A DNA stretch of 64,000 nucleotides from a virus, in IMG/VR virus record IMGVR_UViG_3300022188_000006, positions 92,276 to 156,275 of that record. One strand, 5' to 3'. Positions 1 through 64,000 of this stretch are shown piece by piece; the stretch's first letter is position 1; every line of letters starts with the position of its first letter. Under the pieces are notes generated by a model. The model did no database searches and had not been told where the DNA came from. It worked only from the letters and a program-made list of their open reading frames with translations. Both the position numbers and the translations under genes were made by a program.

Positions 1-2191
1 TCACGGAATAGCCTGTCGCCGATTTCTGCGTCTGATTAGTCAGAGATAGGGTCGCACCGCTGACCAACGTGCCATTCCGATGAACTTCGGCAACCCAGCT
101 CGCAATGTTGCGCGCACTCGCCGACATGGCAACCAGCTTGCAATTGTAAGGGATTACGAACCCATTCGAGCCGGTCGAAACACCATCAGCATAAAGGTAT
201 ATGTTCGAACTGTAATTTCTCCGGGCGGCCGTCAAACAGAACAAGCCACCCGCCGACTGCGGTCCCTGGTAACCCTGGCTGCCCTGAAATCCATTGGCAC
301 CTGTCTCGCCCTGAGGACCCTGACTGCCTTGCGGCCCCGGATTCGTACCCTGTGGTCCCTGAACACCCTGAGGACCGTAATCACCAGATATTCCCTGCCA
401 GCCCTGAGGCCCCTGGAACCCTGTCGGCCCCTGCACACCTTGACTGCCAGCAGCACCCTGTGCACCTTGTGGACCAGCGGCACCGGGGGGTCCAGCAACT
501 CCTTGCGGTCCAGCGGAGCCAACAGGCCCTTGAAAGCCGGTATCGCCCTGAACCCCTTGTGGTCCCTGTGGACCCTGCGGGCCGGGATTGGTGCCCTGCG
601 GGCCTTGTACGCCCTCGCCCTGCGGCCCCTGCACACCCTGCGCACCTTGCGAACCGAGATCGCCTTGATTACCCTGTTCGCCCTGCGGCCCCAAACCACC
701 TTGTGGACCCTGAACGCCTTGCGGCCCCGAATCCCCTTGAGGCCCTTGAACACCGCTTCCCTGCCAACCCTGCGGCCCTTGGTTTCCTTGTGAACCGGAA
801 ACACCTTGACTACCCTGAACACCGGCATCACCCTTCACCCCTTGCGGACCCTGCGCGCCGTCAGCACCAACATCGCCTTGTGGGCCAATAGACCCTTGGA
901 CGCCTTGAGCCCCTTGCACCCCTTGAACACCCTGTGGACCCTGGACTCCTTGTGTGCCAATTCCTTCGGCACCCTGCACGCCCTGAAATCCCTGTGCGCC
1001 TTGGTAACCAATAGCTCCCTGGTAGCCCTGCGGACCTCCAACGCCCTGTGGACCTTCCTGACCCTGGTACCCGATTGGACCCTGGTTGCCGTCTATGCCC
1101 TGCGGACCTTGATCACCTTGAAACCCGGTTGGACCTCTTATGCCTTGGGGTCCCTGACGACCTTGGTAACCTTGCGGGCCTTGAACACCCTGAGGGCCGG
1201 TATCTCCGGTTTGCCCCAGACCCTGCGGACCTTGCACGCCTTGGGAACCGGTTGGTCCAGCATCTCCTTGTGCACCCTTTTGCCCAATTGGCCCCTGTAC
1301 GCCTTGAGGACCTTGGTTTCCCTGAATCCCCGGTGTTCCTGGATCTCCTTTGAAACCTTGCGGGCCTTGCGGCCCAATCTGCCCGTCAAGTCCTTGTGGC
1401 CCTTGCATACCCTGCGGGCCTAGACCTTGAGGCCCCTGGGAGCCTGTTTCGCCGATATCGCCTTGCGGCCCAAGAGCGCCTTGCGGTCCTTGTGCCCCCT
1501 GCGCACCAGAAACACCCTGTGAGCCTTCCTCGCCCTGAGGTCCAGTCGCCCCTTGCGCACCTTGGTACCCGTAACCTTGTGGCCCCTGGGCACCTTGTGG
1601 CCCGAAGTCTCCCTGCGCTCCCGTATCTCCCACAGATCCCTGAGGACCAATCGAGCCGGTATTTCCCTGGGGACCTGCAGTGCCCTGCGGGCCTTGTGGA
1701 CCGGCTTCTCCTTGGTAACCCTGCGGGCCACGAAGACCAAGTGGCCCCTGCGCGCCAGTGTCCCCCTGGGCACCCTTGCTACCTTGGACACCCTGGTTTC
1801 CTATCGGCCCCTGATTCCCCGCAACACCTTGCCAGCCGCGAACTCCCTGTGGCCCCTGAACACCCTGGACACCTTGCGGTCCCTGAATACCCTGAGCACC
1901 ATCAAGGCCATCAACACCGTCAGCTCCGGAAGGCCCTTGGACACCCTGCGGACCGGAAATCCCTTGAGGTCCTTGCGCGCCTTTCAAACCTTCAAAACCC
2001 TGTGGACCTTGAACACCCTGCGGGCCTATTTGCCCCGTATCACCTTGCGGCCCCTGAGCACCTTGAAATCCATACCCCTGCGGACCCTGTGGACCTGGGT
2101 TGGTGCCTTGAGGCCCTTGAGGTCCGAGCCCCGTGACCTTCCTCCTAACACCGAATCCGCGTTCTCCGCGGGGAACATGCGAGACCGGCAT
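1..2191 (-). CDS. Collagen-like tail fibre protein (C-terminus beyond window)
   Basis: The minus-strand frame starting at the ATG at 2189-2191 stays open to the window edge (at least 730 codons). After about 20 residues it becomes a long run of Gly-X-Y triplets, mostly Gly-Pro-Gln, down to about position 250 (roughly 210 triplets). A non-collagenous C-terminal domain follows, rich in Asn, Ser and Val and probably a beta sandwich, and it runs off the window. In phages such proteins are trimeric fibres whose C-terminal knob does folding or receptor binding; that role here is inferred. A GAGG ribosome-binding site lies 9 nt before the ATG, and the previous gene ends 7 nt upstream. It is the last gene seen of the late operon and follows a beta-propeller protein, which fits a tail or baseplate-decoration module. 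The longer ORFs in other frames are artefacts of the repeats. Confidence 0.9.
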
Positions 2192-2197
2192 CCGCGA

Positions 2198-2599
2198 CTA
2201 CCTCACGCTGCAATACAGAGAAGCTGTCCCTGTAAATGGCGGTGTTCCGGCTCCCCTGCAAGAGACCCTTATTCTGTCCTCGGACTCTCCGAGCTGGACG
2301 GGTATTCTGAACGTGCCGCTCTGAGTGAATCTGAAGATAAACGTCTCCGTAGTACCATCATTGTCGCTAATGGTGTCAGCGAAAAACAGATTGCTGGGCG
2401 AAGTGTCATCAAAAACAGGGCTGTACTCTACGAGAACCTGGAGTTCGTCCTCGTTTCCTTTTGTATAGTCGATGTAGACGAACGCTTGGATAACAGCAGG
2501 TGTCAAAGCTACCCTGGAATTATCCGAAAAGGTTGTCGTCAGGTTCGTGATGTCGAAGGTCTGGTCGTAATTCTCCCCCCAGTTGCTTTTTCCAGCCAT
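2198..2599 (-). CDS. Hypothetical fibre-associated protein, beta-rich
   Basis: A 133-residue protein I do not recognise. It starts with ATG after an AGGA site 7-8 nt upstream. The sequence is rich in Thr, Ser, Asp and aromatic residues, with alternating hydrophobic strands and no membrane segment or signal peptide, as expected of a small all-beta virion protein. It sits between a beta-propeller protein and the collagen-like fibre, with intergenic gaps under 10 nt, so it is probably co-translated with them. A role as fibre adaptor or chaperone is inference from position only. Confidence 0.75.
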   Translation of the reverse strand: MAGKSNWGENYDQTFDITNLTTTFSDNSRVALTPAVIQAFVYIDYTKGNEDELQVLVEYSPVFDDTSPSNLFFADTISDNDGTTETFIFRFTQSGTFRIPVQLGESEDRIRVSCRGAGTPPFTGTASLYCSVR

Positions 2600-2608
2600 G
2601 TTTGCTTC

Positions 2609-3793
2609 CTACAGTCTGCCGAGACGATAAAGCGCCTCCGTGACATCCGCATACATCCAGGGTATCGAAAAGTATCCACAAGTATAGTTACCCGAACTAT
2701 CACGACCGCTGACTAGCAGCTTGACATCAGCCTCGTCACCGGCACCAGAGAACCTATTTTCGAAGTCGACAACGGCCGACGGAGTATAGCACCTTTGCTC
2801 GCGCCACGTGCCGCTTACGCGACCAAACAGCGGCCCTTGAATCGTCAGCTTTGCCCAATCGAGTCCGTCATCCGAAACAGCCACTCCAATGCCCTCGTGT
2901 AGTGCGCCGGCTCCTCCGGAATAGAACATCATCCACTTTCCGAGAGTAGTCCGGAACACACTACAAGCACCTACGTAGCTGGAATCCCACGGAACAGGAT
3001 TGCCCCAGACGGTACTGCCATGGTCCAGTACCTTGTTATACAAAGAAAAGGTAACACCATCAGGGCTATAACCGAGTCCAATGGACTCAAAAGCACCGGT
3101 GGTGCCATCAAAGAACAGGACGTAGCTGTAGTCGTAGGGATTGCTACCGGAATTGCTAGCACCACTGTTGTAGATCACCGCGCAGGGACCATAGGAGCCG
3201 CGGTTCCAATCCGGATGTGTTCCTGTGACAATCGGAACAGCACCGTTTTGCAGCGGCTGATCATTACTCCAGTTAAGCAGGTCAGACGACTCAGCGGTCC
3301 TGATAGCCTGCACAGAGTATAACTGCGACGTGTCCCAGTAATAGATTCGGAAAGAAGAAGCTCCCGTTTGGACGACCTGGGAATGGTGTGCACCGGACGG
3401 CAAGCCGACAACAGGGTTACCGCCATTCAGGCGTGTCCACGTCGTGAAGTCGTTACTACCGGAAATAATGATGCCTCCACCGGCGTCCACGTCCGAAGAA
3501 TGTAGACACACGTATTTGTAAGCAGTCCCGGCGATGTCGAAGCCATCAGCGAAGTACAGAAGAGTCGGATAATATGCCCTGTCAACCGGAGGGTCGAGCA
3601 CAGGATTCTGATCGTATTCTTCTGGCAAGGCTAGGACCTTCCCGCCACCAGTAACATCCCAAACGCGCTGAAACCCGCCTTGTATGCTGTCACGGAGACG
3701 CTCCATCTCGGCTACCCAGGGCGTCAAACGGCGCTGACCTCGGTTAAGCTGGATCTCCTGTGATCCTCTGTGGTAGAATTGCTGCTGCGTCAT
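2609..3793 (-). CDS. Five-bladed beta-propeller (glycosidase-like fold) virion protein
   Basis: 394 residues. The region from about residue 70 to the end has repeated beta-propeller blades like those of GH43/GH32/GH68-type glycosidases: strands ending in SPDGVTFS, SDDGLDWAKL and YGPCAVIYNSG-type motifs, where an S-x-D-G-x-x-W/F turn marks each blade. Such domains in phage tail proteins bind or cleave surface glycans; whether catalysis remains cannot be judged by eye. The ATG overlaps the stop of the upstream gene (ATGA). Placed just before the fibre genes, it fits a host-surface depolymerase or adhesin subunit. Confidence 0.75.
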   Translation of the reverse strand: MTQQQFYHRGSQEIQLNRGQRRLTPWVAEMERLRDSIQGGFQRVWDVTGGGKVLALPEEYDQNPVLDPPVDRAYYPTLLYFADGFDIAGTAYKYVCLHSSDVDAGGGIIISGSNDFTTWTRLNGGNPVVGLPSGAHHSQVVQTGASSFRIYYWDTSQLYSVQAIRTAESSDLLNWSNDQPLQNGAVPIVTGTHPDWNRGSYGPCAVIYNSGASNSGSNPYDYSYVLFFDGTTGAFESIGLGYSPDGVTFSLYNKVLDHGSTVWGNPVPWDSSYVGACSVFRTTLGKWMMFYSGGAGALHEGIGVAVSDDGLDWAKLTIQGPLFGRVSGTWREQRCYTPSAVVDFENRFSGAGDEADVKLLVSGRDSSGNYTCGYFSIPWMYADVTEALYRLGRL

Positions 3794-4116
3794 CCGACCA
3801 CCCCCTCAAAAATGGCAGCGTAAGCGGCATCCTCTGCGTCCAGCTTCGTCCGCAACCGATCACGCGGAGAGAAAAGGAACTGCTGCCCCCGGGCCACCTC
3901 TGCAAATAGGTATGTGTTATTTACGGACCTGTGCACCTTTTCCAGCACTTCTCCCGCTGGCGCCTTCAGGTCGATTCCATCCATCCAATCCTCGTCAGCG
4001 CGTCCTCGCAGCAATACCGCCTTTCCGTCCTTGACAGCCCATTCCTGGACGATCACACAATCCCGTGTGCGCGGGTTTTGCTCGTAGACGGTCATGACAA
4101 CATTACCAGCGGCCAC
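3790..4116 (-). CDS. Small protein paired with kinase-like gene
   Basis: 108 residues, starting with GTG 7 nt after a perfect GGAGG that lies inside the end of the upstream kinase-like gene (overlap 14 nt). The stretch around residues 20-75 (…VKDGKAVLLRG…, then a Glu/Val-rich helix-like part) resembles by eye the C-terminal 80 residues of the larger kinase-like protein at 15547-17430 (…LKGDKVVVLSGE…). If that is real, the same accessory domain is a separate polypeptide here and fused there. Function unknown; the translational coupling suggests it acts with the kinase-like protein. Confidence 0.7.
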   Translation of the reverse strand: MAAGNVVMTVYEQNPRTRDCVIVQEWAVKDGKAVLLRGRADEDWMDGIDLKAPAGEVLEKVHRSVNNTYLFAEVARGQQFLFSPRDRLRTKLDAEDAAYAAIFEGVVG

Positions 4117-4933
4117 CTAGTTTCCTCCATGTCCGCATTTTCTTGAGTTCCGAGTGACGCTTGAGAACCCCGTCTAGCTCACGGTCGCCCATTCGTGCCT
4201 CAGTCATTGCTTCCGCAACAGCCTCTAAGTCGGCCTTCTCCAGTATCTGCCGGACATCCTCGGTTATTTCTTTGCCGACGAGTCTCCGCCCAATCACAGA
4301 AAGCATATGCGTCCTGTCATCGCCGGAGGTAAAGGCGTAACCGTTGTCTATAGCGTAAATCCGCTTCTGCGGATCCACGAGCAGATTGCTTGCATGTCGG
4401 TCAATCTGTCCGCAGATAAAGTCGAATGCAGCACAACGATGAAACCAGGGATTTTCTGGATGCTGCCGATAATCGTATCGCCCCGACCGGCGTAACTCAC
4501 TCAACAATGGCAACCTGACCCACGCCATCATAGAACCGGAACCTTCATTGTCTAGCGTTCTGCCGACAACAGGGGGGACCAGGTCGAACCCATATATCCG
4601 GTCCAGCTTATACACCAGAAGCTCTCGCTCCGAAGGGCTCACCTTCGGATCCATTGCCGACAAGTACCGCCCGGTCTCATATCTAAACTCGTGCTTCTTA
4701 AATACAGCCTGTGTACAGTCGATAAAACCCTTGCGGAACGAAGTTTTCAATCTAACTCTCAAGGGACGATGGATCCCCTTGCCGATGGGCTCAGAGTACA
4801 GCTCTTCCGCCTGGGTTAGCACCAGACAACATTTGGCGTGGTCCAGATCGTCCAGACCCTTATCAAGATCAGCCGGCGCGAAGCCGGCCGACCTCCGCAT
4901 ACCGGAGAGTAGCCCACCAGTCAGCGCGTTCAT
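4103..4933 (-). CDS. FAM20/PI-kinase-like protein (atypical kinase fold)
   Basis: 276 residues. Motifs of the HipA/FAM20/PI4-kinase group are visible: RELLVYKLDRI near residue 103 (candidate ion-pair Glu), VPPVV at 119-123, the catalytic-loop-like motif DRHASN at 178-183, and the metal-binding-like IDNG at 195-198. These families phosphorylate proteins or lipids; the substrate here is unknown. Order and spacing match the larger paralog at 15547-17430. A kinase carried in the late region could be packaged and injected to modify host proteins, but that is inference. No strong ribosome-binding site is visible (GGAA 5 nt from the ATG); an in-frame TGA upstream limits alternatives. Confidence 0.75.
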   Translation of the reverse strand: MNALTGGLLSGMRRSAGFAPADLDKGLDDLDHAKCCLVLTQAEELYSEPIGKGIHRPLRVRLKTSFRKGFIDCTQAVFKKHEFRYETGRYLSAMDPKVSPSERELLVYKLDRIYGFDLVPPVVGRTLDNEGSGSMMAWVRLPLLSELRRSGRYDYRQHPENPWFHRCAAFDFICGQIDRHASNLLVDPQKRIYAIDNGYAFTSGDDRTHMLSVIGRRLVGKEITEDVRQILEKADLEAVAEAMTEARMGDRELDGVLKRHSELKKMRTWRKLGGRW

Positions 4934-4969
4934 GCGGTTTCCAGAGATGCCGCTACACAGCAGCCGGCG

Positions 4970-5425
4970 TCATTCGACTTTGAACGTGTGCGTGTGGCCG
5001 TCTGCCTCCTCAACGAGGCCGACCACCTTCACGTCATGCGTGTGGCCGTCGACACTGTCGGTCTTACCGTAAATGACACGCATATCTTTATCCACGAGGG
5101 CTACCACCCTGTGGCAGTGTCGGACCCCGTCTACACCGGCGTCCTGCGTAGTAATCGCCTCGATTTTTCGTTGCCCCGCTTGCTCACGAGCAAACGGCAT
5201 ACTGCCCGTGGTGCATGTGTTGTCCGGCGTGCCCGGACAGTCCACTTCGTTTTCGGCTGCAGCACCTATCCGCAGTCCTTCCCCGTAGGCATTATACCTC
5301 TTGAAGAAGAGAAGCCCAGAGTCGACAGCCACCAGCTCCCAACTAGCCCGACCTAGCTTCTCCAGCGTCGCAGTCAGGTCTCCACATTCAGACAAACTGA
5401 CCGTGTAGTAGTCCCATCCAGGCAT
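4970..5425 (-). CDS. DUF4177-like N-terminus with His-rich C-terminus
   Basis: 151 residues. The first 45 residues (WDYYTVSL…LGRASWELVAV…FFKR) match the short DUF4177 pattern of small alpha/beta proteins. The middle has several Cys, and the C-terminus carries two D-G-H-T-H repeats, a motif common at the tips of phage structural proteins, where HxH pairs bind metal. The ATG follows GGGGG at 8 nt. The neighbours are the kinase-like gene downstream and a palindrome-rich spacer upstream. Function unknown; a virion location is inferred. Confidence 0.7.
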   Translation of the reverse strand: MPGWDYYTVSLSECGDLTATLEKLGRASWELVAVDSGLLFFKRYNAYGEGLRIGAAAENEVDCPGTPDNTCTTGSMPFAREQAGQRKIEAITTQDAGVDGVRHCHRVVALVDKDMRVIYGKTDSVDGHTHDVKVVGLVEEADGHTHTFKVE

Positions 5426-5494
5426 CGCTGCAACCCCCGTTAGATGCTTGAGGTCAGGCTGACCGGCCGAAACCGGTCAGCACTGACCGAATCC
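5426..5494. repeat. Intergenic palindrome cluster (GGTCAG…CTGACC)
   Basis: This spacer holds two adjacent palindromes. GGTCAG-G-CTGACC lies at 5452-5464, and CGGTCAG-CA-CTGACCG, one of the five dispersed copies, lies at 5474-5489. Together they can also fold as a 9-bp hairpin (GCTGACCGG/CCGGTCAGC) around 5458-5481. No U-run follows on either strand, so it is not an obvious intrinsic terminator. It looks like a protein-binding site or an RNA processing signal between two late genes. Confidence 0.6.
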
Positions 5495-5836
5495 TCAGAC
5501 GCGAGTCGGGCGCGCCCAAGCTCCGAATTGTCCCGGCGCAACACCGACCTGACCACCGCTCCTGGCCACGGAACTGACCACCTTCGGACCGTAGGCGGTC
5601 TCGCCACGTTCCACAGCGATCACCTTGCGAGCGTCCGCGTTGTTGCCCTGGCGAGCCAGATCGGCCATCTTGTCGGCCTCCGCAGGCGGCACACCGGCAG
5701 GGCCAGCATTCGGGATATTCGAATCCACAGGCGGCTGATCGGCGGGCTTTGTCACCATCTTGCTGATTTCCCCGCGCGCTTTACGCGCCTTCGAAACGGC
5801 GCCAGTTCCACCACGAGCAATTGTCGCCTTACCCAT
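5495..5836 (-). CDS. Hypothetical small late protein
   Basis: 113-114 residues, unrecognised. It is Gly/Ala/Pro/Lys-rich with low complexity, a basic N-terminus and no Cys, consistent with a disordered virion or scaffold-associated protein. Two adjacent ATGs overlap the upstream stop; the second (at 5836) has ideal 7-nt spacing from AAGGAGG, while the first (5839) has 4 nt. It lies in a tight cluster with the YkgJ-like gene. No function can be assigned. Confidence 0.65.
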   Translation of the reverse strand: MGKATIARGGTGAVSKARKARGEISKMVTKPADQPPVDSNIPNAGPAGVPPAEADKMADLARQGNNADARKVIAVERGETAYGPKVVSSVARSGGQVGVAPGQFGAWARPTRV

Positions 5837-6180
5837 CATTCATCCTCCTTGCTTGACTTGACCCCTTCAAACCTGAAACCAGGACAATTTGGGGTCGGAG
5901 AGTCTGGAAATCCTCTACAAATCTGCGGCCTGTCCTCGTAGATGGTACAAACCGCTTCTCCGTTTTCCCACTTCAGAGCGGAACACCTCGCTTCGAAAAT
6001 AACTTCTGCTTCCCGCTCGTTGATCTGTTTGACCGAGACACCTTCGTGCAGGGCCGCCCAGCGTAGAAAATCTTGGGCTGCTGCCATCTCTAAGTCAGTC
6101 GTGGCACCCTCCATTCCAAACTTCAGGACCACCTTCTTGCAACAGTTGCCACACCGCAAGCACTCACCGGTTCTTTCCAT
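5836..6180 (-). CDS. YkgJ-family cysteine-cluster protein
   Basis: 114 residues with the family signature CLRCGNCC at residues 8-15, a later CSALKWENGEAVC segment and a CRGF…C pair near residues 88-99. Members of the YkgJ/UPF0153 family are thought to chelate Zn or Fe-S through these eight or so cysteines; the biochemical role is unsettled. The gene overlaps both neighbours by 1-4 nt, so it belongs to the late operon. Its presence among virion genes is unusual. It may act in metal handling or as a modification enzyme, but no partner is evident. Confidence 0.85.
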   Translation of the reverse strand: MERTGECLRCGNCCKKVVLKFGMEGATTDLEMAAAQDFLRWAALHEGVSVKQINEREAEVIFEARCSALKWENGEAVCTIYEDRPQICRGFPDSPTPNCPGFRFEGVKSSKEDE

Positions 6181-6941
6181 TACACCACCATCGGAGACAC
6201 ATGCTCGGTCTCCCCGCCGGGCGTGGCCATCTCGGGAAACCGAATGATAATCGAGCTGTCCTTAACAATGTATGGATAAGGGGTCTCCTTGTCCTTCACC
6301 GGGTACGGACCCTTCCCATCGAGTTCAAGCGCGAGGACCCGCTCCTCTTCTGAGAACGGCTCGCTTTTCCGCACCATTACACCGTGCGGATAGCCGTTCT
6401 TTGTCACAAGGCACTTGCATGTGTAGCACTTAGTAACCTTGCCCTGCGGGAAAATGTCGACGACGGCACCATGGACTCCGAGCGGAACCCAGTTTAGCAC
6501 TTGGACTCTATCGCCCACACGTAGGGTCCGCGGTCGCACAAAAGCAGGGGGCTCTTCCGGAACCTCACGCTCAACCCAGAGCTTGTTGGTCTTCCTAGAA
6601 ATGATCTCCCCATCTTTGGCGAGAGCACGAGCCAAAGCTTTTCTGAATTTCTCAGATTCGAGTAGTTCAACCGGATAGCCAGCCTTTTCAAGGGCCGCCG
6701 CCATGATCTGACGCGCCTTCTCTTTCAGCGCGCCTTCGGTCACGGGCTGGTCTTGCGCCGACCCCTTTTGCTCCGACGCCTGATCGTCCTGCTGGTCTTC
6801 GTCCTGTTCCTGCACGTCCTTCAGGATCGGGAACAACGGTTTGTTGAGCTTCGCAGAAAACGTCAGACCCTTACGAATCTCGGCGCCGTGCTCAATCTGA
6901 CTGCTGGAAGTCCATGTTTCTCGGTCGTGGATCTCATTCAT
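6180..6941 (-). CDS. Hypothetical late protein with acidic region and SH3-like core
   Basis: 253 residues, unrecognised. Residues 45-65 are a Glu/Asp/Gln-rich linker. A helical segment follows, then residues 135-200 (RVGDRVQVLNWVP…GAVVDIF…CYTCKC…) look like a KOW/SH3-type beta barrel with a C-x-x-C-x-C cluster. The ATG has AGGAG 6 nt upstream. It sits in the second late transcript between the promoter at 7.8 kb and the YkgJ-like gene. Capsid decoration or a head-tail role is possible but unsupported. Confidence 0.65.
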   Translation of the reverse strand: MNEIHDRETWTSSSQIEHGAEIRKGLTFSAKLNKPLFPILKDVQEQDEDQQDDQASEQKGSAQDQPVTEGALKEKARQIMAAALEKAGYPVELLESEKFRKALARALAKDGEIISRKTNKLWVEREVPEEPPAFVRPRTLRVGDRVQVLNWVPLGVHGAVVDIFPQGKVTKCYTCKCLVTKNGYPHGVMVRKSEPFSEEERVLALELDGKGPYPVKDKETPYPYIVKDSSIIIRFPEMATPGGETEHVSPMVV

Positions 6942-6950
6942 TTTATACTC

Positions 6951-7658
6951 CTACGCGAGAAGATCGTCGAGGGCTTTCTCGAAATCTTCTAGGCACTTGC
7001 CCACGAGGCACTCACCTCTGCCACCTTGCCCAAGTCCCGAACCATCCATCCGACCGCCACCCGGACCCATACCACGACGACCTTGCAGCAACCTGGGAGG
7101 CAGGTTTCCGGATGCCGCTTCGGTTTCGCTCTCGCTCGTAGTGGTAGTCTCTTCCTCTTCTTGGTTCGTCAGCCCCTGGAAAGGATGCAAGGCGCCACCA
7201 GCAGCCATATCTGCAGTGTCCATTTTCGTCACGCCGACCACCGACAGAACACCTGGCGCAGCCCAAACAATTCGCTCGCTCCCTGGCAACAGCCGCTGGA
7301 CGTCTACCCGGACAGCCATGTTATCGGAGGCGTCGATACTGTCGACCTGCAACCCGCGTTCGATGCACCACTCCTTGACCTTGGATGAGTTGGCGAACCG
7401 CTTTCTGCTGAACCACAAACTGCCAAGTTCGAAATCCGGCACCGACTTCTGGTAGCGCGTCTCATTGAGCATACCAGTCCATCGGTCATCGCTCAGCTCG
7501 GCCGCCCTTATCGCCTTAAAAGGATTGTCGCAGTACAGGCACTTGTGCTTTGCTCCCACAATCCTCGGGCGCCAAGCTAAAATAGAATCGACGCAGCAAC
7601 CGCGCACATCCTGTACGGCTTCAATGCCGATGCGGCCATCCAGATCCAAGCCAGCCAT
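6951..7658 (-). CDS. Hypothetical late protein, first gene after promoter
   Basis: 235 residues from the second ATG, chosen because GGAGG lies 7 nt upstream of it, whereas the first ATG (7673) has no such site. It contains a C-x-x-C pair (CLYCDNPF, near residue 45), a central alpha/beta part, an acidic Glu/Thr-rich stretch and a Gly/Met/Arg-rich tail with two late Cys. It is the first gene downstream of the predicted promoter at 7790-7818. No family recognised. Confidence 0.7.
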   Translation of the reverse strand: MAGLDLDGRIGIEAVQDVRGCCVDSILAWRPRIVGAKHKCLYCDNPFKAIRAAELSDDRWTGMLNETRYQKSVPDFELGSLWFSRKRFANSSKVKEWCIERGLQVDSIDASDNMAVRVDVQRLLPGSERIVWAAPGVLSVVGVTKMDTADMAAGGALHPFQGLTNQEEEETTTTSESETEAASGNLPPRLLQGRRGMGPGGGRMDGSGLGQGGRGECLVGKCLEDFEKALDDLLA

Positions 7659-7789
7659 GGTCTTGCCTCCCATGAAGTTGCTTGCAGGACGCGGCCATTC
7701 GCTCTATGCCGGCACCCGAAGCAGACTTGTGTATCCCGCGCACATCGCGGTAGCAAAAGAGTCACAGCAGTATATGCTGCTACAATCCT

Positions 7790-7818
7790 AGTTTATCCCC
7801 TTTTTGATAGTGAGTCAA
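7790..7818 (-). promoter_or_regulatory. Sigma70-like late promoter downstream of terminase
   Basis: On the minus strand TTGACT (7813-7818), a 17-nt spacer and TAAACT (7790-7795) form a good sigma70-type promoter in the 170-nt gap between terL and the next gene. Just downstream lies the inverted repeat AGCAG-CATATA-CTGCT, possibly an operator overlapping the start of transcription. The -35 hexamer is the same as in the promoter at 19845-19873, suggesting host RNA polymerase reads both. Confidence 0.65.
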
Positions 7819-7828
7819 GCCTTTCGCA

Positions 7829-9712
7829 CTACACAACGATGACGTTCTGAACGTACTTCGCCGAATCAAAAGGGTTCACAACGAAATCAGGAACGTCTAC
7901 AGCAACCTCGTTCAGACCATCTTCATCGAACTTCCTAGCCATCGCGCGCCGTTGTTTCTCTGCCTTTTTTGCTTCGAGCAACCGCGTTTGCACCTCAGCA
8001 GCGGACGCCTTCTCGATGTCTGGACCAAATTCGTCCTCGAAACGGAAATTCATCATGAGACACATGAGCGCGTCTGGTCCGTGATCCTTCTTCTTTAGGA
8101 TGGCACCGGTAGTCTCGGACCTACGGTAAGCCTTCAGTTGCTCGATTAGTATTTCCAGTGCCTTGTTTATGCGTATGCGCCTGAACACGAAGTACTTCGA
8201 AACATTTTCAATGCCTATCTTCTTCCATGTCCCGAAATTTATCGGCCGCACATCAAAACCAGCGCTAGAGAGTTCCGCGTTGTTGAATGGGTGAGACGAG
8301 TCTGCCAATACGGGGAACTCGCCAAACAGTGTCTTCCAATCGCGCAACTTTGTAGCTACATCGGAGACCAGCACGTGGTCTGTAAACTCAGCCTCATGGA
8401 TATAAACACATTCCCTCGTGCGTATCCCCAGGATCATCACCATGCTTCCCTGAGACTGAATACCCCAGTCGATACCAACCGCCGCCCTATCCACCGCACT
8501 GTCGATAAGGATAGGATCAGTAAGAGAAGCCTCAATCAGCTCAGGTGCATAGACGCAAGACGAATACGACGGGCGTTCGCAGGCAAACTCGGTCTCAAAG
8601 ACGGTCGTCCCGGCATTCATCTCCTTAGCTTCTGACACCATTTTGAAGGTGGCCCAGCCGTCACTGTGGCGCGCCTTTCCGTAACACCCCTTAAATACCT
8701 CTGTCTTCTTACCATCGGGACCATCCACCAAAACCCTGTCCGTCAAATAGCACCTCTTGCAGTACTCAAGAGCTTCCGGATCATCCTCCGTCGCCTCTTC
8801 GAGACCCCTCGTGCATCGTTCCATAGTATCAAACACGTTCCAGTTGTACCGCTGAAATCCCTTCTCCCTGTAACCATCCCAATACTCTTGGAACAGGCCG
8901 TGCGGTATATGGAACGTAGAAAACAAGCACACAATTGAATCCGGCTCTGACAGCGCGCCCTGCAAAGCAGCCCGCATCGCCTTTTCGACTCTGCGGTCCT
9001 CCTGGCAAACCTCGTCCACAAAAATTGTCCCAAAGTGCTTGCCGCGTCCTTGTTTCTCCGTCGCCGGCACACACTTCAAGAGAACACCTGTCACCAACCG
9101 GGTGACATCAGAAAGCGGATCGCCGAGCAGGAGACCGTCACGCAACCCGGGCACAGCATCCCAGAACATCTTCACGTAGTCATAAACAACTTTCGACTGT
9201 TCCCCCGAACCTGCCACATCCAGTATTTCCCGCTTCCAGTAGATGAGGAGCAACCAGATCAGCACAGCAGCCGAAAGAGATCCACCGCCACCACGCGGCT
9301 TCCAAGTGATCGTCTTTCGAACTCGACCAAAAAACACGTCGCCGACCCATTTGATGATCGGCGGAATGAGCTTCACATAGGTCTTTTTGCCGTCCTTAAT
9401 TACGTATAAGGTTTCCCCGACAAATGATGCAAGCCTTTCGTGTTGCCGCTTTATGTATGCTTCTTCACTTTCTTCGTATCCCAAGGGCTCGCGAACCCAG
9501 CCGTCTGTCACGTGCCAGCCTTTTTCGGCAGCCGTAACGGCGCTCATCTCTGGATCATAGACACCCTGCTTGAAGCCACGGGGAAACAGCAGATCAGGCA
9601 AACCGTAAGCACCCGGATATCCCCTTGCGAGACGATCCCTGATCTCTCGCTCAAGCAGCAGAAGCTGTCGTAGCTTCTCCTCTTTGCTTTGGCTCGCCTT
9701 ACGTTTTTTCAC
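7829..9712 (-). CDS. terL: Terminase large subunit (ATPase/nuclease)
   Basis: 627 residues. It packages phage DNA into the prohead and cuts the concatemer. The N-terminal ATPase has a P-loop-like PRGGGGS (139-145) and Walker B TIFVDE (229-234). The C-terminal RNase H-fold nuclease shows AVGIDWG (D415), VLADSS (D471) and KKDHGPDAL (D543, D547). The P-loop lacks the usual Lys before Ser, an oddity. The start is GTG with only a weak GGTG site. Upstream lie a hairpin and a helix-repeat protein; downstream is a promoter. The basic N-terminal extension and the length suit large-phage terminases. Confidence 0.93.
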   Translation of the reverse strand: MKKRKASQSKEEKLRQLLLLEREIRDRLARGYPGAYGLPDLLFPRGFKQGVYDPEMSAVTAAEKGWHVTDGWVREPLGYEESEEAYIKRQHERLASFVGETLYVIKDGKKTYVKLIPPIIKWVGDVFFGRVRKTITWKPRGGGGSLSAAVLIWLLLIYWKREILDVAGSGEQSKVVYDYVKMFWDAVPGLRDGLLLGDPLSDVTRLVTGVLLKCVPATEKQGRGKHFGTIFVDEVCQEDRRVEKAMRAALQGALSEPDSIVCLFSTFHIPHGLFQEYWDGYREKGFQRYNWNVFDTMERCTRGLEEATEDDPEALEYCKRCYLTDRVLVDGPDGKKTEVFKGCYGKARHSDGWATFKMVSEAKEMNAGTTVFETEFACERPSYSSCVYAPELIEASLTDPILIDSAVDRAAVGIDWGIQSQGSMVMILGIRTRECVYIHEAEFTDHVLVSDVATKLRDWKTLFGEFPVLADSSHPFNNAELSSAGFDVRPINFGTWKKIGIENVSKYFVFRRIRINKALEILIEQLKAYRRSETTGAILKKKDHGPDALMCLMMNFRFEDEFGPDIEKASAAEVQTRLLEAKKAEKQRRAMARKFDEDGLNEVAVDVPDFVVNPFDSAKYVQNVIVV

Positions 9713-9723
9713 TGTAACACCGT

Positions 9724-9747
9724 GGGGCCGCCGTTGCCGACGGCCCC
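9724..9747. other. GC-rich hairpin before terL
   Basis: GGGGCCG (9724-9730) pairs with CGGCCCC (9741-9747), with two more inner base pairs, between the upstream gene's stop and the terL GTG. No U-run follows on the minus strand, so it is more likely an mRNA-stability or processing structure than a terminator. It ends about 12 nt from the start codon and might limit terL translation. Confidence 0.45.
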
Positions 9748-9760
9748 GATCGTCTTCTTT

Positions 9761-10705
9761 CTAGCCCTTCTTGCGGCCTCGCGCAGCCATCTGCTGGAAG
9801 CGCTTCTTCCCGTACTTGGCACGACCGAGACTGGCAGCCAAGGCAGCAGGGTTCTTCACGTCGCCACGCCGCCGCAGCTTGTCCTCCAAAGCCTCGAACC
9901 GGGCGCCTTCACCGGGAGGAGCTTTTGCCGAAGGCTCGCTCTTTCCGCCCTTCAGCGAACCGGGCTTGACCTTCCGTCCCTTACGGGTCTTCTCGATCTC
10001 GAAACCTGGGACCGACTCGTTCTCCTCGCAGAGGCTGTGCAGGATCTCATCCAGGGACTTCCCCGCGGCCGCCATCTCTTGGAACCGCTTCTTGCCCCAC
10101 TTTTTCCGGCCGATCCAAGCAGCCACGGCCTTCGGGTTCTTCACCCCGGGCTTCCCGCGAAGCTCCTCAACAAGCTCATCGAACCGCTTGCCACTGCCAA
10201 GCTTCGGCTTTTTCTTTTCCACCTTACCGTTCAGCGACTTGATCAGATCGTCCTCAGAAAACTCGACAGAAAAGCCGGCTTTGTTGACCCGAATATCCCG
10301 CAAACCCTGGGCAAACAGACCGATTGCCATGATCGCCTTGTGCGCAGCCTTCTCGCACTCAAGAATGAGCGAACGGACGCGATCAGCATCGCTGTCCAGC
10401 TCGTTCACGCTGTCACGGAGACGCTTGCCAACAAGCTCGGCCTGCCGACGAGTCCGGTCCATCTTCACGCCGGGAAGGGTTTCTGCCAGGTCGACGGCCT
10501 GGTCGACGAGGCCTGCACAGGCCAGCACCTTTGCTGCAGCACCGCGCCAGTCTCCCTTTCCGCGAAGCCCCTTGGCCATGTCCACGGCACTTAGAGCCTC
10601 CTCAACCATTGTCAGGAGCATCTCCTTCCTGGTCTTGTTCTTGCTCACCTTGGCGAGGCTCCCAAGAAAGCCCTTCTCAAGGTTCTCGCTCATTTCGTTT
10701 CTCAT
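9761..10705 (-). CDS. Late protein with two helical GxKNP…GKKRF repeats
   Basis: 314 residues. The N-terminal two thirds is Ala/Leu/Lys-rich and helical. The C-terminus carries two copies of a 45-residue module (about residues 176-220 and 268-314) with the pattern FxxLxxxLRxxxxVKNPxA, then GKKRFQxMA. This helical repeat is seen in phage virion-associated proteins, but its role is unknown to me. The ATG at 10705 has AGGAG at 7 nt; an ATG 6 nt upstream is too close to the site. Its place directly before terL suggests a packaging or internal head role (inference). Confidence 0.75.
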   Translation of the reverse strand: MRNEMSENLEKGFLGSLAKVSKNKTRKEMLLTMVEEALSAVDMAKGLRGKGDWRGAAAKVLACAGLVDQAVDLAETLPGVKMDRTRRQAELVGKRLRDSVNELDSDADRVRSLILECEKAAHKAIMAIGLFAQGLRDIRVNKAGFSVEFSEDDLIKSLNGKVEKKKPKLGSGKRFDELVEELRGKPGVKNPKAVAAWIGRKKWGKKRFQEMAAAGKSLDEILHSLCEENESVPGFEIEKTRKGRKVKPGSLKGGKSEPSAKAPPGEGARFEALEDKLRRRGDVKNPAALAASLGRAKYGKKRFQQMAARGRKKG

Positions 10706-10738
10706 CGTCATTCTCCTAGCTCTAATGAAACATGGACC

Positions 10739-10987
10739 TTACTCGTCCGTGCCTTCCTTGTCTGCGTCCTCTCCCTGTTCACCTTCCTGCTCGGAATCAC
10801 CGGCAGTCCCTTCTGGACCTTCGTTGTCCACAGCGTCATCTGCCTTGTCAGCCCCCGCAGCAGGCTCCGTAGCAGCAGCTTTCTCGGTCTTCACCAGTTC
10901 CATGCTGATCTTGCAACCAGCACAGACCAGCTTGCCGTCTTTCGCCTCCATAGCTTCACCACACCTCGGACATGTCGCATTCTCCAT
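10739..10987 (-). CDS. Zinc-ribbon protein with acidic tail
   Basis: 82 residues from the ATG at 10987, chosen for its strong AAGGAG site 5-6 nt upstream. An alternative GTG at 11101 (weaker AAGG site) would add 38 residues and overlap the previous gene. The sequence has CPRCG…CAGC, a four-Cys zinc ribbon within the first 25 residues, then about 45 residues almost entirely of Asp, Glu, Gly and Ala. The acidic tail may mimic DNA or keep the protein soluble. Function unknown. Confidence 0.65.
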   Translation of the reverse strand: MENATCPRCGEAMEAKDGKLVCAGCKISMELVKTEKAAATEPAAGADKADDAVDNEGPEGTAGDSEQEGEQGEDADKEGTDE

Positions 10988-11078
10988 TCGATTCTCCTTT
11001 TTCTTTCCGACAGCAGCACTTATAGCCCTTGTCACGGCATTAAGACCGCCGTCGAACTGACCAATACCAACAGCACCG

Positions 11079-11375
11079 CTAGTATCTATTGCCTTTTTCA
11101 CGCAACACCTTTCTGTTGAACCTTGCCAACTCCTTTACTACCCTGACGTTTACCGCTCTCGGCTTTGGCTCCCGAACTTTTTTCGGACTAGGATCTTTTC
11201 TCGGTTCCTTTGGCTTTGGCACAGGAACCGTCAGCTTTGGCTTACGAACCGGGACGTTTTGGTCTTGTGTTGCGGGAACAGGACCCTTCGCCCAATCGTT
11301 GCCTCCGGGGCCTGAGCTTGCATTCCTAGCCGCGTCCCTCGCTGGCCGTTTACCTCTTTCCGGATGCCTTGCCAT
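11079..11375 (-). CDS. Basic Pro/Lys-rich protein
   Basis: 98 residues from the ATG at 11375; a GTG at 11426 in the same frame lacks a ribosome-binding site and overlaps a small gene. The protein is strongly basic (KPK, PKP, RKD repeats), largely disordered, with a short helical C-terminus. Such proteins in phage heads often bind DNA. It overlaps the end of the 56-residue gene upstream by 26 nt. No family recognised. Confidence 0.55.
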   Translation of the reverse strand: MARHPERGKRPARDAARNASSGPGGNDWAKGPVPATQDQNVPVRKPKLTVPVPKPKEPRKDPSPKKVREPKPRAVNVRVVKELARFNRKVLREKGNRY

Positions 11376-11520
11376 CCCTGATTTCTTTCGCTTCCTTCTT
11401 AGAAACAACACCGGTGCTCTCGGCACCGCTGATTACAGCGCCACGAATCTTTGCGGCATTCCCAGAACGTAGGTGCAGCGACGCCAGATCTCGAAGAACC
11501 TCAGACACAATCTTGTTCAT
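11350..11520 (-). CDS. Small hypothetical protein, 56 residues
   Basis: A short ORF (MNKIVSEVLRDLASL…, ending …GKASGKR) that starts in an ATGA overlap with the stop of the upstream gene and ends inside the next. The product is Lys/Ser-rich and helical at the N-terminus. The exact ATGA coupling, typical throughout this genome, and the filling of an otherwise empty 90-nt gap are the evidence that it is real. No family recognised. Confidence 0.6.
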   Translation of the reverse strand: MNKIVSEVLRDLASLHLRSGNAAKIRGAVISGAESTGVVSKKEAKEIRDGKASGKR

Positions 11521-12137
11521 GCCTTCGCCTTCAGCATTAAGTCGCGTCTCTTAGCCAAGGATACCGAAATGTCGCCAAAAATCAACGAAACGCCGAGCCA
11601 GAATGTCTTCTCAGCGTCAGTAATCGTGACCGACGGACTGGCTCTCAGACCCCTACGGCCATACTTCACCGCAAACTTTTCCGCCTTGCAAACACGCTTG
11701 TTCAGATTTTTTGTCTCGGCACGCATCTCTCTCCAGACACTAGGCTTGAATCGTTTGCAGTTGGGATCCCGCTCGATCCTATCAAGCAGAGCTTTTACCT
11801 CTGCGATCAGCACATCGCGTTCCTTGGCAAAATGTGCACTCTTGAAACCTCCGGCACCGCCCCGGCTCAACTCCGTCAACTTCTGCAGTCGCCGTTGCAT
11901 CACGGCAAGTCTTCGCTTGGCAGCAGCTTTTACATGGTCGCCCCTCGGGGATTCCTCCTCTCCGCCTTTCTTGGAAGCTGTGTCTTTCTTGGGTCCTCGA
12001 TAGGGAACAATGTGTCCATTCGGAAGCTTAATGACCCGCTGTCCACCTTGCCGTGTCCAGATTTCTCCCACGCGCCGGCGGACCCATTTCTCCACCGCAA
12101 TCTCTGCCAAATCTACAGCCCAGCTATACTGTCTCAC
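11517..12137 (-). CDS. Hypothetical virion-like protein with N-terminal W-x-R…PNG motif
   Basis: 206 residues, highly basic. Residues 20-50 (WVRRRVGEIWTRQGG…LPNGHIVPYRG) resemble short aromatic/basic segments seen near the N-termini of other late proteins here (12664-13404, 15547-17430, 17647-18840). The rest is helical and Arg/Lys-rich with coiled-coil character. The ATG overlaps the upstream stop. Function unknown; it could be an ejected or head-internal protein. Confidence 0.65.
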   Translation of the reverse strand: MRQYSWAVDLAEIAVEKWVRRRVGEIWTRQGGQRVIKLPNGHIVPYRGPKKDTASKKGGEEESPRGDHVKAAAKRRLAVMQRRLQKLTELSRGGAGGFKSAHFAKERDVLIAEVKALLDRIERDPNCKRFKPSVWREMRAETKNLNKRVCKAEKFAVKYGRRGLRASPSVTITDAEKTFWLGVSLIFGDISVSLAKRRDLMLKAKA

Positions 12138-12679
12138 GACAGGATCCTCACCGTAACCATGAATGCCATCGGGCGCTTCCCGCGGCGCCTGAATGCTCGC
12201 CCCTGAATCACATACTTGTTACCTTGGCTAAATACTCCTTCGGCTTCCTCCTTGAAACCGTCTGACAAAAGCGCATCTCGCAGATCTGCGATTCTGCGAC
12301 CAACATCCTCCTCTGCATCGCACACGACCGTGATATGGTAGGTATCCCCTCTATGTGCAGAGGGGGAGAGCCGACAGCCGCCCCTCCAGCCGCCCATCTT
12401 CCGCGCGATTCTTGAGGCGAACCGTCTGATCCCGGCATCGCTTTCCTTCACCACACGCTCAATAGCAGCATTAAAGGCGAATAGTTCTTCGGTGGCCAAA
12501 TCCTTCCCATAGTCATCGCAGTCTTCGCACTTTTTCACGACGCCCCAAGCCATTTTGTGGCACAAAGCGTCGTCTTTATGTCGCTCGTAGCAGCTGTTGA
12601 ATACCTCCACCCACTGCCGCTGCTTCTTCTCGCTAAGGCCTCTTAGCTTGCTAGGTGGATTGTTCACGTCGTAAGGCAT
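12134..12679 (-). CDS. ChaB-domain protein
   Basis: 181 residues. The N-terminus (MPYDVNNPPSKLRGL…, then AFNSCYE-like and HKMAWGVVKK motifs up to residue 48) matches the ChaB domain, a small fold found in putative cation-transport regulators and often in phage structural genes. The C-terminal 100 residues are separate; a YHITVV segment near residue 120 hints at a 2H-like or ferredoxin fold but is not decisive. The start was moved to the ATG at 12679 because GGGAGG lies 7 nt upstream and ChaB domains begin MPY. Confidence 0.8.
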   Translation of the reverse strand: MPYDVNNPPSKLRGLSEKKQRQWVEVFNSCYERHKDDALCHKMAWGVVKKCEDCDDYGKDLATEELFAFNAAIERVVKESDAGIRRFASRIARKMGGWRGGCRLSPSAHRGDTYHITVVCDAEEDVGRRIADLRDALLSDGFKEEAEGVFSQGNKYVIQGRAFRRRGKRPMAFMVTVRILS

Positions 12680-13404
12680 GTTCCAGCCTCCCATTTCTTG
12701 AGGGTATCCTGACAAAACGCTGACAACCCCTCTAGTGCTGATGCAATACCGTTCTCCCGCGAAATAGCGGCAACACCGTGTCCGCGAGCACGCAATTCTC
12801 CCTCCGCAGGCTTCCGCCCGATGACATTGCCCTTCGCATCCATAAGGTAGGTGACACCGTGTCTCGTGACCTGTGCAGCCACACGCGGCAACTTCGTCCG
12901 CGTAGGCTTTTTCTTGGGATGCTCGGGCTTTCTCTCCGGTTTCTTTTCTGGTTTCTTCTCTGACTTTGCACTCGGAGCAGGCAGATTAGCTCGCCGTTCG
13001 CGCCGCTCGAACTCCTCTTTTAGTCTCTCTGGAACTTTGATCCCGTACTTTCCGAAATCTCTCGGATATATTGGCTGCCAAGACCCACCGATCTTCATAT
13101 GTGGCAATAGCCTCGCCCTCGGACCCGACCCGGTCCGATACCACTCGATTCGGCCCTCACTCGCGGGCTTCGGACGCTGGGTAGGACGGGCGCGGCCTTT
13201 CGGTTCCTCGTACACATATATCGGCTTCTTGCCGGGACGCTCGATCTTCCTCTTATATTTGTGTGGTCTCAGCCTCTGGGCAAATCCCATCACCCGGCTC
13301 ACGAAACCGGCCTTCAGTAGTTCCTCGCCGACGCCGCGCGACTTCGATACGTCGAAGACGAAGTCACACAGGGCCAGCAACACATCGAATCGCGCGTCGT
13401 TCAT
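12664..13404 (-). CDS. Hypothetical basic virion-like protein
   Basis: 246 residues. After a 40-residue helical N-terminus comes an aromatic/basic motif (HKYKRKIERPGKKPIYVYEE, 48-67), then a Pro/Lys-rich linker (EKKPEKKPERKPE) and a C-terminal part with YLMDAKGNVIGRKP. The motif is of the kind found at the start of several late proteins in this window. Overlaps by ATGA with the upstream nucleotidyltransferase gene. Function unknown; packaging into the virion is inferred. Confidence 0.65.
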   Translation of the reverse strand: MNDARFDVLLALCDFVFDVSKSRGVGEELLKAGFVSRVMGFAQRLRPHKYKRKIERPGKKPIYVYEEPKGRARPTQRPKPASEGRIEWYRTGSGPRARLLPHMKIGGSWQPIYPRDFGKYGIKVPERLKEEFERRERRANLPAPSAKSEKKPEKKPERKPEHPKKKPTRTKLPRVAAQVTRHGVTYLMDAKGNVIGRKPAEGELRARGHGVAAISRENGIASALEGLSAFCQDTLKKWEAGTCLTT

Positions 13405-14243
13405 TTTCTTCTGCCGATAATCTGCGCGACACGCCGGACATCGCCCGGCGTATCAATCGAACCTGTCTCTTCAACCAGCTTCGCCAACTTCTTGAGGAAG
13501 TCTAGGTAATGATACCTTTCGAAGAGTTTGTAGCGCACGTTCTCCGGAAGAAGGTTCGGCGAGGGGTACTTTTTCAGTCCTCTCCGCGCTAGCTCTAGCT
13601 CACGCTTGAACGCTTCAAGCCTGTCGCGGTGGATGTCAGACATCTCTGCCGCCATTTCCTGCACAGCGGCATCGAGGTCCTTGATCCGCCTACGCAACTT
13701 CGCCGCAACCTCAGCACTATTCGATACCGAGAGAACATCCGCCAGTCGCTCAATATCGATCAGGCTGCGCCACGCCTCAGCCTTATCAGCATCAATTTGC
13801 CGAACATCACGTTTCCACTGATCATAAACATCCAGCAGACTCACGCCGATATCGGGACTTGTCTTCAGCCACTTCTTTCGCATCAAGTCGTAAACAGCGT
13901 CGTACTTGTCGAGGTCGGCACTTTCTAGGACGAAAAAGTTGATTGGATGCTGCGTCCCGGGAGCAAGCTTACCGCTAAGCCGTGTTGCATTCTCGACAAG
14001 TGCCAGCAAGGTCTCTGGATCGACGTCCACCACAATGGACACATCAATGTCCGACTCAGGATTATATCTGAGTCCGGTAATACTCCCGACCAGGTAAGCA
14101 GCGCGAGGCTTCACACCAAGCAGGAGTTTGCGTGCCTGCTGTCGAATCGCCCCCGCGATCTCCGGTCTGAGTACGTACCTGTCCCCGCGCTTGTACCAAA
14201 CAAGCGGGTCCAGTCCCGGCATCTTTTCATCTAATATGCTCAC
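13401..14243 (-). CDS. Nucleotidyltransferase-fold protein (KNTase/pol-beta type)
   Basis: 280 residues. The signature YLVGSITG…SDIDVSI (G53, S54, D65, D67) is that of pol-beta-like nucleotidyltransferases, which transfer NMP to proteins, antibiotics or RNA; the two Asp bind metal. The C-terminal 140 residues are helical, with RRIKDLD and YLDFLKKLAKLVEE segments. Starts with GTG after AAGG at 7 nt, in a GTGA overlap. In the late region it may be a virion-delivered enzyme or toxin-antitoxin-like (MNT) protein; the substrate cannot be read from sequence. Confidence 0.75.
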   Translation of the reverse strand: MSILDEKMPGLDPLVWYKRGDRYVLRPEIAGAIRQQARKLLLGVKPRAAYLVGSITGLRYNPESDIDVSIVVDVDPETLLALVENATRLSGKLAPGTQHPINFFVLESADLDKYDAVYDLMRKKWLKTSPDIGVSLLDVYDQWKRDVRQIDADKAEAWRSLIDIERLADVLSVSNSAEVAAKLRRRIKDLDAAVQEMAAEMSDIHRDRLEAFKRELELARRGLKKYPSPNLLPENVRYKLFERYHYLDFLKKLAKLVEETGSIDTPGDVRRVAQIIGRRK

Positions 14244-14524
14244 GTCTGGGCCTTCGCTTTCTTTTCTTCTTCGAGGACTGACTCCATGACAAGGAGCGCA
14301 GAATAGTAATCCGGATACTCAGCCAAGTGATCCAACGCAATCTGAGTGGCCACGTCTCGCCTGTCCGTGTGCTCCATCTCGATCTCGATACCGATGGCCA
14401 GCTGAACCGGGTCGACATCTTGCTCGGTAACGCCCTTCTTTGCCGCCATCCCGTTTAGCAGTGGCCTAGTGTCTCCTCTGCTCGACGCCCTCTGTTCTAC
14501 CGCCTTTTGGATTTTGTCAAACAT
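14240..14524 (-). CDS. DUF5661-like small protein
   Basis: 94 residues. The pattern IGIEIEMEHTDRRDVATQIA followed by HLAEYPDYYSALLVMES is shared by small phage and bacterial proteins of the DUF5661 type, of unknown role. AGGA lies 7 nt before the ATG. Overlaps the next gene by GTGA. It sits between the small-terminase candidate and the nucleotidyltransferase in the late operon. Confidence 0.7.
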   Translation of the reverse strand: MFDKIQKAVEQRASSRGDTRPLLNGMAAKKGVTEQDVDPVQLAIGIEIEMEHTDRRDVATQIALDHLAEYPDYYSALLVMESVLEEEKKAKAQT

Positions 14525-14536
14525 TTTGCTTTCCTG

Positions 14537-15064
14537 TCAGTTGCGCCCAAGCGGATGCTGTGCCATGTCCAGCAGATCCGGACTGTCCTCTCCTACCAAG
14601 TCGTCCAACAATCGTTTCTTCAGTGCTGTTAGTTCTTCCAAGGACGCACGCTCAAGATCTACTCCCTCTATGATGTGCCTGGTCGTCGTCTGTGTTACAG
14701 CCTTGGGAACAACGCCAGCCTCCATAAGAAGACTGGTTCGACGATGCAGGGCCGAAAGGGCCTTGTCCAAAAACGCAGCTCGCTGATTGGCACTCGAAGC
14801 CAGCGAATACTCCGACATGGCGCACCGGTAAATCTCATCGTATTTTTGACAGGCTTCGGCGACCTCGGCAGGTGGCTCAGCGTTCGATGTCTTCTCTGCT
14901 TCCTCTGCCTTCCACTGCTTGATCCAGTTTTCCACGGTCTGCTCTGTGCAACCTACAGCCTCGGCTATGTCGCTCTTGCGTGCACCCCTGATGTAGAGAC
15001 GGATCACGCGATCCTTTAGCCGCTCCCTTTCCTGCTTTGACATAGGGCCACGTCGTCTAGCCAT
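14537..15064 (-). CDS. Candidate terminase small subunit (HTH protein)
   Basis: 175 residues. The N-terminus has a helix-turn-helix (IRGARKSDIAEAVGCTEQTV, then ENWIKQWK, residues 30-57), followed by long helices. This layout fits phage small terminases, which recognise packaging sites and load the large subunit. It lies five kilobases upstream of terL in the same operon, not adjacent to it, which lowers confidence; a transcription regulator is the alternative. AGGA lies 7 nt before the ATG. Confidence 0.55.
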   Translation of the reverse strand: MARRRGPMSKQERERLKDRVIRLYIRGARKSDIAEAVGCTEQTVENWIKQWKAEEAEKTSNAEPPAEVAEACQKYDEIYRCAMSEYSLASSANQRAAFLDKALSALHRRTSLLMEAGVVPKAVTQTTTRHIIEGVDLERASLEELTALKKRLLDDLVGEDSPDLLDMAQHPLGRN

Positions 15065-15068
15065 ACCG

Positions 15069-15572
15069 CTATCCTGCCATTTGCAAGGTGTCGCCTACCT
15101 GCCGAATCCGGCCGGACTTAACAAGTACCTCCACCACCTCAGGAGCAACAGGATTTCTTTTACCATCAACACGCACAAGTACCGGTTGCGTCCCCATGGC
15201 CCTGTGCACCATTGTTATCCTGGCGTCATTTTGCAGAAAGAACATGAGATGGTTCGGATTCCTTATGATTCTTCCATCTGGATAGATCGGGGATCTGGCT
15301 GTCGATAGAGTCTTTGTCCTCGGCTCAAACAGCGTTTCCTTTGACTCAGGTTCTTTTCCTGCTACAGGTTCGCTTTTGCTTCCAAGAACACCGAGAACCT
15401 TGTCCAGCGCCTGCTCCACTGCACGCTCAGCCACTGCTATGTTTAGAGCAGGCGCAATTCTAGTCTTTTGCTCCGCAGGTCCTTTGTCCGCAATGACCGC
15501 GGTCCCGGCAGCACGAAGATTTTCTCCGTCCCAGACAAAATTCGTCTCATTCTGAACCCGGCGCATTGGCAT
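15069..15572 (-). CDS. Hypothetical late protein
   Basis: 168 residues from the ATG at 15572; an upstream in-frame GTG (15605) lies inside the kinase-like gene and has no ribosome-binding site. Residues 110-165 (IRNPNHLMFFLQNDAR…VHRAMG…VEVLVKSGRIRQVG) look like a compact alpha/beta domain; the N-terminal half is Ala/Glu-rich. Overlaps the end of the kinase-like gene by 26 nt. No family recognised. Confidence 0.6.
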   Translation of the reverse strand: MPMRRVQNETNFVWDGENLRAAGTAVIADKGPAEQKTRIAPALNIAVAERAVEQALDKVLGVLGSKSEPVAGKEPESKETLFEPRTKTLSTARSPIYPDGRIIRNPNHLMFFLQNDARITMVHRAMGTQPVLVRVDGKRNPVAPEVVEVLVKSGRIRQVGDTLQMAG

Positions 15573-17430
15573 TCGTCCGAGGAACAATTCTGACCATCGA
15601 ACCACAAAAACTCAAGGGCAGATCCTGCACAAACTTCTCTGGGGTGTTCGTCGTAATTCGCTCGCCCAGGGGTCCCAGGTAACCGCCCATTACGTACTCC
15701 ACAAGCGGATTTTCCTCGCCGCTGAGCACCACAACCTTGTCACCCTTTAGGGCGATCTCCCCGACAAGCTTTTGGTCTTTTCCAGCACCGGTGTAGACCT
15801 GCATAATCTCAGCGTTCTCAGACTTCAATATGAAGTCCTCTAGTTGGCGCAGAGCCATCGCAACAGTAGCCATCTCTGCCGCGTGTGGTTTCGGTTTAGG
15901 TGGCTTAGGTGTCTGGAGAGACCTTGCTCCCATGGCAAGCTCTACCATGTTCAACGTGCGAGGTAACCTGCCTTTCTCCTTTATTCGCCTAAGACGCGCA
16001 ATGACACCGTTGGCTTCCTTACCTAGGCCCCATTTTTCCAAGGTTTTCTTTAGTTGTCCCTCGTCTACTTTTTGCAGCTGCGAGACGATCCGCTTGTCTA
16101 TCTTCCCGCCGTTGTACTCATGGGAAAGCCAGTGAGGCACAGACGTAAAACCGTGAAAATCGCCTCGTTCATCACTGATCGGGAAGTTGAACCCATTGTC
16201 GATCGCGAATGCTTGCTTTCGGTCAGCACTGACCAAGTAATTCCCGAAGTGCCTGTCTGTGGCCCCTGTAAGGTAGTCAAAGACGGCCATTTTTTCCACG
16301 GAAAACCTGAAATCAGGATCGTTTTCGAAGTGCATCTGCGTCTTCGCCCGTGAAAAGTCACTCCCGCTCATAGCCCCTTCGACAAAATGCTGCCTAGAAG
16401 CAGAAGCCTCCGGATTCAGTGCAGCCTCTTGCAGTTCCTTCAAGGCTTCTTTTGAGAGCTTATTTTCCTTGTAAGCAGCCTGGAGTTCTGGGTGCATCAG
16501 AACCTGCTTGACAACCCTTGCTCTATCCTCGGCCGCTACCTGCGTCTTTGTCTTTACTGTTGGCGGGACAATGCCGAAACCCAGCAACCTGTCCACCTCA
16601 AAAGCCGCCGCTTCGCGCGCCCCCACCGACACTTTTTCGTTGAGAATACCACGCCGCATGAAACTAATCGGTGGACCAAGTCCATCCGGCTTTGTTACGC
16701 TCTTGCTGCCATCAGGTGCCTGATCGAAGTAAACCAGTGTTCGGCTGTCAATGCCTGCTTGCTCCCGTTTCACCGGGTCAGAGCGCAGAGCTTTTTCTAC
16801 TTGCTCTAGGTGTCCTTCCCAAGGAGCTGACGAGAGTGCACCCTTCTTGTAAACAAAATCTCCCCATCCCGTCTCTTCGTCGTGCTTGGCCGGACCGGCC
16901 TCCCTCTCATCCAGCTTGTCGAGTTTTTCTGCTATCTCCCGCAATATGCCGTAAGCTTTCTGGATCTGCTCGGCATCCCCTTTCTTGAATCCATCACGCA
17001 AAAGCTGAGCAAACTCCTTCGCCCGTGTGCTAATCTGTTCCAGGACCTTCTTCTGATGCTCAGTAGTAGCCTTGGTTTTCATTTCGCGGAACCGCTCACC
17101 GAACTTCTTCATTAGTTCGGCAGACTTCCGCTTCAGGTCCGGTGTTGCCTGCCTCGACGATCTCAACTGTCGGACAACGCTCTCGACCTCCTGGGCCAGC
17201 TTCGATGTCTTCGGGGACGGCCCTGCCACGGTCTCAGTCTTTGCGCCCTTGGGCGGCGTGTCCGAATACTCATAGGTACCATCGGGCAATTTACGCCGCC
17301 AGAGATGGCGCTTCCTGCCCGTGCGTCCCTCTGGGTCTGGGGGCTCCCAATCACCGACCTTCGCTTTCAATAGCAGGCTAAACTGCGTCAGCGATTCAAC
17401 GATGGCTTCCCTGGAAAGATCCGCGATCAC
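15547..17430 (-). CDS. Large FAM20/PI-kinase-like fusion protein
   Basis: 627 residues in three parts. Residues 25-60 hold an aromatic/basic motif (RKRHLWRRKLPDGTYEY) followed by about 120 residues of coiled coil. Residues 190-480 hold the kinase-like core: AREAAAFEVDRLLGF (E273), VPPTV, DRHFGN (392-397) and AIDNG (409-413). The last 90 residues resemble the separate small protein at 3790-4116. The core is paralogous to 4103-4933. The coiled-coil N-terminus could anchor it in the virion (inference). A dispersed palindrome copy lies inside the gene at 16219-16236. The start is GTG, with GGGAGG 10 nt upstream, overlapping the previous stop. Confidence 0.8.
   Translation of the reverse strand: MIADLSREAIVESLTQFSLLLKAKVGDWEPPDPEGRTGRKRHLWRRKLPDGTYEYSDTPPKGAKTETVAGPSPKTSKLAQEVESVVRQLRSSRQATPDLKRKSAELMKKFGERFREMKTKATTEHQKKVLEQISTRAKEFAQLLRDGFKKGDAEQIQKAYGILREIAEKLDKLDEREAGPAKHDEETGWGDFVYKKGALSSAPWEGHLEQVEKALRSDPVKREQAGIDSRTLVYFDQAPDGSKSVTKPDGLGPPISFMRRGILNEKVSVGAREAAAFEVDRLLGFGIVPPTVKTKTQVAAEDRARVVKQVLMHPELQAAYKENKLSKEALKELQEAALNPEASASRQHFVEGAMSGSDFSRAKTQMHFENDPDFRFSVEKMAVFDYLTGATDRHFGNYLVSADRKQAFAIDNGFNFPISDERGDFHGFTSVPHWLSHEYNGGKIDKRIVSQLQKVDEGQLKKTLEKWGLGKEANGVIARLRRIKEKGRLPRTLNMVELAMGARSLQTPKPPKPKPHAAEMATVAMALRQLEDFILKSENAEIMQVYTGAGKDQKLVGEIALKGDKVVVLSGEENPLVEYVMGGYLGPLGERITTNTPEKFVQDLPLSFCGSMVRIVPRTNANAPGSE
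16219..16236. repeat. Dispersed palindrome copy 2 (in kinase-like gene)
   Basis: TCGGTCAGCACTGACCAA. The arms GGTCAG/CTGACC are perfect and the outer bases differ on one side. It lies in the coding sequence, where the minus-strand codons read Val-Ser-Ala-Asp-Arg. Confidence 0.75.
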
Positions 17431-17645
17431 TAGGCGCTAACCTCCCTAACAGCCCCGTCTTCAACAGGAACGACAGGGAAACCAAGAAACTCCTCCGGCA
17501 TAATAAGAGGTTCGCGCTCAAGAATCGGAACGAGTACCGTCCGGCCGTCCGCGCCTTTCCCTACACCAACAGACCGGGCTACCTTTACCTCTCTGTTTAT
17601 GCGCTGGAGCAGTTTCTGTGCGGCAACACGTTCTTCGTTGGTCAT
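17430..17645 (-). CDS. Small hypothetical protein
   Basis: 71 residues, unrecognised. The N-terminal helix (EERVAAQKLLQRINREVKVA) is followed by a strand-rich part (TVLVPILEREPLIMPEEF). It starts with ATG one base after the stop of the upstream gene and ends in the GTG of the kinase-like gene, so it is tightly coupled to both. Possibly a structural accessory protein. Confidence 0.6.
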   Translation of the reverse strand: MTNEERVAAQKLLQRINREVKVARSVGVGKGADGRTVLVPILEREPLIMPEEFLGFPVVPVEDGAVREVSA

Positions 17646-17646
17646 T

Positions 17647-18840
17647 TTACGGAATCACTTTCATCAATTGCTTCTCGAAATCAACCAGAGTCTTTTGAAC
17701 TGCTTTCTCGATCAACCCCCTCGGATCCTCGAAAGATTTCCCAGCAGACAAACGGGCGTGCAAACCAGCTGTCATCCGCTCGATGTTAAACTCTTCGCGA
17801 AGGTCGTCTTCGTCATCCTTGAACATAATGATTTTCAGTAGATTTTCGAATTGTTCAGGCGAAAGCTTTTCCATCTGCCGCTTTACCCTATTGAACTCCC
17901 GCATGTTCCTGTAATTTTGGGGATCCATACCATCCAGGAAATCGCGCTTCAACTGCTCTTTTGTCCTCCCCCTTCCACGCCTGCCCAGACTAAGTTTGAA
18001 GTACCCCATTTCGCTCATTAGGCTGTTCAGCAGCTCTTGTTCCTTTTCTGTCAATTTCACCCCAGCAGCCTTCAGAGCTTCTAAGTATCTCCGCTTTGAT
18101 TCTTTTGTCATGTGATCCGCCAAACCAGTGGCCTGTCGCAGCTGCATCACAAGCTTCGTGCCTCGTTTCCGCCCAGTCGGCTCCCAATCCTGCTTTTCCT
18201 TCGCGCCCTTCTTACCTACCTTCTTCATGTACTCGTCGTAAGCCTTCGAGCCACGTCGCACACGAACGATGGTGCCGTCCTTCCTCTTCGTCCATAGAGC
18301 CATGCCGCGTCCCTCAAAGCCAGACTTGGCCCACCAGAATTCCCCGACCTCGCGACGCTTCCGCGGCCCCGTCCGCCCGGCCTGGCCTGTTCCCTTCCCG
18401 CTTGTACCGAGCTTCAAGGCTCTTTTGCGCTGTTGCTTCGTAGTATAGCGTGGCTTCTTCGACTTGACTTTTTTGGGCTTTGCCTTTGCTTTTGCCTGCG
18501 CCCGCTTTTGCTGCATCAGCTTTGCCTTCGTCTTCCCGGACAGCTTGCGTTCTCTCTTTCCGGGTATCTTCCGCGGACGACCCTTGATGCCAACATCGCC
18601 GCCTCGCATGCTAGGCCCAACCGGCGCCTTCCCAAGCTTGATGAGTTCCTCTTCCTCATTCGCAATGAACTCATCTCCTACCCCGGCCATCTGGGCGACC
18701 GACGGGAGCGAGAAAGCGGAAGCCAAATCCCCAGCTTCTTTGCCAAGGACAATGTCCACAGCTCGCTTCTCAGGCAAGTCCTTTTCCTTTCGCCGACGCA
18801 CTGCCTGCTCCAGAATCTCCAACGTTTCGAAAAGCGCCAT
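17647..18840 (-). CDS. Large basic late protein, candidate scaffold or internal head protein
   Basis: 397 residues from the ATG at 18840, which has AAGGAG 7 nt upstream; the ORF could extend upstream without a ribosome-binding site. Residues 95-150 are extremely Lys/Arg/Ala-rich (KAKLMQQKRAQAKAKAKPKK). A short ALWTKRKDGTIVRVRRG motif (about 180-196) resembles those in other late proteins. The C-terminal 150 residues are helical, with FLDGMDPQNYRNMREFNRV. DNA-binding or scaffold function is inferred from composition; no family recognised. Confidence 0.65.
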   Translation of the reverse strand: MALFETLEILEQAVRRRKEKDLPEKRAVDIVLGKEAGDLASAFSLPSVAQMAGVGDEFIANEEEELIKLGKAPVGPSMRGGDVGIKGRPRKIPGKRERKLSGKTKAKLMQQKRAQAKAKAKPKKVKSKKPRYTTKQQRKRALKLGTSGKGTGQAGRTGPRKRREVGEFWWAKSGFEGRGMALWTKRKDGTIVRVRRGSKAYDEYMKKVGKKGAKEKQDWEPTGRKRGTKLVMQLRQATGLADHMTKESKRRYLEALKAAGVKLTEKEQELLNSLMSEMGYFKLSLGRRGRGRTKEQLKRDFLDGMDPQNYRNMREFNRVKRQMEKLSPEQFENLLKIIMFKDDEDDLREEFNIERMTAGLHARLSAGKSFEDPRGLIEKAVQKTLVDFEKQLMKVIP

Positions 18841-18851
18841 CTGCCGCTCCT

Positions 18852-19064
18852 TTACGAACAAAGAGAATGAATGATCTCCTCCGTTCTTATCCTGCGTATC
18901 ACAATCTGCTTTCCAGCCCAGAGACTGGGTAAAGCTTCTCCGACAGGCTCCAACGCACCCGTGACCCACACGTACCACTTATTTGGGCGTTCTTCAACGA
19001 ATACTACGCCCGTCGTGGCACTGAGGGCCAGTTTATACAGATCCGTAGCGACCTTACTGTTCAT
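18852..19064 (-). CDS. Small hypothetical protein after SOD
   Basis: 71 residues from the ATG at 19064, overlapping the end of the superoxide dismutase gene by 11 nt. It contains a compact beta segment (TGVVFVEERPNKWYVWVTGALEPVG; first 20 residues quoted are the core) and a basic C-terminus. Unrecognised. The overlap makes translation coupled to SOD. Confidence 0.55.
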   Translation of the reverse strand: MNSKVATDLYKLALSATTGVVFVEERPNKWYVWVTGALEPVGEALPSLWAGKQIVIRRIRTEEIIHSLCS

Positions 19065-19773
19065 GCCAGTTCCTGTCAGCAAAGCCCCAGTTGACGAGCT
19101 GTCTTACAGCCTTATTCAGGTACGACCGCCTATCGCTCTGATAGTCGAGATAGTAGGCATGCTCCCACAGGTCTATCGCGAGCAGCGGAGTCATACTCTC
19201 ATCCAGCAGTGGTCCCGCGGCATTTTCCCCGTAAACGACTTCTGGCTCTTCGTTTCTCTTGACCAGCCACAACCAACCGGAGCCAAAGAGTTTATCCCCC
19301 ATGTCTACCATGACACGCCGGCATTCTTCGGTCGAACCATATTTCCTTCGCACCGCAGACAGCAGATCACCTGTTGGCGCTGTGTCCTGACCAGGAGGGG
19401 ATATAGACATCCAATAGAATGCGTGATTCCAGGCTTCCCCCGCACGTCTGGCAAGCACCTTGTTCCCATCTGCTCCAGAAGAAATGAGACTTCTCAGATC
19501 TTCTTGCTCGAATCGAGTCCCGCGAACCATTTCCCTCACAAGATCCACGTACCTCTTGTGTATGCGAACGTGCGCCTCGATTGTATCCCTTGAGAGAGCG
19601 GGCGACAGCTCACCCATCTTGAAAGGTAATGCTGGCATCACTAGGCGGCCAGCAATGTCTGTAGCCGGCTGTTCGTTACCTTTTTGCTGCTTCACCTTTG
19701 TCACAAAGGCTGCATTGCTCCCCACAGATTTCAGGAGAGCCCCAAAACCTCCTAGACCAATGCCTGTCTGCAT
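19054..19773 (-). CDS. Fe/Mn-type superoxide dismutase
   Basis: 239 residues from the ATG at 19773 (GGAGGAG 5 nt upstream). After a 45-residue extra N-terminus comes a full Fe/Mn-SOD: PALPFKMGELSPALS, ligands H68 (EAHVRIHKRYVD), H117 (AWNHAFYW), D201 and H205 (DLWEHAYYLDY), and the GSGWLWLV strand. It would convert superoxide to peroxide and oxygen. The second-sphere Gln usually four residues before H117 is Glu here, and the MnSOD Gln is also absent (NAAG in that place), so activity or metal choice may be altered. First gene after the promoter at 19.85 kb, heading the late operon: virion association is plausible. Confidence 0.9.
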   Translation of the reverse strand: MQTGIGLGGFGALLKSVGSNAAFVTKVKQQKGNEQPATDIAGRLVMPALPFKMGELSPALSRDTIEAHVRIHKRYVDLVREMVRGTRFEQEDLRSLISSGADGNKVLARRAGEAWNHAFYWMSISPPGQDTAPTGDLLSAVRRKYGSTEECRRVMVDMGDKLFGSGWLWLVKRNEEPEVVYGENAAGPLLDESMTPLLAIDLWEHAYYLDYQSDRRSYLNKAVRQLVNWGFADRNWHEQ

Positions 19774-19844
19774 GCTCTCCTCCCATACACCGCCGGCAGA
19801 CACCGCCTAGCAGTATCAACCGAAGCAAACGCACTGTTATTTTA

Positions 19845-19873
19845 ATCTTATCTATGCCCGGCAAGGGAGTCAA
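19845..19873 (-). promoter_or_regulatory. Sigma70-like promoter for SOD/late operon
   Basis: TTGACT (19868-19873), a 17-nt spacer and TAAGAT (19845-19850) on the minus strand, about 70 nt before the SOD start. Same -35 and spacing as the promoter at 7.8 kb. Being placed after two hairpins, it probably starts late transcription. Confidence 0.65.
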
Positions 19874-19883
19874 GCAGAAGCAA

Positions 19884-19913
19884 GAGGGGCGCATGGCTGA
19901 TCATGCGCCCCTT
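19884..19913 (-). terminator. Strong hairpin, possible bidirectional terminator
   Basis: GGGGCGCATG (19886-19895) and CATGCGCCCC (19902-19911) form a perfect 10-bp stem with a 6-nt loop, extended by an A-T pair. The minus-strand downstream sequence is pyrimidine-rich (CTTGCTTCTGCTT), not a clean U-run. It may be a backup terminator or shield a 5' end. Confidence 0.5.
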
Positions 19914-19996
19914 CTCGTGCCTCAATCTGGCAGAACCGTCGTCACAGGAGAGGACTATTTACTCCGTTTGTCAAACTTCTACTGCGTTCTTTCTGG

Positions 19997-20031
19997 AAAA
20001 ACGAGAGTCACGCCGGGCGAGCGTGACTCTC
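19997..20031 (-). terminator. Rho-independent terminator of ribonucleotide reductase gene
   Basis: GAGAGTCACGC (20003-20013) pairs with GCGTGACTCTC (20021-20031), an 11-bp stem with a 7-nt loop. On the minus strand it is followed by GTTTTTCC. It lies 55 nt after the reductase stop codon. Confidence 0.8.
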
Positions 20032-20085
20032 TGGGCAACACAGGACACAAGGAAGCGCCTGTTAGTCACCAATATGGATACAACA

Positions 20086-22101
20086 TCAATCGTCCTGGAG
20101 AACAATCCTGCAAGAGTTATTCTTGCATTCAAGTTCTCCTGCAGCACTGAACTTCATTTCTGCTGCGTCGTAATCTTCTTTTTCGATGCGTTCATACGGC
20201 ATCTGCGGTCGGTTTGAAACAGTGGGCATGACTGTCGTACCCTTCAGGTGCGGCCCGAAAGCAATGAGAGCGCGTTCAACATCCTCCACAGTCACCTTTT
20301 CGGGATCCACGTTGACAGTGAAGGAAATCGAGTTGTCCACATAGCTGTCCTGAACTGTCTTCTGTACGTCAAGGTATTCCTCCAGGGTCAGGTCTGTCGA
20401 CTCCTCGACAAGCCCCGGATCAATTTCGGGATCGTCCAGTATCTTAGCCCGACAGATGTAAGAAACTACCTTCGTATTGGGACTATAAAGCGAATCCTCT
20501 ACATCGAGTCCGTTCTTTTCTGCCTCTTCGACGATTTTCCGTTGGTTTTCGTCGCTCATCAAATAGGCCACGCGACGCCGAAAATACCGGAACATCACCG
20601 GCTGCATACCCTCCGAACACCCCGCCAGCTTAGATGTCGAGCCCGTGGGAGCACACGTGCTCACCTTCACAGGTTCAGGTATCCTCAGTTCGAAAGCATA
20701 CTCGCGCGCTGCATTCCTTACCATCTTTGCCGCCTTCTGCAGGGCGGTCTTCTGCCTTTCGGCCGACGGAAACTCACTGAACCGCACGCCTTCCCTTACC
20801 AACCAATCGGCAAATCCCGTAAATCCGACGCCAATTCTCCTATCGCGTAGCACAACCTCACGTGCAGGCCCCTCCGGATAGTCGGCATACGTAGCACGGA
20901 TGAGGAATCGCGTCATCAGCCTAAACGCTTCCAACATTCCAGCCAAATCATGTGCAAATTTGCCCAAATTCACACTCCCGAGGATGCAGCTCCCCCACTC
21001 CGGCAGCGTTATCTCCCCACAAGGATTTGTGCAAACAATCTTGTTTGGCTCTCCCTCATTCGCTTTCGTTATGTTGAATATCCCAGGCTCACCATTTGAC
21101 AGGGCTCCTTCGGCAATCATCCGCATAATCTTTTGAGCGTGTGCATCCTTTCGTCGAAGTGCCAGCCAAAAGTAACTGTCAAGCACAATCGAGATATTCG
21201 TGGTCCAGTGCGCTGAGCCATCAGCTTTCAGGTCAAGAAACCTCTCGATGTCCTCGTCCTTCCAATGCTTCATTGACATCCTGGCACTACGCCGGGAGCT
21301 TCCAGCAACTACGCAGCGGGCAATCTCATGGTCTATATCCAGACAGAGAAATGAATCCGGTTTCGTGCCGACAGCGGCATTCATTCTGTCCGCGACCGAC
21401 AAAAGCATCTCTACAAGTGCGGCAGGTCCACTGGCAACCCCACCAAACCTCTTCAGTCGACTGCCGCTCGGCCGCACATGCGAGACATCGAACACCACCT
21501 CCTTTGCCCGTTCACCCTTTTCATAATATAGGTCTAACATGAGCCCGAGAGCGTCCACCCAGCCCTCGCGGCTATCTTCCACCTGGATCGCACCGGCCCA
21601 AGAGGCAGCATATTTCTTCGATAGGAATCCGCGTATCTGCTCATAGTCTTTGTGTGCTTCATCGCAAACAACATGGACATCCACCGGGTGATGGATTCTG
21701 CCGTACCGGCACACGAAGGGATTGCTGTAGTTTGCGCCGACACCACCTCCTTCCATCAGGCGCGCAAAGGTAAATCGGAAGTGCTCAGAAAATTTTTCAC
21801 CCCACCCGGACACCCAGCAGTTTGCCACCGTTTGTACACCTATCGCGCCCGTCGACCAAAGGTGTCGTCCGCCGGGCAGAAGCTTAAAATGGTAGATAAG
21901 GTTGAACAGCTTCTCAGGCTCTCCGCGCTCTATGAACCTCTTCGGCACAAACCTGCAGTTTCCTTCTACGACCCGTTTGACTGTTTCTGCCCACTCTTCC
22001 TTGCTACCATCCGGCTTGGTTCGACTGTATGTTCGCCGGAAAATATCCTCTCCAAGAGAACCCCACGAAGGCGCATCGAGCCGTTCAGGAAGCCGCAGCA
22101 T
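20086..22101 (-). CDS. nrdJ: Adenosylcobalamin-dependent class II ribonucleotide reductase
   Basis: 671 residues from the ATG at 22101 (AAGGAGG, ideal spacing; an upstream in-frame start at 22128 lacks one). It reduces ribonucleotides to deoxyribonucleotides using B12. It is of the monomeric Lactobacillus-type (RTPR) form: NCW (C95), the finger motif TNPCGEITLPEWGSC (C361 radical Cys, E363, C372, with the same 11-residue spacing as C408-C419 in the reference enzyme) and a C-terminal shuttle pair C659/C664 (CKNNSC). GGGVGANYS and FTGFADW motifs support this. No separate beta subunit is needed. Followed by an intrinsic terminator. It supplies dNTPs for phage replication. Confidence 0.95.
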   Translation of the reverse strand: MLRLPERLDAPSWGSLGEDIFRRTYSRTKPDGSKEEWAETVKRVVEGNCRFVPKRFIERGEPEKLFNLIYHFKLLPGGRHLWSTGAIGVQTVANCWVSGWGEKFSEHFRFTFARLMEGGGVGANYSNPFVCRYGRIHHPVDVHVVCDEAHKDYEQIRGFLSKKYAASWAGAIQVEDSREGWVDALGLMLDLYYEKGERAKEVVFDVSHVRPSGSRLKRFGGVASGPAALVEMLLSVADRMNAAVGTKPDSFLCLDIDHEIARCVVAGSSRRSARMSMKHWKDEDIERFLDLKADGSAHWTTNISIVLDSYFWLALRRKDAHAQKIMRMIAEGALSNGEPGIFNITKANEGEPNKIVCTNPCGEITLPEWGSCILGSVNLGKFAHDLAGMLEAFRLMTRFLIRATYADYPEGPAREVVLRDRRIGVGFTGFADWLVREGVRFSEFPSAERQKTALQKAAKMVRNAAREYAFELRIPEPVKVSTCAPTGSTSKLAGCSEGMQPVMFRYFRRRVAYLMSDENQRKIVEEAEKNGLDVEDSLYSPNTKVVSYICRAKILDDPEIDPGLVEESTDLTLEEYLDVQKTVQDSYVDNSISFTVNVDPEKVTVEDVERALIAFGPHLKGTTVMPTVSNRPQMPYERIEKEDYDAAEMKFSAAGELECKNNSCRIVLQDD

Positions 22102-22145
22102 CCCTCTCCTCCTTTCCACTCTGTTCAACCAAAACCGGATAGGCT

Positions 22146-22334
22146 CTAAAGACTGTCCCAGGTAGCGACTTCCGCCGGGTCGAGAAGCTCTATCGGTAAC
22201 GCCAGGCGATACCGTCGATAGCTTCTTCCCTCTTCGTTAAGTCGCTCCTGGCATCTTTTACAGAACCTATTGAAGTTGCCTTCCGACCAGAACTTTTTTC
22301 CGCACCCCAGGCATGCTCTTTTTCGCCTACTCAT
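22146..22334 (-). CDS. Small zinc-finger protein
   Basis: 62 residues from the ATG at 22334 (AGGG at 8 nt). It begins MSRRKRACLGCGKKFWSEG, then NRFCKRCQE: a treble-clef-like C-x2-C…C-x2-C zinc finger preceded by basic residues. The pattern RxRxCLxCGxxFxSxGxxNRxCxxC recurs in small phage and plasmid DNA-binding proteins. Its start lies just after a long-stem hairpin (22352-22389). It may regulate the downstream reductase gene, 45 nt away (inference). Confidence 0.7.
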   Translation of the reverse strand: MSRRKRACLGCGKKFWSEGNFNRFCKRCQERLNEEGRSYRRYRLALPIELLDPAEVATWDSL

Positions 22335-22351
22335 TGGCAAGCCCTGTTGCG

Positions 22352-22389
22352 GGTGCCAACATTTGTATCGGGTCCGCCCTGTTGGCACC
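22352..22389. other. Hairpin with 10-bp stem and 18-nt loop
   Basis: GGTGCCAACA (22352-22361) and TGTTGGCACC (22380-22389) are perfect inverted repeats separated by 18 nt, in the 92-nt gap between the HAD-like gene and the zinc-finger gene. No U-run. Either an operator (two 10-bp half-sites) or a structured 5' leader. Confidence 0.55.
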
Positions 22390-22426
22390 ACTAGCCCATG
22401 AACAAGCACGCCCGGACAGCGTCCGT

Positions 22427-23062
22427 TTAGTTCTTTCCTGCTTTCTTTGCCGCTTCTTCTTTGTCCTCCTCTTCAGCAGCCATACTAAATGCCATCAGCA
22501 AATCCACCAAGAAGTCGTCGTCAGGATCCCCGTGAAAGGGCTCCGCCCAAATGACAAAGTTGCTCACCTTCGGAGACTTGACGATGAGTTCCTGTTCCTC
22601 GTCCTGGCCAAGCCGAACATCCACACCCCACTTCGCCAGCTTGGCGAGGTTCAACAGCTCACCTTCACCAGCGGCAGAGAGCAGCACGACTGAATCCGTA
22701 CCAAGCTTCCTGCCATCGTAGAAACCCTCCTGCACCAACTCGGCGGCGACTTCCTTCAGCATCTCGCCTGGCAATACATGCTCGAAGTACATTTCCAGAC
22801 CACTTTGCTTCAGGAAAGCGTCCAGAAAGTTCGTCTGATGTTTGGATGTGAGCGTAACCTGCTTGAAGAACCGCCGCGCTTCAGTCAGAAATGTCTCGAC
22901 ATGAGGCCGCAAAACGAGGGTACTTGTGTCCTGCATCCCGGCCACGTCATCGAAATACTTGAAAGCCACGGGCTTGAGTTTGCTGCTTAGCCGGGCCTCA
23001 GTCAGGTCTGTCGCAACCAGCACATCTTCCAGGTCCACCAAGAGGGTTTCGATCTTCTTCAT
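22427..23062 (-). CDS. HAD-like (FCP1/NLI-type) protein
   Basis: 211 residues. The N-terminal LLVDLEDVLV resembles HAD motif I (DxDx[TV]) but has Glu in place of the second Asp. Motif II-like segment: LRPHVETFLTEARRFFKQVT, then LTS, as in FCP1/NLI-type phosphatases. The C-terminus is acidic then Lys-rich. HAD enzymes hydrolyse phosphate esters on nucleotides or proteins; the D-to-E change may weaken or alter catalysis. Strong GGAGG 8 nt before the ATG, and its own promoter with palindromic operator just upstream. Confidence 0.65.
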   Translation of the reverse strand: MKKIETLLVDLEDVLVATDLTEARLSSKLKPVAFKYFDDVAGMQDTSTLVLRPHVETFLTEARRFFKQVTLTSKHQTNFLDAFLKQSGLEMYFEHVLPGEMLKEVAAELVQEGFYDGRKLGTDSVVLLSAAGEGELLNLAKLAKWGVDVRLGQDEEQELIVKSPKVSNFVIWAEPFHGDPDDDFLVDLLMAFSMAAEEEDKEEAAKKAGKN

Positions 23063-23073
23063 TGTTGCGTCCT

Positions 23074-23116
23074 CCGGCTGTCTATCATACTATACGACAT
23101 GACAGCCGGAAATCAA
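23074..23116 (-). promoter_or_regulatory. Promoter overlapping a 9-bp palindromic operator
   Basis: TTGATT (23111-23116), a 16-nt spacer and TATAGT (23089-23094) on the minus strand. The perfect inverted repeat CCGGCTGTC (23074-23082)/GACAGCCGG (23101-23109) spans the -10 region. A repressor or activator dimer bound here could switch the HAD-like gene; alternatively the RNA folds as a hairpin. Confidence 0.6.
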
Positions 23117-23123
23117 CCTACCA

Positions 23124-24947
23124 CTACTTGGCTTCAGCCCAGTTATCGCCAATACCGACCTTTGCTATCAGTGGGACAAGCAAATTTGTAACCGCCTCCA
23201 TAACCTCCTTCAGCCTCTGGGCTGCCTGCTCGGCGATTTCCTCCGGAGCCTCGACAACCAGCTCGTCATGGACCTGTAGGAGCATGTGCACACCCTCCCA
23301 GCGGGGATCCTGCATCATCATTCGTCTTCTCTCTCTGGAGAAGTTGCGCATCGCGATATTCATTATGTCTGCGGCACTACCCTGAATGCTGGCATTCGTT
23401 CCGACCCTGACCGCGCTCTCGAAGTCCTTTTTCACCAGCGCCGCAAGATTCCTTTTTCTCCCCGCTATGGTCGTCACATAGCCGCGTGTCCTCAACATTT
23501 CTCTGATCTGGAGGTGATACCGAGGTATCGCTGAATATCGCTCGAAGAACCTCGTGCTGTACTTCTTGCACTCAGCCACTGTCTTCACCAGGCGCGCATT
23601 TTTCCACAGCATCCGCTGTAGGCCCTGCGGACTCAGCCCGTAGATCAGCCCGAAATTGCACGCCTTTGCAATCACCCGGTTGTCCTCGGACCCGCCCAAT
23701 CCTAACGCTTCCTGCGTTCGACTGTGTATATCGCCATCCTCGCGGTAAATCTCGATCATCGTCTTATCTTGAGACCGATGCGCCATCAATCTCAGTTCTA
23801 TCTGGGAGTAATCTGCGACACACAGCTTGTTGCCGGGAGTAGCCACAAAAGCTTTCCTGAGTGCGTATTTTTCCCCTTTCTTTGGCCGCGGAATGTTCTG
23901 CAAATTGGGGTCAGAACTAGATAACCGCATCGTCTTCGTGCCGGTTGAGTGGAACGAGCAGTGTATCCGGCTCTCAGGATCTGAAGAAACCAGCTTGAGG
24001 AACGGGTCTACGTATGTGCCACGTATCTTCGTCAACTTACGGAAGTACAATAGGTCCCGCACGAAGTCATTCTCGACGTAGCGGGTCAGAATGTCCTCGC
24101 CAGTCCCGTAAAAACCCTTCTTCCCTCGCTTCATGAATGGCAACGGCTTGAGCCTGAGCCCCTCCGGGTCGTCGAATAGGTATTTGCTGATGCGCTCCGG
24201 ACTGGTCAACATGACCTTTCCATTTGACATAGCAATAGCCCTATCTTCTACCTCTTTGATTTCCTGCATAAGGTACTTACGGTACTCCCTCAGGTAGTCT
24301 CCGTCTATGCGGATACCTCGATACTCCATCTCTGCAAGAATGCGCACCAGGGGCATCGCCATGTCCCAGAATACCTTCTTCACCTTTGGTCGGCGATTGA
24401 CCTGCCTCGTCAGCTCCTTGTAGCACGCCATCGTCCAGAGCGCATCATCCTTTCCGTATTGCTCCTCGTCTTTCCCGAACAGACCGCCACTCAGAGCGCT
24501 CTCCTTCCATGTCTCCAAAATGACGCCAAACAGCTCGTGCGTCAAGCTACCACGGCCCTTCAGAGCAAGTCTGCCGGTTCCAGACCTGTTTTCGTCCAGA
24601 CAGTAGGCCAGTATCATTGTGTCTGCAACACGACAGTTCACGTCCCAGGAAGCTGCCCACATGAATTTCAAATCGAACTTACCACCATGAAACACTGCCG
24701 TCTTCTCGCTGTCTGAAAGCGCAGGCTTCAGTCTCTCTTTCAGAACGTGCAGAGGGATACTTCTAGATTGCCTCTGAACTCTGAAATACCATCCATCCTT
24801 CTCTGAAACAGCAAACGAAACGCCGATAATCCGGTCCTCACGTGGATTCAGACCCGTGGTCTCCAAGTCCATCGAGAAGACCTTGGCCTTCTTCAAGGAC
24901 TTCACACAAGAGTCGAGTTGAGCCAACAGAAGATCCGTCTCGTTCAT
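23124..24947 (-). CDS. polA: DNA polymerase I family (3'-5' exonuclease + polymerase)
   Basis: 607 residues, without the 5'-3' nuclease domain. Exonuclease motifs: MDLETTG (D27, E29), HGGKFDLKF, and YGKDD. Polymerase motif A DYSQIELR (about residue 378), O-helix RVIAKACNFGLIYG (about 422; Phe at the position of E. coli F762), motif C VHDELV (about 556). It copies phage DNA with proofreading. The ATG follows AGGT at 4 nt, immediately after the terminator of the SSB gene, so it may depend on read-through or an unseen promoter. Standard phage replicative PolA. Confidence 0.95.
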   Translation of the reverse strand: MNETDLLLAQLDSCVKSLKKAKVFSMDLETTGLNPREDRIIGVSFAVSEKDGWYFRVQRQSRSIPLHVLKERLKPALSDSEKTAVFHGGKFDLKFMWAASWDVNCRVADTMILAYCLDENRSGTGRLALKGRGSLTHELFGVILETWKESALSGGLFGKDEEQYGKDDALWTMACYKELTRQVNRRPKVKKVFWDMAMPLVRILAEMEYRGIRIDGDYLREYRKYLMQEIKEVEDRAIAMSNGKVMLTSPERISKYLFDDPEGLRLKPLPFMKRGKKGFYGTGEDILTRYVENDFVRDLLYFRKLTKIRGTYVDPFLKLVSSDPESRIHCSFHSTGTKTMRLSSSDPNLQNIPRPKKGEKYALRKAFVATPGNKLCVADYSQIELRLMAHRSQDKTMIEIYREDGDIHSRTQEALGLGGSEDNRVIAKACNFGLIYGLSPQGLQRMLWKNARLVKTVAECKKYSTRFFERYSAIPRYHLQIREMLRTRGYVTTIAGRKRNLAALVKKDFESAVRVGTNASIQGSAADIMNIAMRNFSRERRRMMMQDPRWEGVHMLLQVHDELVVEAPEEIAEQAAQRLKEVMEAVTNLLVPLIAKVGIGDNWAEAK

Positions 24948-24970
24948 ATCGACCTGTCAACCGCTCAATG

Positions 24971-24996
24971 AAAAAAGGGCGGGCCGAAGCCCGCCC
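24971..24996 (-). terminator. Rho-independent terminator after SSB
   Basis: On the minus strand GGGCGGGC-TTCG-GCCCGCCC followed by TTTTTT: an 8-bp GC stem closed by a UUCG tetraloop. Stem at 24977-24984 and 24989-24996. It lies 8 nt after the SSB stop and 25 nt before the polymerase start. Confidence 0.92.
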
Positions 24997-25003
24997 CGGG
25001 ACG

Positions 25004-25807
25004 TCAGAACGGTATGTCATCAGCAGCAGAAATCGGATTCCCCGCCTCCGGCTTTGGCGCCGATGCTCCACTACTACTTCCCCCGGACTTCCGCCTCCCG
25101 TTGCCGTCCGTGATCTGGTACTGGCTGAAGAGCCGCTGCTGCTCATCAATCGGCATCGGAGCGAACAAGTCCCGATAGAATTTCTCGGCTTCCTCGGCCG
25201 TGAATCCATACGGATCCAGATTCATATTCTCCGCGCCGTACTGCTTCAGGTATGCCTTCAGGTCGTCGATCTTCTCCATTGGTTCATAATCGTCGCCGAC
25301 CCTAGGACTGCGCTTCTCGTGCCGAGCGACGGTGTACAGCCAACCCTTCAGGTTTCCCTTGCGTTCCTTCTTGGTCTCGATAATCGACAACGCTGAAGGA
25401 ACGGCCATAAGCAGCTTCTTTCGGGGTGTCACCCTCATCTCTCCGGTATCGCGGTCCTTCCAGGGCGTAACATCGAGAATAGTCATCGCACCGACGAACA
25501 TCCTGCGGAACCCGAGATCTGCCGGCTTACACGGAATCCCGGCCGTCTTCGTACAGGTCACGTAGACACAATTTGCCCAGTCGCCGTCCAAGTCGAGCTT
25601 GTACTCGTACCGACAGAACGGAACCAGTGGCATTGTGTGACCACCACGCTCAACTGTCCAGTCGAAATCGTCCAAGAAAATAATCCGGGCTTCCGAACCG
25701 ACCTTCAGCCAGAAGCGGCTCTGCCGGTTGTTCCCGAACTCGCCGCCAGACCCATCGTTCGTAACTCGCCCCTGCTCAAAACCTCCCATAAACCAGTCAC
25801 CAGCCAT
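25004..25807 (-). CDS. Phage single-stranded DNA-binding protein
   Basis: 267 residues. Beta-rich core with aromatic residues (FDWTVERGGHTMPLVPFCRY, 48-67) and conserved Cys, then a Gly/Ser-rich linker and an acidic tip ending DDIPF. That tip is shared with bacterial SSB, where it recruits polymerase, primase and helicases. It protects ssDNA at the fork. Next to polymerase and primase genes and closed by an intrinsic terminator, which suggests high, separate expression. AAGGAG 7 nt before the ATG. Confidence 0.85.
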   Translation of the reverse strand: MAGDWFMGGFEQGRVTNDGSGGEFGNNRQSRFWLKVGSEARIIFLDDFDWTVERGGHTMPLVPFCRYEYKLDLDGDWANCVYVTCTKTAGIPCKPADLGFRRMFVGAMTILDVTPWKDRDTGEMRVTPRKKLLMAVPSALSIIETKKERKGNLKGWLYTVARHEKRSPRVGDDYEPMEKIDDLKAYLKQYGAENMNLDPYGFTAEEAEKFYRDLFAPMPIDEQQRLFSQYQITDGNGRRKSGGSSSGASAPKPEAGNPISAADDIPF

Positions 25808-25833
25808 TGCTCTACTCCTTTCCTCTCCTCTGT

Positions 25834-25846
25834 TGCCAATTTGGCA
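25834..25846. promoter_or_regulatory. 13-nt palindrome upstream of SSB
   Basis: TGCCAA-T-TTGGCA, a perfect 6+6 palindrome 27 nt before the SSB start codon in an 83-nt gap. It looks like an operator. GGCCGG direct repeats follow at about 25860-25877. No clear promoter was identified. Confidence 0.4.
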
Positions 25847-25890
25847 CCATGACTTTACCGGCCACGCACCGGCCCATGAATTTGAGTGTG

Positions 25891-26958
25891 CTAAATAAAG
25901 CGAAGCGTCTCCGCTCTTTCAATGCACTTTCTGACAGAATCTTCATCCATGCCACAAAAATCCTTTTGCTTATATGATCCACTGTCGGCATCTCGTGCTG
26001 CACCGCACTTTCTGCATAGTATCTCCCTTCCAGAGGAAGACAATTTCAACCTAAAATCACCACATGCACAGGTCTCTGCAGGCCAGGCAACCTTCAGAAG
26101 GCATCTGTTCTTCAGTCGGTGAACAGCTTTCGCCATTCCACGTAAACCGGCGACATCCCAGTCGAGCGCGAGAACAATTGGCTTCTTCATAGATAACAGC
26201 TTTTCGGCCTGAATCGCTGAGACCTCGGCACCCATTACGGCCACCGCGTCAAAACCGCACTGCCTCAGCCAGATCGCGTCGAAAAAACCCTCCACAACCA
26301 GCATCTGGTCGGCGACACTCGCTAGGTGTTCACCATAAAGATATCGGCTCTTCTTAAAAGGAATCATCGGCAGATACTTGGGCCGCTGGTTCTCAAAAAT
26401 AGTCCTCGTCATTACACCCACAAGAGCCTTGTCGGCACTCCTCCTAACGGGAATCACGACCTTGCCCTCTTCCTTGTGATAACCCAGATCCCACAGCTTG
26501 CAGCTCTCCAGGGTTATCCCGCGGTCGAGGACGTAACGCGGAACCCTCCCAGAGAACGGCGCCAATTCTTCCTCTGAAAGTACCTCGTCAGGTTCTACAG
26601 CCACGGGAGCAAACTGATCCAACGTCCTATATTTTGTCTCCAAACTGGAGACACGTAGTGCCTCGCCCTCATGCTGCTCTACCAGCCTCAAAATCTCCGG
26701 AGGGATCAACATGCCAAGGCTCTGCAACCTACGGCAGAGCTTCTTCACCGAGCCGCCGGATTCTCCGCAAGCAAAGCAGTGATAGCGACTGCCCTGTCCT
26801 GGCTCAGAGATCTCTATACTGAATGATGGGTGGCGGTCCCTAAAATCCTTGTGCGTGAACCTGGCAAACGGACAGTTTGCAGAGATGTTTTTTTCTCTCT
26901 CTGATATCTTGCCGCAGCCCAGGCCCGAGAGGACCTGCCTTAGATGTGCTCTATCCAT
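25891..26958 (-). CDS. DnaG-type primase with extra zinc ribbon
   Basis: 355 residues. N-terminal zinc-binding part NCPFARFTH…YHCFACGESGG, then the TOPRIM fold: LVVEGFFDAIW (about residue 220, catalytic Glu) and LALDWDVAG (about 266, DxD). Near the C-terminus a second four-Cys ribbon CACGDF…CRKC (about 300-325) is inserted, unusual for primases this short. It synthesises RNA primers and should act with the DnaB-like helicase. No helicase-interaction domain of usual size follows. AAGGGG lies only 1-2 nt from the ATG, so the start is uncertain. Confidence 0.9.
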   Translation of the reverse strand: MDRAHLRQVLSGLGCGKISEREKNISANCPFARFTHKDFRDRHPSFSIEISEPGQGSRYHCFACGESGGSVKKLCRRLQSLGMLIPPEILRLVEQHEGEALRVSSLETKYRTLDQFAPVAVEPDEVLSEEELAPFSGRVPRYVLDRGITLESCKLWDLGYHKEEGKVVIPVRRSADKALVGVMTRTIFENQRPKYLPMIPFKKSRYLYGEHLASVADQMLVVEGFFDAIWLRQCGFDAVAVMGAEVSAIQAEKLLSMKKPIVLALDWDVAGLRGMAKAVHRLKNRCLLKVAWPAETCACGDFRLKLSSSGREILCRKCGAARDADSGSYKQKDFCGMDEDSVRKCIERAETLRFI

Positions 26959-27013
26959 TCCCCTTGCTAACCAAACGTCGCCGCAGATGCGGCCCCCGTC
27001 TCTCCGTCACCGG

Positions 27014-27322
27014 TCAGAGCCGGCCCCATTTTTCCGTCACGTGTAGCACTTGCGTGCCCTCTGGTAGAAATACGAATACCTTCTTCTCTCTCCTCGCCGC
27101 TTCCGCCACTGACTCTTTCAAAGCCTTCATGGCCTCCTCGGAGACTTCCTTCGGAAGCGTAAGAAACACAAGATTCTCCAGCTCGGTCCGCCAACAGCGT
27201 ATCTCGTCCAGCTCGATACCTTCTCCGTCCAACGCCTTCAATCTGAGTGTCAGACCCTCTGGAGCATGCTTTTTGTCGAACTCGTCCATACTAGACTTAC
27301 CGCCCTCGTTTACAGCTTTCAA
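27014..27322 (-). CDS. Hypothetical protein between primase and AAA+ cluster
   Basis: 102 residues from a TTG that forms a TTGA overlap with the upstream stop and has AGGA 7 nt before it; an ATG at 27289 is the alternative. Two alpha/beta halves: LEGIELDEI-type strand, VFLTLPKEV, a helix EEAMKALKESVAEAARRE, and VFVFLPEGTQVLHV. Possibly a small ferredoxin-like fold. Unknown function. Confidence 0.6.
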   Translation of the reverse strand: MKAVNEGGKSSMDEFDKKHAPEGLTLRLKALDGEGIELDEIRCWRTELENLVFLTLPKEVSEEAMKALKESVAEAARREKKVFVFLPEGTQVLHVTEKWGRL

Positions 27323-27792
27323 GTAACTTTCCTGGCACGCGCTTCGATTTCCTCAAACATCGCAATAGCAATCATGCTGGCAAGCTTGTCACGGATTTCC
27401 CGTGTGTGCGTCCGATAAAATTCTTCCTGTTGTTCTGGCGTAGTGTAATCAGGGTTAATGTATCCAGAATCTAGCATCTCCTCCCGGTCTGCCTCTGCGG
27501 CTACCCGCCGCGCCACTTCCCAAAGCCACTTCGGAATTACATCGGAAACAAAACAAAGCTTGAACACGTCTTTCGTAACAAGCTGCCCCAGTCCATTCTC
27601 CTCTGCATCGCCATTACCGGCATAGATCGCATAGACCTCACCATCCGGGACATTAAGCCTGCGCCACTTCTTTGCCTCGCGAAACGAACGCCACACACGA
27701 GTTCCCCGAGACACGCTTGCCTCGGGGTCGTTCTTTATCCGCCGGTACTCCTGCCGGCTCAGCACCACATACATCGCGTCAGGCATCTTCAT
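27319..27792 (-). CDS. Hypothetical protein, helical C-terminus
   Basis: 158 residues from the ATG at 27792 (GAGG 9 nt upstream); the ORF extends further upstream inside the AAA+ gene. The N-terminus (MYVVLSRQEYRRI…VWRSFREAKKW) suggests an alpha/beta domain with VYAIYAG; the C-terminal half is helical with an Arg/Glu-rich end. Overlaps both neighbours. Unknown. Confidence 0.6.
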   Translation of the reverse strand: MKMPDAMYVVLSRQEYRRIKNDPEASVSRGTRVWRSFREAKKWRRLNVPDGEVYAIYAGNGDAEENGLGQLVTKDVFKLCFVSDVIPKWLWEVARRVAAEADREEMLDSGYINPDYTTPEQQEEFYRTHTREIRDKLASMIAIAMFEEIEARARKVT

Positions 27793-28804
27793 ACGTGGGC
27801 GCCTCGGCCGCAACGACAACTTTCCTGTCATCGGTCACCGGGCCATCACCCTTGTACTCCTTGCTGTTGGGGAGCGTAAAGAGTCCTTTGACCTGCTTTA
27901 ACGCCTGGTCGTAACTGTTGCCCATCACAATGACCGAGATGAACAGCTCTTTCAGGTGAGCGAAGGAAAGCCCCTCGGTATCGTCGACCCACCGGTCGAT
28001 ATCAGCGACCGCGACATCATCGTAGTTCTCGGCACCCTGCGAAAACAGGAACTTGAAGAATGCTTTCCGGCAGATCGGAGAAGGCGGTCCGAAGTAGTAT
28101 CTCCGGTCGAACCTGCTCGGTCTATTGATGATCCGCTCCCCCAGCCTCTCAGGGTAGTTCGTCGTCGCGATGTACACTACCTTCGAAACCCCAGAAACAC
28201 CGTCCAATAGGTTCAGCACCGTGCTCTCGCAAAACCGCTGTACTAGGGAGTCGATGTCTTCCAGGAGAACGATCAGAGGCACATCAGGCTGCACGTTCCT
28301 GACAGTCCGGAGCGCACTCACGAGCGTCTCCGGAGGGCAATCCCCAAGCAGCACGATGCCTCCACGGGAGACCAGCTGCGTGGTTAGTAGTTTTACAGCC
28401 GATGTCTTTCCTCCACCGGGAGGCCCGTGAAAGAGAATCCCACGCTTGTAGACCAGCCCGTAGTCGTGGAAAATCTGCTCCCTCTTCCAGAAATCCTCAA
28501 TGTGCTCTAGGACATCCGCAGCAAAGCTGTCAGGAAGAGCTGCGAGCTTTCCGCCACTATCCGGCATCCGAACAAAAATCAGGCCACGCTCCATGGTCAC
28601 CACAGGTTTGTACATGCCAGGCGGCAACTCGTTCTGCGTATGGCCGACCGCGGCAAACTCTACACCGTCATTAGACGCCCACTGCGTTGCTGTCAGTAGG
28701 CCGCCCCTCTTGGCAGTTCTGAGTACACGTAGCGCATCTTCCGGCGCCAGATGTATCCCAAACTCCTGCCGAAAGAAATCACTTACTTTTTGTTCGGCAG
28801 CCAT
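27779..28804 (-). CDS. BCS1/FtsH-like AAA+ ATPase
   Basis: 341 residues. N-terminal 110 residues are specific to this protein; then YKRGILFHGPPGGGKTSA (Walker A, about residue 126), IVLLEDIDSL (Walker B, about 180), IATTN (sensor 1) and RPSRFDRR (arginine finger). The preceding Tyr-x-Arg-Gly motif is typical of BCS1/26S-type AAA ATPases, which remodel or unfold proteins. It may act as a phage chaperone or unfoldase in replication. AGGGG 5 nt before the ATG. Directly follows the cold-shock gene. Confidence 0.85.
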   Translation of the reverse strand: MAAEQKVSDFFRQEFGIHLAPEDALRVLRTAKRGGLLTATQWASNDGVEFAAVGHTQNELPPGMYKPVVTMERGLIFVRMPDSGGKLAALPDSFAADVLEHIEDFWKREQIFHDYGLVYKRGILFHGPPGGGKTSAVKLLTTQLVSRGGIVLLGDCPPETLVSALRTVRNVQPDVPLIVLLEDIDSLVQRFCESTVLNLLDGVSGVSKVVYIATTNYPERLGERIINRPSRFDRRYYFGPPSPICRKAFFKFLFSQGAENYDDVAVADIDRWVDDTEGLSFAHLKELFISVIVMGNSYDQALKQVKGLFTLPNSKEYKGDGPVTDDRKVVVAAEAPTYEDA

Positions 28805-28812
28805 CTTGACCC

Positions 28813-29019
28813 CTAATCTGCGATCTTGACCTTTGTCGCGATCTTGCCCCTACGGCCATCTGTGAGTTCATATTCTACAGTCTGATTTTCCTGCAAGATA
28901 CGAAATCCCTCGCCGTCGATGCCGGTATAATGCACGAACACGTCGCTCCCGCCGTCATCAGGGATGATAAACCCGTAGCCCTTCTTTTTGTCAAACCACT
29001 TTACTCTTCCGCTCGGCAT
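28813..29019 (-). CDS. Cold-shock domain protein
   Basis: 68 residues, the full length of the family. VKWFDKKKGYGFI (RNP1) and DVFVHYTGI (RNP2) are the nucleic-acid-binding motifs. It probably binds single-stranded RNA or DNA, melting mRNA structure or assisting phage transcription. Phage-encoded copies are known but uncommon. AAAGGA before the ATG; co-transcribed with the AAA+ gene. Confidence 0.92.
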   Translation of the reverse strand: MPSGRVKWFDKKKGYGFIIPDDGGSDVFVHYTGIDGEGFRILQENQTVEYELTDGRRGKIATKVKIAD

Positions 29020-29041
29020 TTGTGTTCCTTTCGAAGCTGCG

Positions 29042-29347
29042 CTATTCGATGTCGTTCAGGCCGCCCACAAGACCGTCGGGCTTCCTATCTAATAGTTTAT
29101 TCAGTTGTATCTCCTTGTACAAGTCTCCGACCTGTCCATCCTCTCTGAAGTCGAACCAGACAACCGTCTGACACTTCGCACAGGCGAAGAACATTCGGCT
29201 AACAAGCAACGGCCTCCCGTTGTCATCGAGCTCCGGGCCGGTCATATCGGCGTTGGGCCTGTGCTGATGCGCTTTGGTCCGAACGTACCGCATTTTTCGC
29301 TCGCACATTGGGCAGTAGACAACACGCTCAAATCTTAATCCGGACAT
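29042..29347 (-). CDS. Small zinc-ribbon protein
   Basis: 101 residues. CPMCERKM (residues 12-19) and CAKCQTVVWF (about 56-65) form a four-Cys zinc ribbon. The linker contains a His-rich TKAHQHRPN. The C-terminus is Leu/Asp-rich. AGGA 7 nt before the ATG. Probably a nucleic-acid or adaptor protein; no family assigned. Confidence 0.65.
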   Translation of the reverse strand: MSGLRFERVVYCPMCERKMRYVRTKAHQHRPNADMTGPELDDNGRPLLVSRMFFACAKCQTVVWFDFREDGQVGDLYKEIQLNKLLDRKPDGLVGGLNDIE

Positions 29348-29369
29348 GGTTCTTTCCTATAATGAGCTG

Positions 29370-30152
29370 TCACGGCAGCCTGTTCTGCAAATACTCACCA
29401 ACCAATATACACGTCGGCGTATAACCAACGGTCTTCTTGACTCCGGCCTTGACGTACCGCTTGTAAGGCCAATTCTTGAAGGGCCAGGAACCCGGTTTTC
29501 TCTCTGCGAACGGCACCACCTGGTTGGTCTCCTCCTCGTGTCCCTCCGACCACCTATAGACATCTGGATACTCGACTCGACATTTCCGGCGAGCGATGTA
29601 AGAATAGAACGGGTTCTCCTCGCAAAGCCAGATGAGGCTTTTAGATGGCGTCTTACCGGTAACCAGGTAAGCCAGGAATACAGAGTTCACGTGCTGTCTC
29701 AGCCATGGAATCCAGCGTACCAGCCACCCAAAAGCGGGTCCACATCGCACCAACCATCTGGCCTTGTGCTTCACAAGAAACGGGTCCTGCAGCTTGGCGC
29801 CGCAGTCAATGGCAAACCGCAATCCGGCGGGTCCAGCGAAAGACTGCGCTTTCTTCTTGTACCAGAATTCCGGCATCTTCTCTGACCGAATCCAGTCAGC
29901 ACTGACCGGCATAGGAGCAAAATTCCGCGCGTCAGGACCAACCTCCAGCAAAACGCGCAGATACCTCTCCGCTTTCTCGGCTACCTCTTTGTCGCCCTCC
30001 AAGAGAGAAGCGCCGCAAAGCAACCCAACCCAAGCCATACCGTCTATCCAGTTGGTATACCCGAAAGGCACGACCTGGGAGAAATACCCATTCTCCTCCG
30101 AGAATGCTGACAACACAAGCTCCCTAGCCTCTTCCAGCTTGTTCTTGTCCAT
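29370..30152 (-). CDS. Unknown Trp-rich helical protein
   Basis: 260 residues with many Trp, Tyr and Pro residues in helical repeats (YTNWIDGMAWVGLLCGASLL, then WLVRCGPAFGWLVRWIPWL). This is reminiscent of alpha/alpha-toroid proteins, but no catalytic motif is evident. No signal peptide or clear membrane segment. Contains palindrome copy 3 (29894-29908). AAGG 7 nt before the ATG. Function not assignable. Confidence 0.6.
   Translation of the reverse strand: MDKNKLEEARELVLSAFSEENGYFSQVVPFGYTNWIDGMAWVGLLCGASLLEGDKEVAEKAERYLRVLLEVGPDARNFAPMPVSADWIRSEKMPEFWYKKKAQSFAGPAGLRFAIDCGAKLQDPFLVKHKARWLVRCGPAFGWLVRWIPWLRQHVNSVFLAYLVTGKTPSKSLIWLCEENPFYSYIARRKCRVEYPDVYRWSEGHEEETNQVVPFAERKPGSWPFKNWPYKRYVKAGVKKTVGYTPTCILVGEYLQNRLP
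29894..29908. repeat. Dispersed palindrome copy 3 (in 29370-30152)
   Basis: AGTCAGCACTGACCG. It keeps the 13-mer GTCAGCACTGACC identical to copies 1, 2 and 4, with one outer base changed. Minus-strand codons read Pro-Val-Ser-Ala-Asp. Confidence 0.7.
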
Positions 30153-30164
30153 GGGATGACCTTT

Positions 30165-30419
30165 TTATTCCGGCCGGTATCTCTCAATCACAGCCAGCGC
30201 GTCCCTGGCGGCCTGTCGAAATCGCTCGTCCCCTTCCTGCTCTGCAATGTCTTGCAGGATCTTGGCCGCCACGAAGAAACTTCCAGTCCCAAACTGCCAG
30301 CCACTTGGTGTCTGCTCGACTCGGCAGTTACCTGCTTTTTCGTCGATAACGGCTACTAGCCCAAAATCTCCCTCATACCTACGCTTCGTTCTTCCGTCCT
30401 CAATGCTCACAGAGACCAT
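30165..30419 (-). CDS. Small hypothetical protein after actin-like gene
   Basis: 84 residues. N-terminal beta strands (VSVSIEDGRTKRRYEGDFGL) and a helical C-terminus (AAKILQDIAEQ…ALAVIERY). AGGA 8 nt before the ATG. Lies directly after the actin-like gene, so it could be an accessory protein, but no family is recognised. Confidence 0.55.
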   Translation of the reverse strand: MVSVSIEDGRTKRRYEGDFGLVAVIDEKAGNCRVEQTPSGWQFGTGSFFVAAKILQDIAEQEGDERFRQAARDALAVIERYRPE

Positions 30420-30434
30420 CGTTCTTTTCCTTTC

Positions 30435-31424
30435 CTAAATAGAACCGGCTACAAGCGCACCGCGCGTGACCGTATACAGTGGGTCATCAGCGACCCTGAT
30501 GTCTTTCACCGGAATTGGAAACTGCAGACGCTCGAACACATCGGTGAACACCTTCACAAAACCATTCGGAGCCGAGGTTCCTCCGGCACTCACAATCGTG
30601 ACTGGCTCGCTAAAGTTCGGCATGTCCTTGCCTGCTTCGAACCTCCGCTTGATGTTCTCCAGTGAATACTGGATGGCAGCCTCATAGTAAGACCTAATAG
30701 CCGCCTGTTCTCTGCTCAGCTTTTCCCCGGTCAGGCTGAACGCCGGATCTTCCTTAATCGCCGTCATCCGCGGCTTCACCTCCCCACAGACCTGCGCCGC
30801 TTTTTCGTCGATGTAGTCTCCTGCCCGGGCGGAAGAAAAAGTTATCACAGGAACACTCTTAAACGCGACACAGACGTTGACCATGCCGCCACCCCAAGAA
30901 ATTCCAATCCCGGTAAACTGCTCGTCTGCCAGTTCTGCGAGGACCACCGCATGGCCCTCGGTCACGGGCACAGACTCGATCTGTCTTTTTTGTAGAATCC
31001 CTTCGATCACGGACTTGTGGAAAGTGCCGTCGAAGTTTGCGTCCACAGGATCCGCAGGCATCGAATAGCAGCACTTGTCTCCAGCTTCTGCGCCAGCGTC
31101 TGAAAGGAGCCTACCTATCATCCTGTCCATCATTGGTATGGCATCAGCCTCCCCAGAACTGATAACTCCAGACTGCATGGGCCGACGCACTTCCTTCCCA
31201 AATGTCTTCGCCAGCTCGAAAGCTTCGTCACCGGCGATATACAGCTTCCCGTCCAACTCAAACTCAGGGACGTTCATGGTGCCCAACATCCTCTTGCTGA
31301 ACGCATCGTTCGGAACCTCAAAGAATACGTTCCGCAGACTTGACACCTTCACATCTCCGTCCGAATCTTCCCACGCACAGACCAGCGTCGCTGTTCCTGG
31401 ATCCAAGGCCACAACCTTAGGCAT
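30435..31424 (-). CDS. Actin-like (ParM/Hsp70-fold) ATPase
   Basis: 329 residues. Phosphate-1 motif VALDPGTATLV at the N-terminus, phosphate-2 GIGISWGGGMVNV (about residues 172-184) and adenosine motif IVSAGGTSAPNGF (about 275-287) define the actin/Hsp70/ParM fold. Phage actin homologues can form filaments that position or move DNA; a chaperone-like ATPase is the alternative. The upstream overlapping gene encodes a coiled-coil protein that could be its adaptor. GGAGGG before the ATG. Polymer formation cannot be judged from sequence. Confidence 0.8.
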   Translation of the reverse strand: MPKVVALDPGTATLVCAWEDSDGDVKVSSLRNVFFEVPNDAFSKRMLGTMNVPEFELDGKLYIAGDEAFELAKTFGKEVRRPMQSGVISSGEADAIPMMDRMIGRLLSDAGAEAGDKCCYSMPADPVDANFDGTFHKSVIEGILQKRQIESVPVTEGHAVVLAELADEQFTGIGISWGGGMVNVCVAFKSVPVITFSSARAGDYIDEKAAQVCGEVKPRMTAIKEDPAFSLTGEKLSREQAAIRSYYEAAIQYSLENIKRRFEAGKDMPNFSEPVTIVSAGGTSAPNGFVKVFTDVFERLQFPIPVKDIRVADDPLYTVTRGALVAGSI

Positions 31425-31863
31425 CGTTCTTCCCTCCGCGCAATTTTCTCAACAATTCCTTATTTCGGGCCACACCGGCCGTCTTGTCACCGCGAAGTTC
31501 TACCTCGTCGATATTTGTAGTCATCTCGGAACTGAACACCTCGGAAGCTAGAGCCTCCTTGATATTGGGAACGCCAGCATCACCGGAAACTGGGCTAGCC
31601 GTAGCCGGCACCGCAAGTCCCGAAAGTTTTTCCTCAAGCACTTCGGCCAGCATCTCCCGCAAAGCATTTGGATCCTGCTGTACACTGATACTTACCTCCT
31701 GCGGCGTTTTTTGTGCTGCGGATCCAACGGCTGCCAAAAACACCATTCGCATGACCTCTTTTAGTTCCGCCTTGTCCTTTTCGTTGAGGCTACGGAGCCG
31801 CGCCTTCTGTCGATCAAGGCGTGCCCACAATCTCTCAAAGGCTTCGACAGCTTCGTTATTCAA
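31417..31863 (-). CDS. Coiled-coil protein upstream of actin-like gene
   Basis: 148 residues from a TTG in a TTGA overlap with the previous stop; a second TTG at 31905 with GAGGT 5 nt upstream is possible. The N-terminal 60 residues (EAFERLWARLDRQKARLRSL…) are helical and coiled-coil-like, with an Ala/Pro-rich linker and a basic C-terminus. ATG of the actin-like gene overlaps its stop. The pairing recalls actin plus adaptor operons, but that is inference. Confidence 0.55.
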   Translation of the reverse strand: MNNEAVEAFERLWARLDRQKARLRSLNEKDKAELKEVMRMVFLAAVGSAAQKTPQEVSISVQQDPNALREMLAEVLEEKLSGLAVPATASPVSGDAGVPNIKEALASEVFSSEMTTNIDEVELRGDKTAGVARNKELLRKLRGGKNDA

Positions 31864-32207
31864 CGCAGTTTCAGTTCCAGTGTCACAGCATTGCAGTGCC
31901 GGCAAATAGCTACCTCGTCGATCTCAAGCCGCCGGCCACACCTCCCGCAGTGTCTGTTCGCCTTGGCTCTCTTTCTTTCTATCTCGTCCTTTGTCAGGGC
32001 TATGATCGCTGAGATGCTGTACTTTGTTTTGCGCTTCACCCAGTTGTCAAAGCCGCCAAGCTCCAACAGGGCATACTCTGAAGCTGGTAAAACCTCCTTA
32101 AGTACGTCCAACGAGCGCATCAGAAATTTCTTCTGTGCGTCCGTAACGGCACTCTCTATCGCAAAACCTCCCTCCCACCAATCAGATGGAGGCTTCTGTT
32201 TTTCCAT
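31860..32207 (-). CDS. Zinc-ribbon protein
   Basis: 115 residues from the ATG at 32207 (AAGGT 8 nt upstream). Helical N-terminal 80 residues (FLMRSLDVLKEVLPASEY) followed by CGRCGRRLEIDEVAICRHC, a four-Cys zinc ribbon. Possibly a DNA-binding regulator of the actin-like operon. No family recognised. Confidence 0.6.
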   Translation of the reverse strand: MEKQKPPSDWWEGGFAIESAVTDAQKKFLMRSLDVLKEVLPASEYALLELGGFDNWVKRKTKYSISAIIALTKDEIERKRAKANRHCGRCGRRLEIDEVAICRHCNAVTLELKLR

Positions 32208-32229
32208 TTTACGTGACCTTTGGTTTTGT

Positions 32230-32673
32230 TCAACCGTTCGCACTGTCGCGGACATGCAATCTTACCAAAGCGCCTGTTTCCTGATCCGCTGCTTGCCATA
32301 CTCCGTCCGTCAGTACATCCGTGCCACGGAGACCTATGACTTCTACGTTTATCCGTGTAACCAGCCCCTCCTCGTTCCTCTCGTAGCCGTCGGCGGTTAG
32401 TCTTACACGCCTCGCGTGCTCCGAAAATCTGTCAACGACTCTCTGCACGACGCGGCGCGCGTCCGACAGGGGTATCGCTTTCCCGTTCTCCGTTTGTGTC
32501 AGCATCTCGATATGTTTGCAGGTCCGTCCGAATTTCCCGGCCCTGCACGTGCAGGTACCCGCCTCTCGGTCTATCTCGTACTTAGCCGCCAGGATCCATC
32601 GTTCGTCATCCTGCGCGTACTTGAAGACAGTGGCCGTTTTCTCATCACTCTTCACTATGTACCGATAGTTCAT
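32230..32673 (-). CDS. SWIM zinc-finger protein
   Basis: 147 residues from the ATG at 32673 (AAGGA 8 nt upstream). CTCRAGKFGRTCKH (about residues 41-54) is the C-x-C-x(n)-C-x-H pattern of SWIM domains, which bind DNA or proteins and occur in recombination-related proteins (Sws1, SWI2/SNF2). The C-terminal half is a beta-rich part. It lies next to the nuclease and RecA genes, so a recombination-mediator role is plausible but unproved. Confidence 0.7.
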   Translation of the reverse strand: MNYRYIVKSDEKTATVFKYAQDDERWILAAKYEIDREAGTCTCRAGKFGRTCKHIEMLTQTENGKAIPLSDARRVVQRVVDRFSEHARRVRLTADGYERNEEGLVTRINVEVIGLRGTDVLTDGVWQAADQETGALVRLHVRDSANG

Positions 32674-33466
32674 CGACCACATCCTTTCCGAACACAGGCC
32701 CTTCCTCATCGAAGGCCACGAGCTTCACTCGGAATACCCGCTCGACCCTGCGGCACACCTCGTCAAGCCCCTCCTTTCTCGTATCAAATCCTTCCGAGTT
32801 GAAAGCCATCGCAATACAGTCAATCAACCACGGCAGTTTATCACTGCCAGTTATTTTTCGCGCTTTGTCTAGGGCTATATTCCAATTCTCCCATTGATCG
32901 TCGTAGAGAGGAATCCGGATGACATGAATCGACTCTGGTACCTCCTCTCGGCTGGGAATCTCAAGACCTTCTTGTTTCGCTTTTTTCTTCTCGGCCTTCT
33001 CCCGTGCTTTCTTGGCGATCTCCGTCAGGTCCGCAAAGCTGCTCTTTTCTACTCGCTCCATCCACGGCTTAACGTTCCCTTCCGTGATAATTCCCTTCGC
33101 AGCCAAAGGGGCCAAGAGCGACATCTTGGACCATCCCACCTGTTCTGCCCATTTCTTCGGAAAGGGTCCTTCCTCTGTTTGGGCATAGATAAGTGCTAGG
33201 TGGTTCGCTTTTCTCTCTTTGAAACCCAGTTCTTGCTCGCAGTAGGCTGCGAAGGTCTGAAAACCCCAGCTTCGATAGACCGGGATACCTTCCTGGGTAA
33301 CTGCCTTAGCGATGAGCTTGAGAAACTTCCCAAGCTCCAGATAACTCTTCTCGACTATCTCCTTCAGCTCAAGGGCTCGCTTGCGCGCCTCTTTTGCTTC
33401 CTTCTCACCTAAAACTATCTCCCCGACCTTGTGGGCATCTACCTTGACCACTTTGTTCTGTGTCAT
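32645..33466 (-). CDS. DUF3102-like helical protein
   Basis: 273 residues. Residues 30-95 (YLELGKFLKLIAKA…WGFQTFAAYCEQELGFKERK, then ANHLALIY) look like the DUF3102/ParB-accessory helical domain also present at the start of the protein at 55663-56631. A Lys/Glu-rich coiled coil follows, and a C-terminal alpha/beta domain (IHVIRIPLYDDQWENW…WLIDCIAMAF). AAGGGG before the ATG, ATGA overlap. Probably DNA-associated; exact role unknown. Confidence 0.65.
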   Translation of the reverse strand: MTQNKVVKVDAHKVGEIVLGEKEAKEARKRALELKEIVEKSYLELGKFLKLIAKAVTQEGIPVYRSWGFQTFAAYCEQELGFKERKANHLALIYAQTEEGPFPKKWAEQVGWSKMSLLAPLAAKGIITEGNVKPWMERVEKSSFADLTEIAKKAREKAEKKKAKQEGLEIPSREEVPESIHVIRIPLYDDQWENWNIALDKARKITGSDKLPWLIDCIAMAFNSEGFDTRKEGLDEVCRRVERVFRVKLVAFDEEGPVFGKDVVDELSVHSEE

Positions 33467-34263
33467 TTCCAGCCCCTTTCCTTCATTACACGCACAACGC
33501 GCTCGTCCTTTAACAAGTCAGCGCACGATTTGCCAAACCGCCGGCATAGGCACATCTCAGGCAACGTGCCGCTCTTTCTTGCTATCTGCACGCACTTGGT
33601 CTTTGATTTTGCTTCTGAGACGACAGCCTCGTCATACTCCACCACCATGTCTTTGACGAAATCCTCCCCGCCGTCCTTGTTCAGATACACCACACGGCCT
33701 TTTCGTATTCCGGACAGCCACATGTAGACGATTATTTGGAACCGGTCAGCAGGCCAGATATCCTTTATTGCCTTGTATCTACTCGCGCTTCTGGTCTTGA
33801 TGTCCATGACCTCGTATTCCCCGTCGAAGTCCAGGATACCGTCCATTCTCCCTACTATCTCGTGCTCTTTGTTCTCCACCCGAATCTCTGAGTAGAGCCA
33901 TTCGGAGTCCTTGCAATGAATATACACGGGCATCTTGGCCATGTGGACCACGTGCCCGCAACGACTACAAACCCAATCACCAACCAATAGGCCCATTGGT
34001 CCGAGGTACTTTTCTTGCCACCATCTGTGTAGCGCATGCCCGATATCAAACGTTATCTCGTTGGCAGGAGTCCGTTCGATTCTTCTGATCCCGCCAACAG
34101 CCTCGGACAAGACTTCAAATCTCGGACAAAGGTAATGCAACTCCGACACGTGGAAGCCCGCTTCTCGCTCTTCCTCCTCGCGGGTCACAACCCACTTTGA
34201 CACTAGGGATTTTAGCGACTCGCGCTTGATCGTGTTCGCCGCTATATCCGCGAAGCTACTCAC
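33463..34263 (-). CDS. Cas4/RecB-like PD-(D/E)XK nuclease
   Basis: 266 residues. FDIGHALHRWWQEK (about 72-85), GRMDGILDFDGEYEVMDIKT (about 137-156; the D…E-x-K-type core) and RFQIIVYMWLSG (about 173-184) form the nuclease core. Cys residues near the N-terminus (LCPRF) and end (CLCRRFGKSC) could bind a Fe-S cluster as in Cas4/AddB, and a C-x-x-C…H-x-H-x-C segment lies in the middle. It may resect DNA ends for RecA. Starts with GTG (AAGG upstream), overlapping the resolvase stop. Confidence 0.82.
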   Translation of the reverse strand: MSSFADIAANTIKRESLKSLVSKWVVTREEEEREAGFHVSELHYLCPRFEVLSEAVGGIRRIERTPANEITFDIGHALHRWWQEKYLGPMGLLVGDWVCSRCGHVVHMAKMPVYIHCKDSEWLYSEIRVENKEHEIVGRMDGILDFDGEYEVMDIKTRSASRYKAIKDIWPADRFQIIVYMWLSGIRKGRVVYLNKDGGEDFVKDMVVEYDEAVVSEAKSKTKCVQIARKSGTLPEMCLCRRFGKSCADLLKDERVVRVMKERGWK

Positions 34264-34681
34264 TGGCTGCCACCTTCGCCAGATACTCCATAGGAACCAT
34301 CGCCCATTCCTTAGTCCCGAGCTTCTTCATTCCTCCAATCTCTACACAGAGACAAGGCACCCGGCCAGCAAGATCTGCCTCAGCCTCTAACTTCAGGAGC
34401 CAGTCACCCTTTATCGAAATTGACTTCTTGTCAGTTCTCTTCGCCTCGATCAGTAGTTTTTTGCAACTTACGTCTGCAGAGAGGCCCACCTTACCACCGA
34501 CCAATCCATCTTTTACTGTCACTTGACCATCGCGAATTTGGACCGAACCAAAGGCTCCAGAACCGGCCACTACCCTCCCCTTGTACCTGCGTGCAAGCCG
34601 CTTCTCTTGCTTCATGGACTTCTTCTTATTCCCGTACCCCGGATCCAGGGCTCTACACCTGGGCGGTTCGTGCTCAGGCAT
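34256..34681 (-). CDS. Phage Holliday-junction resolvase-like nuclease
   Basis: 141 residues from the second of two ATGs, 6 nt after GGAGG, overlapping the recA stop. KRLARRYKGRVVAGSGAFGS, LSADVSCKKLLIEAKRTDKK (D…E-x-K nuclease core) and LLKLEAEADLAGRVPCLCVE follow the PD-(D/E)XK resolvase order. It should cut branched recombination intermediates. Directly downstream of recA and upstream of the Cas4-like gene, giving a compact recombination cassette. Confidence 0.78.
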   Translation of the reverse strand: MPEHEPPRCRALDPGYGNKKKSMKQEKRLARRYKGRVVAGSGAFGSVQIRDGQVTVKDGLVGGKVGLSADVSCKKLLIEAKRTDKKSISIKGDWLLKLEAEADLAGRVPCLCVEIGGMKKLGTKEWAMVPMEYLAKVAASE

Positions 34682-35951
34682 CATCTCCCTCCAAACCGAT
34701 ATTTTTGAGTGCGTCCTTCTCCTCGATAGTGCCCAGGCGCTCTGCCAGAAGGGTCTGCCGAAGTCGTTCCAGCTCGTCAGGATTTTCGACGAGGTACTTA
34801 TAGATGCTCTTCGCTGTCTTGAACTTCTTGTCGTCGTAGACCCAGCCACTGCTACTATCCCCAAACCAACCGCGGCTCTGGGCGACCCCGAGTATTGTCT
34901 TCAACTCATTCGTGTCCCCAGGGGTGTGCCCATCAATATCAGCGAGCCAGACGCGGAACGTGCACTCCATCTGGGGCGGCGCGCTTTTGTTCTTCTCACA
35001 GGTCGCCTTCACTAGCTGGCTCAAGGTGTTACCATACTCATCCTTTTCGTACTTGCCACCTCGCATCCGCAGGTCAATCGTCGTAGCAAACTCCTGCCCC
35101 ATCCCTCCTGGTTTTGTCTCGGGATTCCCGAACATCACGCCCAGCTTCATACGCACCTGATTCAGGAGCAGGACTGTTGGCCGCACCCCGCTGTTCAACT
35201 TCTGCGCATTCTGCGCCGAAACGGAACGCCGCAGGAGCTTGTTGATAAGCCTTGCCTGCAATCCCATCTGCCAATCCGTGGCAGACGCCTCTATTTCTGC
35301 CGACGGAATTAGATGTGCGAGAGTATCGATCACAAATAACTCGCAGGCACCCGCGCGCAGAAAAGCATCCGCCATGTCAACGCCCTGCTCAGCATACTCA
35401 GCCCGACTCAGCAGCAACTTGCTACAATCGACTCCCAGAGCAGCAGCCCATCGGTTTTCGAAGCTACCCTCAGCGTCCCACCAGATAACCCGAAAAGGAT
35501 TGTACTCCCCGCACTCCGGGCACTTCAGCTCGAAATCACCCTTGTCCACCAGATGGGATTCGTAACCAAGCTCCTTGCACTCCGGACACAGGCCCCCAAG
35601 TTCATCTCCGCGGTAACCACACTCTTCGCAGCGATACTTGCGCTTCTCGGTCCGCTTCATCTTACAAAGGTGCTTCCGGCAGTATCCCTGCGCCGCCGCC
35701 GCTGTCTTCAGCGCCACCAGCGTCTTGCAGGACGAGCGCAATCCGTAGATTCCAATGATTCGCCCTATCGGAAATCCGCCACCGGTAATGTAGTCGATAC
35801 CGAAAATCCCGGTCTGTAATCTTGGGATCGTCAGAGCCCGAGCACTGGAAGCTCGCATGATGGCCCCAGCACCGAACTTTGCATTGACCTTTGCCACCAA
35901 CTCGTCAAAGCTGAGATCGCCGCTCGTTTTTTTCTTCGGTCTCCCCGCCAC
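34674..35951 (-). CDS. recA: RecA/UvsX-family recombinase with Cys-rich insertion
   Basis: 425 residues from a GTG at 35951 with GGGAG 6 nt upstream; an ATG 30 nt earlier has no such site. RecA core: IPRLQTGIFGIDYITGGGFP, P-loop GLRSSCKT (70-77, Cys where Gly is usual), DAEGSF (159-164), LFVIDTLAHL (Walker B), TVLLLNQVR, GGMGQEF (L2). Between the P-loop helix and the DAE strand is an extra 60-residue segment with C91, H94, C96, C108, C111, C122, C125, C144 and C147, probably one or two zinc ribbons. It performs strand exchange and, with the nucleases next door, phage recombination. Confidence 0.93.
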   Translation of the reverse strand: MAGRPKKKTSGDLSFDELVAKVNAKFGAGAIMRASSARALTIPRLQTGIFGIDYITGGGFPIGRIIGIYGLRSSCKTLVALKTAAAAQGYCRKHLCKMKRTEKRKYRCEECGYRGDELGGLCPECKELGYESHLVDKGDFELKCPECGEYNPFRVIWWDAEGSFENRWAAALGVDCSKLLLSRAEYAEQGVDMADAFLRAGACELFVIDTLAHLIPSAEIEASATDWQMGLQARLINKLLRRSVSAQNAQKLNSGVRPTVLLLNQVRMKLGVMFGNPETKPGGMGQEFATTIDLRMRGGKYEKDEYGNTLSQLVKATCEKNKSAPPQMECTFRVWLADIDGHTPGDTNELKTILGVAQSRGWFGDSSSGWVYDDKKFKTAKSIYKYLVENPDELERLRQTLLAERLGTIEEKDALKNIGLEGDDA

Positions 35952-36201
35952 GCTGTTCTCCCTCAAACTGAATGGGTTCATTTACTTTTTGCCTAATAGC
36001 CTCCACCTCGGAAGCTATCTTCCTCAGTACAAAGTCTCGACACTCCTCGTAACACGCAGCCTTGTCGTCATCCTCGCCCACTTTACGCACTATCCAACAA
36101 TCCACGCGGGCAAAAGCGAAGTGATCTAGCGGAAGCGTCAGGCCGATAGACGACCCAACAACTTGCGTGCTACTTCCGCTTTTTGAGCTTGCTGACGGCA
36201 T
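35905..36201 (-). CDS. Small paralog B upstream of recA (DCW motif)
   Basis: 98 residues. IGLTLPLDHFAFARVDCWIV (19-38) followed by an acidic stretch and ACYEECRDFVLRKI. Clearly related to the next upstream protein (GLTVNLGNYESARIDCW…AYEKCYEFVTGKI). Both have the xRxDCW motif and a following C-x-x-C-like pair. Overlaps the GTG start of recA by 47 nt. A recombination mediator for RecA is an appealing inference; the function is unknown. Confidence 0.65.
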   Translation of the reverse strand: MPSASSKSGSSTQVVGSSIGLTLPLDHFAFARVDCWIVRKVGEDDDKAACYEECRDFVLRKIASEVEAIRQKVNEPIQFEGEQRGGETEEKNERRSQL

Positions 36202-36421
36202 CCTTGATCTTTCCTGTCACGAACTCGTAGCACTTCTCGTAGGCCTGCTCCTCCTCGCCCGCTTTACACGGCCGACTGCACCAGCAGTCTATCCTCGCTG
36301 ACTCGTAGTTGCCAAGGTTCACAGTCAACCCACGAGACAATCCCACCGTCACCGTCTGCTCTGGGGAAACGTCCTCAGGCACGGGCTCTGCTCCAACCTC
36401 ATTTGTAATCTGCCTGTCCAT
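36170..36421 (-). CDS. Small paralog A upstream of recA (DCW motif)
   Basis: 83 residues from the ATG at 36421, which has AAGGA 7 nt upstream; longer in-frame starts (36436, 36511) lack one at good distance. GLTVNLGNYESARIDCWCSR (30-49) and AYEKCYEFVTGKIKDAVSKL. Such LGNYES-R-D proteins are frequent in phages beside recombination genes. Tandem with its paralog, suggesting duplication and a heteromeric pair. Confidence 0.65.
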   Translation of the reverse strand: MDRQITNEVGAEPVPEDVSPEQTVTVGLSRGLTVNLGNYESARIDCWCSRPCKAGEEEQAYEKCYEFVTGKIKDAVSKLKKRK

Positions 36422-36517
36422 TCCTTTTTCCTTCATTGTTACTAACAGCCCCCAGGAAGCATGCTCCCGCGGCATTTTTAACTGTGGTGATCGGTCGCCG
36501 CAAACAATCACAGGTGA
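36422..36517. other. 96-nt spacer with GGTGATC repeats
   Basis: No accepted gene. It contains GGTGATCGGTC (about 36486-36496) and GGTGATCAGTT (about 36513-36523); a third copy, GGTGATCGGTC, lies at about 37070-37080 just inside the start of the upstream gene. They may be operator sites or the remnant of a duplicated gene start, since both translate as D-R-S-P on the minus strand. Confidence 0.35.
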
Positions 36518-37096
36518 TCAGTTCCTACGTTCTAGCACGACGCGCCCGCGCTCGTTGGCACAGATGACTCTGTTGTTAGCGCGCCTATCTCTTAGGATGA
36601 GGGTCTCACCCACTAGGCTGTAGTTCACACGCAGCGTATGGGCTCCAACGACCTCACAATCCACTTGCTCGCCAGTAGCTTTTCTCTCGATGGCCCATTG
36701 TTGGATATTTTCGGCATCAAAAGGCACGGAAACCAGACCTCCAGCCTCTACCTGCCTCTCATAGCTGTTCAGGCTTATATCCTGACCACCCAAAGCAGAA
36801 ACAACTTCAAGTTTGGCTTCCGCCTCGCCGCACCACTTGACGATCTGCTCCACGAGCCTTTCCACCCAGTCGGAGCGTTCAAGAATTTCCGTGGAATCCA
36901 CCCGAAAAATTTCCCTTAGTCCTGAGGGAGTGTGCAGGACCGACCACCCAACGAAACCCTTGGTCAATCGACCGTAGGGTCCGGAAATCGACCAGTCGGA
37001 CCTGATTCTACCTGCAGACACGGCCTCCGCGAAAAGAACACCGACACGGTCGGCTCCGCTTATCCCAGCAGGTGATCGGTCCCACACGGTAATCAT
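36518..37096 (-). CDS. Hypothetical protein, beta-rich
   Basis: 192 residues. Middle part (LREIFRVDSTEILERSDWVE…KWCGEAEAKLEVV) and C-terminal beta part (LRVNYSLVGETLILRDRRAN). The ATG has no clear ribosome-binding site (AGG 13 nt away), so the start could be the GTG three codons later. Not recognised. The stop is followed by the GGTGATC-containing spacer. Confidence 0.55.
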   Translation of the reverse strand: MITVWDRSPAGISGADRVGVLFAEAVSAGRIRSDWSISGPYGRLTKGFVGWSVLHTPSGLREIFRVDSTEILERSDWVERLVEQIVKWCGEAEAKLEVVSALGGQDISLNSYERQVEAGGLVSVPFDAENIQQWAIERKATGEQVDCEVVGAHTLRVNYSLVGETLILRDRRANNRVICANERGRVVLERRN

Positions 37097-37129
37097 ACAG
37101 GACTAAACGCCTGAACCGCACAGATTCAA

Positions 37130-37570
37130 CTAAAGCTCGCCCTTTTCCTTGAGCACAGGATAAAGAGCCTCCACCGCGACCTCGGCCATCATCGGGATCA
37201 CGGTTTCCTCAACCTTCCGCTCGAAGGCACCAAAGAGCAGCGGTATGTCGATGTTGTTCTCGTTGCCAGACTTACCACCGTCGTAGGTCTTGTAGACGAG
37301 CCAGATCGCTTCCTTGACGAACTCCTTTTTCTGCTCACCAGACAAGCCGTCGATTTCTTTGGCAATGGTCATCAAAGGCCGGACGCACCGAAAGATCAGC
37401 ACTACATCCTGCCACTGGAAACCGTCACCCAACGTTTTTTTGACATCAGCTGCGATTTCCTCGATTTTTGGCAAGTACTCCTTAACCAACGCGCCTTGCC
37501 TAATCTGCTGGGTATTACCCAAACCTTCCAGCACCTTCGCCATTGCCTCTTTCATTTGTTCACCCTTCAT
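37130..37570 (-). CDS. Hypothetical helical protein
   Basis: 146 residues, almost all helical (VLEGLGNTQQIRQGALVKEY, then VVLIFRCVRPLMTIAKEIDG). It ends in a VEETVIPMMAEVAVEALYPV segment. AGGAG 6 nt before the ATG, overlapping the previous stop. No membrane segment is certain. Unrecognised; it belongs with the ParB-like/zinc-ribbon gene cluster. Confidence 0.6.
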   Translation of the reverse strand: MKGEQMKEAMAKVLEGLGNTQQIRQGALVKEYLPKIEEIAADVKKTLGDGFQWQDVVLIFRCVRPLMTIAKEIDGLSGEQKKEFVKEAIWLVYKTYDGGKSGNENNIDIPLLFGAFERKVEETVIPMMAEVAVEALYPVLKEKGEL

Positions 37571-37947
37571 CTCTCACTCCTTTCCTCATAACAAAACAAC
37601 CAACCGTGCAACGTTGTAACCGGGACACACACCCGGTACATCTTTTGCATCATCTCGGATACAGCACTAAGTGTAAACCCCTCTTTTATTAGCCTTTGTG
37701 CTTCTCTAATCAAGTCCCATCCGTACTTGCTCTTTTTGGGGGCCAGATGCTTCTCTACAGCAGGATTACAAAAGTGCCGCTGGCACTCAGGACAATAGTG
37801 CTTCGACGAAATCACCAGCACATCTGTCGAAAGTGTACGCACCAGCCTCTCTGAGACACTATGTTTTTTCGAGATGCTTTTGCACTTTGGGCATTTTGCC
37901 ACCTGCGCGACACAGTTCAGTGTTTTCTTCCTTCGCTTCCGAGCCAC
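37567..37947 (-). CDS. Zinc-ribbon plus HTH DNA-binding protein
   Basis: 126 residues. CPKCKS…YCPECQRHF (residues 19-59) is a zinc ribbon like those of IS1/ISL-type transposases; then EAQRLIKEGFTLSAVSEMMQ, then VTTLHGWL is a helix-turn-helix. No catalytic domain follows, so it is a regulator or DNA-site binder, not a transposase. It lies between the ParB-like gene and a helical protein, making it a candidate binder of the dispersed palindromes (inference). Confidence 0.7.
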   Translation of the reverse strand: MARKRRKKTLNCVAQVAKCPKCKSISKKHSVSERLVRTLSTDVLVISSKHYCPECQRHFCNPAVEKHLAPKKSKYGWDLIREAQRLIKEGFTLSAVSEMMQKMYRVCVPVTTLHGWLFCYEERSER

Positions 37948-37949
37948 GG

Positions 37950-38729
37950 CTAGATTTCTCCCGGGTCTACTGCGGGCAGCTTATCCTGCCCACAGAGGTC
38001 CAGCCATTCTTCCCGCTGCATGAGATCCTCGATCAGGTCAGCCAAAACCGACTGCAATCGGTTTTTCTTCCTGCCAAGCCCCTCGCTCAGCGCTGAAAGT
38101 AGGCTCGCCAATCTCCCGTCACAACGGACAGCCAGGTGGACCGTGTCTCCTCTCAAGAACAGAATGAAACCACGACCGTCCAGGTCCCCCTCTGCGTCAA
38201 TAATTTCCTTTACCGCCGCACCTAGGGCATCATCGATCTTTTCTCCAGTTTCTTCTCCACCGCCTCCCGCGCCTCCGCCTGTGTCCTCCTTGACAAGGGC
38301 CGCCAGGTCGAGAGCTTCAGCCACCTCGGCCAGTTCCTCGTTTATCTCCTCAACCAAGTCTGCCACCCTGTCATCCAGCAGACGACCCATCGACCGACGA
38401 TTATTGAGAGATAGAAGCAGAGCCTTTTCGCGAGCACCGCCGGGTTCCAGATCCACCCAGGTAATGTCATCCTTGTGTACCACATCCTGTCCGAGTGCCT
38501 GTAGCGCTTCCAGCCGCCGATGCCCTCCGACAATTCTGTTCCCCCGCTTGTTGATCGTGATTGTCCCGCATAAACGGTACCCGTCCTCGCGACGCCAACC
38601 GGGAATAGCCTCCGTGTGTTCCTTGATGGACGCCTGCAGTCGTTGCATGTTCTTCTTCGATATCTTCGTGACGTTGTATTCGGCTGGCTTGAAGTTCGAA
38701 ATCATAATCCAGTCAGCATCCTTGCTCAT
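37950..38729 (-). CDS. ParB/sulfiredoxin-like domain protein
   Basis: 259 residues. ITINKRGNRIVGGHRRLEAL (about 54-73) is the GHRR motif of the ParB N-terminal domain, followed by LSLNNRRSMGRLLDD. A Gly-rich linker leads to a C-terminal helical part ending in DLMQREEWLDL. ParB-type domains act in partition, as CTPases, or as nucleases/regulators; no HTH is obvious here. AAAGG before the ATG; ATGA overlap with the upstream gene. Could organise DNA or regulate transcription. Confidence 0.78.
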   Translation of the reverse strand: MSKDADWIMISNFKPAEYNVTKISKKNMQRLQASIKEHTEAIPGWRREDGYRLCGTITINKRGNRIVGGHRRLEALQALGQDVVHKDDITWVDLEPGGAREKALLLSLNNRRSMGRLLDDRVADLVEEINEELAEVAEALDLAALVKEDTGGGAGGGGEETGEKIDDALGAAVKEIIDAEGDLDGRGFILFLRGDTVHLAVRCDGRLASLLSALSEGLGRKKNRLQSVLADLIEDLMQREEWLDLCGQDKLPAVDPGEI

Positions 38730-39121
38730 TTACCTTTCCCTTTCACTTGTTTCTTCAACGTGACCAGTACTTCCGCTTTCAATACGCTGATCGCGTGTGT
38801 TGCAGCGGTTCCGTCTGGGTATATCAGCCGATTTCCACGCAGTGTGTCAAACAGGGCTCGTGTTCTGGCCTCGCTGAATCCTGCACTCTGCGCAAGCTGA
38901 TTCCATGGAATGTCTACCTTTGTCCAGAGCCAATCCCACCGCTCGCGTTCATCCTTTGGTATTTCACCTTTACGGATTGGTAAGGTGAGAATCGAGAGAT
39001 GTGTCCAGGAAGAGAGAAGTCGCTGCAAATCGGGATCGCCAACAAGTATAGCGGAACTGTGGTACCAGCGCTCTTCCTGGTCCCGGTACCAGTCCACAAG
39101 CTTCATGAATTCGCTGTCCAT
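38726..39121 (-). CDS. Hypothetical HTH-like protein upstream of ParB-like gene
   Basis: 131 residues. The segment WNQLAQSAGFSEARTRALFD, then LRGNRLIYPDG (about 73-103) looks like a winged-helix recognition region. The first half has LLSSWTHLSILTLPIRKG. The basic tail ends VKGKGK. Weak ribosome-binding site; ATGA overlap with the ParB-like start. May be a regulator. No family assigned. Confidence 0.6.
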   Translation of the reverse strand: MDSEFMKLVDWYRDQEERWYHSSAILVGDPDLQRLLSSWTHLSILTLPIRKGEIPKDERERWDWLWTKVDIPWNQLAQSAGFSEARTRALFDTLRGNRLIYPDGTAATHAISVLKAEVLVTLKKQVKGKGK

Positions 39122-39129
39122 GTTCTTGA

Positions 39130-39957
39130 TTACTTTTTGAACGGATTCTGTTTACACTGAAAACCGGCAGCGCCCTTGTGTCCGCCACCACCGTAGAGTT
39201 TTGCAATCTTGCCTACGTCTAGGTCCGGTCGCACTGTGTACAGCGAAACAGTGTACTCCTTCCCTGTCCAGACAAACGTGGCAACAATATCATATCTGTT
39301 GATCTTCTCCCCAAAAGCCTCCGAGTTCAATCCTTCTGAGTTCACGACAAAGCATTTATGTCCCGCAAACTTCGCCTCGAATCCGAACTTTTCAACGACC
39401 TCTGCTGCTTTGCTCAGTAGTGCTCTGCGAATCCAGCGCCCTTGCTCGATAACCTCCAGAACCACCCTTGTGTCATCAGCCAGCAGATCTTTCCACAGCG
39501 GATTCTCCGGCTCGTCTCTTCCGGTTAACCCGGCGACAAAACACAGGCTTTTCTCGCCGAACGCATGTTTCCACGTGTCGAAATCGGAAACCAACTTCAC
39601 TGCTTCTGGTGGTGATTTTCGGAAGCAGTACTTCCAAGTCAGAAGAGCCGCTGAATCATTTACATCCCGAATACCTTCAAGATCCTCTGCTGGGGTGCCT
39701 TTCGCAGCGTCAATAGCACTGGCATGGTGGTCAATCCAGACAACGTTCTTTGTCACAGCCAGCAACTTCTTCCAGGATGCAGCCGGTTGCATGCTGAAAT
39801 CGACGATGTAGATGCTCTCATTCTTCCGTATGCTCTCCAAAGGCAGCCCGCGCTCGTAGCTAACCTCGACAACGTTGACTGGCATTCCGGCCAAGGATTT
39901 TAGCAGCACCGCGGCCGAACAGCGACCATCGGTGTCATCGTGATGGAATATCTTCAT
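39130..39957 (-). CDS. DHH-family phosphoesterase
   Basis: 275 residues from the ATG at 39957, chosen because the DHH fold begins there (MKIFHHDDTDGRCSAA) and it overlaps the glutaredoxin stop. NVVWIDHHASA is the DHH motif and GGGGHKGAAGF the DHHA1 motif. Family members degrade short oligoribonucleotides or cyclic dinucleotides. In a phage this could recycle nanoRNA or destroy host cyclic-nucleotide alarm signals; which one cannot be told from sequence. Confidence 0.88.
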   Translation of the reverse strand: MKIFHHDDTDGRCSAAVLLKSLAGMPVNVVEVSYERGLPLESIRKNESIYIVDFSMQPAASWKKLLAVTKNVVWIDHHASAIDAAKGTPAEDLEGIRDVNDSAALLTWKYCFRKSPPEAVKLVSDFDTWKHAFGEKSLCFVAGLTGRDEPENPLWKDLLADDTRVVLEVIEQGRWIRRALLSKAAEVVEKFGFEAKFAGHKCFVVNSEGLNSEAFGEKINRYDIVATFVWTGKEYTVSLYTVRPDLDVGKIAKLYGGGGHKGAAGFQCKQNPFKK

Positions 39958-40220
39958 CCTTCTTTCCCCAAATGCGCAAGCGCCTCTGGATAACCGAAGC
40001 ACCGCTCTCCCACACAAACTATTGGGTACTTTCCGTCATTCATTTGCAGGGCGACAAACACCTGTAGTGCCACTTTGTCACGCCGTCTCCCCGTCTCTAT
40101 GTCGCGTATGTCAGCTTTCAGAGGCTCAACGCCCGTAATTTCCTTGATATGCGTCCAGGCGCGTCTGCATCTCGCACAGTTATCCATCCCCCATATCGTG
40201 ATATTAGTCAACTTCGGCAT
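39954..40220 (-). CDS. Glutaredoxin-like protein
   Basis: 88 residues, the family's size. ITIWGMDNCARCRRAW gives the C-x-x-C redox pair (C15, C18), and YPIVCVGERCFGYPEAL the cis-Pro and C-terminal glutathione-site region. A natural role is to reduce the ribonucleotide reductase's C-terminal Cys pair, although the genes are 18 kb apart. GGAAG site before the ATG; ATGA overlap with the DHH gene. Confidence 0.8.
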   Translation of the reverse strand: MPKLTNITIWGMDNCARCRRAWTHIKEITGVEPLKADIRDIETGRRRDKVALQVFVALQMNDGKYPIVCVGERCFGYPEALAHLGKEG

Positions 40221-40404
40221 CGTTGAAACTTCCGCGCCAGTCTATGAATGTCTCATCGAGAAACTCCCGCATCTCCTGCTCGGTCATACCCGTTTTCCGC
40301 ACATATTCAGGCCGCTTATGAAAAACCCTTTGGAATAAAAACCAGCGTGCCTCCCGAACTTCTGCTCTCCATCTCTCAATGATGCTCTCCTCGGATTCGT
40401 CCAT
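40204..40404 (-). CDS. Small hypothetical protein
   Basis: 67 residues from the ATG at 40404, preceded by AGGGGG. Helical and charged (SIIERWRAEVREARWFLFQR, then MTEQEMREFLDETFIDW). Overlaps both neighbours. Unknown. Confidence 0.5.
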   Translation of the reverse strand: MDESEESIIERWRAEVREARWFLFQRVFHKRPEYVRKTGMTEQEMREFLDETFIDWRGSFNDAEVD

Positions 40405-40783
40405 CTGCCGCCCCCTGCCACAGCCAATCTCTAAACGCCATGATGTCGTGCCAACTGCCGGTAAGTAGGATTGCAGCGGCATCGCCCGGGAATTGTGAAA
40501 TGCAGGCCTGCAACATATGCTTCAGAGCGTCCGATCCGCCACCCTGTCCTTCTGCTAACTCTCTCATGCTGCGCGCTCCGAGCCGAACACACAGGTCTCC
40601 TGGAAAGCGCCTATCCAGGTACTCATCCAACATCATACGATATTCGTTGGGAAGTTGCAAGTCTTTATCTTCAAGGATGCGCAGGGCCAGGCTATACAGT
40701 CTATCCTTGAAAACGTCTGATATCACTGCTGTCTTCGCGAGTTCCTCTCTCAACTCGCGCAGAGCTTCCGGTTCCTCATCCAC
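40376..40783 (-). CDS. Hypothetical helical protein
   Basis: 135 residues starting with GTG, AAGGT 7 nt upstream. Leu/Arg/Glu-rich helices (ALRELREELAKTAVISDVF, LALRILEDKDLQL) with a C-terminal WHDIMAFRDWLWQG. Directly downstream of the metallopeptidase/VWA gene; may be part of that AAA/VWA system. Unrecognised. Confidence 0.6.
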   Translation of the reverse strand: MDEEPEALRELREELAKTAVISDVFKDRLYSLALRILEDKDLQLPNEYRMMLDEYLDRRFPGDLCVRLGARSMRELAEGQGGGSDALKHMLQACISQFPGDAAAILLTGSWHDIMAFRDWLWQGAADGRIRGEHH

Positions 40784-40796
40784 CGCTTACACCTTT

Positions 40797-42047
40797 TCAT
40801 CCGAAGCTGACAACTGTCCCGAACGGGACCGGATACTCGGCATACTCTTCGGGAACAACCCAGATGACCGGATAATCCGGTTCCTCGTCCGGGAAGGTTC
40901 CCATCAGGTCGGTCATGTAAAACAAACAGCTGGGCCTGTAGCGATCCTCGGCCAGTTTCTCGAATACCGGCACAAAACTGGTTCCGCCTCTTCCCTTCAG
41001 CGTTCTGGGAATATCATCCACATCAGATATCAGCACGTCATCCACCACAGCCGCGTCGCACATCAATAACCTGACCTCGGAAATGTCGCGCGCCCGCACC
41101 AGGCGCAGCATCATTGAAAGAAAATCCGCAGCCATGTCCAGGTCTATCGACCCGGAGCTATCCAAGCCCACCGCGACCCTGGTAGTCTCGATATCGAGAC
41201 TTGGGAGATAGAGTCGCCTTGACACGTACCTCCGGTCAAACTCCAACATGCTGTAGTCGCTTTTGCTCACCTCGTCGAGGAACATCGCGGCCAATTTCTC
41301 AAGCGGAAGCTTCGGCTCCGTCAGTTCCTCTACAAGCTCCTCCATTCCAGCGGGAACGTGACCTTGCATCTTCCCAGCGGCCACCGCCTCCACCAGCCTG
41401 TCACGCCACTGCTTTTCCTGCTCCCGCATCTGCTGTTCAAGGCTGCCACTTCCGTCCATCGGAAACTGCTGGCCATCATTCTTATCATCTGAGGCGCCGC
41501 CACTCTGCCCTTGCTGGGCTCCACTGCTGTTGTCTGAGCCGTCCCCGGGAGGCGGCAGCAAGTCTTCCATGCCAGGTTGCTGCTCGTTACCCCCTCCTCC
41601 TGACTGTTCCTGCTGCTCTTCCTGAAGTACCTGATAGACCTCCTCGACAGACATGCCGCTAAATCTGTCATCGCAGTACCAGTCACCAGGTACGTACATC
41701 TCTTCCGACTTCAGGAAGTTGTTTACCACGTGGTCAGCCGCGATGTTCCACAGCTTCCTGTCCCGCCACTCGATCCTCCATGGCCAGATGTGTCCGAGCG
41801 CAGCATGCAGCACCTCGTGACAAAGCACAGACAGTTTTTCCGCGTTGTCCTTTTTTTCCATCTCGCTCCGCTTAAAGTAGAGCCGCCGTCCGTCAGTACC
41901 TACAAAACTACTGTCCGGGTATCCGGCCGCGGCCCACTCGGCCTCGCTCATCTCCATCTCTTCCATGTGCAAGGCCAGCGTTGCGAAGAACTGGTAGTCA
42001 GTTACCAGACGCACCTTTGTATTTTCGAATAGCTTCGACTTTTTCAT
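40797..42047 (-). CDS. DUF2201-like metallopeptidase with VWA-like domain
   Basis: 416 residues from the ATG at 42047. N-terminal zinc-peptidase signature LCHEVLHAALGH (about residue 75-86). A Gln/Gly/Ser-rich linker (about 165-230) follows, then a VWA-like domain with VAVGLDSSGSID (MIDAS-like DxSxS) and GRGGTSFVPVFE. This architecture is known to pair with a MoxR-type ATPase, which lies immediately upstream here. The pair probably acts as chaperone/metal-insertion or protein-remodelling machinery. The peptidase may be active, as the HExxH motif is intact. Confidence 0.85.
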   Translation of the reverse strand: MKKSKLFENTKVRLVTDYQFFATLALHMEEMEMSEAEWAAAGYPDSSFVGTDGRRLYFKRSEMEKKDNAEKLSVLCHEVLHAALGHIWPWRIEWRDRKLWNIAADHVVNNFLKSEEMYVPGDWYCDDRFSGMSVEEVYQVLQEEQQEQSGGGGNEQQPGMEDLLPPPGDGSDNSSGAQQGQSGGASDDKNDGQQFPMDGSGSLEQQMREQEKQWRDRLVEAVAAGKMQGHVPAGMEELVEELTEPKLPLEKLAAMFLDEVSKSDYSMLEFDRRYVSRRLYLPSLDIETTRVAVGLDSSGSIDLDMAADFLSMMLRLVRARDISEVRLLMCDAAVVDDVLISDVDDIPRTLKGRGGTSFVPVFEKLAEDRYRPSCLFYMTDLMGTFPDEEPDYPVIWVVPEEYAEYPVPFGTVVSFG

Positions 42048-42049
42048 GA

Positions 42050-43108
42050 CTACACCATCGTGGCGGCCTGATACTTCTTGCCGAAGGCAGCCCATTCCTC
42101 ACTTTTGACCAGCTCATCCCAATGGTCATTGAAAGCGGGCGTCTTCAAGAGATCCTTCACAGCATAGGTCGCGAACTCAGCCGGCATTTGCTCTGTCGCG
42201 TACCTCACCATGTTCCGCATGCCCTGAAGCACGTTCTCGCAGCTGGTCGCCGCGCCCACCAGCGCGCCGCCAAAGGCGAACAACTCGTCCGGCTTTGTCG
42301 GACACTTCACCGACATGTCCCCGCTCACGACCGCCTCGGCGTTCGGGATCTTGTTGTAGACTCGCATGAACCCGGCAAACTGAATTGCAACCGATTCTCC
42401 CAAACACGGAACAAACCTCTCCGCTTCTTTCGCCGACGGATCCACCGAAAGCAGCCTAGACACGAACTCCCAGCTCCGGGGCGTCGGGAACTGATAAACG
42501 TGTACTTTTTTGTCGAAGAAGTAGAGGTACTTCGGCTGATAAGACAGGTAAGCAATCACCTCCTCCTTGATTCCGTTCTTCAGCGCCCACTTTTTCCAGG
42601 CTGAGAGACTCACCTCGACCTCGTAATGCACGAACCGGTTCCGCAACGCGCTGCTCATCTCGTAGGTGACTGCAAGATCGTCGATCAGGTTGCCAGCGGC
42701 GATGATGTCGACTCCATCTGCCAACTCTGCATCGCCGGTCCGCCGGTCAAAAACAAGTTGGTAAGCGGCTACCTGCAGCGCCCGAGGACAGGCGTTGATC
42801 TCGTCCAGGAAGAGGATGGCATTCTCCAGCTTCTTGTCACCTTTCAGCGGGAGTGACTTTGGCGGGAACCACACCATTCTCCCGCCTTCCTCGCCGGGCA
42901 CACCAAGCACGTCTACCGGGTTCCGCATGCTCAACCTGAAGTCCACCAAAGGTCGACCGCTCTCTTCGGCGATCTGCTTGACCGCGGCGCTCTTCCCACA
43001 GCCGGGGTGCCCGTGCAGCATCACCGGCAACCGCGCCTGAAAACACACCTTGATCTCATCCTTCAGGCGGTCAATCGGATATGTGACTCTCTTTATGTCT
43101 TTTGCCAT
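42050..43108 (-). CDS. MoxR-family AAA+ ATPase
   Basis: 352 residues. Walker A HGHPGCGKSAAVKQ (about residue 31), Walker B AILFLDEINACP (about 103), sensor 1 IIAAGN and the ALRNRFVHYEV arginine-finger region identify a MoxR/RavA-like ATPase. These remodel VWA partner proteins; the partner gene follows directly. AGGAG 7 nt before the ATG. Phage copies of the MoxR-VWA pair are known but their role in infection is unclear. Confidence 0.9.
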   Translation of the reverse strand: MAKDIKRVTYPIDRLKDEIKVCFQARLPVMLHGHPGCGKSAAVKQIAEESGRPLVDFRLSMRNPVDVLGVPGEEGGRMVWFPPKSLPLKGDKKLENAILFLDEINACPRALQVAAYQLVFDRRTGDAELADGVDIIAAGNLIDDLAVTYEMSSALRNRFVHYEVEVSLSAWKKWALKNGIKEEVIAYLSYQPKYLYFFDKKVHVYQFPTPRSWEFVSRLLSVDPSAKEAERFVPCLGESVAIQFAGFMRVYNKIPNAEAVVSGDMSVKCPTKPDELFAFGGALVGAATSCENVLQGMRNMVRYATEQMPAEFATYAVKDLLKTPAFNDHWDELVKSEEWAAFGKKYQAATMV

Positions 43109-43118
43109 GGGACTGCTC

Positions 43119-43694
43119 CTAGAAGAGGGTCAGTTGGGCTTCCATTTCGACCTGTTTAGCAGATTCGCGGCTTGCCCTCAGTTGCTCTTTCACCTGTTCC
43201 TCGCGCTCCTCGAACAGGCGAAGCGCCGCCGTCAGGGCTACCTCGATATCCTTTGTCAAACCGTAAAGCACCGCCAAGCCGTTAATTTCCTTGAGCCTCT
43301 CCTTTCCGTCCCGCACGTACCGCAGACTCACACCGCCGTCTTCCTTTTTCTCCGCCTCCTTCTTGTAGAGCCTCTTTACCAGTTCATCGACCTGTTGTTT
43401 CAAGGCCGAGGCCGCCAGCCTTCTAACCTTGTCCACGGACCTGTTGTCAAATGGCAACACGAAGACTGCTGCCCTGTTGCCGGTCTCGTACTCTGCCTCG
43501 GCCACGATCTGTTCCAACTTCTCCTTGAGACCCCATTGAAACAGATAGACGCTCAGGTTTACCCTGATTGCCAGACGCCGGATCGCCCGGTAGAGCTTGT
43601 TGTAGAGGCTCTGGTGCCCGTTCGGCACGTCGTAGACCAGAATCCCGTAAGTGATTCCGTTTCCCTGTTCTTCTACTTCGAGTCCGTCCGCCAT
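43119..43694 (-). CDS. Cas2/VapD-like ferredoxin-fold protein with coiled-coil tail
   Basis: 191 residues. The first 85 residues (TYGILVYDVPNG…NKLYRAIRR…VNLSVYLFQWGLK…AAVFVLPFDN) follow the Cas2 pattern: strand with Asp, helix with Arg pair, SVYLF strand, second helix, last strand. The remaining 100 residues are coiled coil. Cas2 proteins are nucleases or structural integrase partners; VapD is an RNase. No cas1 or CRISPR array is in the window, so this is not an adaptation module. AGGAG before the ATG. The assignment is by eye only. Confidence 0.45.
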   Translation of the reverse strand: MADGLEVEEQGNGITYGILVYDVPNGHQSLYNKLYRAIRRLAIRVNLSVYLFQWGLKEKLEQIVAEAEYETGNRAAVFVLPFDNRSVDKVRRLAASALKQQVDELVKRLYKKEAEKKEDGGVSLRYVRDGKERLKEINGLAVLYGLTKDIEVALTAALRLFEEREEQVKEQLRASRESAKQVEMEAQLTLF

Positions 43695-43748
43695 GGTTCA
43701 CTCCTTTCTTGCTGCTTCCATGACACTTAGCGACGAACTCTTCGTATT

Positions 43749-45158
43749 TCAACCACCGCCATGACTGATAATCTCGAAACCTTTGGCAGCATACAACCGT
43801 GCCCGTTTCCCCCAGAATCTCCCCAAGATGTCGTTCTTGACCTCCCTGCCACCGACATCGGAAATTGCGTCTATTGGATCGACAACCATTGGATCTTTCT
43901 TTCCGGCACAGCCTCGCAGGATCCTTCCCACTGGCTGCTCCACGTCTGCTTTTGGCGTTAGAAAAACCAGAGTATCCAATGCCGGTAAGTCGAGCGCATC
44001 CTTCGCCATTCCATAGGTGCCTATGAGCAGATCCGCTTCGTGCGCCTTTGCTTGGTCTTTCTTCTTTGTCGCACCCACATACCTGAGGACACGGTACTGC
44101 GGCATCCGCCGTTCTACCTCGTCGGCGAGCAGGTGCACCTGTTCGAGCCGGTCGCTGAGGGCAATCACCTTACGACCCTTTTCTAATGCGCGACACAGCA
44201 CGCGAAGAAGGATTGCATTTCTCTTCCTGTTCTTCGCAAGCCAGTTTATCAGTCTCGACATGTACACCTTGTCACCGGACCGAGGCATGTAGTAATTGCT
44301 GGGCACCACCATTGGGACTGCCAGAGCATATACCTTACAGTCGACGACCCTGACAGTATCCATGACTGTCAAGACCTTCCCCATATGTCTCTCGAATATC
44401 CCTTGTAAGCCATCCGAACGTCTAGGTGTCGCCGTCAGCCCTATACGCACCGAGGCCGAGAACCTTGGAACCACTGTCTGGAACAAGGGCGCGCCAAACT
44501 TATGCACCTCGTCCACGATTAGCAGCCCAGCAAAGTTCTCTAGCTTCTCGTTTCTTCCCCGTGAATACAGCGTCTGCGCCATACACAGAACCACCTTGCA
44601 TCCGTCTATTCTGCTCTTGCTCTGTCTTACCTCTCCCACATCATCCTTGCCAAGTCCGAGGAACCTTTCGAGGCGTTCCCTCCACTGTCGTATGAGGAAG
44701 TCCTTGTCAACAACGACAGCCGTCGTTCTTTTCAACTTGGCCATCATCTTACAAGCGCACACGGTCTTACCCTGGCCGCACTCAGCGCAAAAGATTCCGT
44801 GTTTGAACGGCGACTCCTGCCGCCCCATCTTGCTGAAAAACTCGGCTATCGCCCTATCCTGCGCATCGGACAACTGTTTGAAACGGTCCTTGTCCTCCCC
44901 AGGATTGAATACAAAGTCGACCCGCTCACCCCGCGACATCCGATCTTCCACATCCTTGCTTCTTAATTCTTCCCACCAGTAAGACCGTGGAAGCGTTATC
45001 AGGTCTCGGTCTTCCTCCAGTAAACTCACCGTCACACCTGGTCCGAATCCAAAATACTCCCCTCCGCGCGACCTGAACAGCAGATCTCGCTTTGCTTTTC
45101 CGTACTCCGCTTCGGTCAGCACTGACCGACTCAGGGTCACAGTCCCATCAAGTATCAA
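43749..45158 (-). CDS. SF2 DNA helicase (UvsW/SSL2-like)
   Basis: 469 residues starting with TTG, GGAG 8 nt upstream, in a TTGA overlap with the previous stop. Motif I CGQGKT (about residue 128), II LLIVDEVHKF (about 213), III LTATPRR, VI QPVGRILRG (about 409). The N-terminal 100 residues may be a DNA-recognition domain as in UvsW/XPB. It probably unwinds branched DNA or remodels origins. Palindrome copy 4 sits near its start (45112-45129). Confidence 0.9.
   Translation of the reverse strand: MILDGTVTLSRSVLTEAEYGKAKRDLLFRSRGGEYFGFGPGVTVSLLEEDRDLITLPRSYWWEELRSKDVEDRMSRGERVDFVFNPGEDKDRFKQLSDAQDRAIAEFFSKMGRQESPFKHGIFCAECGQGKTVCACKMMAKLKRTTAVVVDKDFLIRQWRERLERFLGLGKDDVGEVRQSKSRIDGCKVVLCMAQTLYSRGRNEKLENFAGLLIVDEVHKFGAPLFQTVVPRFSASVRIGLTATPRRSDGLQGIFERHMGKVLTVMDTVRVVDCKVYALAVPMVVPSNYYMPRSGDKVYMSRLINWLAKNRKRNAILLRVLCRALEKGRKVIALSDRLEQVHLLADEVERRMPQYRVLRYVGATKKKDQAKAHEADLLIGTYGMAKDALDLPALDTLVFLTPKADVEQPVGRILRGCAGKKDPMVVDPIDAISDVGGREVKNDILGRFWGKRARLYAAKGFEIISHGGG
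45112..45129. repeat. Dispersed palindrome copy 4 (in SF2 helicase gene)
   Basis: TCGGTCAGCACTGACCGA, the complete 18-bp form with 8-bp arms. The minus-strand codons read Arg-Ser-Val-Leu-Thr-Glu, a different frame from the other coding copies. Confidence 0.8.
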
Positions 45159-46486
45159 AACGTCATCTCCATCGTCGTCGGCTGGTCCCCGGATTCTCCC
45201 TCGTCGATCACATCTCCGTCCAGGTCAACCACAGCCTTCTGGCTGAAGTCCATGTTGTCGAAATCCCAATTCACGTGGATGTTCACCTGCTCGCCTTCGC
45301 GGTGTTCCAACAGTCTTACGAGCATTTCTTTTTCCTCACGCATAATGCTCGTCTGGAACATGCCTATGAGTCCGTCACAGTTCTGTGCGATCTCATATGC
45401 GTACCCGATGTCTTCAGAACCCGCATCGACACGGGACCGCTTCACCTTTCTGGAGAACTGTGTCGTCCCGATAATCTTGGTCATCTTGCTCTGCGCGATG
45501 TCCTGCAAGTGGTCAGCTATCGTGGAAACCCGCTCGTACTTCGACATTGCCTTGGTTCCAGCCACCTGCATGAGATAAATGCCGTCTATTAGGGCAACAT
45601 CGGGCTTGATGTCCTCGATAAGCATTTCCAGGTCGTCAGGCGTTTTTACTAAGCCCTTACCGCAAATGAACGCAGCTTGGCCAAGGTTTTTGATCTTGTT
45701 CAGGTGCTCTGCGTAGCGCTCCTCAAGCGCCTGGTCTAGGAATCCTTTTCTCAGCGACTCAAACGGAATCTTCCCAGCCAAAGCATCGTATCTTCTGGAC
45801 ATCTTGCTTATCGGCATTTCCATAGACACCAGCAGCGTCGTAGCCCCATGCTGGAGAAAAGTGTCCATGAGTGCTATCTCACACCATGTCTTTCCTGTCT
45901 TTAACCTAGCGACAATGAACCACAGCTCCCCGTTGTGTATGCCTCCTGTTACCTCGTTGAACGCTTCCCAAGGAAAGGGGAGACCGTCGATCTTCCCCTG
46001 CATGGTCTTCATCTTCAGGTACTCTTCCCACCGTTCCTCGGTGTTCGTCCTGATGTCGACTATGCCGGTCTCTTTCCCGGTCTGCCCAACCATCATAATC
46101 TCGCGGATGCGCTCTTTGACTACGTCGACCGCCGCTTCTGTCCTGCCGGACATTACTTCGTCGTGGCTCTTCGACAGCGCCTCCGCAAGCCGATACCTGC
46201 GCCACCTCTCGACGATCTCGTTTGTATAGTATTCAAGCGGTTCCAGTTTTCCTGGGGCGAATTTTACACCACACTTCTGTTCTACCGTTTCTACCGTAGG
46301 CATCTTGCCGTAGTTTCGGTAGAAGTCAGAAACAAACTCATATGCGATGCCCCACACCTCTGTGTCCTTCACCCACCCTACCATGGTCGACTTAAAACCT
46401 GCCTCCAGCAAGGGGCGCATCCCTTCACTTTCCAGCAACGCCCGTACAAAGCGTTCGTCCAGCACATACACTTGCTCGTCAGCCAT
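45155..46486 (-). CDS. DnaB-type replicative helicase
   Basis: 443 residues. RecA-like motor: VARLKTGKTW (Walker A, about residue 190), LLVSMEMPISKMSRR (H1a), DVALIDGIYLM (Walker B), TTQFSRKVKRSR (sensor and R finger region). The N-terminal 150 residues are shorter than in bacterial DnaB. It unwinds the fork and should recruit the primase. GGAGG 9 nt before the ATG, overlapping the loader gene. Confidence 0.92.
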   Translation of the reverse strand: MADEQVYVLDERFVRALLESEGMRPLLEAGFKSTMVGWVKDTEVWGIAYEFVSDFYRNYGKMPTVETVEQKCGVKFAPGKLEPLEYYTNEIVERWRRYRLAEALSKSHDEVMSGRTEAAVDVVKERIREIMMVGQTGKETGIVDIRTNTEERWEEYLKMKTMQGKIDGLPFPWEAFNEVTGGIHNGELWFIVARLKTGKTWCEIALMDTFLQHGATTLLVSMEMPISKMSRRYDALAGKIPFESLRKGFLDQALEERYAEHLNKIKNLGQAAFICGKGLVKTPDDLEMLIEDIKPDVALIDGIYLMQVAGTKAMSKYERVSTIADHLQDIAQSKMTKIIGTTQFSRKVKRSRVDAGSEDIGYAYEIAQNCDGLIGMFQTSIMREEKEMLVRLLEHREGEQVNIHVNWDFDNMDFSQKAVVDLDGDVIDEGESGDQPTTMEMTF

Positions 46487-47084
46487 TCCGCCCGACCTCC
46501 ATCACGACGGTCTTCGTTGTTGTCTTCAGAAGCTCCAGAACCGTAGGGCCGTAGGCCGCGGAAAGTGCCTTCACGGTCAAGTTCGTGCTGACAATGGTTG
46601 GAAGCCCTGCGTTGTATCTGCAGCGCAGTATGCGCTCCGTCATAGCCTTTGCCACCTCCTTTCCGGCCATCGCGCCGAGGTCATCCAGAATCAGGAACGC
46701 CGCATGTCGCAATCTTCTTCTGCGATCATCATCATCGCTCATTTCTATCTCAGCAAGATCCCATTCAGCCTCGAAATGAGGCCAGCAACCACGTCTGATA
46801 ATCTCCTTGCCGATAACTACGGTCCCCGAGGTCTTTCCTAGTTGCGGTGGTCCGATAATCAGGAGGCCTATTCCCTGCTCCCGATACCCTTCCAGGTTCT
46901 CCATGTACTCGACGATTCCTTCCTTGACCTTCGGGTACCTGTCGAACCATGACAGCCGCGCCTTCCAAAATTTCCTAGGGATATTACAGAGAGCGAGTCT
47001 ACGCGCCGTCAAACGGGCGTCATCCGGTTCCCGGAGCGGCCGCTTCGCCTCTATCCTGGCTGCCAGATCCTCGTCCGAAATCAC
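46479..47084 (-). CDS. DnaC-like helicase loader ATPase
   Basis: 201 residues, starting with GTG (GAGG 7 nt upstream, GTGA overlap). GLLIIGPPQLGKTSG (Walker A), FLILDDLGAMAGKE (Walker B) and TIVSTNLT (sensor 1) match DnaC/DnaI loaders. It loads the DnaB-type helicase encoded directly downstream. Preceded by the initiator gene. Confidence 0.9.
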   Translation of the reverse strand: MISDEDLAARIEAKRPLREPDDARLTARRLALCNIPRKFWKARLSWFDRYPKVKEGIVEYMENLEGYREQGIGLLIIGPPQLGKTSGTVVIGKEIIRRGCWPHFEAEWDLAEIEMSDDDDRRRRLRHAAFLILDDLGAMAGKEVAKAMTERILRCRYNAGLPTIVSTNLTVKALSAAYGPTVLELLKTTTKTVVMEVGRNG

Positions 47085-48415
47085 CAGATGCCCTCACTGT
47101 AGTTCGTGTCCCTAGCGCGATCTGCAGCCGTGAACCTTCTGGCTCGTTCCTTCTGCGCCTCAATCTTGGAGACGCCACCGTTCTTCACCCAAAAGTATAC
47201 CTGGTCCTTGATGGCATCTACTAGGCCCAGCGTCGGCACCTCCATGCCCCGTGCGCGGAAGTTCACCGCCTTGATGTCGTCCCAGTTGTCGCAAACGAAC
47301 TCCATCATTGCCACGGCCAGGTCGTAGTTCTTCCCGGAGTAGTTGTAGATGTTCTTGAGGTGCCCGAAATCGGCGCCCACTGGCCGTTCCATAGGTATAG
47401 CGTGCCCCGTCAGGATGCGCATCGCCTGCTTCCACTTCTCCCACATGTGCCAGATGTACCTCTTGCTGCTGCTCTTTTTCTTCTGTGGCCTCTTCCTCGC
47501 GTCCTCTGCCGCGCGCTTGCTTCCGCCTATGCGAGCCGTCTGCGGCCTCTGTACAGTTGACTCAACGCGACCCGGAGGTTTTCTCAACTCCATTCCGATC
47601 TCCCCGACTTCATCTGGACAGGTGTCCAGCGTGTCATTTTGACCCGGTGCGACTTTATGTCTTAGTTCCCCAGCGGAAAAAATCTGTCTCGGACTTTCAC
47701 TCTGTATCGTCTGTGTTTGCTGTGTGCGTCTAACCTTCGATCGGATCCTACGTCCTATGCGCTTGGCAAAAACTCCTAGGGTTATCAGTATCGCATTGAG
47801 TTCCTGCATCTGTGTCGGAGCTTGCTCCGACGCAGTGCAAACACGCGAAGCGTGTTTTCCAGTGGGTTCTCCTAATACATCCTCTCCTGCGGGTGTCACG
47901 CTTGTCACCCGGGGGTGACAGTCCTGTCTCCCTTGCTTTTCTCGCGGTTTTTGGGGGGTGACACCACTGTCACCCCTCTTTTCTGAAGAAAAATGGCCCT
48001 GATTTGCGCCCTTCACGCGGAGCGTCCGGCGACCTGCGGGCATCTGAGATTCGGCATATTTGGCGGCAGCTTCGATGTCCCGGAGCGGATTCCTCGAAGC
48101 AATGTCAGGATAAACAGTATTTACGTCTCGAAGAATAATGAGAGAAGTACTGTTAGAAATCCTGACTAAACCGAGTTTCCGTAGGTCGGAAATGTAACGC
48201 TGGACGCTGCGCCTAGAGCACTGCATCTCTTTGGCAAGGTCGGCGCGCTTGAGGAACACTCTGTTCTGGGTGCCAGCGTGGTCGCAGATGATTGAGTAAG
48301 CCATCTGGGCGCCGAAGGTAAGCCGCGGGTCGTAGAGGACCGGGCGCGGCACGGAAGAATAACGCAGGCCGGTCAATCTGCTTGCCGACCTGCCCAACCG
48401 CTTGCGCTTGTACAT
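47081..48415 (-). CDS. Replication initiator with winged-helix domain
   Basis: 444 residues. The N-terminal winged helix (FGAQMAYSIICDHAG…KRADLAKEMQCSRRSVQRYI, then SDLRKLGLVRI) resembles the DnaD/RepA-type initiators. The middle 200 residues are disordered, Lys/Arg/Gln-rich. The C-terminal domain (WHMWEKWKQAMRILTGHAI…FGHLKNIYNYSGKNY) is DnaD-like and should contact the loader. Followed by loader and helicase in one operon. The origin may lie in or near this gene; I see no clear iteron array. Confidence 0.75.
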   Translation of the reverse strand: MYKRKRLGRSASRLTGLRYSSVPRPVLYDPRLTFGAQMAYSIICDHAGTQNRVFLKRADLAKEMQCSRRSVQRYISDLRKLGLVRISNSTSLIILRDVNTVYPDIASRNPLRDIEAAAKYAESQMPAGRRTLRVKGANQGHFSSEKRGDSGVTPQKPREKQGRQDCHPRVTSVTPAGEDVLGEPTGKHASRVCTASEQAPTQMQELNAILITLGVFAKRIGRRIRSKVRRTQQTQTIQSESPRQIFSAGELRHKVAPGQNDTLDTCPDEVGEIGMELRKPPGRVESTVQRPQTARIGGSKRAAEDARKRPQKKKSSSKRYIWHMWEKWKQAMRILTGHAIPMERPVGADFGHLKNIYNYSGKNYDLAVAMMEFVCDNWDDIKAVNFRARGMEVPTLGLVDAIKDQVYFWVKNGGVSKIEAQKERARRFTAADRARDTNYSEGIW

Positions 48416-48427
48416 GAATTCTCTCCC

Positions 48428-48736
48428 TTACGAATGATTGATGCGCTCGAAAAGAGCCTCGACAGTTGCCTGACAACCTTTGCAGACGCCGAGAGTTCCG
48501 CCGTGCGGACCGGATATCCGCAGCAGCATCACCGGGGTGGCTCCGCAAATAAAACAGAACGACGAGAGGTTACCTTTCAGGGGGCCTTCATAGGCATTGA
48601 AGGTGCCGCCACGGGAAGGGCCTCTACAGTCTACACCGCAAGATGTCTGACCAGCGGCAAGAGCCTTCGCCATATGTGCACAAAACGTACACGGAAAGGC
48701 GAGCCCCGGACAGACCAAGGGGAATTGCTCTGGCAT
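48428..48736 (-). CDS. Cys-rich zinc-binding protein
   Basis: 102 residues with ten or more Cys: CPGLAFPCTFCAHM at the start, CGVDCRG, and CFICG…CKGC at the end. Probably two zinc sites. AGGT 6-8 nt before the ATG. Function unknown; it precedes the initiator gene and could be regulatory. Confidence 0.6.
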   Translation of the reverse strand: MPEQFPLVCPGLAFPCTFCAHMAKALAAGQTSCGVDCRGPSRGGTFNAYEGPLKGNLSSFCFICGATPVMLLRISGPHGGTLGVCKGCQATVEALFERINHS

Positions 48737-48750
48737 AACAACACCTGTAA

Positions 48751-48996
48751 TTAAACGACTACGTGCTTGTCCGGTATTCTGGTGATTTCTGGCTTGGTAA
48801 TCGTGAGTATTGTGAGATTGATCAGTCTCTGCGCCCGTTTTACCGAGTAAAGGAATGGGTCTGGTTCGTATGGAGGTGAGTAGTAGATGAAGTGCTTATT
48901 CAGTAACTGTTCGAGTTGTTTGTCTTCGCTTTCCCATCTGAACTCGCCATCGCGGCCAAAGAAACACAGGCTTGAGTCAATCTGAACGGCGACCAT
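48751..48996 (-). CDS. Small hypothetical protein
   Basis: 81 residues from the ATG at 48996, with an alternative GTG one codon earlier that forms an overlap with the metallopeptidase stop; GGGGG lies 5 nt upstream. LNLTILTITKPEITRIPD is strand-rich. Unrecognised. Confidence 0.55.
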   Translation of the reverse strand: MVAVQIDSSLCFFGRDGEFRWESEDKQLEQLLNKHFIYYSPPYEPDPFLYSVKRAQRLINLTILTITKPEITRIPDKHVVV

Positions 48997-50003
48997 CACA
49001 GCCCCCTTATGCAGGAAATCACGAGGTCGAAGAACTCCGGGTCCTGCGAAGCAAACTCCTGCGGGTCATACATGAGTCGTTCCATGCCGCAGGAGAGCAC
49101 TTCCATGCCAGCTCCTTCTTCTGTGTCTCCTTCCGACTTGCCATACAATCTGCCTGTGTACTCGCGTCCGCCCTTTTCTACCCATTTGTCCGGTTTGTAT
49201 CTGTATTTTCCAATTAGCGGTGATGTTTCCTCTATGACCTCGTCGTCTTTGGTCCTTTCATGGAAGAAGCGCTCAACAGCGTCTCTGATAGCTTTGTTCT
49301 GATGCCATAAGTGGTGCATGTACTCGTGATAAAGGTCATCTTCGGTTTTGTCTATGGTGGCCTCCTTGGCGTAGGCTAGCAATATGACCGGTCCCTCGTA
49401 ATCCACTGGATCATTGCGTGTCCCTCGTTTTCCCCGAGCGTCGTACAGGCTGAACCTGTCTACGTCAATACTGACCGGTTTTGTCTCCAACTGGGAGAAA
49501 ACATCTGCGGAGATCATCCTGGAAAGCGTTTCCATAGCAGGCGCAATTTTTGCCATCCTAGCTTTCGCCAATTCAGGATTGGGCAACCACTCGTGCCGCA
49601 ACTTGATGGCATCGCTGAGTGGTTTTCGCTCCAATTTGGCCGGGTCCCTCACGGAAAGGCTGGCTACTAGGCGCCTTCTTCTCAAAGCGTCTGCTGCTTG
49701 GAACTCTGCAGCGGCTTGAAGGGCAGTCACACTGTCAACCTTTCCTGCGGCTTGTCCCTCAGAAGCACGTTCGTAGTTTTCCTTTGCCTGGCGGTACTCG
49801 GCAACTTCCTCTGGTGTCATATAATTCGCGAGGTCAGAAGCGAAATCCAGGAAATGCTCCCGGACCTGGGAAGGAGATTGTATCTTCTTGGCAGTTGCTT
49901 CGGAAACGCGCGTCCAGCCGGTATCGGTGCGGACCCATGGCTCGGGTTTCCCGCCGGGGCCAGTCTTCCAGTTTCTGATTTCGCCTACACGAGCCGGTTT
50001 CAC
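48996..50003 (-). CDS. Zinc metallopeptidase-like late-type protein
   Basis: 335 residues. YHEYMHHLWH (about residue 224) is an HExxH zinc motif, followed by a GAGMEVLSCGMERLMYDP segment with a candidate third-ligand Glu. The N-terminus (VGEIRNWKTGPGGKPEPWVR, then TDTGWTRV) has the aromatic/basic motif seen in other virion-like proteins here. It may cleave a virion or host protein. GTG start overlapping the metK stop (GTGA). Confidence 0.72.
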   Translation of the reverse strand: MKPARVGEIRNWKTGPGGKPEPWVRTDTGWTRVSEATAKKIQSPSQVREHFLDFASDLANYMTPEEVAEYRQAKENYERASEGQAAGKVDSVTALQAAAEFQAADALRRRRLVASLSVRDPAKLERKPLSDAIKLRHEWLPNPELAKARMAKIAPAMETLSRMISADVFSQLETKPVSIDVDRFSLYDARGKRGTRNDPVDYEGPVILLAYAKEATIDKTEDDLYHEYMHHLWHQNKAIRDAVERFFHERTKDDEVIEETSPLIGKYRYKPDKWVEKGGREYTGRLYGKSEGDTEEGAGMEVLSCGMERLMYDPQEFASQDPEFFDLVISCIRGL

Positions 50004-51124
50004 GCGGCACTCGCCTCCGCAAGAAGAGCTTCGGCCAGGGTCGGCCGTTCCCAGGAATAGAACCCGGGATGACCGAAGTGCCCATAGACCGAGGTATCAT
50101 AGTAGATGGGCTTGCGCAAATCAAGACACTTGATAATCCCGGTAGGGCTGAGGTCAACCATCTCCGGAAGAACGCGGGAAAGTATGGAATCCATCTCGCG
50201 TCCGGCGTCGGTCTTCACAAAAACGGACAGGGGCCGCTCGACGCCAATCGCATAGGAAAGTTGAACTTCGCACTCCCCTGCGAGTCCTGCAGCGACAACA
50301 TTGAGGGCCAGCCAGCGGGCCATGTAGGCGGCGGACCTGTCGACCTTTGTGGGGTCCTTGCCGGAAAATGCGCCACCACCATGGCGCGCCCAGCCACCAT
50401 AGGTGTCGACGATGATCTTCCGACCTGTCAGCCCGCAGTCACCAGCAGGCCCACCAATAACGAACTTGCCGGTTGGATTGATGAGAACCCTCTTCGGCTG
50501 GAAGTAATCCTGGAAGACCTGGTCTATGACGGGCTGCAGCAGGTCGGGAACGTGCTTGGTAAGATCGGGATGATGTTGGACGCTGACGAGCAAACTCTCC
50601 ACCGAGACGGGGTGATTATCATCGTCGTAGGCAACGATAATCTGGACCTTGCCATCGGGCCAGATGCCATGAATGTCCGCTTGGTCAATGGCCCGACAAA
50701 GACGCTGGCAGAGGTAAATGGGCAGCGGCATGTAAGCGGTCGTCTGGTTGGTCGCGTAACCGAACATGAGGCCCTGATCGCCAGCTCCACCGGCATCAAC
50801 CCCCTGAGCAATGTCTCTGGACTGGGCGACCAACTTCGACGCTACGGGAAGCGTCTCCGGGTCCATTCCATAGCTTGCTTCGGTATACCCGGCGTCGGAA
50901 AGAACGGAATGAACAACGACGGCGGGGTCGACTTTTCCTGCGGAAGTGACTTCTCCGGCGACAACGGCCAGATGGCCGGTGATCATGGTTTCGCAGGCTA
51001 CTCTGGACAGCGGATCCTGCTCAAGGAGAGCATCCAGGACACCATCGGAAATGGAATCGGCCAGCTTGTCCGGATGACCGCGACGCACACACTCTGAAGC
51101 AAACAGAAAGCCATTGTTATTCAT
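50000..51124 (-). CDS. metK: S-adenosylmethionine synthetase
   Basis: 374 residues from the ATG at 51124 (AAGGAG 7 nt upstream), matching the family's usual length. GHPDKLADSISDGVLDALL at the N-terminus, GAGDQGLMFGYA and GGGAFSGKDPTKVDRSAAY are the ATP/Met-site and phosphate-binding motifs, all intact. It makes SAM from methionine and ATP. In this phage SAM could feed the DNA methyltransferase (63 kb) and the radical SAM enzyme (59 kb), or overcome a host SAM shortage. An SAM-producing gene is rare in phages; SAM-degrading enzymes are the more familiar strategy. Confidence 0.96.
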   Translation of the reverse strand: MNNNGFLFASECVRRGHPDKLADSISDGVLDALLEQDPLSRVACETMITGHLAVVAGEVTSAGKVDPAVVVHSVLSDAGYTEASYGMDPETLPVASKLVAQSRDIAQGVDAGGAGDQGLMFGYATNQTTAYMPLPIYLCQRLCRAIDQADIHGIWPDGKVQIIVAYDDDNHPVSVESLLVSVQHHPDLTKHVPDLLQPVIDQVFQDYFQPKRVLINPTGKFVIGGPAGDCGLTGRKIIVDTYGGWARHGGGAFSGKDPTKVDRSAAYMARWLALNVVAAGLAGECEVQLSYAIGVERPLSVFVKTDAGREMDSILSRVLPEMVDLSPTGIIKCLDLRKPIYYDTSVYGHFGHPGFYSWERPTLAEALLAEASAA

Positions 51125-51392
51125 TGCCTTGCTCCTTGTTTTTGTGCTCAACACCGTCCGGGCCAACGATGTCGAACATCTTCTGCTCGTCGTAATCAGG
51201 TTTGCGTTTCTTGAACTCCTCGTAGGCCCACTGGACGAAGCGGTAGAGCACTCGCGGGCGACTGGTGCCCAGGAAACGGGCGACAGCAGAAATAATGACG
51301 TAAGTTTCTGCATCGACGTTGAGGGTGCGATTCCGATATCGCTTCGGAGCGCGCAATAACTCGTCGAGGTGATCCGTGTGTTGTTCGGTCAT
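51117..51392 (-). CDS. Hypothetical protein upstream of metK
   Basis: 91 residues from the ATG at 51392 (AAGGA 9 nt upstream). RYRNRTLNVDAETYVIISAV, then ARFLGTSRPRVLYRFVQW (about 17-56) looks like a ribbon-helix-helix or HTH DNA-binding region; the rest is charged. Overlaps the metK start by a few bases, so it may regulate metK (inference). Confidence 0.6.
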   Translation of the reverse strand: MTEQHTDHLDELLRAPKRYRNRTLNVDAETYVIISAVARFLGTSRPRVLYRFVQWAYEEFKKRKPDYDEQKMFDIVGPDGVEHKNKEQGNE

Positions 51393-51406
51393 GGCAGTTG
51401 TTCCTT

Positions 51407-52699
51407 TCATACTACTAAACCTAAGCGCGGAAGAAGCTTTTCTACAATGTACTCTTCCTGTTTTTTTGAGCGGTTGTCGACAAAGAATCCACAGGCAGCC
51501 AAAAACGCCTGGACAGCCGTGGTCCGCGCCGAGGTACACTCGTTTGCGGGAAGATAAAGGAAAAGCTCTGACTTCAAGTTGGAGAAGAGAAGCGGTGGAT
51601 GGTTGGTGTTGGAGAAGAACATGACCTCCATAATGTCCAGTCCGAAGATCTCTTGCAGAACAGTTTTCGCCTGCTTCGCAAGACCGCGCCGGTACTCAGT
51701 GAGCGGTTCGAGAGCAAGATCCGACTTTGCGGCGTAGCCGAGTGCATCCTCGGACGGAATACCGTCTTTGGCGAGCATCTCCGAAAGCTTGTCAGGAAGA
51801 CGAACGGGGGTCCGTCCAGACGCCTTCACAGACTGGGCGACGTTTTCCGACGGATTGAAGCAGAGCATGCCATCAGGAAAGGCTTCATCAAACGCTTCTC
51901 GCCACTTCTGAACGACCGACTTATTCCAGTCGTGGTAATACAAATCGCGCTCAATAAGCTTCTCCTGCGTGTTGGTGACGGCTTTGATAAACTCTACACG
52001 TCTTTCTAGGCTGCAGGTAGCCAAAAGCTCGGCTATGGCCCAGCGAATGTCTGAGACCGTAGCGGTCCTTGACTCTGTGAGGTTTAAGTCGAAGAGGTCG
52101 TAGTCATACAGAGAGGACACAGGAAGCTCGGTCACAAAGATTCCCTGTTTGTAGATGCGACACTTTTCGCCGAGTCTGGAATAAATGCGACCGGTGCCGG
52201 TTTCCTCGATCAGGCCGGTGGAGCGGATGTAGTATTCCAGGTTGTCGACGACCTGCCGGAGGCGGGGAGTAATCTGGATAAAAACGCGCGAGCACCCAGG
52301 CTCACCTACCGGATCTTCGTCTGCTAGGCGAAGGACGTGGGATCCCTCATCAGCGGCATTCGCGAAGAACTCGCGGAGGATAAGCCAGTGGTCGTTCCAG
52401 TCGTGCTTACCGAAATCGGTAGTAATTGAAGTTGGAATCACTTCGTCTTCGACGAGAACGTCAATTCGCTGTGTACGCCTGCCACGAAACTCAGTCGGTA
52501 TCTGGCAAAACTCAATCCTCTTAGTGCCAGAAAAGACCACAACTTCAACTCCTTCGCGTGCTGCCAAAGCGACAGAGTAGTTGAGCCCGCTGCCAAACAT
52601 ACCGATTGGATCATCGATCTCCTTGACGCTTATGCCTAAAAGGCTGAAGGCGCGCGGGTCGATTTCACCAGCATTCTGAATAAGCACCCACTTGGACAC
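51407..52699 (-). CDS. GHKL-type ATPase-like protein
   Basis: 430 residues. IGMFGSGLNYSVALAAREGV (about 32-51) resembles the glycine-rich ATP-lid motif of Hsp90/histidine-kinase ATPases, and LREFFANAADEG (about 107-118) the N-box (E…N-A-x-D-E). In canonical GHKL proteins the N-box precedes the glycine motif; here the order is reversed, suggesting a circular permutation. The rest is unassigned. GTG start with AGGAG 6 nt upstream, in a predicted hairpin (52704-52752). Confidence 0.6.
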   Translation of the reverse strand: MSKWVLIQNAGEIDPRAFSLLGISVKEIDDPIGMFGSGLNYSVALAAREGVEVVVFSGTKRIEFCQIPTEFRGRRTQRIDVLVEDEVIPTSITTDFGKHDWNDHWLILREFFANAADEGSHVLRLADEDPVGEPGCSRVFIQITPRLRQVVDNLEYYIRSTGLIEETGTGRIYSRLGEKCRIYKQGIFVTELPVSSLYDYDLFDLNLTESRTATVSDIRWAIAELLATCSLERRVEFIKAVTNTQEKLIERDLYYHDWNKSVVQKWREAFDEAFPDGMLCFNPSENVAQSVKASGRTPVRLPDKLSEMLAKDGIPSEDALGYAAKSDLALEPLTEYRRGLAKQAKTVLQEIFGLDIMEVMFFSNTNHPPLLFSNLKSELFLYLPANECTSARTTAVQAFLAACGFFVDNRSKKQEEYIVEKLLPRLGLVV

Positions 52700-52703
52700 G
52701 GAA

Positions 52704-52752
52704 ATCTCCTGTAGAAGTTCCTGTTTTCTACACTAAACTTCCGACAGGAGAT
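52704..52752 (-). promoter_or_regulatory. Leader hairpin that would hide the ribosome-binding site
   Basis: In the 56-nt gap before the GHKL-type gene, ATCTCCTGT (minus strand, 52752-52744) pairs perfectly with ACAGGAGAT (52712-52704), which contains the AGGAG site. A nested GAAGTT/AACTTC stem (52741-52736, 52719-52714) lies inside with a 16-nt loop. This would block initiation unless opened, so it is a candidate translational switch or thermometer. Confidence 0.55.
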
Positions 52753-52755
52753 GTT

Positions 52756-55608
52756 TCAACCTGATTGCTTGAGAAGCCATTCCTGTTGGGGAGATTCGGC
52801 ATCACCGTAAATCACGGTTGGGAGCTTCGTAAAGGCCACCTCGCCAGGCCAACGGCTGCAGAATTCCCAGTCGTGGGCGTAACCAACTTCTTCCCGAGAC
52901 TTCCACCAGCCAGACGTAAGCACGATGTGTTTCCTGTGTAGCATACAGCTCGTATCGACCTGGCCACGCTCTTTCCTTTTGAATATCAGCGGAACGGAGT
53001 TTGACTCTAATTCCATGGAAGAAATGACGCCGGAGGTTGCTGGGGAGAGAAGGGAAACCAGCGAAGACAGATGGTTAGGCTTCCAGCGGTTGTCATCATC
53101 GAGGTAAGCGATCAGTGGAAATCTGGAGGCAGCAATGCCGACGTTCCGCGGGTAAGCACCACCAGCACCATGATTGGTGTCAAGAGAAATAACCCACAGC
53201 AGTAAGCGGAGAGAATCGGGAATCTGAATAAGCGTCTCCGGAACCGGCCCTCCGTCATTGACAACAAGAACTTCGAAGGGGAAATAGTCCTGAGCCAAAG
53301 CCGACTCAAGAGCCTTTAGAAGCTTCTGTGGTCTGTTGTGGGTAGGAATGACCACAGAAACTCCGGGGCCAAAATGAACCTGCGGTATAAGGTGGTTGCG
53401 CGGATGCCGGTAGGTAAAAACAGGGAAACCATCAAGGAGCAAATCCGAGTGATCACAGCCAAGTTCATTGTACCAGATTGCGTTTCGGTCGCGCCGGGCC
53501 TGATCGTGAGCCGAAAGATCGTGGAGGATGAAAATGTCGTCCTTGATGAGAATCTGTCTTTCGCCTCCTATCAGTTTTTCGTGGACCGGAAGCTTCCAGC
53601 GGAGCGCGTTTGTCATGCGGAAAAGATAAGGTTTTGGCACCCACTCCTTGTCATCGCTGTCCTTGAGGCGGAGGTGCAGAACGTCATATGGAAAGCAGTC
53701 GCTGATCTCTACCAGTCTGGAAAGAATCTCTTGCGGAGGAATCTCGTCTGGATCCTGCATGACCACCATATCACCTGGCTTAGCGAAGACAGAAAGGGCA
53801 GCGTTGCGCTGTTCTGCGAAGTTAGTGAACTTTCGCTCGGAATAATAAACGCCGTTGGCAGAAGCCCACTCCTTGGTTCCATCCGTAGAACCGGAATCAA
53901 GGATACAAATAGAATCGACCCCGGCTTCCCTGTACATGGGAACAATCCGTTCCAGCTGTGGCCGTTCATTCAAGGTGATCATGATGAGACTTAGCCGGTG
54001 TCTGAGTGCAGGAACGGCAGGAACAGAGGCTTTCTTGTTGTCTGATATGCAAGGAACAAAGCTCTCCATCACAACCTCTGTCTGCGGCTGAATCTTCTTG
54101 AGGTAAGCTGCCAAGGAACACAGCGGATCATGAAACCAACAGGGCAGATAGTCGATAGACGCATCCGGCGGGAGATAAACAAGCGACGGATTGTCAGCAG
54201 CCGATGCCTGAAAAACGATGGGCTTGTCGGAGCAGCGCGCAAAAATGTCCTGGAAGGAATTACCAGAGATAGGAATTTTGAGAGAGGGGTGCACGATCAG
54301 AGTGGCCTCGGTGGTTCCAGCAAGCAGGAGGCGTAGAAGGTCAGCCATCGAAGGTTGGTCCGACTTGTCGAACTCTGGACAAGAAACACCGGCCGCTACC
54401 CTGCCGGTCCAAGATGAAATATACCCCAAAACAAGCGAACCTTCGGGGACTGGACAGCAGACGCGAATGTCTCGGTCAGTGCTGACCGAAACGACCGGCC
54501 GGTTGTTGGAACCAGAAAGGCGCTCAGAGTTTACACGCTCAAACTCGGTGCGATAGTGTTGGCGACCAAGAGCCAGATGGTCCTGGATTGCCTTGTTGCG
54601 GAGGAAGGTGGTATTTTTCCAGGAGTCATGGTAGCGATAGAGGTAGAGCATCTTGTCGAGGTGCAGACACTTCGAATACAGGAAGAACCGTGCAAAGAGA
54701 TCCCAGTCATCTGCCACAGGTAGATTCGGGTTGTAGCCGCCAAGTTCGCGGAAGATACTCGCGCGAAAAGCGCGGACATGGTTAGGCCCAACTGTAAGGA
54801 ACCAAGCGAACTGCTGATCAAAGCCATCCCCGAAGCGGTCATAAATGTTCGGATTCACAGCTTCTTTGTAGACCTTACCACGGTACTCGGTGTCGCGGTA
54901 CCGCTGGCGCCAGAAGTCGTCAGTGAACTGCTGCGGGCTGCCATCCGGAAAAAACGAGGCGCAGTTGCTGTAGACCATGCCAACGTCCGGGTTAGCCTGA
55001 AAGGCAGAGACAACCTCTTGCAGAGCATCGTCGGCGAGCATGTCATCGTGGTCCAGCTCAACAAGAAACTCACCGCGGGCCAGCCGGGTGGCCACGTCCT
55101 TGCTGTATCCAATCTTTCCCTGATGCGGCATGAGGAATGGCCGAACCCGAAAGTCTTCCTGGGCCAGACTCATGATACGCTCCGCGGTTCCATCTGTGCT
55201 TCCATCATCGACCACGCACCACTCCCAGTTCGAGTAGGTTTGCTCTCTGAGTGACTGGTAGGTGTCGCGGAGCAGGTCTCCAGTGTTGTAGGTACAGGTA
55301 TACACAGAAACGAGTGGGAAGTCAGCGTCGTGAGGATGAGGGGACCAGATGTTGAATGAGTAGCACTGCTCAACAGCTCGACAGACATCTTCCGAAGGGC
55401 TGTTCGGGGGAACGTCGATCCAGCGTTTCCTGAGGGCGAACGGTGCTCTGGAGAGAACAGAAGGCAAATTGCCGGAAGTAACAACGACATCCGGCCGAAA
55501 CCCGGCAACGTCAAGGAATATCCGGCGCGGGTCCTCGTTGACCATGGTGTCGTAGGGAAGATGAAAATCGCAGCCAACCAAAAGCACCTTGATACCGGAT
55601 ACAGACAT
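52756..55608 (-). CDS. Triple glycosyltransferase fusion (three GT-A domains)
   Basis: 950 residues. GT-A domain 1 (about 98-330): VSVYTCTYNTGDLLRDTYQS, VVDDGSTDGT, ELDHDDML. Domain 2 (about 545-740): LSLIMITLNERPQLERIV, LDSGSTDGT, MQDPDEIP. Domain 3 (about 770-945): VSVVIPTHNRPQKLLKALES, VVNDGG, AYLDDDNRW. Each has a DxD-like metal site. About 200 residues between domains 1 and 2 resemble no family I recognise. GT2-type enzymes transfer sugars from nucleotide donors; with the collagen-like fibre in the same phage, virion glycosylation is plausible. AAGGG before the ATG. Confidence 0.92.
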   Translation of the reverse strand: MSVSGIKVLLVGCDFHLPYDTMVNEDPRRIFLDVAGFRPDVVVTSGNLPSVLSRAPFALRKRWIDVPPNSPSEDVCRAVEQCYSFNIWSPHPHDADFPLVSVYTCTYNTGDLLRDTYQSLREQTYSNWEWCVVDDGSTDGTAERIMSLAQEDFRVRPFLMPHQGKIGYSKDVATRLARGEFLVELDHDDMLADDALQEVVSAFQANPDVGMVYSNCASFFPDGSPQQFTDDFWRQRYRDTEYRGKVYKEAVNPNIYDRFGDGFDQQFAWFLTVGPNHVRAFRASIFRELGGYNPNLPVADDWDLFARFFLYSKCLHLDKMLYLYRYHDSWKNTTFLRNKAIQDHLALGRQHYRTEFERVNSERLSGSNNRPVVSVSTDRDIRVCCPVPEGSLVLGYISSWTGRVAAGVSCPEFDKSDQPSMADLLRLLLAGTTEATLIVHPSLKIPISGNSFQDIFARCSDKPIVFQASAADNPSLVYLPPDASIDYLPCWFHDPLCSLAAYLKKIQPQTEVVMESFVPCISDNKKASVPAVPALRHRLSLIMITLNERPQLERIVPMYREAGVDSICILDSGSTDGTKEWASANGVYYSERKFTNFAEQRNAALSVFAKPGDMVVMQDPDEIPPQEILSRLVEISDCFPYDVLHLRLKDSDDKEWVPKPYLFRMTNALRWKLPVHEKLIGGERQILIKDDIFILHDLSAHDQARRDRNAIWYNELGCDHSDLLLDGFPVFTYRHPRNHLIPQVHFGPGVSVVIPTHNRPQKLLKALESALAQDYFPFEVLVVNDGGPVPETLIQIPDSLRLLLWVISLDTNHGAGGAYPRNVGIAASRFPLIAYLDDDNRWKPNHLSSLVSLLSPATSGVISSMELESNSVPLIFKRKERGQVDTSCMLHRKHIVLTSGWWKSREEVGYAHDWEFCSRWPGEVAFTKLPTVIYGDAESPQQEWLLKQSG
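54472..54489. repeat. Dispersed palindrome copy 5 (in glycosyltransferase gene)
   Basis: TCGGTCAGTGCTGACCGA, the complete 18-bp form in the opposite orientation (TG centre) to copies 1-4. Minus-strand codons read Val-Ser-Thr-Asp-Arg. Confidence 0.8.
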
Positions 55609-55662
55609 TGTAGCCCTTTCAAAGAAGTCTTCGTTCCAGGTTAATTAGTTGGCACTCAAGAA

Positions 55663-56631
55663 CTAATCAGCAAACGAAGACAGCTTCGGGTATTGCTTCG
55701 GCAGCGCCTTCAGCCCGTCCACCCACAGAACGGGGACATTGGACGTAACGGCCGAGACAATCATCTTGAATACGGTCTGCCAGGTAACGTGTGGTGATGG
55801 CTCGAACACCAGCCAAGAGAACGGGTCAACGTTGAGTTCGATGTGCGACGAATCGCCGGGCTTGATGACCGCGACGCAATGAAACCGAACTGCGTATGCT
55901 GCCGTTTCCGCGCGCGTGGCATCCGTCTGGTGTGTAATGTCGAACAGAGCGAAGACGTTTTGCGGAGGCTCATCGACCTGCTGCATGGCAGGGAGATATG
56001 GACACAGGAAAACCCAGTCTGTCAGGCGGCCACAGAAGCCGAGAAAACCATCCAGATCCAGATCCTGGTTGTGCTCGACGTAGACCAGACAATCCGAAAG
56101 AGAAGAGGAAGGAGGCGAGGGTGCTGTGAAAGAGGTGTTGTCACGGAGGGTGTGTGACTTGCACAGCCAAGGCACCCACGGTCTGGGGTACTGGGGAGCA
56201 AAAGCCGGTTGGTGGTCGTTGGATTGTCTCGTCTGGTACGCTTCACGTTCCCGTAGAAGGTTTTGCAGTTGCGAAGCAGATGGCTTGTCCCCAAACCTTG
56301 TTCTCGCCTCCTCCCAAATTTCCTTTCGGATGTCCGGGTCTTTGATCTTGGTCAGCGGGCGCACCTGGCCTTCGCTGACCGGGTCGCCGTCTAGCTCCTC
56401 TGCGACTTTAGCAGAAGCAATGAGGCGATACGCATGCGCGCGCCCCATATTCCACCGCTGCTTGCAGTACTCCGAGAAAGTCTGGTACTGTTCCCGGTAA
56501 AGCTGCTGCTCCTTGATCTTCAAGAGGGCCGTACCGACCTCCACAAACGAGCGCATACCACGCCTGATCACGCCTTCGTAACGGCGCAGTTCGGCACGTT
56601 CGGTGGTGGTGAGTCCGTTACGTTCGCTCAA
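55663..56631 (-). CDS. DUF3102-like N-terminus, unknown C-terminal domain
   Basis: 322 residues. Residues 17-110 (YEGVIRRGMRSFVEVGTALL, then YQTFSEYCKQRWNMGRAHAY) resemble the helical DUF3102-type domain of the protein at 32645-33466. After a Pro/Ser-rich linker the C-terminal 160 residues are alpha/beta (CLVYVEHNQDLDLDGF, FEPSPHVTW, VPVLWVDGL). TTG start; no clear ribosome-binding site. Possibly a DNA-associated enzyme; not assigned. Confidence 0.6.
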   Translation of the reverse strand: MSERNGLTTTERAELRRYEGVIRRGMRSFVEVGTALLKIKEQQLYREQYQTFSEYCKQRWNMGRAHAYRLIASAKVAEELDGDPVSEGQVRPLTKIKDPDIRKEIWEEARTRFGDKPSASQLQNLLREREAYQTRQSNDHQPAFAPQYPRPWVPWLCKSHTLRDNTSFTAPSPPSSSLSDCLVYVEHNQDLDLDGFLGFCGRLTDWVFLCPYLPAMQQVDEPPQNVFALFDITHQTDATRAETAAYAVRFHCVAVIKPGDSSHIELNVDPFSWLVFEPSPHVTWQTVFKMIVSAVTSNVPVLWVDGLKALPKQYPKLSSFAD

Positions 56632-56680
56632 TGTTAGCGTCCAGGTTGACTATCTCACTATACGGACGGGAAGCAGATTT

Positions 56681-57319
56681 TCAAGCTGTTTTCCTGCCGG
56701 AGATACCGTCAGCGAAGTAAGCACAGCGCGACGTGTCACGCTCCATCTTGAAAATCGAGCGGATCAAAGGCTCAGCTACACCGCGGATGACCAATGTTCT
56801 TCGACTCTTCAGACCAAGCGGCGCCACAGCGAGTGCGACCGTTCGCGATTTCCCCATGAAGTAGCGGCAGAAACCAATCCTGGAGAAATCGGGAAGAGAA
56901 GCCAGGAAATCGTCTACAGTTTTGGCCAGGTGAGGCTGCGGGCACGAGGCTCTCAACACCATGAGCAAGATATGCACTTCGTCACCAGGCCAGTCCAAGA
57001 GTGTAGCTCCGGTATTCCTGTAGAGTCTGGCTGTGGAGGTAGATGCCTCGTAAGCGAAGCCAACATCGCGCCAACGCAGGCGCCGGAGGACAACTTGCCC
57101 AAAGACACGGGTGCCGCGGAGGGTGTCGCGAAATTCCCGCCACGGAAACGAGACTTTCTCACGAACAAAGGCCGGATCTAGGGAAACCTGATAGCTGAAC
57201 TCAGCAGGCTCACCTGTGCCCTTTCGGCAAGCCACGTGCCCCGGACAAAACCAGTTTCCCATGATCCGAACAGCGAACTCGCACTTGGGGGCAGCTATGC
57301 ACTCTGTGTATTCGACCAC
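56681..57319 (-). CDS. Hypothetical protein with Cys pairs
   Basis: 213 residues from a GTG at 57319 (GGAG 5 nt upstream); a TTG at 57361 has none. The N-terminus has C…C…C-x7-C (AAPKCEF…WFCPGHVAC), possibly zinc-binding; the rest is alpha/beta with VALAVAPLGLKSRRTLVIRG. No family recognised. Confidence 0.6.
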   Translation of the reverse strand: MVEYTECIAAPKCEFAVRIMGNWFCPGHVACRKGTGEPAEFSYQVSLDPAFVREKVSFPWREFRDTLRGTRVFGQVVLRRLRWRDVGFAYEASTSTARLYRNTGATLLDWPGDEVHILLMVLRASCPQPHLAKTVDDFLASLPDFSRIGFCRYFMGKSRTVALAVAPLGLKSRRTLVIRGVAEPLIRSIFKMERDTSRCAYFADGISGRKTA

Positions 57320-57714
57320 GGATTCTCCAGGACCGGTTTCAGGATGGACGGGATTTGGCAAAGAACGTAGTCGGACTGCATCTTCTTACGTACAATCGTC
57401 GCTCCAACAACAGAAATCTCGCCTGACACGTCTACTGCGACAACTGCGCGGTGCTGGTTGCTGTAGATGTAGAAGCACCTCAGCAAGTGCTGACCAGGTT
57501 CGATTCTGAATTTCACTGTGTCGTAAAGCCAGGGAGCAACTTCCATCCTCAAGTAGTGAACAAGGGCATCCGGTTGTTCGACAGGCTGCCAGCCGCACCC
57601 CTGCTCTAAGAGATGCTTTCTCCAGGAGGGGTCAGAGTAACGAACAATCAAACCGATGTTATGCAGGGCCATGGCCATGGCACGCTCTTGCCAAGTGCAT
57701 TGGACGGCTTCCAT
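57295..57714 (-). CDS. Hypothetical protein
   Basis: 139 residues from the ATG at 57714 (GAGG 7 nt upstream). WLYDTVKFRIEPGQHLLRCF and AVVAVDVSGEISVVGATIV suggest a small beta barrel. Overlaps the next gene by 25 nt. Unrecognised. Confidence 0.6.
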   Translation of the reverse strand: MEAVQCTWQERAMAMALHNIGLIVRYSDPSWRKHLLEQGCGWQPVEQPDALVHYLRMEVAPWLYDTVKFRIEPGQHLLRCFYIYSNQHRAVVAVDVSGEISVVGATIVRKKMQSDYVLCQIPSILKPVLENPWSNTQSA

Positions 57715-57743
57715 CACGTGCCCTCAATGTCCAGGGAAATCCA

Positions 57744-58166
57744 TCAGGATATGCCTTTCATCCTGGCCTCGTATCTGATCCAATCGAGATTATCAAGTAT
57801 TTGATCTGCAGGGATCGTCCTACAGGGTTCCTCCGGGCGCGCATACGTCACAGGCATCCCATGTTCCAGAGCAAAGCGCCGTTCTGCTTGTACGCCCTGG
57901 CTCTGAAAGAAACCATCAGGGTCGATAAGAAGGATCCGCAGCTCTGTTGCCCGTTCGAGCATCTGCAGATCCCAAGACACCCAGTTGAAATCTTTGGGGA
58001 TAATTCCCGTCGTCATGCGCAGAAGCGCGGTAGCTTGGACAATGGGCGAAAACACGGGCTGGCCAGTTTCGGCAATAATCCTGGCCGTGGCCAAGGCTGC
58101 GAGCCTTGCTCTTCTGGCCATCACCTCCGGATTAGGATGTCGATAAGGAGATGCAAGGTAAATCAC
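57744..58166 (-). CDS. DUF1937-like protein (nucleoside deoxyribosyltransferase fold)
   Basis: 140 residues. MIYLASPYRHPNPEVMARRA, QPVFSPIVQ and LRILLIDPDGFFQSQGVQAE follow the DUF1937/nucleoside 2-deoxyribosyltransferase pattern (Rossmann-like, with a Glu-containing active-site region). Such proteins act on nucleosides or nucleotides; substrate unknown. GTG start with AAGGA 8 nt upstream. Neighbour of the RNA-ligase-like gene. Confidence 0.75.
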   Translation of the reverse strand: MIYLASPYRHPNPEVMARRARLAALATARIIAETGQPVFSPIVQATALLRMTTGIIPKDFNWVSWDLQMLERATELRILLIDPDGFFQSQGVQAERRFALEHGMPVTYARPEEPCRTIPADQILDNLDWIRYEARMKGIS

Positions 58167-58183
58167 GCCGGTTTTCCTTCAAG

Positions 58184-58735
58184 TCACGGCACCCGCGGCA
58201 GTCCGAAGTCGCGCTTCTTAATCTTCCCTTTTCTTCCATCTGGATGCCAGAACACGATTCCTTCTATGTCCATGTCGGCCAGCCATTCCCTAAGCTCGTC
58301 GAATGTACGCGGGCAATCGGCAAGAATATCCCGACCGTGAGGGACAAGCACGTGTTCATCGAATCCCTCTGGATTGCCTTGTACTTTTGGGCCACACAGC
58401 TCATAGGTACCATCGGGAGGCGTTCCGATCCTGTCAAGAGCCTCGAAGTAGTATCGGTCGTTGGGATCGCCCATGCGAACAGGAACCCAACCGATTCTTT
58501 TGCCGGTTTCTCGATCAACCTGGACCTCGATGAAGTCAGCGGGCGCCTTCTTCCCGGGGCGAACCTCTCGCCGCTTGAAGCACTGTCCATCCTGTATAAG
58601 CACACATGTGCCGTCGTACTTCCTTGTCGGAAGTCCTTCGCCGCGGAAAACCCAGTCGCAGTCAGGGTGCGGATTCCTTGTGATGCGGGACTTGTTGTCT
58701 AGGTCACGAAGGAAAATAGTGGGAATCTTGCGCAT
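58184..58735 (-). CDS. RNA-ligase-like nucleotidyltransferase (DUF5565-like)
   Basis: 183 residues. LPTRKYDGTCVLI contains the ligase motif I K-x-D-G (K39), DGTYELCGPKVQ the motif III region, DIEGIVFW motif IV (about 157) and GKIKKRDF motif V. This order is that of nucleic-acid ligases and capping enzymes; the small size fits the DUF5565/Rnl-type group. It may seal RNA nicks, countering host tRNA cleavage. GGAG before the ATG, TAATG overlap with the radical SAM gene. Confidence 0.83.
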   Translation of the reverse strand: MRKIPTIFLRDLDNKSRITRNPHPDCDWVFRGEGLPTRKYDGTCVLIQDGQCFKRREVRPGKKAPADFIEVQVDRETGKRIGWVPVRMGDPNDRYYFEALDRIGTPPDGTYELCGPKVQGNPEGFDEHVLVPHGRDILADCPRTFDELREWLADMDIEGIVFWHPDGRKGKIKKRDFGLPRVP

Positions 58736-59757
58736 TACTTCTCCGGCAGAGGAACCAGTGGAGCATCCACAGTCTTTGGCTGTCGACCGCTGAGAACGGC
58801 GTTTCCACAGGTAATCATACCTTCGTCCTCATCCATCGAGGGAACAAATACCAGCACGTCGAAGCCATTGGCTTTGAGATCTTCTTCGCACTGCTGATAG
58901 GGTACGTATGAGTGATAACCTTCGGCAGTAGTAACACCAAACTTTGTCGAGGTCGTCGTAACGTGAATTGGGGTGATCTTGCAGATGAAGCGGGCTGGGT
59001 CGAAAAGACGGGCCATTTCTTTGCCATCAACTTCAGTTCCGTCAGCCAGAGCAATGTTCACAGTATATTTGCGACCGACGGGATCAGGCAGCTTACCGGC
59101 AATTTCGGAAATTTCTGCGAGAGACAGAGAACAGCCGTCGAACATATCCTGTCTCTGCTGCTCGTTGGTGGTGTTGATGGACAGTTGCAGGCCGGCGTTT
59201 CCGCCAAAAACTTCGTTTTTGATCTCGCACCACTCCAGCAGGTAATCCAGCAGAGATGTATGCGCCTTGGGCATCATGGTAGAGAGTACGGGATGGACAA
59301 GGCTATTGCGGACGACATCATGCTGCGGAGAACGGATAAGATTCCGCGCATGTTCCAGAACCGCCGGGTTGAACGTGGGCTCTCCCATCCTGGCATAGTG
59401 GATGTTGAGCCTGGCTGTCTTGGTAATATCTGGGAACATCGACAAGGCGCTGGCTACTTGGAGATCCATGTCCGTAACGCTGGCGTTGATACCAGGCCCA
59501 ACCAGGGGCACGTCGCAGAACTTGCACCGCATGGAGCAGCCGTACTGACTAGAAATCGTGACGACCCACTTCTTCGTCAGCGGCATTACCTGCTTGGCTG
59601 TGACACCGTTGATGGGATCCGGCAAGCCAAGGAAATCCGCCTTGATGTTGTGCTCTTTGCCGTAGTCCCCGATGGAAAGGCATTCGAGCTTGCCCTTCTG
59701 ACCTTCAACTATGAGGATATATCCGGTAGGCACACGGATGACTTCCTTGATAGCCAT
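58735..59757 (-). CDS. RlmN/Cfr-like radical SAM enzyme
   Basis: 340 residues. TISSQYGCSMRCKFCDV (about 65-80) has the Cx3Cx2C iron-sulfur triad in the RlmN context, ARMGEPTFN is the RlmN GEP motif, and ITCGNAVL near the end gives the C-terminal catalytic Cys (RlmN C355 position). The upstream catalytic Cys of RlmN (C118, seven residues before the triad) is Thr here, so the reaction may differ from C2-adenosine methylation of rRNA/tRNA. AGGAG before the ATG. SAM may come from the phage MetK. Confidence 0.85.
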   Translation of the reverse strand: MAIKEVIRVPTGYILIVEGQKGKLECLSIGDYGKEHNIKADFLGLPDPINGVTAKQVMPLTKKWVVTISSQYGCSMRCKFCDVPLVGPGINASVTDMDLQVASALSMFPDITKTARLNIHYARMGEPTFNPAVLEHARNLIRSPQHDVVRNSLVHPVLSTMMPKAHTSLLDYLLEWCEIKNEVFGGNAGLQLSINTTNEQQRQDMFDGCSLSLAEISEIAGKLPDPVGRKYTVNIALADGTEVDGKEMARLFDPARFICKITPIHVTTTSTKFGVTTAEGYHSYVPYQQCEEDLKANGFDVLVFVPSMDEDEGMITCGNAVLSGRQPKTVDAPLVPLPEK

Positions 59758-59783
59758 TTCATTCTCCTATTTCTGTGGAGCCT

Positions 59784-60020
59784 CTAGTCGTCCCTAACTC
59801 CAAGGTGATCAAGTACCTGCCGAGCCATCGCGGGGTTGTATCTGAGGATCATCTTAACGAGTGTGGTAAGGTCGTCAGCATCCAGGATGACATCTCCGAG
59901 GCTCCTGAATTCGACTTCACCGGTGCTGGCATCGAAGAAAACAACGAGATCCGGCTCGCCCTCCTTACCACTGGTGAAAGTGATAGAACTAATCACGGGT
60001 TTCTCCTTTTCCATGCCCAT
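59784..60020 (-). CDS. Small hypothetical protein
   Basis: 78 residues from the ATG at 60020, just inside the end of the upstream gene; the longer ORF reads through that gene. ISSITFTSGKEGEPDLVVFF and VILDADDLTTLVKMILRYNP suggest a strand-helix fold. Weak GGA site. Unrecognised. Confidence 0.55.
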   Translation of the reverse strand: MGMEKEKPVISSITFTSGKEGEPDLVVFFDASTGEVEFRSLGDVILDADDLTTLVKMILRYNPAMARQVLDHLGVRDD

Positions 60021-60856
60021 ATTCCGGGCGGATCCTTGCTTTCTTCTATGGTGCCGTCGGGCCTGAGCCGGTACCAGTACCCGCTCTTGGCTTCTTTTCC
60101 GACATGTAGCGCCTTGCATATCATTCGTTTAGTGTGCCCGTTCCAGGTGGCTAGCAAAATACAGCCCTCTTGCCCGGCCGAAGCCCAACCTCCATGAACA
60201 GCAACGGCTACGCCGTAGTGACCTGGAGCGGCGGCGCATCCGTCATCAGCGAGCGCACAAGCGTGGCCCGCTGTGCCCTCAGCCAGCGCACAGCTGGACG
60301 ATCCAGCAACAACCGCGTGACTTTGGTAGCCGGTAGCTCTGGCTCCGCTCTCATCACCGCTTGCCAGGGCGTGTGCGCGCCAGCCCTTGGCCAAAGCCTT
60401 GGACTCATCTTGCTTGACATGGGCGTGCTCGTAATCCCCGGAAGTGCGGGAACGACCCCTGTAGGCATTCTCCCCGTAACCGACAATACAAGCCGGATCC
60501 GGGGCGTAACGAGCAAGGAAAGCCGTCGCACTGCGCCGAGTACCGATGTGGACAATGCGGCAGCGTTTACACTTGGCGCCTATCTCCATGTCGACCAATG
60601 GCTTGTGCACTGCCAACACCAGCCAAACGCTCCCACGACGCCAGTTCAGGAGGCTGTAACTCCCTTTGCCCCATGGCAGGTAGTAGAGGCCGTCCCAGTA
60701 CTTATTTGTCGCCGTCCACTTTTCGGCGTGTACCCAGGCACCAACCTTTAGGGGCCATATCATACCTTCGGGGCCGATGCCTTCGGAACTTACGCTTTTT
60801 AACCCGAGCAGTGCATCGCCTGGGAGACGGTTCCAGCTTTTTCCCCGAGGTTTCAT
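59993..60856 (-). CDS. Repeat protein with Ala/Gly-rich beta-helix-like units (DUF7666-like)
   Basis: 287 residues. Residues 140-235 hold about ten 8-to-9-residue units of the type SxAxAxGxxSxA (ALASGDESGARATGYQSHAV), as in left-handed beta-helix or YadA-head repeats. The N-terminal 100 residues are Trp-rich with a C-x-x-C; the C-terminus (YWYRLRPDGTIEES) is beta-rich. GGAGG 6 nt before the ATG. Function unknown; a sugar- or surface-binding role is possible. Confidence 0.65.
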   Translation of the reverse strand: MKPRGKSWNRLPGDALLGLKSVSSEGIGPEGMIWPLKVGAWVHAEKWTATNKYWDGLYYLPWGKGSYSLLNWRRGSVWLVLAVHKPLVDMEIGAKCKRCRIVHIGTRRSATAFLARYAPDPACIVGYGENAYRGRSRTSGDYEHAHVKQDESKALAKGWRAHALASGDESGARATGYQSHAVVAGSSSCALAEGTAGHACALADDGCAAAPGHYGVAVAVHGGWASAGQEGCILLATWNGHTKRMICKALHVGKEAKSGYWYRLRPDGTIEESKDPPGIWAWKRRNP

Positions 60857-60915
60857 TCTAGTCCTCCGACGGAGAAACCTTGTACAGAAGAACTAAGCGG
60901 GCAGCCGAACACTTA

Positions 60916-61155
60916 TCAACCGTTCACCAGGGACGGCTGAACGTGGGAACCGCAGCACTTCAGGAAGGGACCAACATCATCAGCATCGCCGGCGAACTGC
61001 AGGACGCAACCATTCGGACATTTCCAGGAGGCATGGCAGTAGGTTGTGCCTGTGTCCTCTCGCCCAACAGTCGCCATCTCGGAGCCTGTTGGGCGCATTC
61101 TGTGCACGTTGAGCAGAATCATCGGCTTGTTATGAATCGGACAAAGTGGTTGCAT
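60916..61155 (-). CDS. Small Cys/His-rich protein
   Basis: 79 residues. CPIHNKPM at the start and YCHASWKCPNGC in the middle, then KCCGSH: a probable zinc site. The ATG follows the upstream TAG directly. Similar CPxHxxPM segments occur in phage zinc proteins. Unrecognised. Confidence 0.6.
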   Translation of the reverse strand: MQPLCPIHNKPMILLNVHRMRPTGSEMATVGREDTGTTYCHASWKCPNGCVLQFAGDADDVGPFLKCCGSHVQPSLVNG

Positions 61156-61923
61156 CTAGCCATCCCGATAATGCGCTTGGACATACTTCTGAATGTCATC
61201 TCGCAAGAAATCGAAGTAACCACGACACAGGTGACCTTGGTGGTAATGGCTGTCGCAAAACTCAAGCACGTCCTCAGCCGATTCAGGCGTTCGCGTGAGG
61301 ACATCCTCGTACACTTCACAGAGGAACCGCGGCAAGTGCTTTTCGACGGTTCGGTAGTACTCTTCTGATAGCGTGCCTCCGGGTGTCCTGTGAGCGTTGA
61401 TCGCGATCTCAACAGGGTGGAGCAGGCCGCACAACCAACCGGTTTTAACGGCACTTACAAAAAACCTGTTGTAGGCGGAATCCCCAAAAGCAGAGGATTC
61501 TGTCGGCGGAATCTCCGGCGAATCGCTGGCATTGGTCCCGGCAGGAACGCCATAGGCGAAGGAAAGGGTTCGCAGAACGAGCCCGGTTAGGCAGAAGCGC
61601 CGATGACCGCGCGAGCAGGAACATTCCTTGCACGCGGATCCGATCTGTTCTTTCTTGATAACCTGCATGAGTTTGTGGGCGATACTCCTGGCGTCGTTAT
61701 CTCTCCCTTCGGAGTCGGCCAGGGTCAGTTGCGTCGTCAATTTGCTAACGGCACCGGCAGGACAGCCATCTGCGTGATGTACAGAGAACGTGTCCTGGCC
61801 TAACACTGCCGAAGTGCCGCAGAGTGCGCAACCTACGACCTTTCCAGATTCTTTTCTCATCCAGCGTTCGGTGACAAACGCCGCGATCCGGAGCCTAATC
61901 GTGTCGGCAAGGAAATGAGGCAT
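61156..61923 (-). CDS. Hypothetical Cys-rich protein
   Basis: 255 residues. CALCGTSAVLGQDTFSVHHA is a possible HNH-like or zinc segment, and CKECSCSRGHRRFC another. The C-terminal half is helical with HYHQGHLCRGYFDFL. GGAG 8 nt before the ATG. No family recognised; a zinc-bound nuclease fold cannot be excluded. Confidence 0.6.
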   Translation of the reverse strand: MPHFLADTIRLRIAAFVTERWMRKESGKVVGCALCGTSAVLGQDTFSVHHADGCPAGAVSKLTTQLTLADSEGRDNDARSIAHKLMQVIKKEQIGSACKECSCSRGHRRFCLTGLVLRTLSFAYGVPAGTNASDSPEIPPTESSAFGDSAYNRFFVSAVKTGWLCGLLHPVEIAINAHRTPGGTLSEEYYRTVEKHLPRFLCEVYEDVLTRTPESAEDVLEFCDSHYHQGHLCRGYFDFLRDDIQKYVQAHYRDG

Positions 61924-62117
61924 CAGTGTTTCTCCGCGGACAGCGAGAAAAGAAAATCCTTGGCTTCTTCCAGGTTGTCAAAAGTCACCGCCAAAGGCGT
62001 CTCGGCGGACACCATGTTGACGACGCCGGAAGCTGAAACAAGAAGAAAAGCTGTTGGACACAAGCGATGGTCATTTCCGTCAAAGAGAACGAAATCATGA
62101 CGGCTGGAAGAACGATT
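61923..62117 (-). pseudogene. Truncated paralog of the protein at 62582-62851
   Basis: The minus-strand frame after the TAG of the gene at 62118-62435 stays open to a TGA that overlaps the next ATG. It encodes FVLFDGNDHRLCPTAFLLVS…VSAETPLAVTFDNLEEAKDF, closely matching the C-terminal two thirds of the upstream protein (SGSFLLVSGS…VSAETPLAVYFDELKDAKEF). It has no good start codon with a ribosome-binding site (only an internal TTG or ATG), so it appears to be a decayed duplicate, or is expressed by read-through. Confidence 0.6.
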
Positions 62118-62435
62118 CTAATCACCTGGGTTCTCTGGTAAATCTGCGGAATCAGCGGATTGTGACTTGGATGAGGCCGGGCACAAACGTGTTTCCTTCT
62201 GCTCGTTCAGGGTAAGATTGCTGACGACGATGGCAAAGTCTTCATCTGCCATATTTTCGCAGGCATCGACAAAGTGGGACAACGTCAAGTCAATGGGCAG
62301 GAAGACTTGGCCGCGTTCAGAACTGCGAGCTTCCATGCAGATCTCACCATCCCTCATCACAACTCTGCACCATTCCAGCAGCCCCTCGACTTTGATGCCC
62401 ATCTGTAGCGCTTTCAGAACAATTGGTGCTTTCAT
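62118..62435 (-). CDS. Small hypothetical protein
   Basis: 105 residues. EWCRVVMRDGEICMEARSSE and VFLPIDLTLSHFVDACENMA suggest alpha/beta structure; Ser/Ala-rich end. AAGGAG 6 nt before the ATG. It lies between two related copies of another small protein. Unrecognised. Confidence 0.6.
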   Translation of the reverse strand: MKAPIVLKALQMGIKVEGLLEWCRVVMRDGEICMEARSSERGQVFLPIDLTLSHFVDACENMADEDFAIVVSNLTLNEQKETRLCPASSKSQSADSADLPENPGD

Positions 62436-62581
62436 AGCGTTATCTCCTTACGTGAGAACCTTGGGTCGCCCGGACTGGCTGTCCTGCAAACGTTGGTGGA
62501 GAGTCCCACACAGCCAACTGATCCGAGCAATGCACAAAAGGCCCCGGGTAGCTCTTGTTATCGCCGGATTGGGCTGTGACT
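62436..62581. other. 146-nt spacer
   Basis: No convincing gene. A 31-codon GTG frame exists without a ribosome-binding site. No clear promoter or terminator seen. Confidence 0.4.
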
Positions 62582-62851
62582 CTATTCCTCTGCAACTGCA
62601 ACGAGATCTGATAAGAACTCCTTTGCGTCCTTTAGCTCGTCAAAGTACACGGCCAGAGGTGTTTCGGCAGACACCATGAGAATGTTCGAGCCGGACACAA
62701 GAAGGAAACTGCCGGAGACAAGCGAGACGCGGTTGCCCTGCTCGTCAAACAAGAACAGGTCCTGAACGAGACGATACTGCTTTGTGCCGGTTGGCTTACG
62801 AACTGTAGTACCAAGTGGAATCATGTGCGCTGGAAGGATGATCTTAATCAT
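62582..62851 (-). CDS. Small hypothetical protein, intact paralog
   Basis: 90 residues from the ATG at 62851 (GGAG 6 nt upstream, overlapping the methyltransferase stop). IILPAHMIPLGTTVRKPTGT, then LFLFDEQGNRVSLVSGSFLL: beta-rich, perhaps a small barrel, with a helical end (ELKDAKEFLSDLVAV). A shortened relative lies at 61923-62117. Unknown. Confidence 0.65.
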   Translation of the reverse strand: MIKIILPAHMIPLGTTVRKPTGTKQYRLVQDLFLFDEQGNRVSLVSGSFLLVSGSNILMVSAETPLAVYFDELKDAKEFLSDLVAVAEE

Positions 62852-63626
62852 GCTGTGCTCCAAGCCCTGGAAGACAATTCCGGCAAGCAAGCTCTTCGGC
62901 GCGGATACGGTCTCGCGCGACGCTAAAATACGCTTCGTCGATCTCTATTCCGATGAAGTCTCTGCCAAGGCGTACACAGGCAACACCGGTTGTTCCACTG
63001 CCCATAGCAAAGTCGAGAACGGTGTGGCCTGGGTTCGTATAGGTACGTACTAGGTATTCAAGCAGTTCCACGGGTTTCTGTGTAGGATGTAATTTTCCGC
63101 TGGAATTGTGAACACACTTAATACCCTGCAAGACGGTATCAGGATTTATCCAATCGTCCTGTCTGTCTAAGTAAAACTCGCGTTGACGCCCATAGACGCT
63201 CGTTTTGCTATTCCTTTTATTCCCTGACTTTCGCTCGGTGGTCCTGGGACGCTTCTGCGGATTGTAGGTACCTCCGAGTTTGTCGCAGAAGATTGAAATT
63301 ATCTCGTGCCCGGTCATGGGTTTCTTGCGCGCATTCAGATTGTCTGATTTCAGGTTTTTCACCCAGATCCAATCGTAGCGGAAATTGGAAAGGTTGCTCA
63401 TACGGAGCAAGCTGCTAAAAGGCTCACTCCCGAACAAGGCAATCACGGCATTCGGCTTTGTCACTCTCCGCAGCTGCGCCCACATTGGTTCAAGAGGAAT
63501 GACAGCATCCCATTTGCAGGCGGTTTTTCCGTATGGCGGATCCGTGATAACGGCATCAACTGACCCTGAGGGCAGAGATTCCATCTGCTCCAAGCAGTCG
63601 CCTAGTAAAAGAAGATTCTTGGACAT
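62844..63626 (-). CDS. DNA methyltransferase (amino-MTase, DPPY type)
   Basis: 260 residues from the ATG at 63626 (AGG 4 nt upstream); an upstream GTG has none. VDAVITDPPYGK (D29-Y32) is the catalytic motif IV, and TVLDFAMGSGTTGVACVRLG (about 203) the SAM-binding motif I. The order IV then I marks the beta class, methylating N6-adenine or N4-cytosine. HPTQKPVELLEYL is conserved in this class. It may protect phage DNA from restriction. No cognate restriction gene lies nearby. Confidence 0.93.
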   Translation of the reverse strand: MSKNLLLLGDCLEQMESLPSGSVDAVITDPPYGKTACKWDAVIPLEPMWAQLRRVTKPNAVIALFGSEPFSSLLRMSNLSNFRYDWIWVKNLKSDNLNARKKPMTGHEIISIFCDKLGGTYNPQKRPRTTERKSGNKRNSKTSVYGRQREFYLDRQDDWINPDTVLQGIKCVHNSSGKLHPTQKPVELLEYLVRTYTNPGHTVLDFAMGSGTTGVACVRLGRDFIGIEIDEAYFSVARDRIRAEELACRNCLPGLGAQHD

Positions 63627-63743
63627 GTTACCTGTCGACTTGTAATTCCTAGACACAGGACACTATCCTGCATGACGCGATGACTCCTTTTGTTCACAGT
63701 ACTTACCGCTTGAGCCTGGATTTTTCAACGGCACGCCGGAAAA
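63627..63743. other. 117-nt spacer before methyltransferase
   Basis: Contains AAAAGGAG followed 10 nt later by an ATG opening a 23-codon ORF that runs into the methyltransferase gene in another frame. This is too weak to call. No terminator stem seen. Confidence 0.3.
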
Positions 63744-64000
63744 TCAGAACAACGGGGCGATCTCAGCATGATAGCTGAGTGTGTCCAACCCGCTGACGCA
63801 GGCCATTTGAATACTGACGGAAGCACGCGGCTCTACTTCTCGGGCAGCTTCTACGATCCATTGGCAAAGAGCGAGCTCGTTGTCAACGCTCGCCGAGAGA
63901 TGGCCGGATTTCCTCGTAACGTAGCGTACTGTCGCCTGATTCTCGTGAGAGGCACATCTGTAATCCGTATGGCGGGTCCAGTTTCCATCGGAAAACGAAA
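63744..64000 (-). CDS. Partial gene, C-terminus only
   Basis: An open minus-strand frame entering from the right edge and ending at TGA 63744-63746, at least 84 codons. RYVTRKSGHLSASVDNELAL and WIVEAAREVEPRASVSIQMA suggest a helical/strand mix. No start visible inside the window. The other two frames have stops. Identity unknown. Confidence 0.5.
   Translation of the reverse strand, partial: SFSDGNWTRHTDYRCASHENQATVRYVTRKSGHLSASVDNELALCQWIVEAAREVEPRASVSIQMACVSGLDTLSYHAEIAPLF

What the first reader, a model, noticed from the sequence alone, without database searches (positions are those of the whole stretch)
52756..55608. Three glycosyltransferase domains in one phage protein
Three GT-A domains, each with its own nucleotide-sugar and DxD-like motifs, are joined in a 950-residue chain. 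Together with the collagen-like fibre 50 kb away, this suggests stepwise assembly of a glycan on a virion protein or on hydroxymethylated DNA bases.
Basis: partly seen in the sequence, partly recalled or inferred. Interest (0 to 1): 0.55.

Follow-up and report, generated by a model that had tools for sequence, protein, structure and literature searches.

The report
Phage multi-enzyme fibre-sugar assembly protein
A large bacterial virus carries one protein made of three sugar-attaching enzymes joined together, and its relatives in other viruses sit beside collagen-like fibre genes, which suggests that these viruses build sugar chains onto their own fibres.

Summary
Window 52756-55608 (-) is one intact 950-codon ORF with three GT2 domains (Pfam PF00535, three stretches), each with its donor and metal motifs. 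Eleven distinct relatives (ten IMG/VR records and a MAG contig) share the order N-D1-...-D2-D3; with the window they form one clade (100/100). The eight relatives scanned with Pfam have four or five GT2 stretches, and two also a methyltransferase. The window protein lacks their second GT2 domain. Collagen-like genes are present in 9 of 12 of these records; the three misses are the 9, 14 and 25 kb fragments. Generic-GT2 control records: 2 of 22. In eight relatives the collagen tract lies 1.0-6.7 kb from the gene. The nearest relative by D1 shares the window phage's head module and carries the GT gene inside it. Bacterial D1 homologues also neighbour collagen-like genes: 52 of 75 loci against 1 of 40 control GT2 loci. 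D2's best solved relatives are protein or peptide glycosyltransferases. Best reading: a virion-fibre glycan assembly enzyme. DNA glycosylation is not supported: no hydroxymethylase or C5-methyltransferase was found. Function is inferred.

The parts
52756..55608 (-). Three-domain GT2 protein, 950 aa
   Evidence: Intact ORF; PF00535 in three stretches
55324..55608 (-). N-terminal unit, residues 1-95, alternating strands and helices, conserved in all 12 members; function unknown
   Evidence: BLAST hits to all relatives, 32-51% identity; secondary structure; mean 42% identity
54514..55323 (-). GT2 domain D1, residues 96-365
   Evidence: PF00535 101-238; mean 64% identity to the 11 relatives; best solved relative chondroitin synthase K4CP, second domain
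54004..54468 (-). Stretch 381-535, at the place where relatives carry a further GT2 domain; no recognisable domain here
   Evidence: 18% identity against 42% among relatives; no trace of the relatives' domain in six frames; block pLDDT about 20-36
53374..54003 (-). GT2 domain D2, residues 536-745, of the protein/peptide-glycosyltransferase type
   Evidence: PF00535 and PF13704; profile hits GmaR 2.6e-15, 7msk 8.2e-10, SunS 1.7e-9
52759..53373 (-). GT2 domain D3, residues 746-950
   Evidence: PF00535; profile hits AvpGT 9jma 2.8e-24, chondroitin synthase 2.7e-23
2..2191 (-). Collagen-like fibre gene (760 aa in all, continues left of the window); proposed acceptor protein
   Evidence: PF01391 repeats; ORF read across the window edge: 192 G-X-Y triplets in runs of 4 or more, Y = Gln in 124

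Best explanation
The protein is a soluble glycan assembly enzyme of the phage: several GT-A/GT2 transferases joined in one chain so that successive sugars can be added by one molecule. Its most likely acceptor is the phage's own collagen-like fibre (or a protein that goes with it). Shown here: three GT2 domains with intact donor/metal motifs; a monophyletic family of such multi-GT proteins, mostly in phages; presence of collagen-like genes in every family record of 35 kb or more, and close linkage to them in eight relatives. Inferred: D2 starts the glycan on the polypeptide, because its best solved relatives are protein or peptide glycosyltransferases; D1 and D3 extend it, because theirs are mainly polysaccharide-building enzymes; the missing second domain would leave the window phage with a shorter or different glycan than its relatives.
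For: Three intact GT2 domains. One clade of 12 N-D1-...-D2-D3 proteins, 100/100. Collagen matches (PF01391) in 8 of 11 family records searched, plus the window record and the contig of L099; the 3 misses are the fragments of 9.1, 14.1 and 25.2 kb. Control records with weakly related GT2s: 2 of 22. Without the near copy L176 this is 9 of 9 records of 35 kb or more against 2 of 22, Fisher p 2.7e-6. Nearest collagen run 1.0-6.7 kb from the gene in 8 of 8 distinct relatives that have one in the fetched locus. L174 shares seven head-region genes with the window phage (first 175 residues of the capsid-like protein 91% identical), and there the GT gene lies between a small membrane-protein gene and the other head-region genes. 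Single-domain D1 homologues in genome contigs lie by collagen-like genes in 52 of 75 loci against 1 of 40 GT2 control loci; by taxon label 24 of 35 have at least one such locus. D2 profile best matches GmaR, 7msk and SunS (their protein or peptide acceptors are from recall). No transmembrane-like stretch (maximum 19-residue hydropathy 1.31), so a soluble cytoplasmic enzyme fits.
Against: No biochemistry. In the window phage itself the gene is 50.6 kb from the fibre, among genes typed as replication or unknown. The partner collagens are mostly Gly-X-Gln, and several bacterial ones have almost no Thr in the helix, so the known Thr-linked collagen glycosylation cannot simply be carried over. Among weak D2 relatives in viruses 13 of 47 loci also have collagen tracts, so linkage is not confined to this architecture. 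Most other collagen loci examined in the same genomes (33 of 40) have no D1 gene nearby. The terminase search did not place a terminase on L099's contig, so that member may not be viral. Loci are not independent (30 of 75 are Paenibacillus), and the control records are smaller (median 45 kb against 104 kb).
Confidence: 0.58

Rival explanations
1. The enzyme remodels the host's surface glycan (LPS, capsule or wall polymer) during infection, for example to block superinfection.
For: PHROG hits include GtrB-like O-antigen conversion families, and a phage hit is annotated as a LOS glucosyltransferase. Published accounts of phages usually propose this role (passages of PMC7029224 and PMC10202952). 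The gene lies in a region with replication-type genes, not by the fibre.
Against: No GtrA-type partner in the record (PF04138), no membrane segment. Relatives keep the gene in the fibre/structural region. D2 resembles protein glycosyltransferases.
Confidence: 0.2
2. It glycosylates another virion protein (capsid, tail tube or a minor fibre), not the collagen-like fibre.
For: In L174 the gene directly precedes homologues of window-phage head-region genes. Virion glycosylation of capsid and tail tube is reported for mycobacteriophages (read only as cited in passages of PMC12619734 and PMC11256854).
Against: Head genes differ between members: the window capsid-like protein is found in only 2 of 11 family genomes or records, one of them at E 8.7e-4, while collagen-like genes recur; D1 homologues in cellular genomes also sit by collagen genes.
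Confidence: 0.15
3. It adds sugars to hypermodified DNA bases.
For: Phage glycosyltransferases often act on DNA (recalled; also stated in passages of PMC12619734). A DNA methyltransferase gene lies at 62844-63656.
Against: No PF00303 and no PF00145 match in the record (controls rang in 9 and 10 of 14). The TET search is uninformative. Collagen linkage is unexplained by this reading.
Confidence: 0.04

Closest known systems
Chlorovirus PBCV-1 A111/114R and A064R
   Same: Virus-encoded chains with three transferase domains that build a glycan on a virion protein (abstract of PMC7826918; passages of PMC9614988)
   Different: Eukaryotic virus, N-glycan of the major capsid protein; homology to the window protein was not tested; here the linkage is to collagen-like genes, mostly in phages
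Clostridioides difficile SgtA acting on BclA3
   Same: A GT-A enzyme whose gene lies immediately upstream of a collagen-like gene and which adds GlcNAc to threonines of the collagen repeats (passages of PMC7157674)
   Different: Single GT domain with TPR repeats, no TPR match here; window collagen is Gln-rich with 13 Thr among 192 Y positions; sequence relation to D2 not tested
Mimivirus L230
   Same: Viral enzyme that glycosylates collagen-like protein (passages of PMC9614988)
   Different: Lysyl-hydroxylase fused to one GT, sugar on hydroxylysine; no such fusion here
Chondroitin synthase K4CP and heparosan synthase 2
   Same: Best fold matches; two GT2 domains in one chain
   Different: Make free polysaccharide (recalled); fold match of the whole chain is poor (TM-score 0.18-0.21 by query)
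GmaR and SunS
   Same: Among the best solved sequence relatives of D2; modify a protein or a peptide (recalled)
   Different: Single GT domain, other acceptors

Membership tests
GT2 / GT-A glycosyltransferases (PF00535) | Family profile over its cut-off | tested here: met
   Three stretches over cut-off
GT2 / GT-A glycosyltransferases (PF00535) | Donor motif, DxD and catalytic acid or HxE-type motif in each domain | tested here: met
   Acidic residues invariant across 12 members
GT2 / GT-A glycosyltransferases (PF00535) | Transferase activity with a nucleotide sugar | not testable with these tools
   Needs an enzyme assay
Virus multi-domain glycan assembly proteins (chlorovirus A064R, A111/114R as models) | Three or more transferase domains in one chain | tested here: met
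Virus multi-domain glycan assembly proteins (chlorovirus A064R, A111/114R as models) | Common descent with A111/114R or A064R | not tested
   Sequences not compared; the claim is likeness of working, not membership
Virus multi-domain glycan assembly proteins (chlorovirus A064R, A111/114R as models) | Product is a glycan on a virion protein | not testable with these tools
   Needs mass spectrometry
SgtA-type collagen O-GlcNAc transferases | GT plus TPR repeats | tested here: not met
   No TPR family in P0001
SgtA-type collagen O-GlcNAc transferases | Gene next to a collagen-like gene | tested here: inconclusive
   True in 8 relatives; 50.6 kb apart in the window
SgtA-type collagen O-GlcNAc transferases | Threonine-rich collagen acceptor | tested here: not met
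   Y position: Gln 124, Thr 13 of 192
Phage DNA base glycosylation systems | Hydroxymethylase of the thymidylate synthase family | tested here: not met
   0 matches in the record, control rang in 9 of 14; record may be incomplete
Phage DNA base glycosylation systems | C5 methyltransferase plus TET oxygenase route | tested here: inconclusive
   No PF00145; TET control rang nowhere
GtrA/GtrB serotype conversion | GtrA-type membrane partner and membrane anchor | tested here: not met
   No PF04138; no strongly hydrophobic stretch

The most novel reading that the evidence does not exclude
Phages and bacteria share a dedicated class of collagen-modifying glycosyltransferases (the D1 family), and in large phages it was extended into multi-GT assembly lines that decorate Gly-X-Gln collagen fibres. 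Since many partner collagens have little or no Thr in the helix and are filled with Gln (and in phages Asn), the sugar may be attached through an unusual side chain such as Gln or Asn, and not through Thr as in BclA-type collagens.
Probability: 0.12. Interest if true: 0.85.

Novelty: new variant of a known kind. Interest (0 to 1): 0.6.

Why it matters
Phage glycosyltransferases are usually explained as acting on DNA or host surfaces. A conserved multi-GT protein tied to collagen-like fibre genes would make virion-fibre glycosylation a recurrent strategy of large phages, parallel to chloroviruses and mimivirus, and it names the acceptor to test. The D1-collagen link in bacteria gives a handle on how bacterial collagens may be glycosylated in general.

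Tried and rejected
Single-protein search of viral contigs with the whole protein found nothing, and the searches with the D1 alignment A1 found only one full-length relative in viral contigs and one MAG contig; the others came from D3 and D2 alignment searches. A viral control set through the ribonucleotide reductase gave no locus, so weak D3 and D2 relatives served as controls: 2 of 70 and 13 of 47 loci with collagen tracts. The D2 figure speaks against a clean specificity and is reported as such.

The stretch 381-535 was first thought to be a decayed copy of the relatives' second GT2 domain; the six-frame search shows no trace, so I call it unassigned. A likeness to lysyl-hydroxylase-type GT domains that I thought I saw by eye was not tested and is dropped; the model is of low confidence there. 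DNA glycosylation and GtrA-type serotype conversion were tested by family searches and disfavoured. L099's contig could not be confirmed as viral.

Papers: seen as search listings; passages only of PMC10202952, PMC7029224, PMC7157674, PMC12619734, PMC11256854, PMC10253068, PMC8968730, PMC9614988; outline and abstract of PMC7826918. Freeman et al. 2023 was not read, only its citation. None of these ten searches listed, by title or shown abstract, a paper on multi-GT proteins beside collagen-like genes in phages; the library lacks most subscription journals.

Full report
Observation. The ORF at 52756-55608 (-) is intact, 950 aa. Pfam finds PF00535 in three stretches with E 1.8e-54 for the whole protein. 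In the 156,275-base IMG/VR record that holds the window (window = 92276-156275), PF00535 matches exactly three places, all in this frame. The motif residues of all three domains are present, and the acidic ones are invariant in the alignment of 12 members. AlphaFold2 gives a chain with mean pLDDT 68.4 and pTM 0.48: the domain cores lie mostly at 80-93 by blocks of ten, residues 367-535 are unresolved. Foldseek puts two-domain GT2 polysaccharide synthases first, E 2e-15, with low whole-chain TM-scores.

The family. A search of viral contigs with the protein alone found nothing. Alignment-based searches with D1, D3 and D2 led to 11 distinct relatives with the same order N-D1-...-D2-D3: ten IMG/VR records of 9 to 513 kb and one 121 kb contig binned as Lokiarchaeota (L099), plus L176, a near copy of L175 that I dropped from counts. 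They form one clade with the window in a D1 tree of 136 rows, support 100/100 (the tool warns of long branches elsewhere in the tree, and of long branches meeting next to this clade). Lengths run from 982 to about 1650 aa. Pfam, run on 8 of the 11, gives four or five GT2 stretches each, and two of them also a Methyltransf_24 domain. So the kind is a modular chain; the window member is the shortest, and the segment where the relatives carry their second GT2 domain has 18% identity to them against 42% among themselves, with no six-frame trace of that domain. Its D2 and D3 also diverge more (32% against 49%, and 46% against 55%), while D1 does not (64% and 64%).

Link to collagen-like fibres. PF01391 was searched in the 11 IMG/VR records of the family, the near copy included: 8 of 11 match, the misses being the records of 9,141, 14,058 and 25,195 bases. 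The window record and the L099 contig also match. Without the near copy this is 9 of 12 records, and 9 of 9 of those with 35 kb or more. In control records that carry a GT2 only weakly related to D3, 2 of 22 match (22 chosen by me from 70 such loci, mostly those on larger contigs; they are smaller than the family records, median 45 against 104 kb). Fisher p is 2.7e-6, to be read with that bias. In 8 of 8 distinct relatives with a collagen run in the fetched locus the gap to the gene is 1.0 to 6.7 kb. The window is the exception at 50.6 kb. An explanation is at hand: L174, the nearest relative by D1 (72% identity), shares seven genes of the head region with the window phage, among them a capsid-like protein whose first 175 residues are 91% identical; there the GT gene lies between the small membrane-protein gene and the next head-region gene, whereas in the window record these two are neighbours without it. 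The gene has thus probably been relocated in one of the two lines. L174's contig starts just before that membrane-protein gene, which in the window phage is close to the collagen genes.

D1 homologues in genome contigs. Of 75 loci found with the D1 alignment, 52 have a G-X-Y run of ten or more triplets within the fetched stretch. As a control I took the two highest-scoring listed PF00535 places in each of 20 of these genomes (in two genomes the second choice was replaced because it lay in the same locus as the first): 1 of 40 stretches has such a run (p 2.6e-13, not independent; a few stretches were cut at contig ends). Of the 75 D1 loci, the 20 in the same genomes have a run in 19, but I had chosen these genomes after seeing the runs. 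Thirty of the 75 loci are Paenibacillus (25 of 30 with a run); outside that genus 27 of 45. In viral contigs 26 of 80 D1 loci have runs, several from near-identical contigs; weak D3 loci 2 of 70 and weak D2 loci 13 of 47. Conversely, of 40 collagen places fetched from 20 of the 30 genomes searched, only 7 have a D1 gene nearby. So D1 predicts a collagen neighbour, but most of these collagens do without D1.

What might be modified. D2's profile finds GmaR (2.6e-15), 7msk (8.2e-10) and SunS (1.7e-9) first among solved structures; that these act on a protein or on peptides is recalled. D1 and D3 find chondroitin synthase, heparosan synthase, AvpGT and similar enzymes. This suggests, without proving, that D2 starts on the polypeptide and D1 and D3 extend. 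The window collagen has 192 triplets in runs of four or more, with Gln in 124 and Thr in 13 Y positions. D1-linked collagen loci have Gln as the commonest Y residue in 41 of 51 loci, against 12 of 32 unlinked loci (counted from its per-locus list; one of the 33 unlinked loci had no run; p 1.3e-4; 14 of the 33 unlinked loci come from two genomes). Since SgtA of C. difficile uses Thr of the repeats (passages of PMC7157674), either the acceptors are the few Thr/Ser, or the flanking domains, or another residue.

DNA and host-surface readings. No PF00303, PF00145 or PF04138 match was found in the record, with controls ringing in 9, 10 and 7 of 14 genomes; the TET search is uninformative. The record is linear and may be a fragment. 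The protein has no strongly hydrophobic stretch.

Context. Multi-domain viral glycan builders are known in chloroviruses (PMC7826918 abstract; PMC9614988 passages), collagen glycosylation in mimivirus (PMC9614988 passages) and in spore collagens (PMC7157674 passages), and virion glycosylation in mycobacteriophages (cited in PMC12619734 and PMC11256854 passages). The combination found here, multi-GT chains beside collagen-like fibre genes in large phages, did not appear in the listings of the ten library searches made. I rate it a new variant of a known kind.

Noticed in passing
window 50000-51313 (-): S-adenosylmethionine synthetase gene in a phage (Pfam domains E 3e-59 to 2e-29; PHROG 1569), two genes downstream of the GT gene.
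   Followed up: no
window 58735-59757 (-): Radical SAM protein, 57% identical over 97% to one of Bacteroides phage Versailles, otherwise rare among phage records (4 of 50,697 records match).
   Followed up: partly
L178:3275-7462 and L255:4299-9248: Two family members carry a Methyltransf_24 domain inside the multi-GT chain, like the GT plus methyltransferase chain A064R of chloroviruses.
   Followed up: no
L019:4796-6355: Between collagen genes and the multi-GT gene lie ORFs that by eye look like one more glycosyltransferase and a methyltransferase; not searched.
   Followed up: no
window 4103-4933 (-): Near the fibre genes, an ORF that by eye resembles a lipid- or protein-kinase-like fold (motifs recalled, no PHROG match).
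   Followed up: no
viral loci L258-L304: Weak D2 relatives in viruses also have collagen tracts nearby in 13 of 47 loci, more than weak D3 relatives (2 of 70).
   Followed up: no
window about 48000: GC skew changes from strongly negative to about zero near 48 kb, close to the border between replication genes and the GT region.
   Followed up: no
window 59993-60856 (-): ORF with short Ala/Gly-rich repeats that by eye recall trimeric adhesin head repeats; PHROG hits are of unknown function.
   Followed up: no
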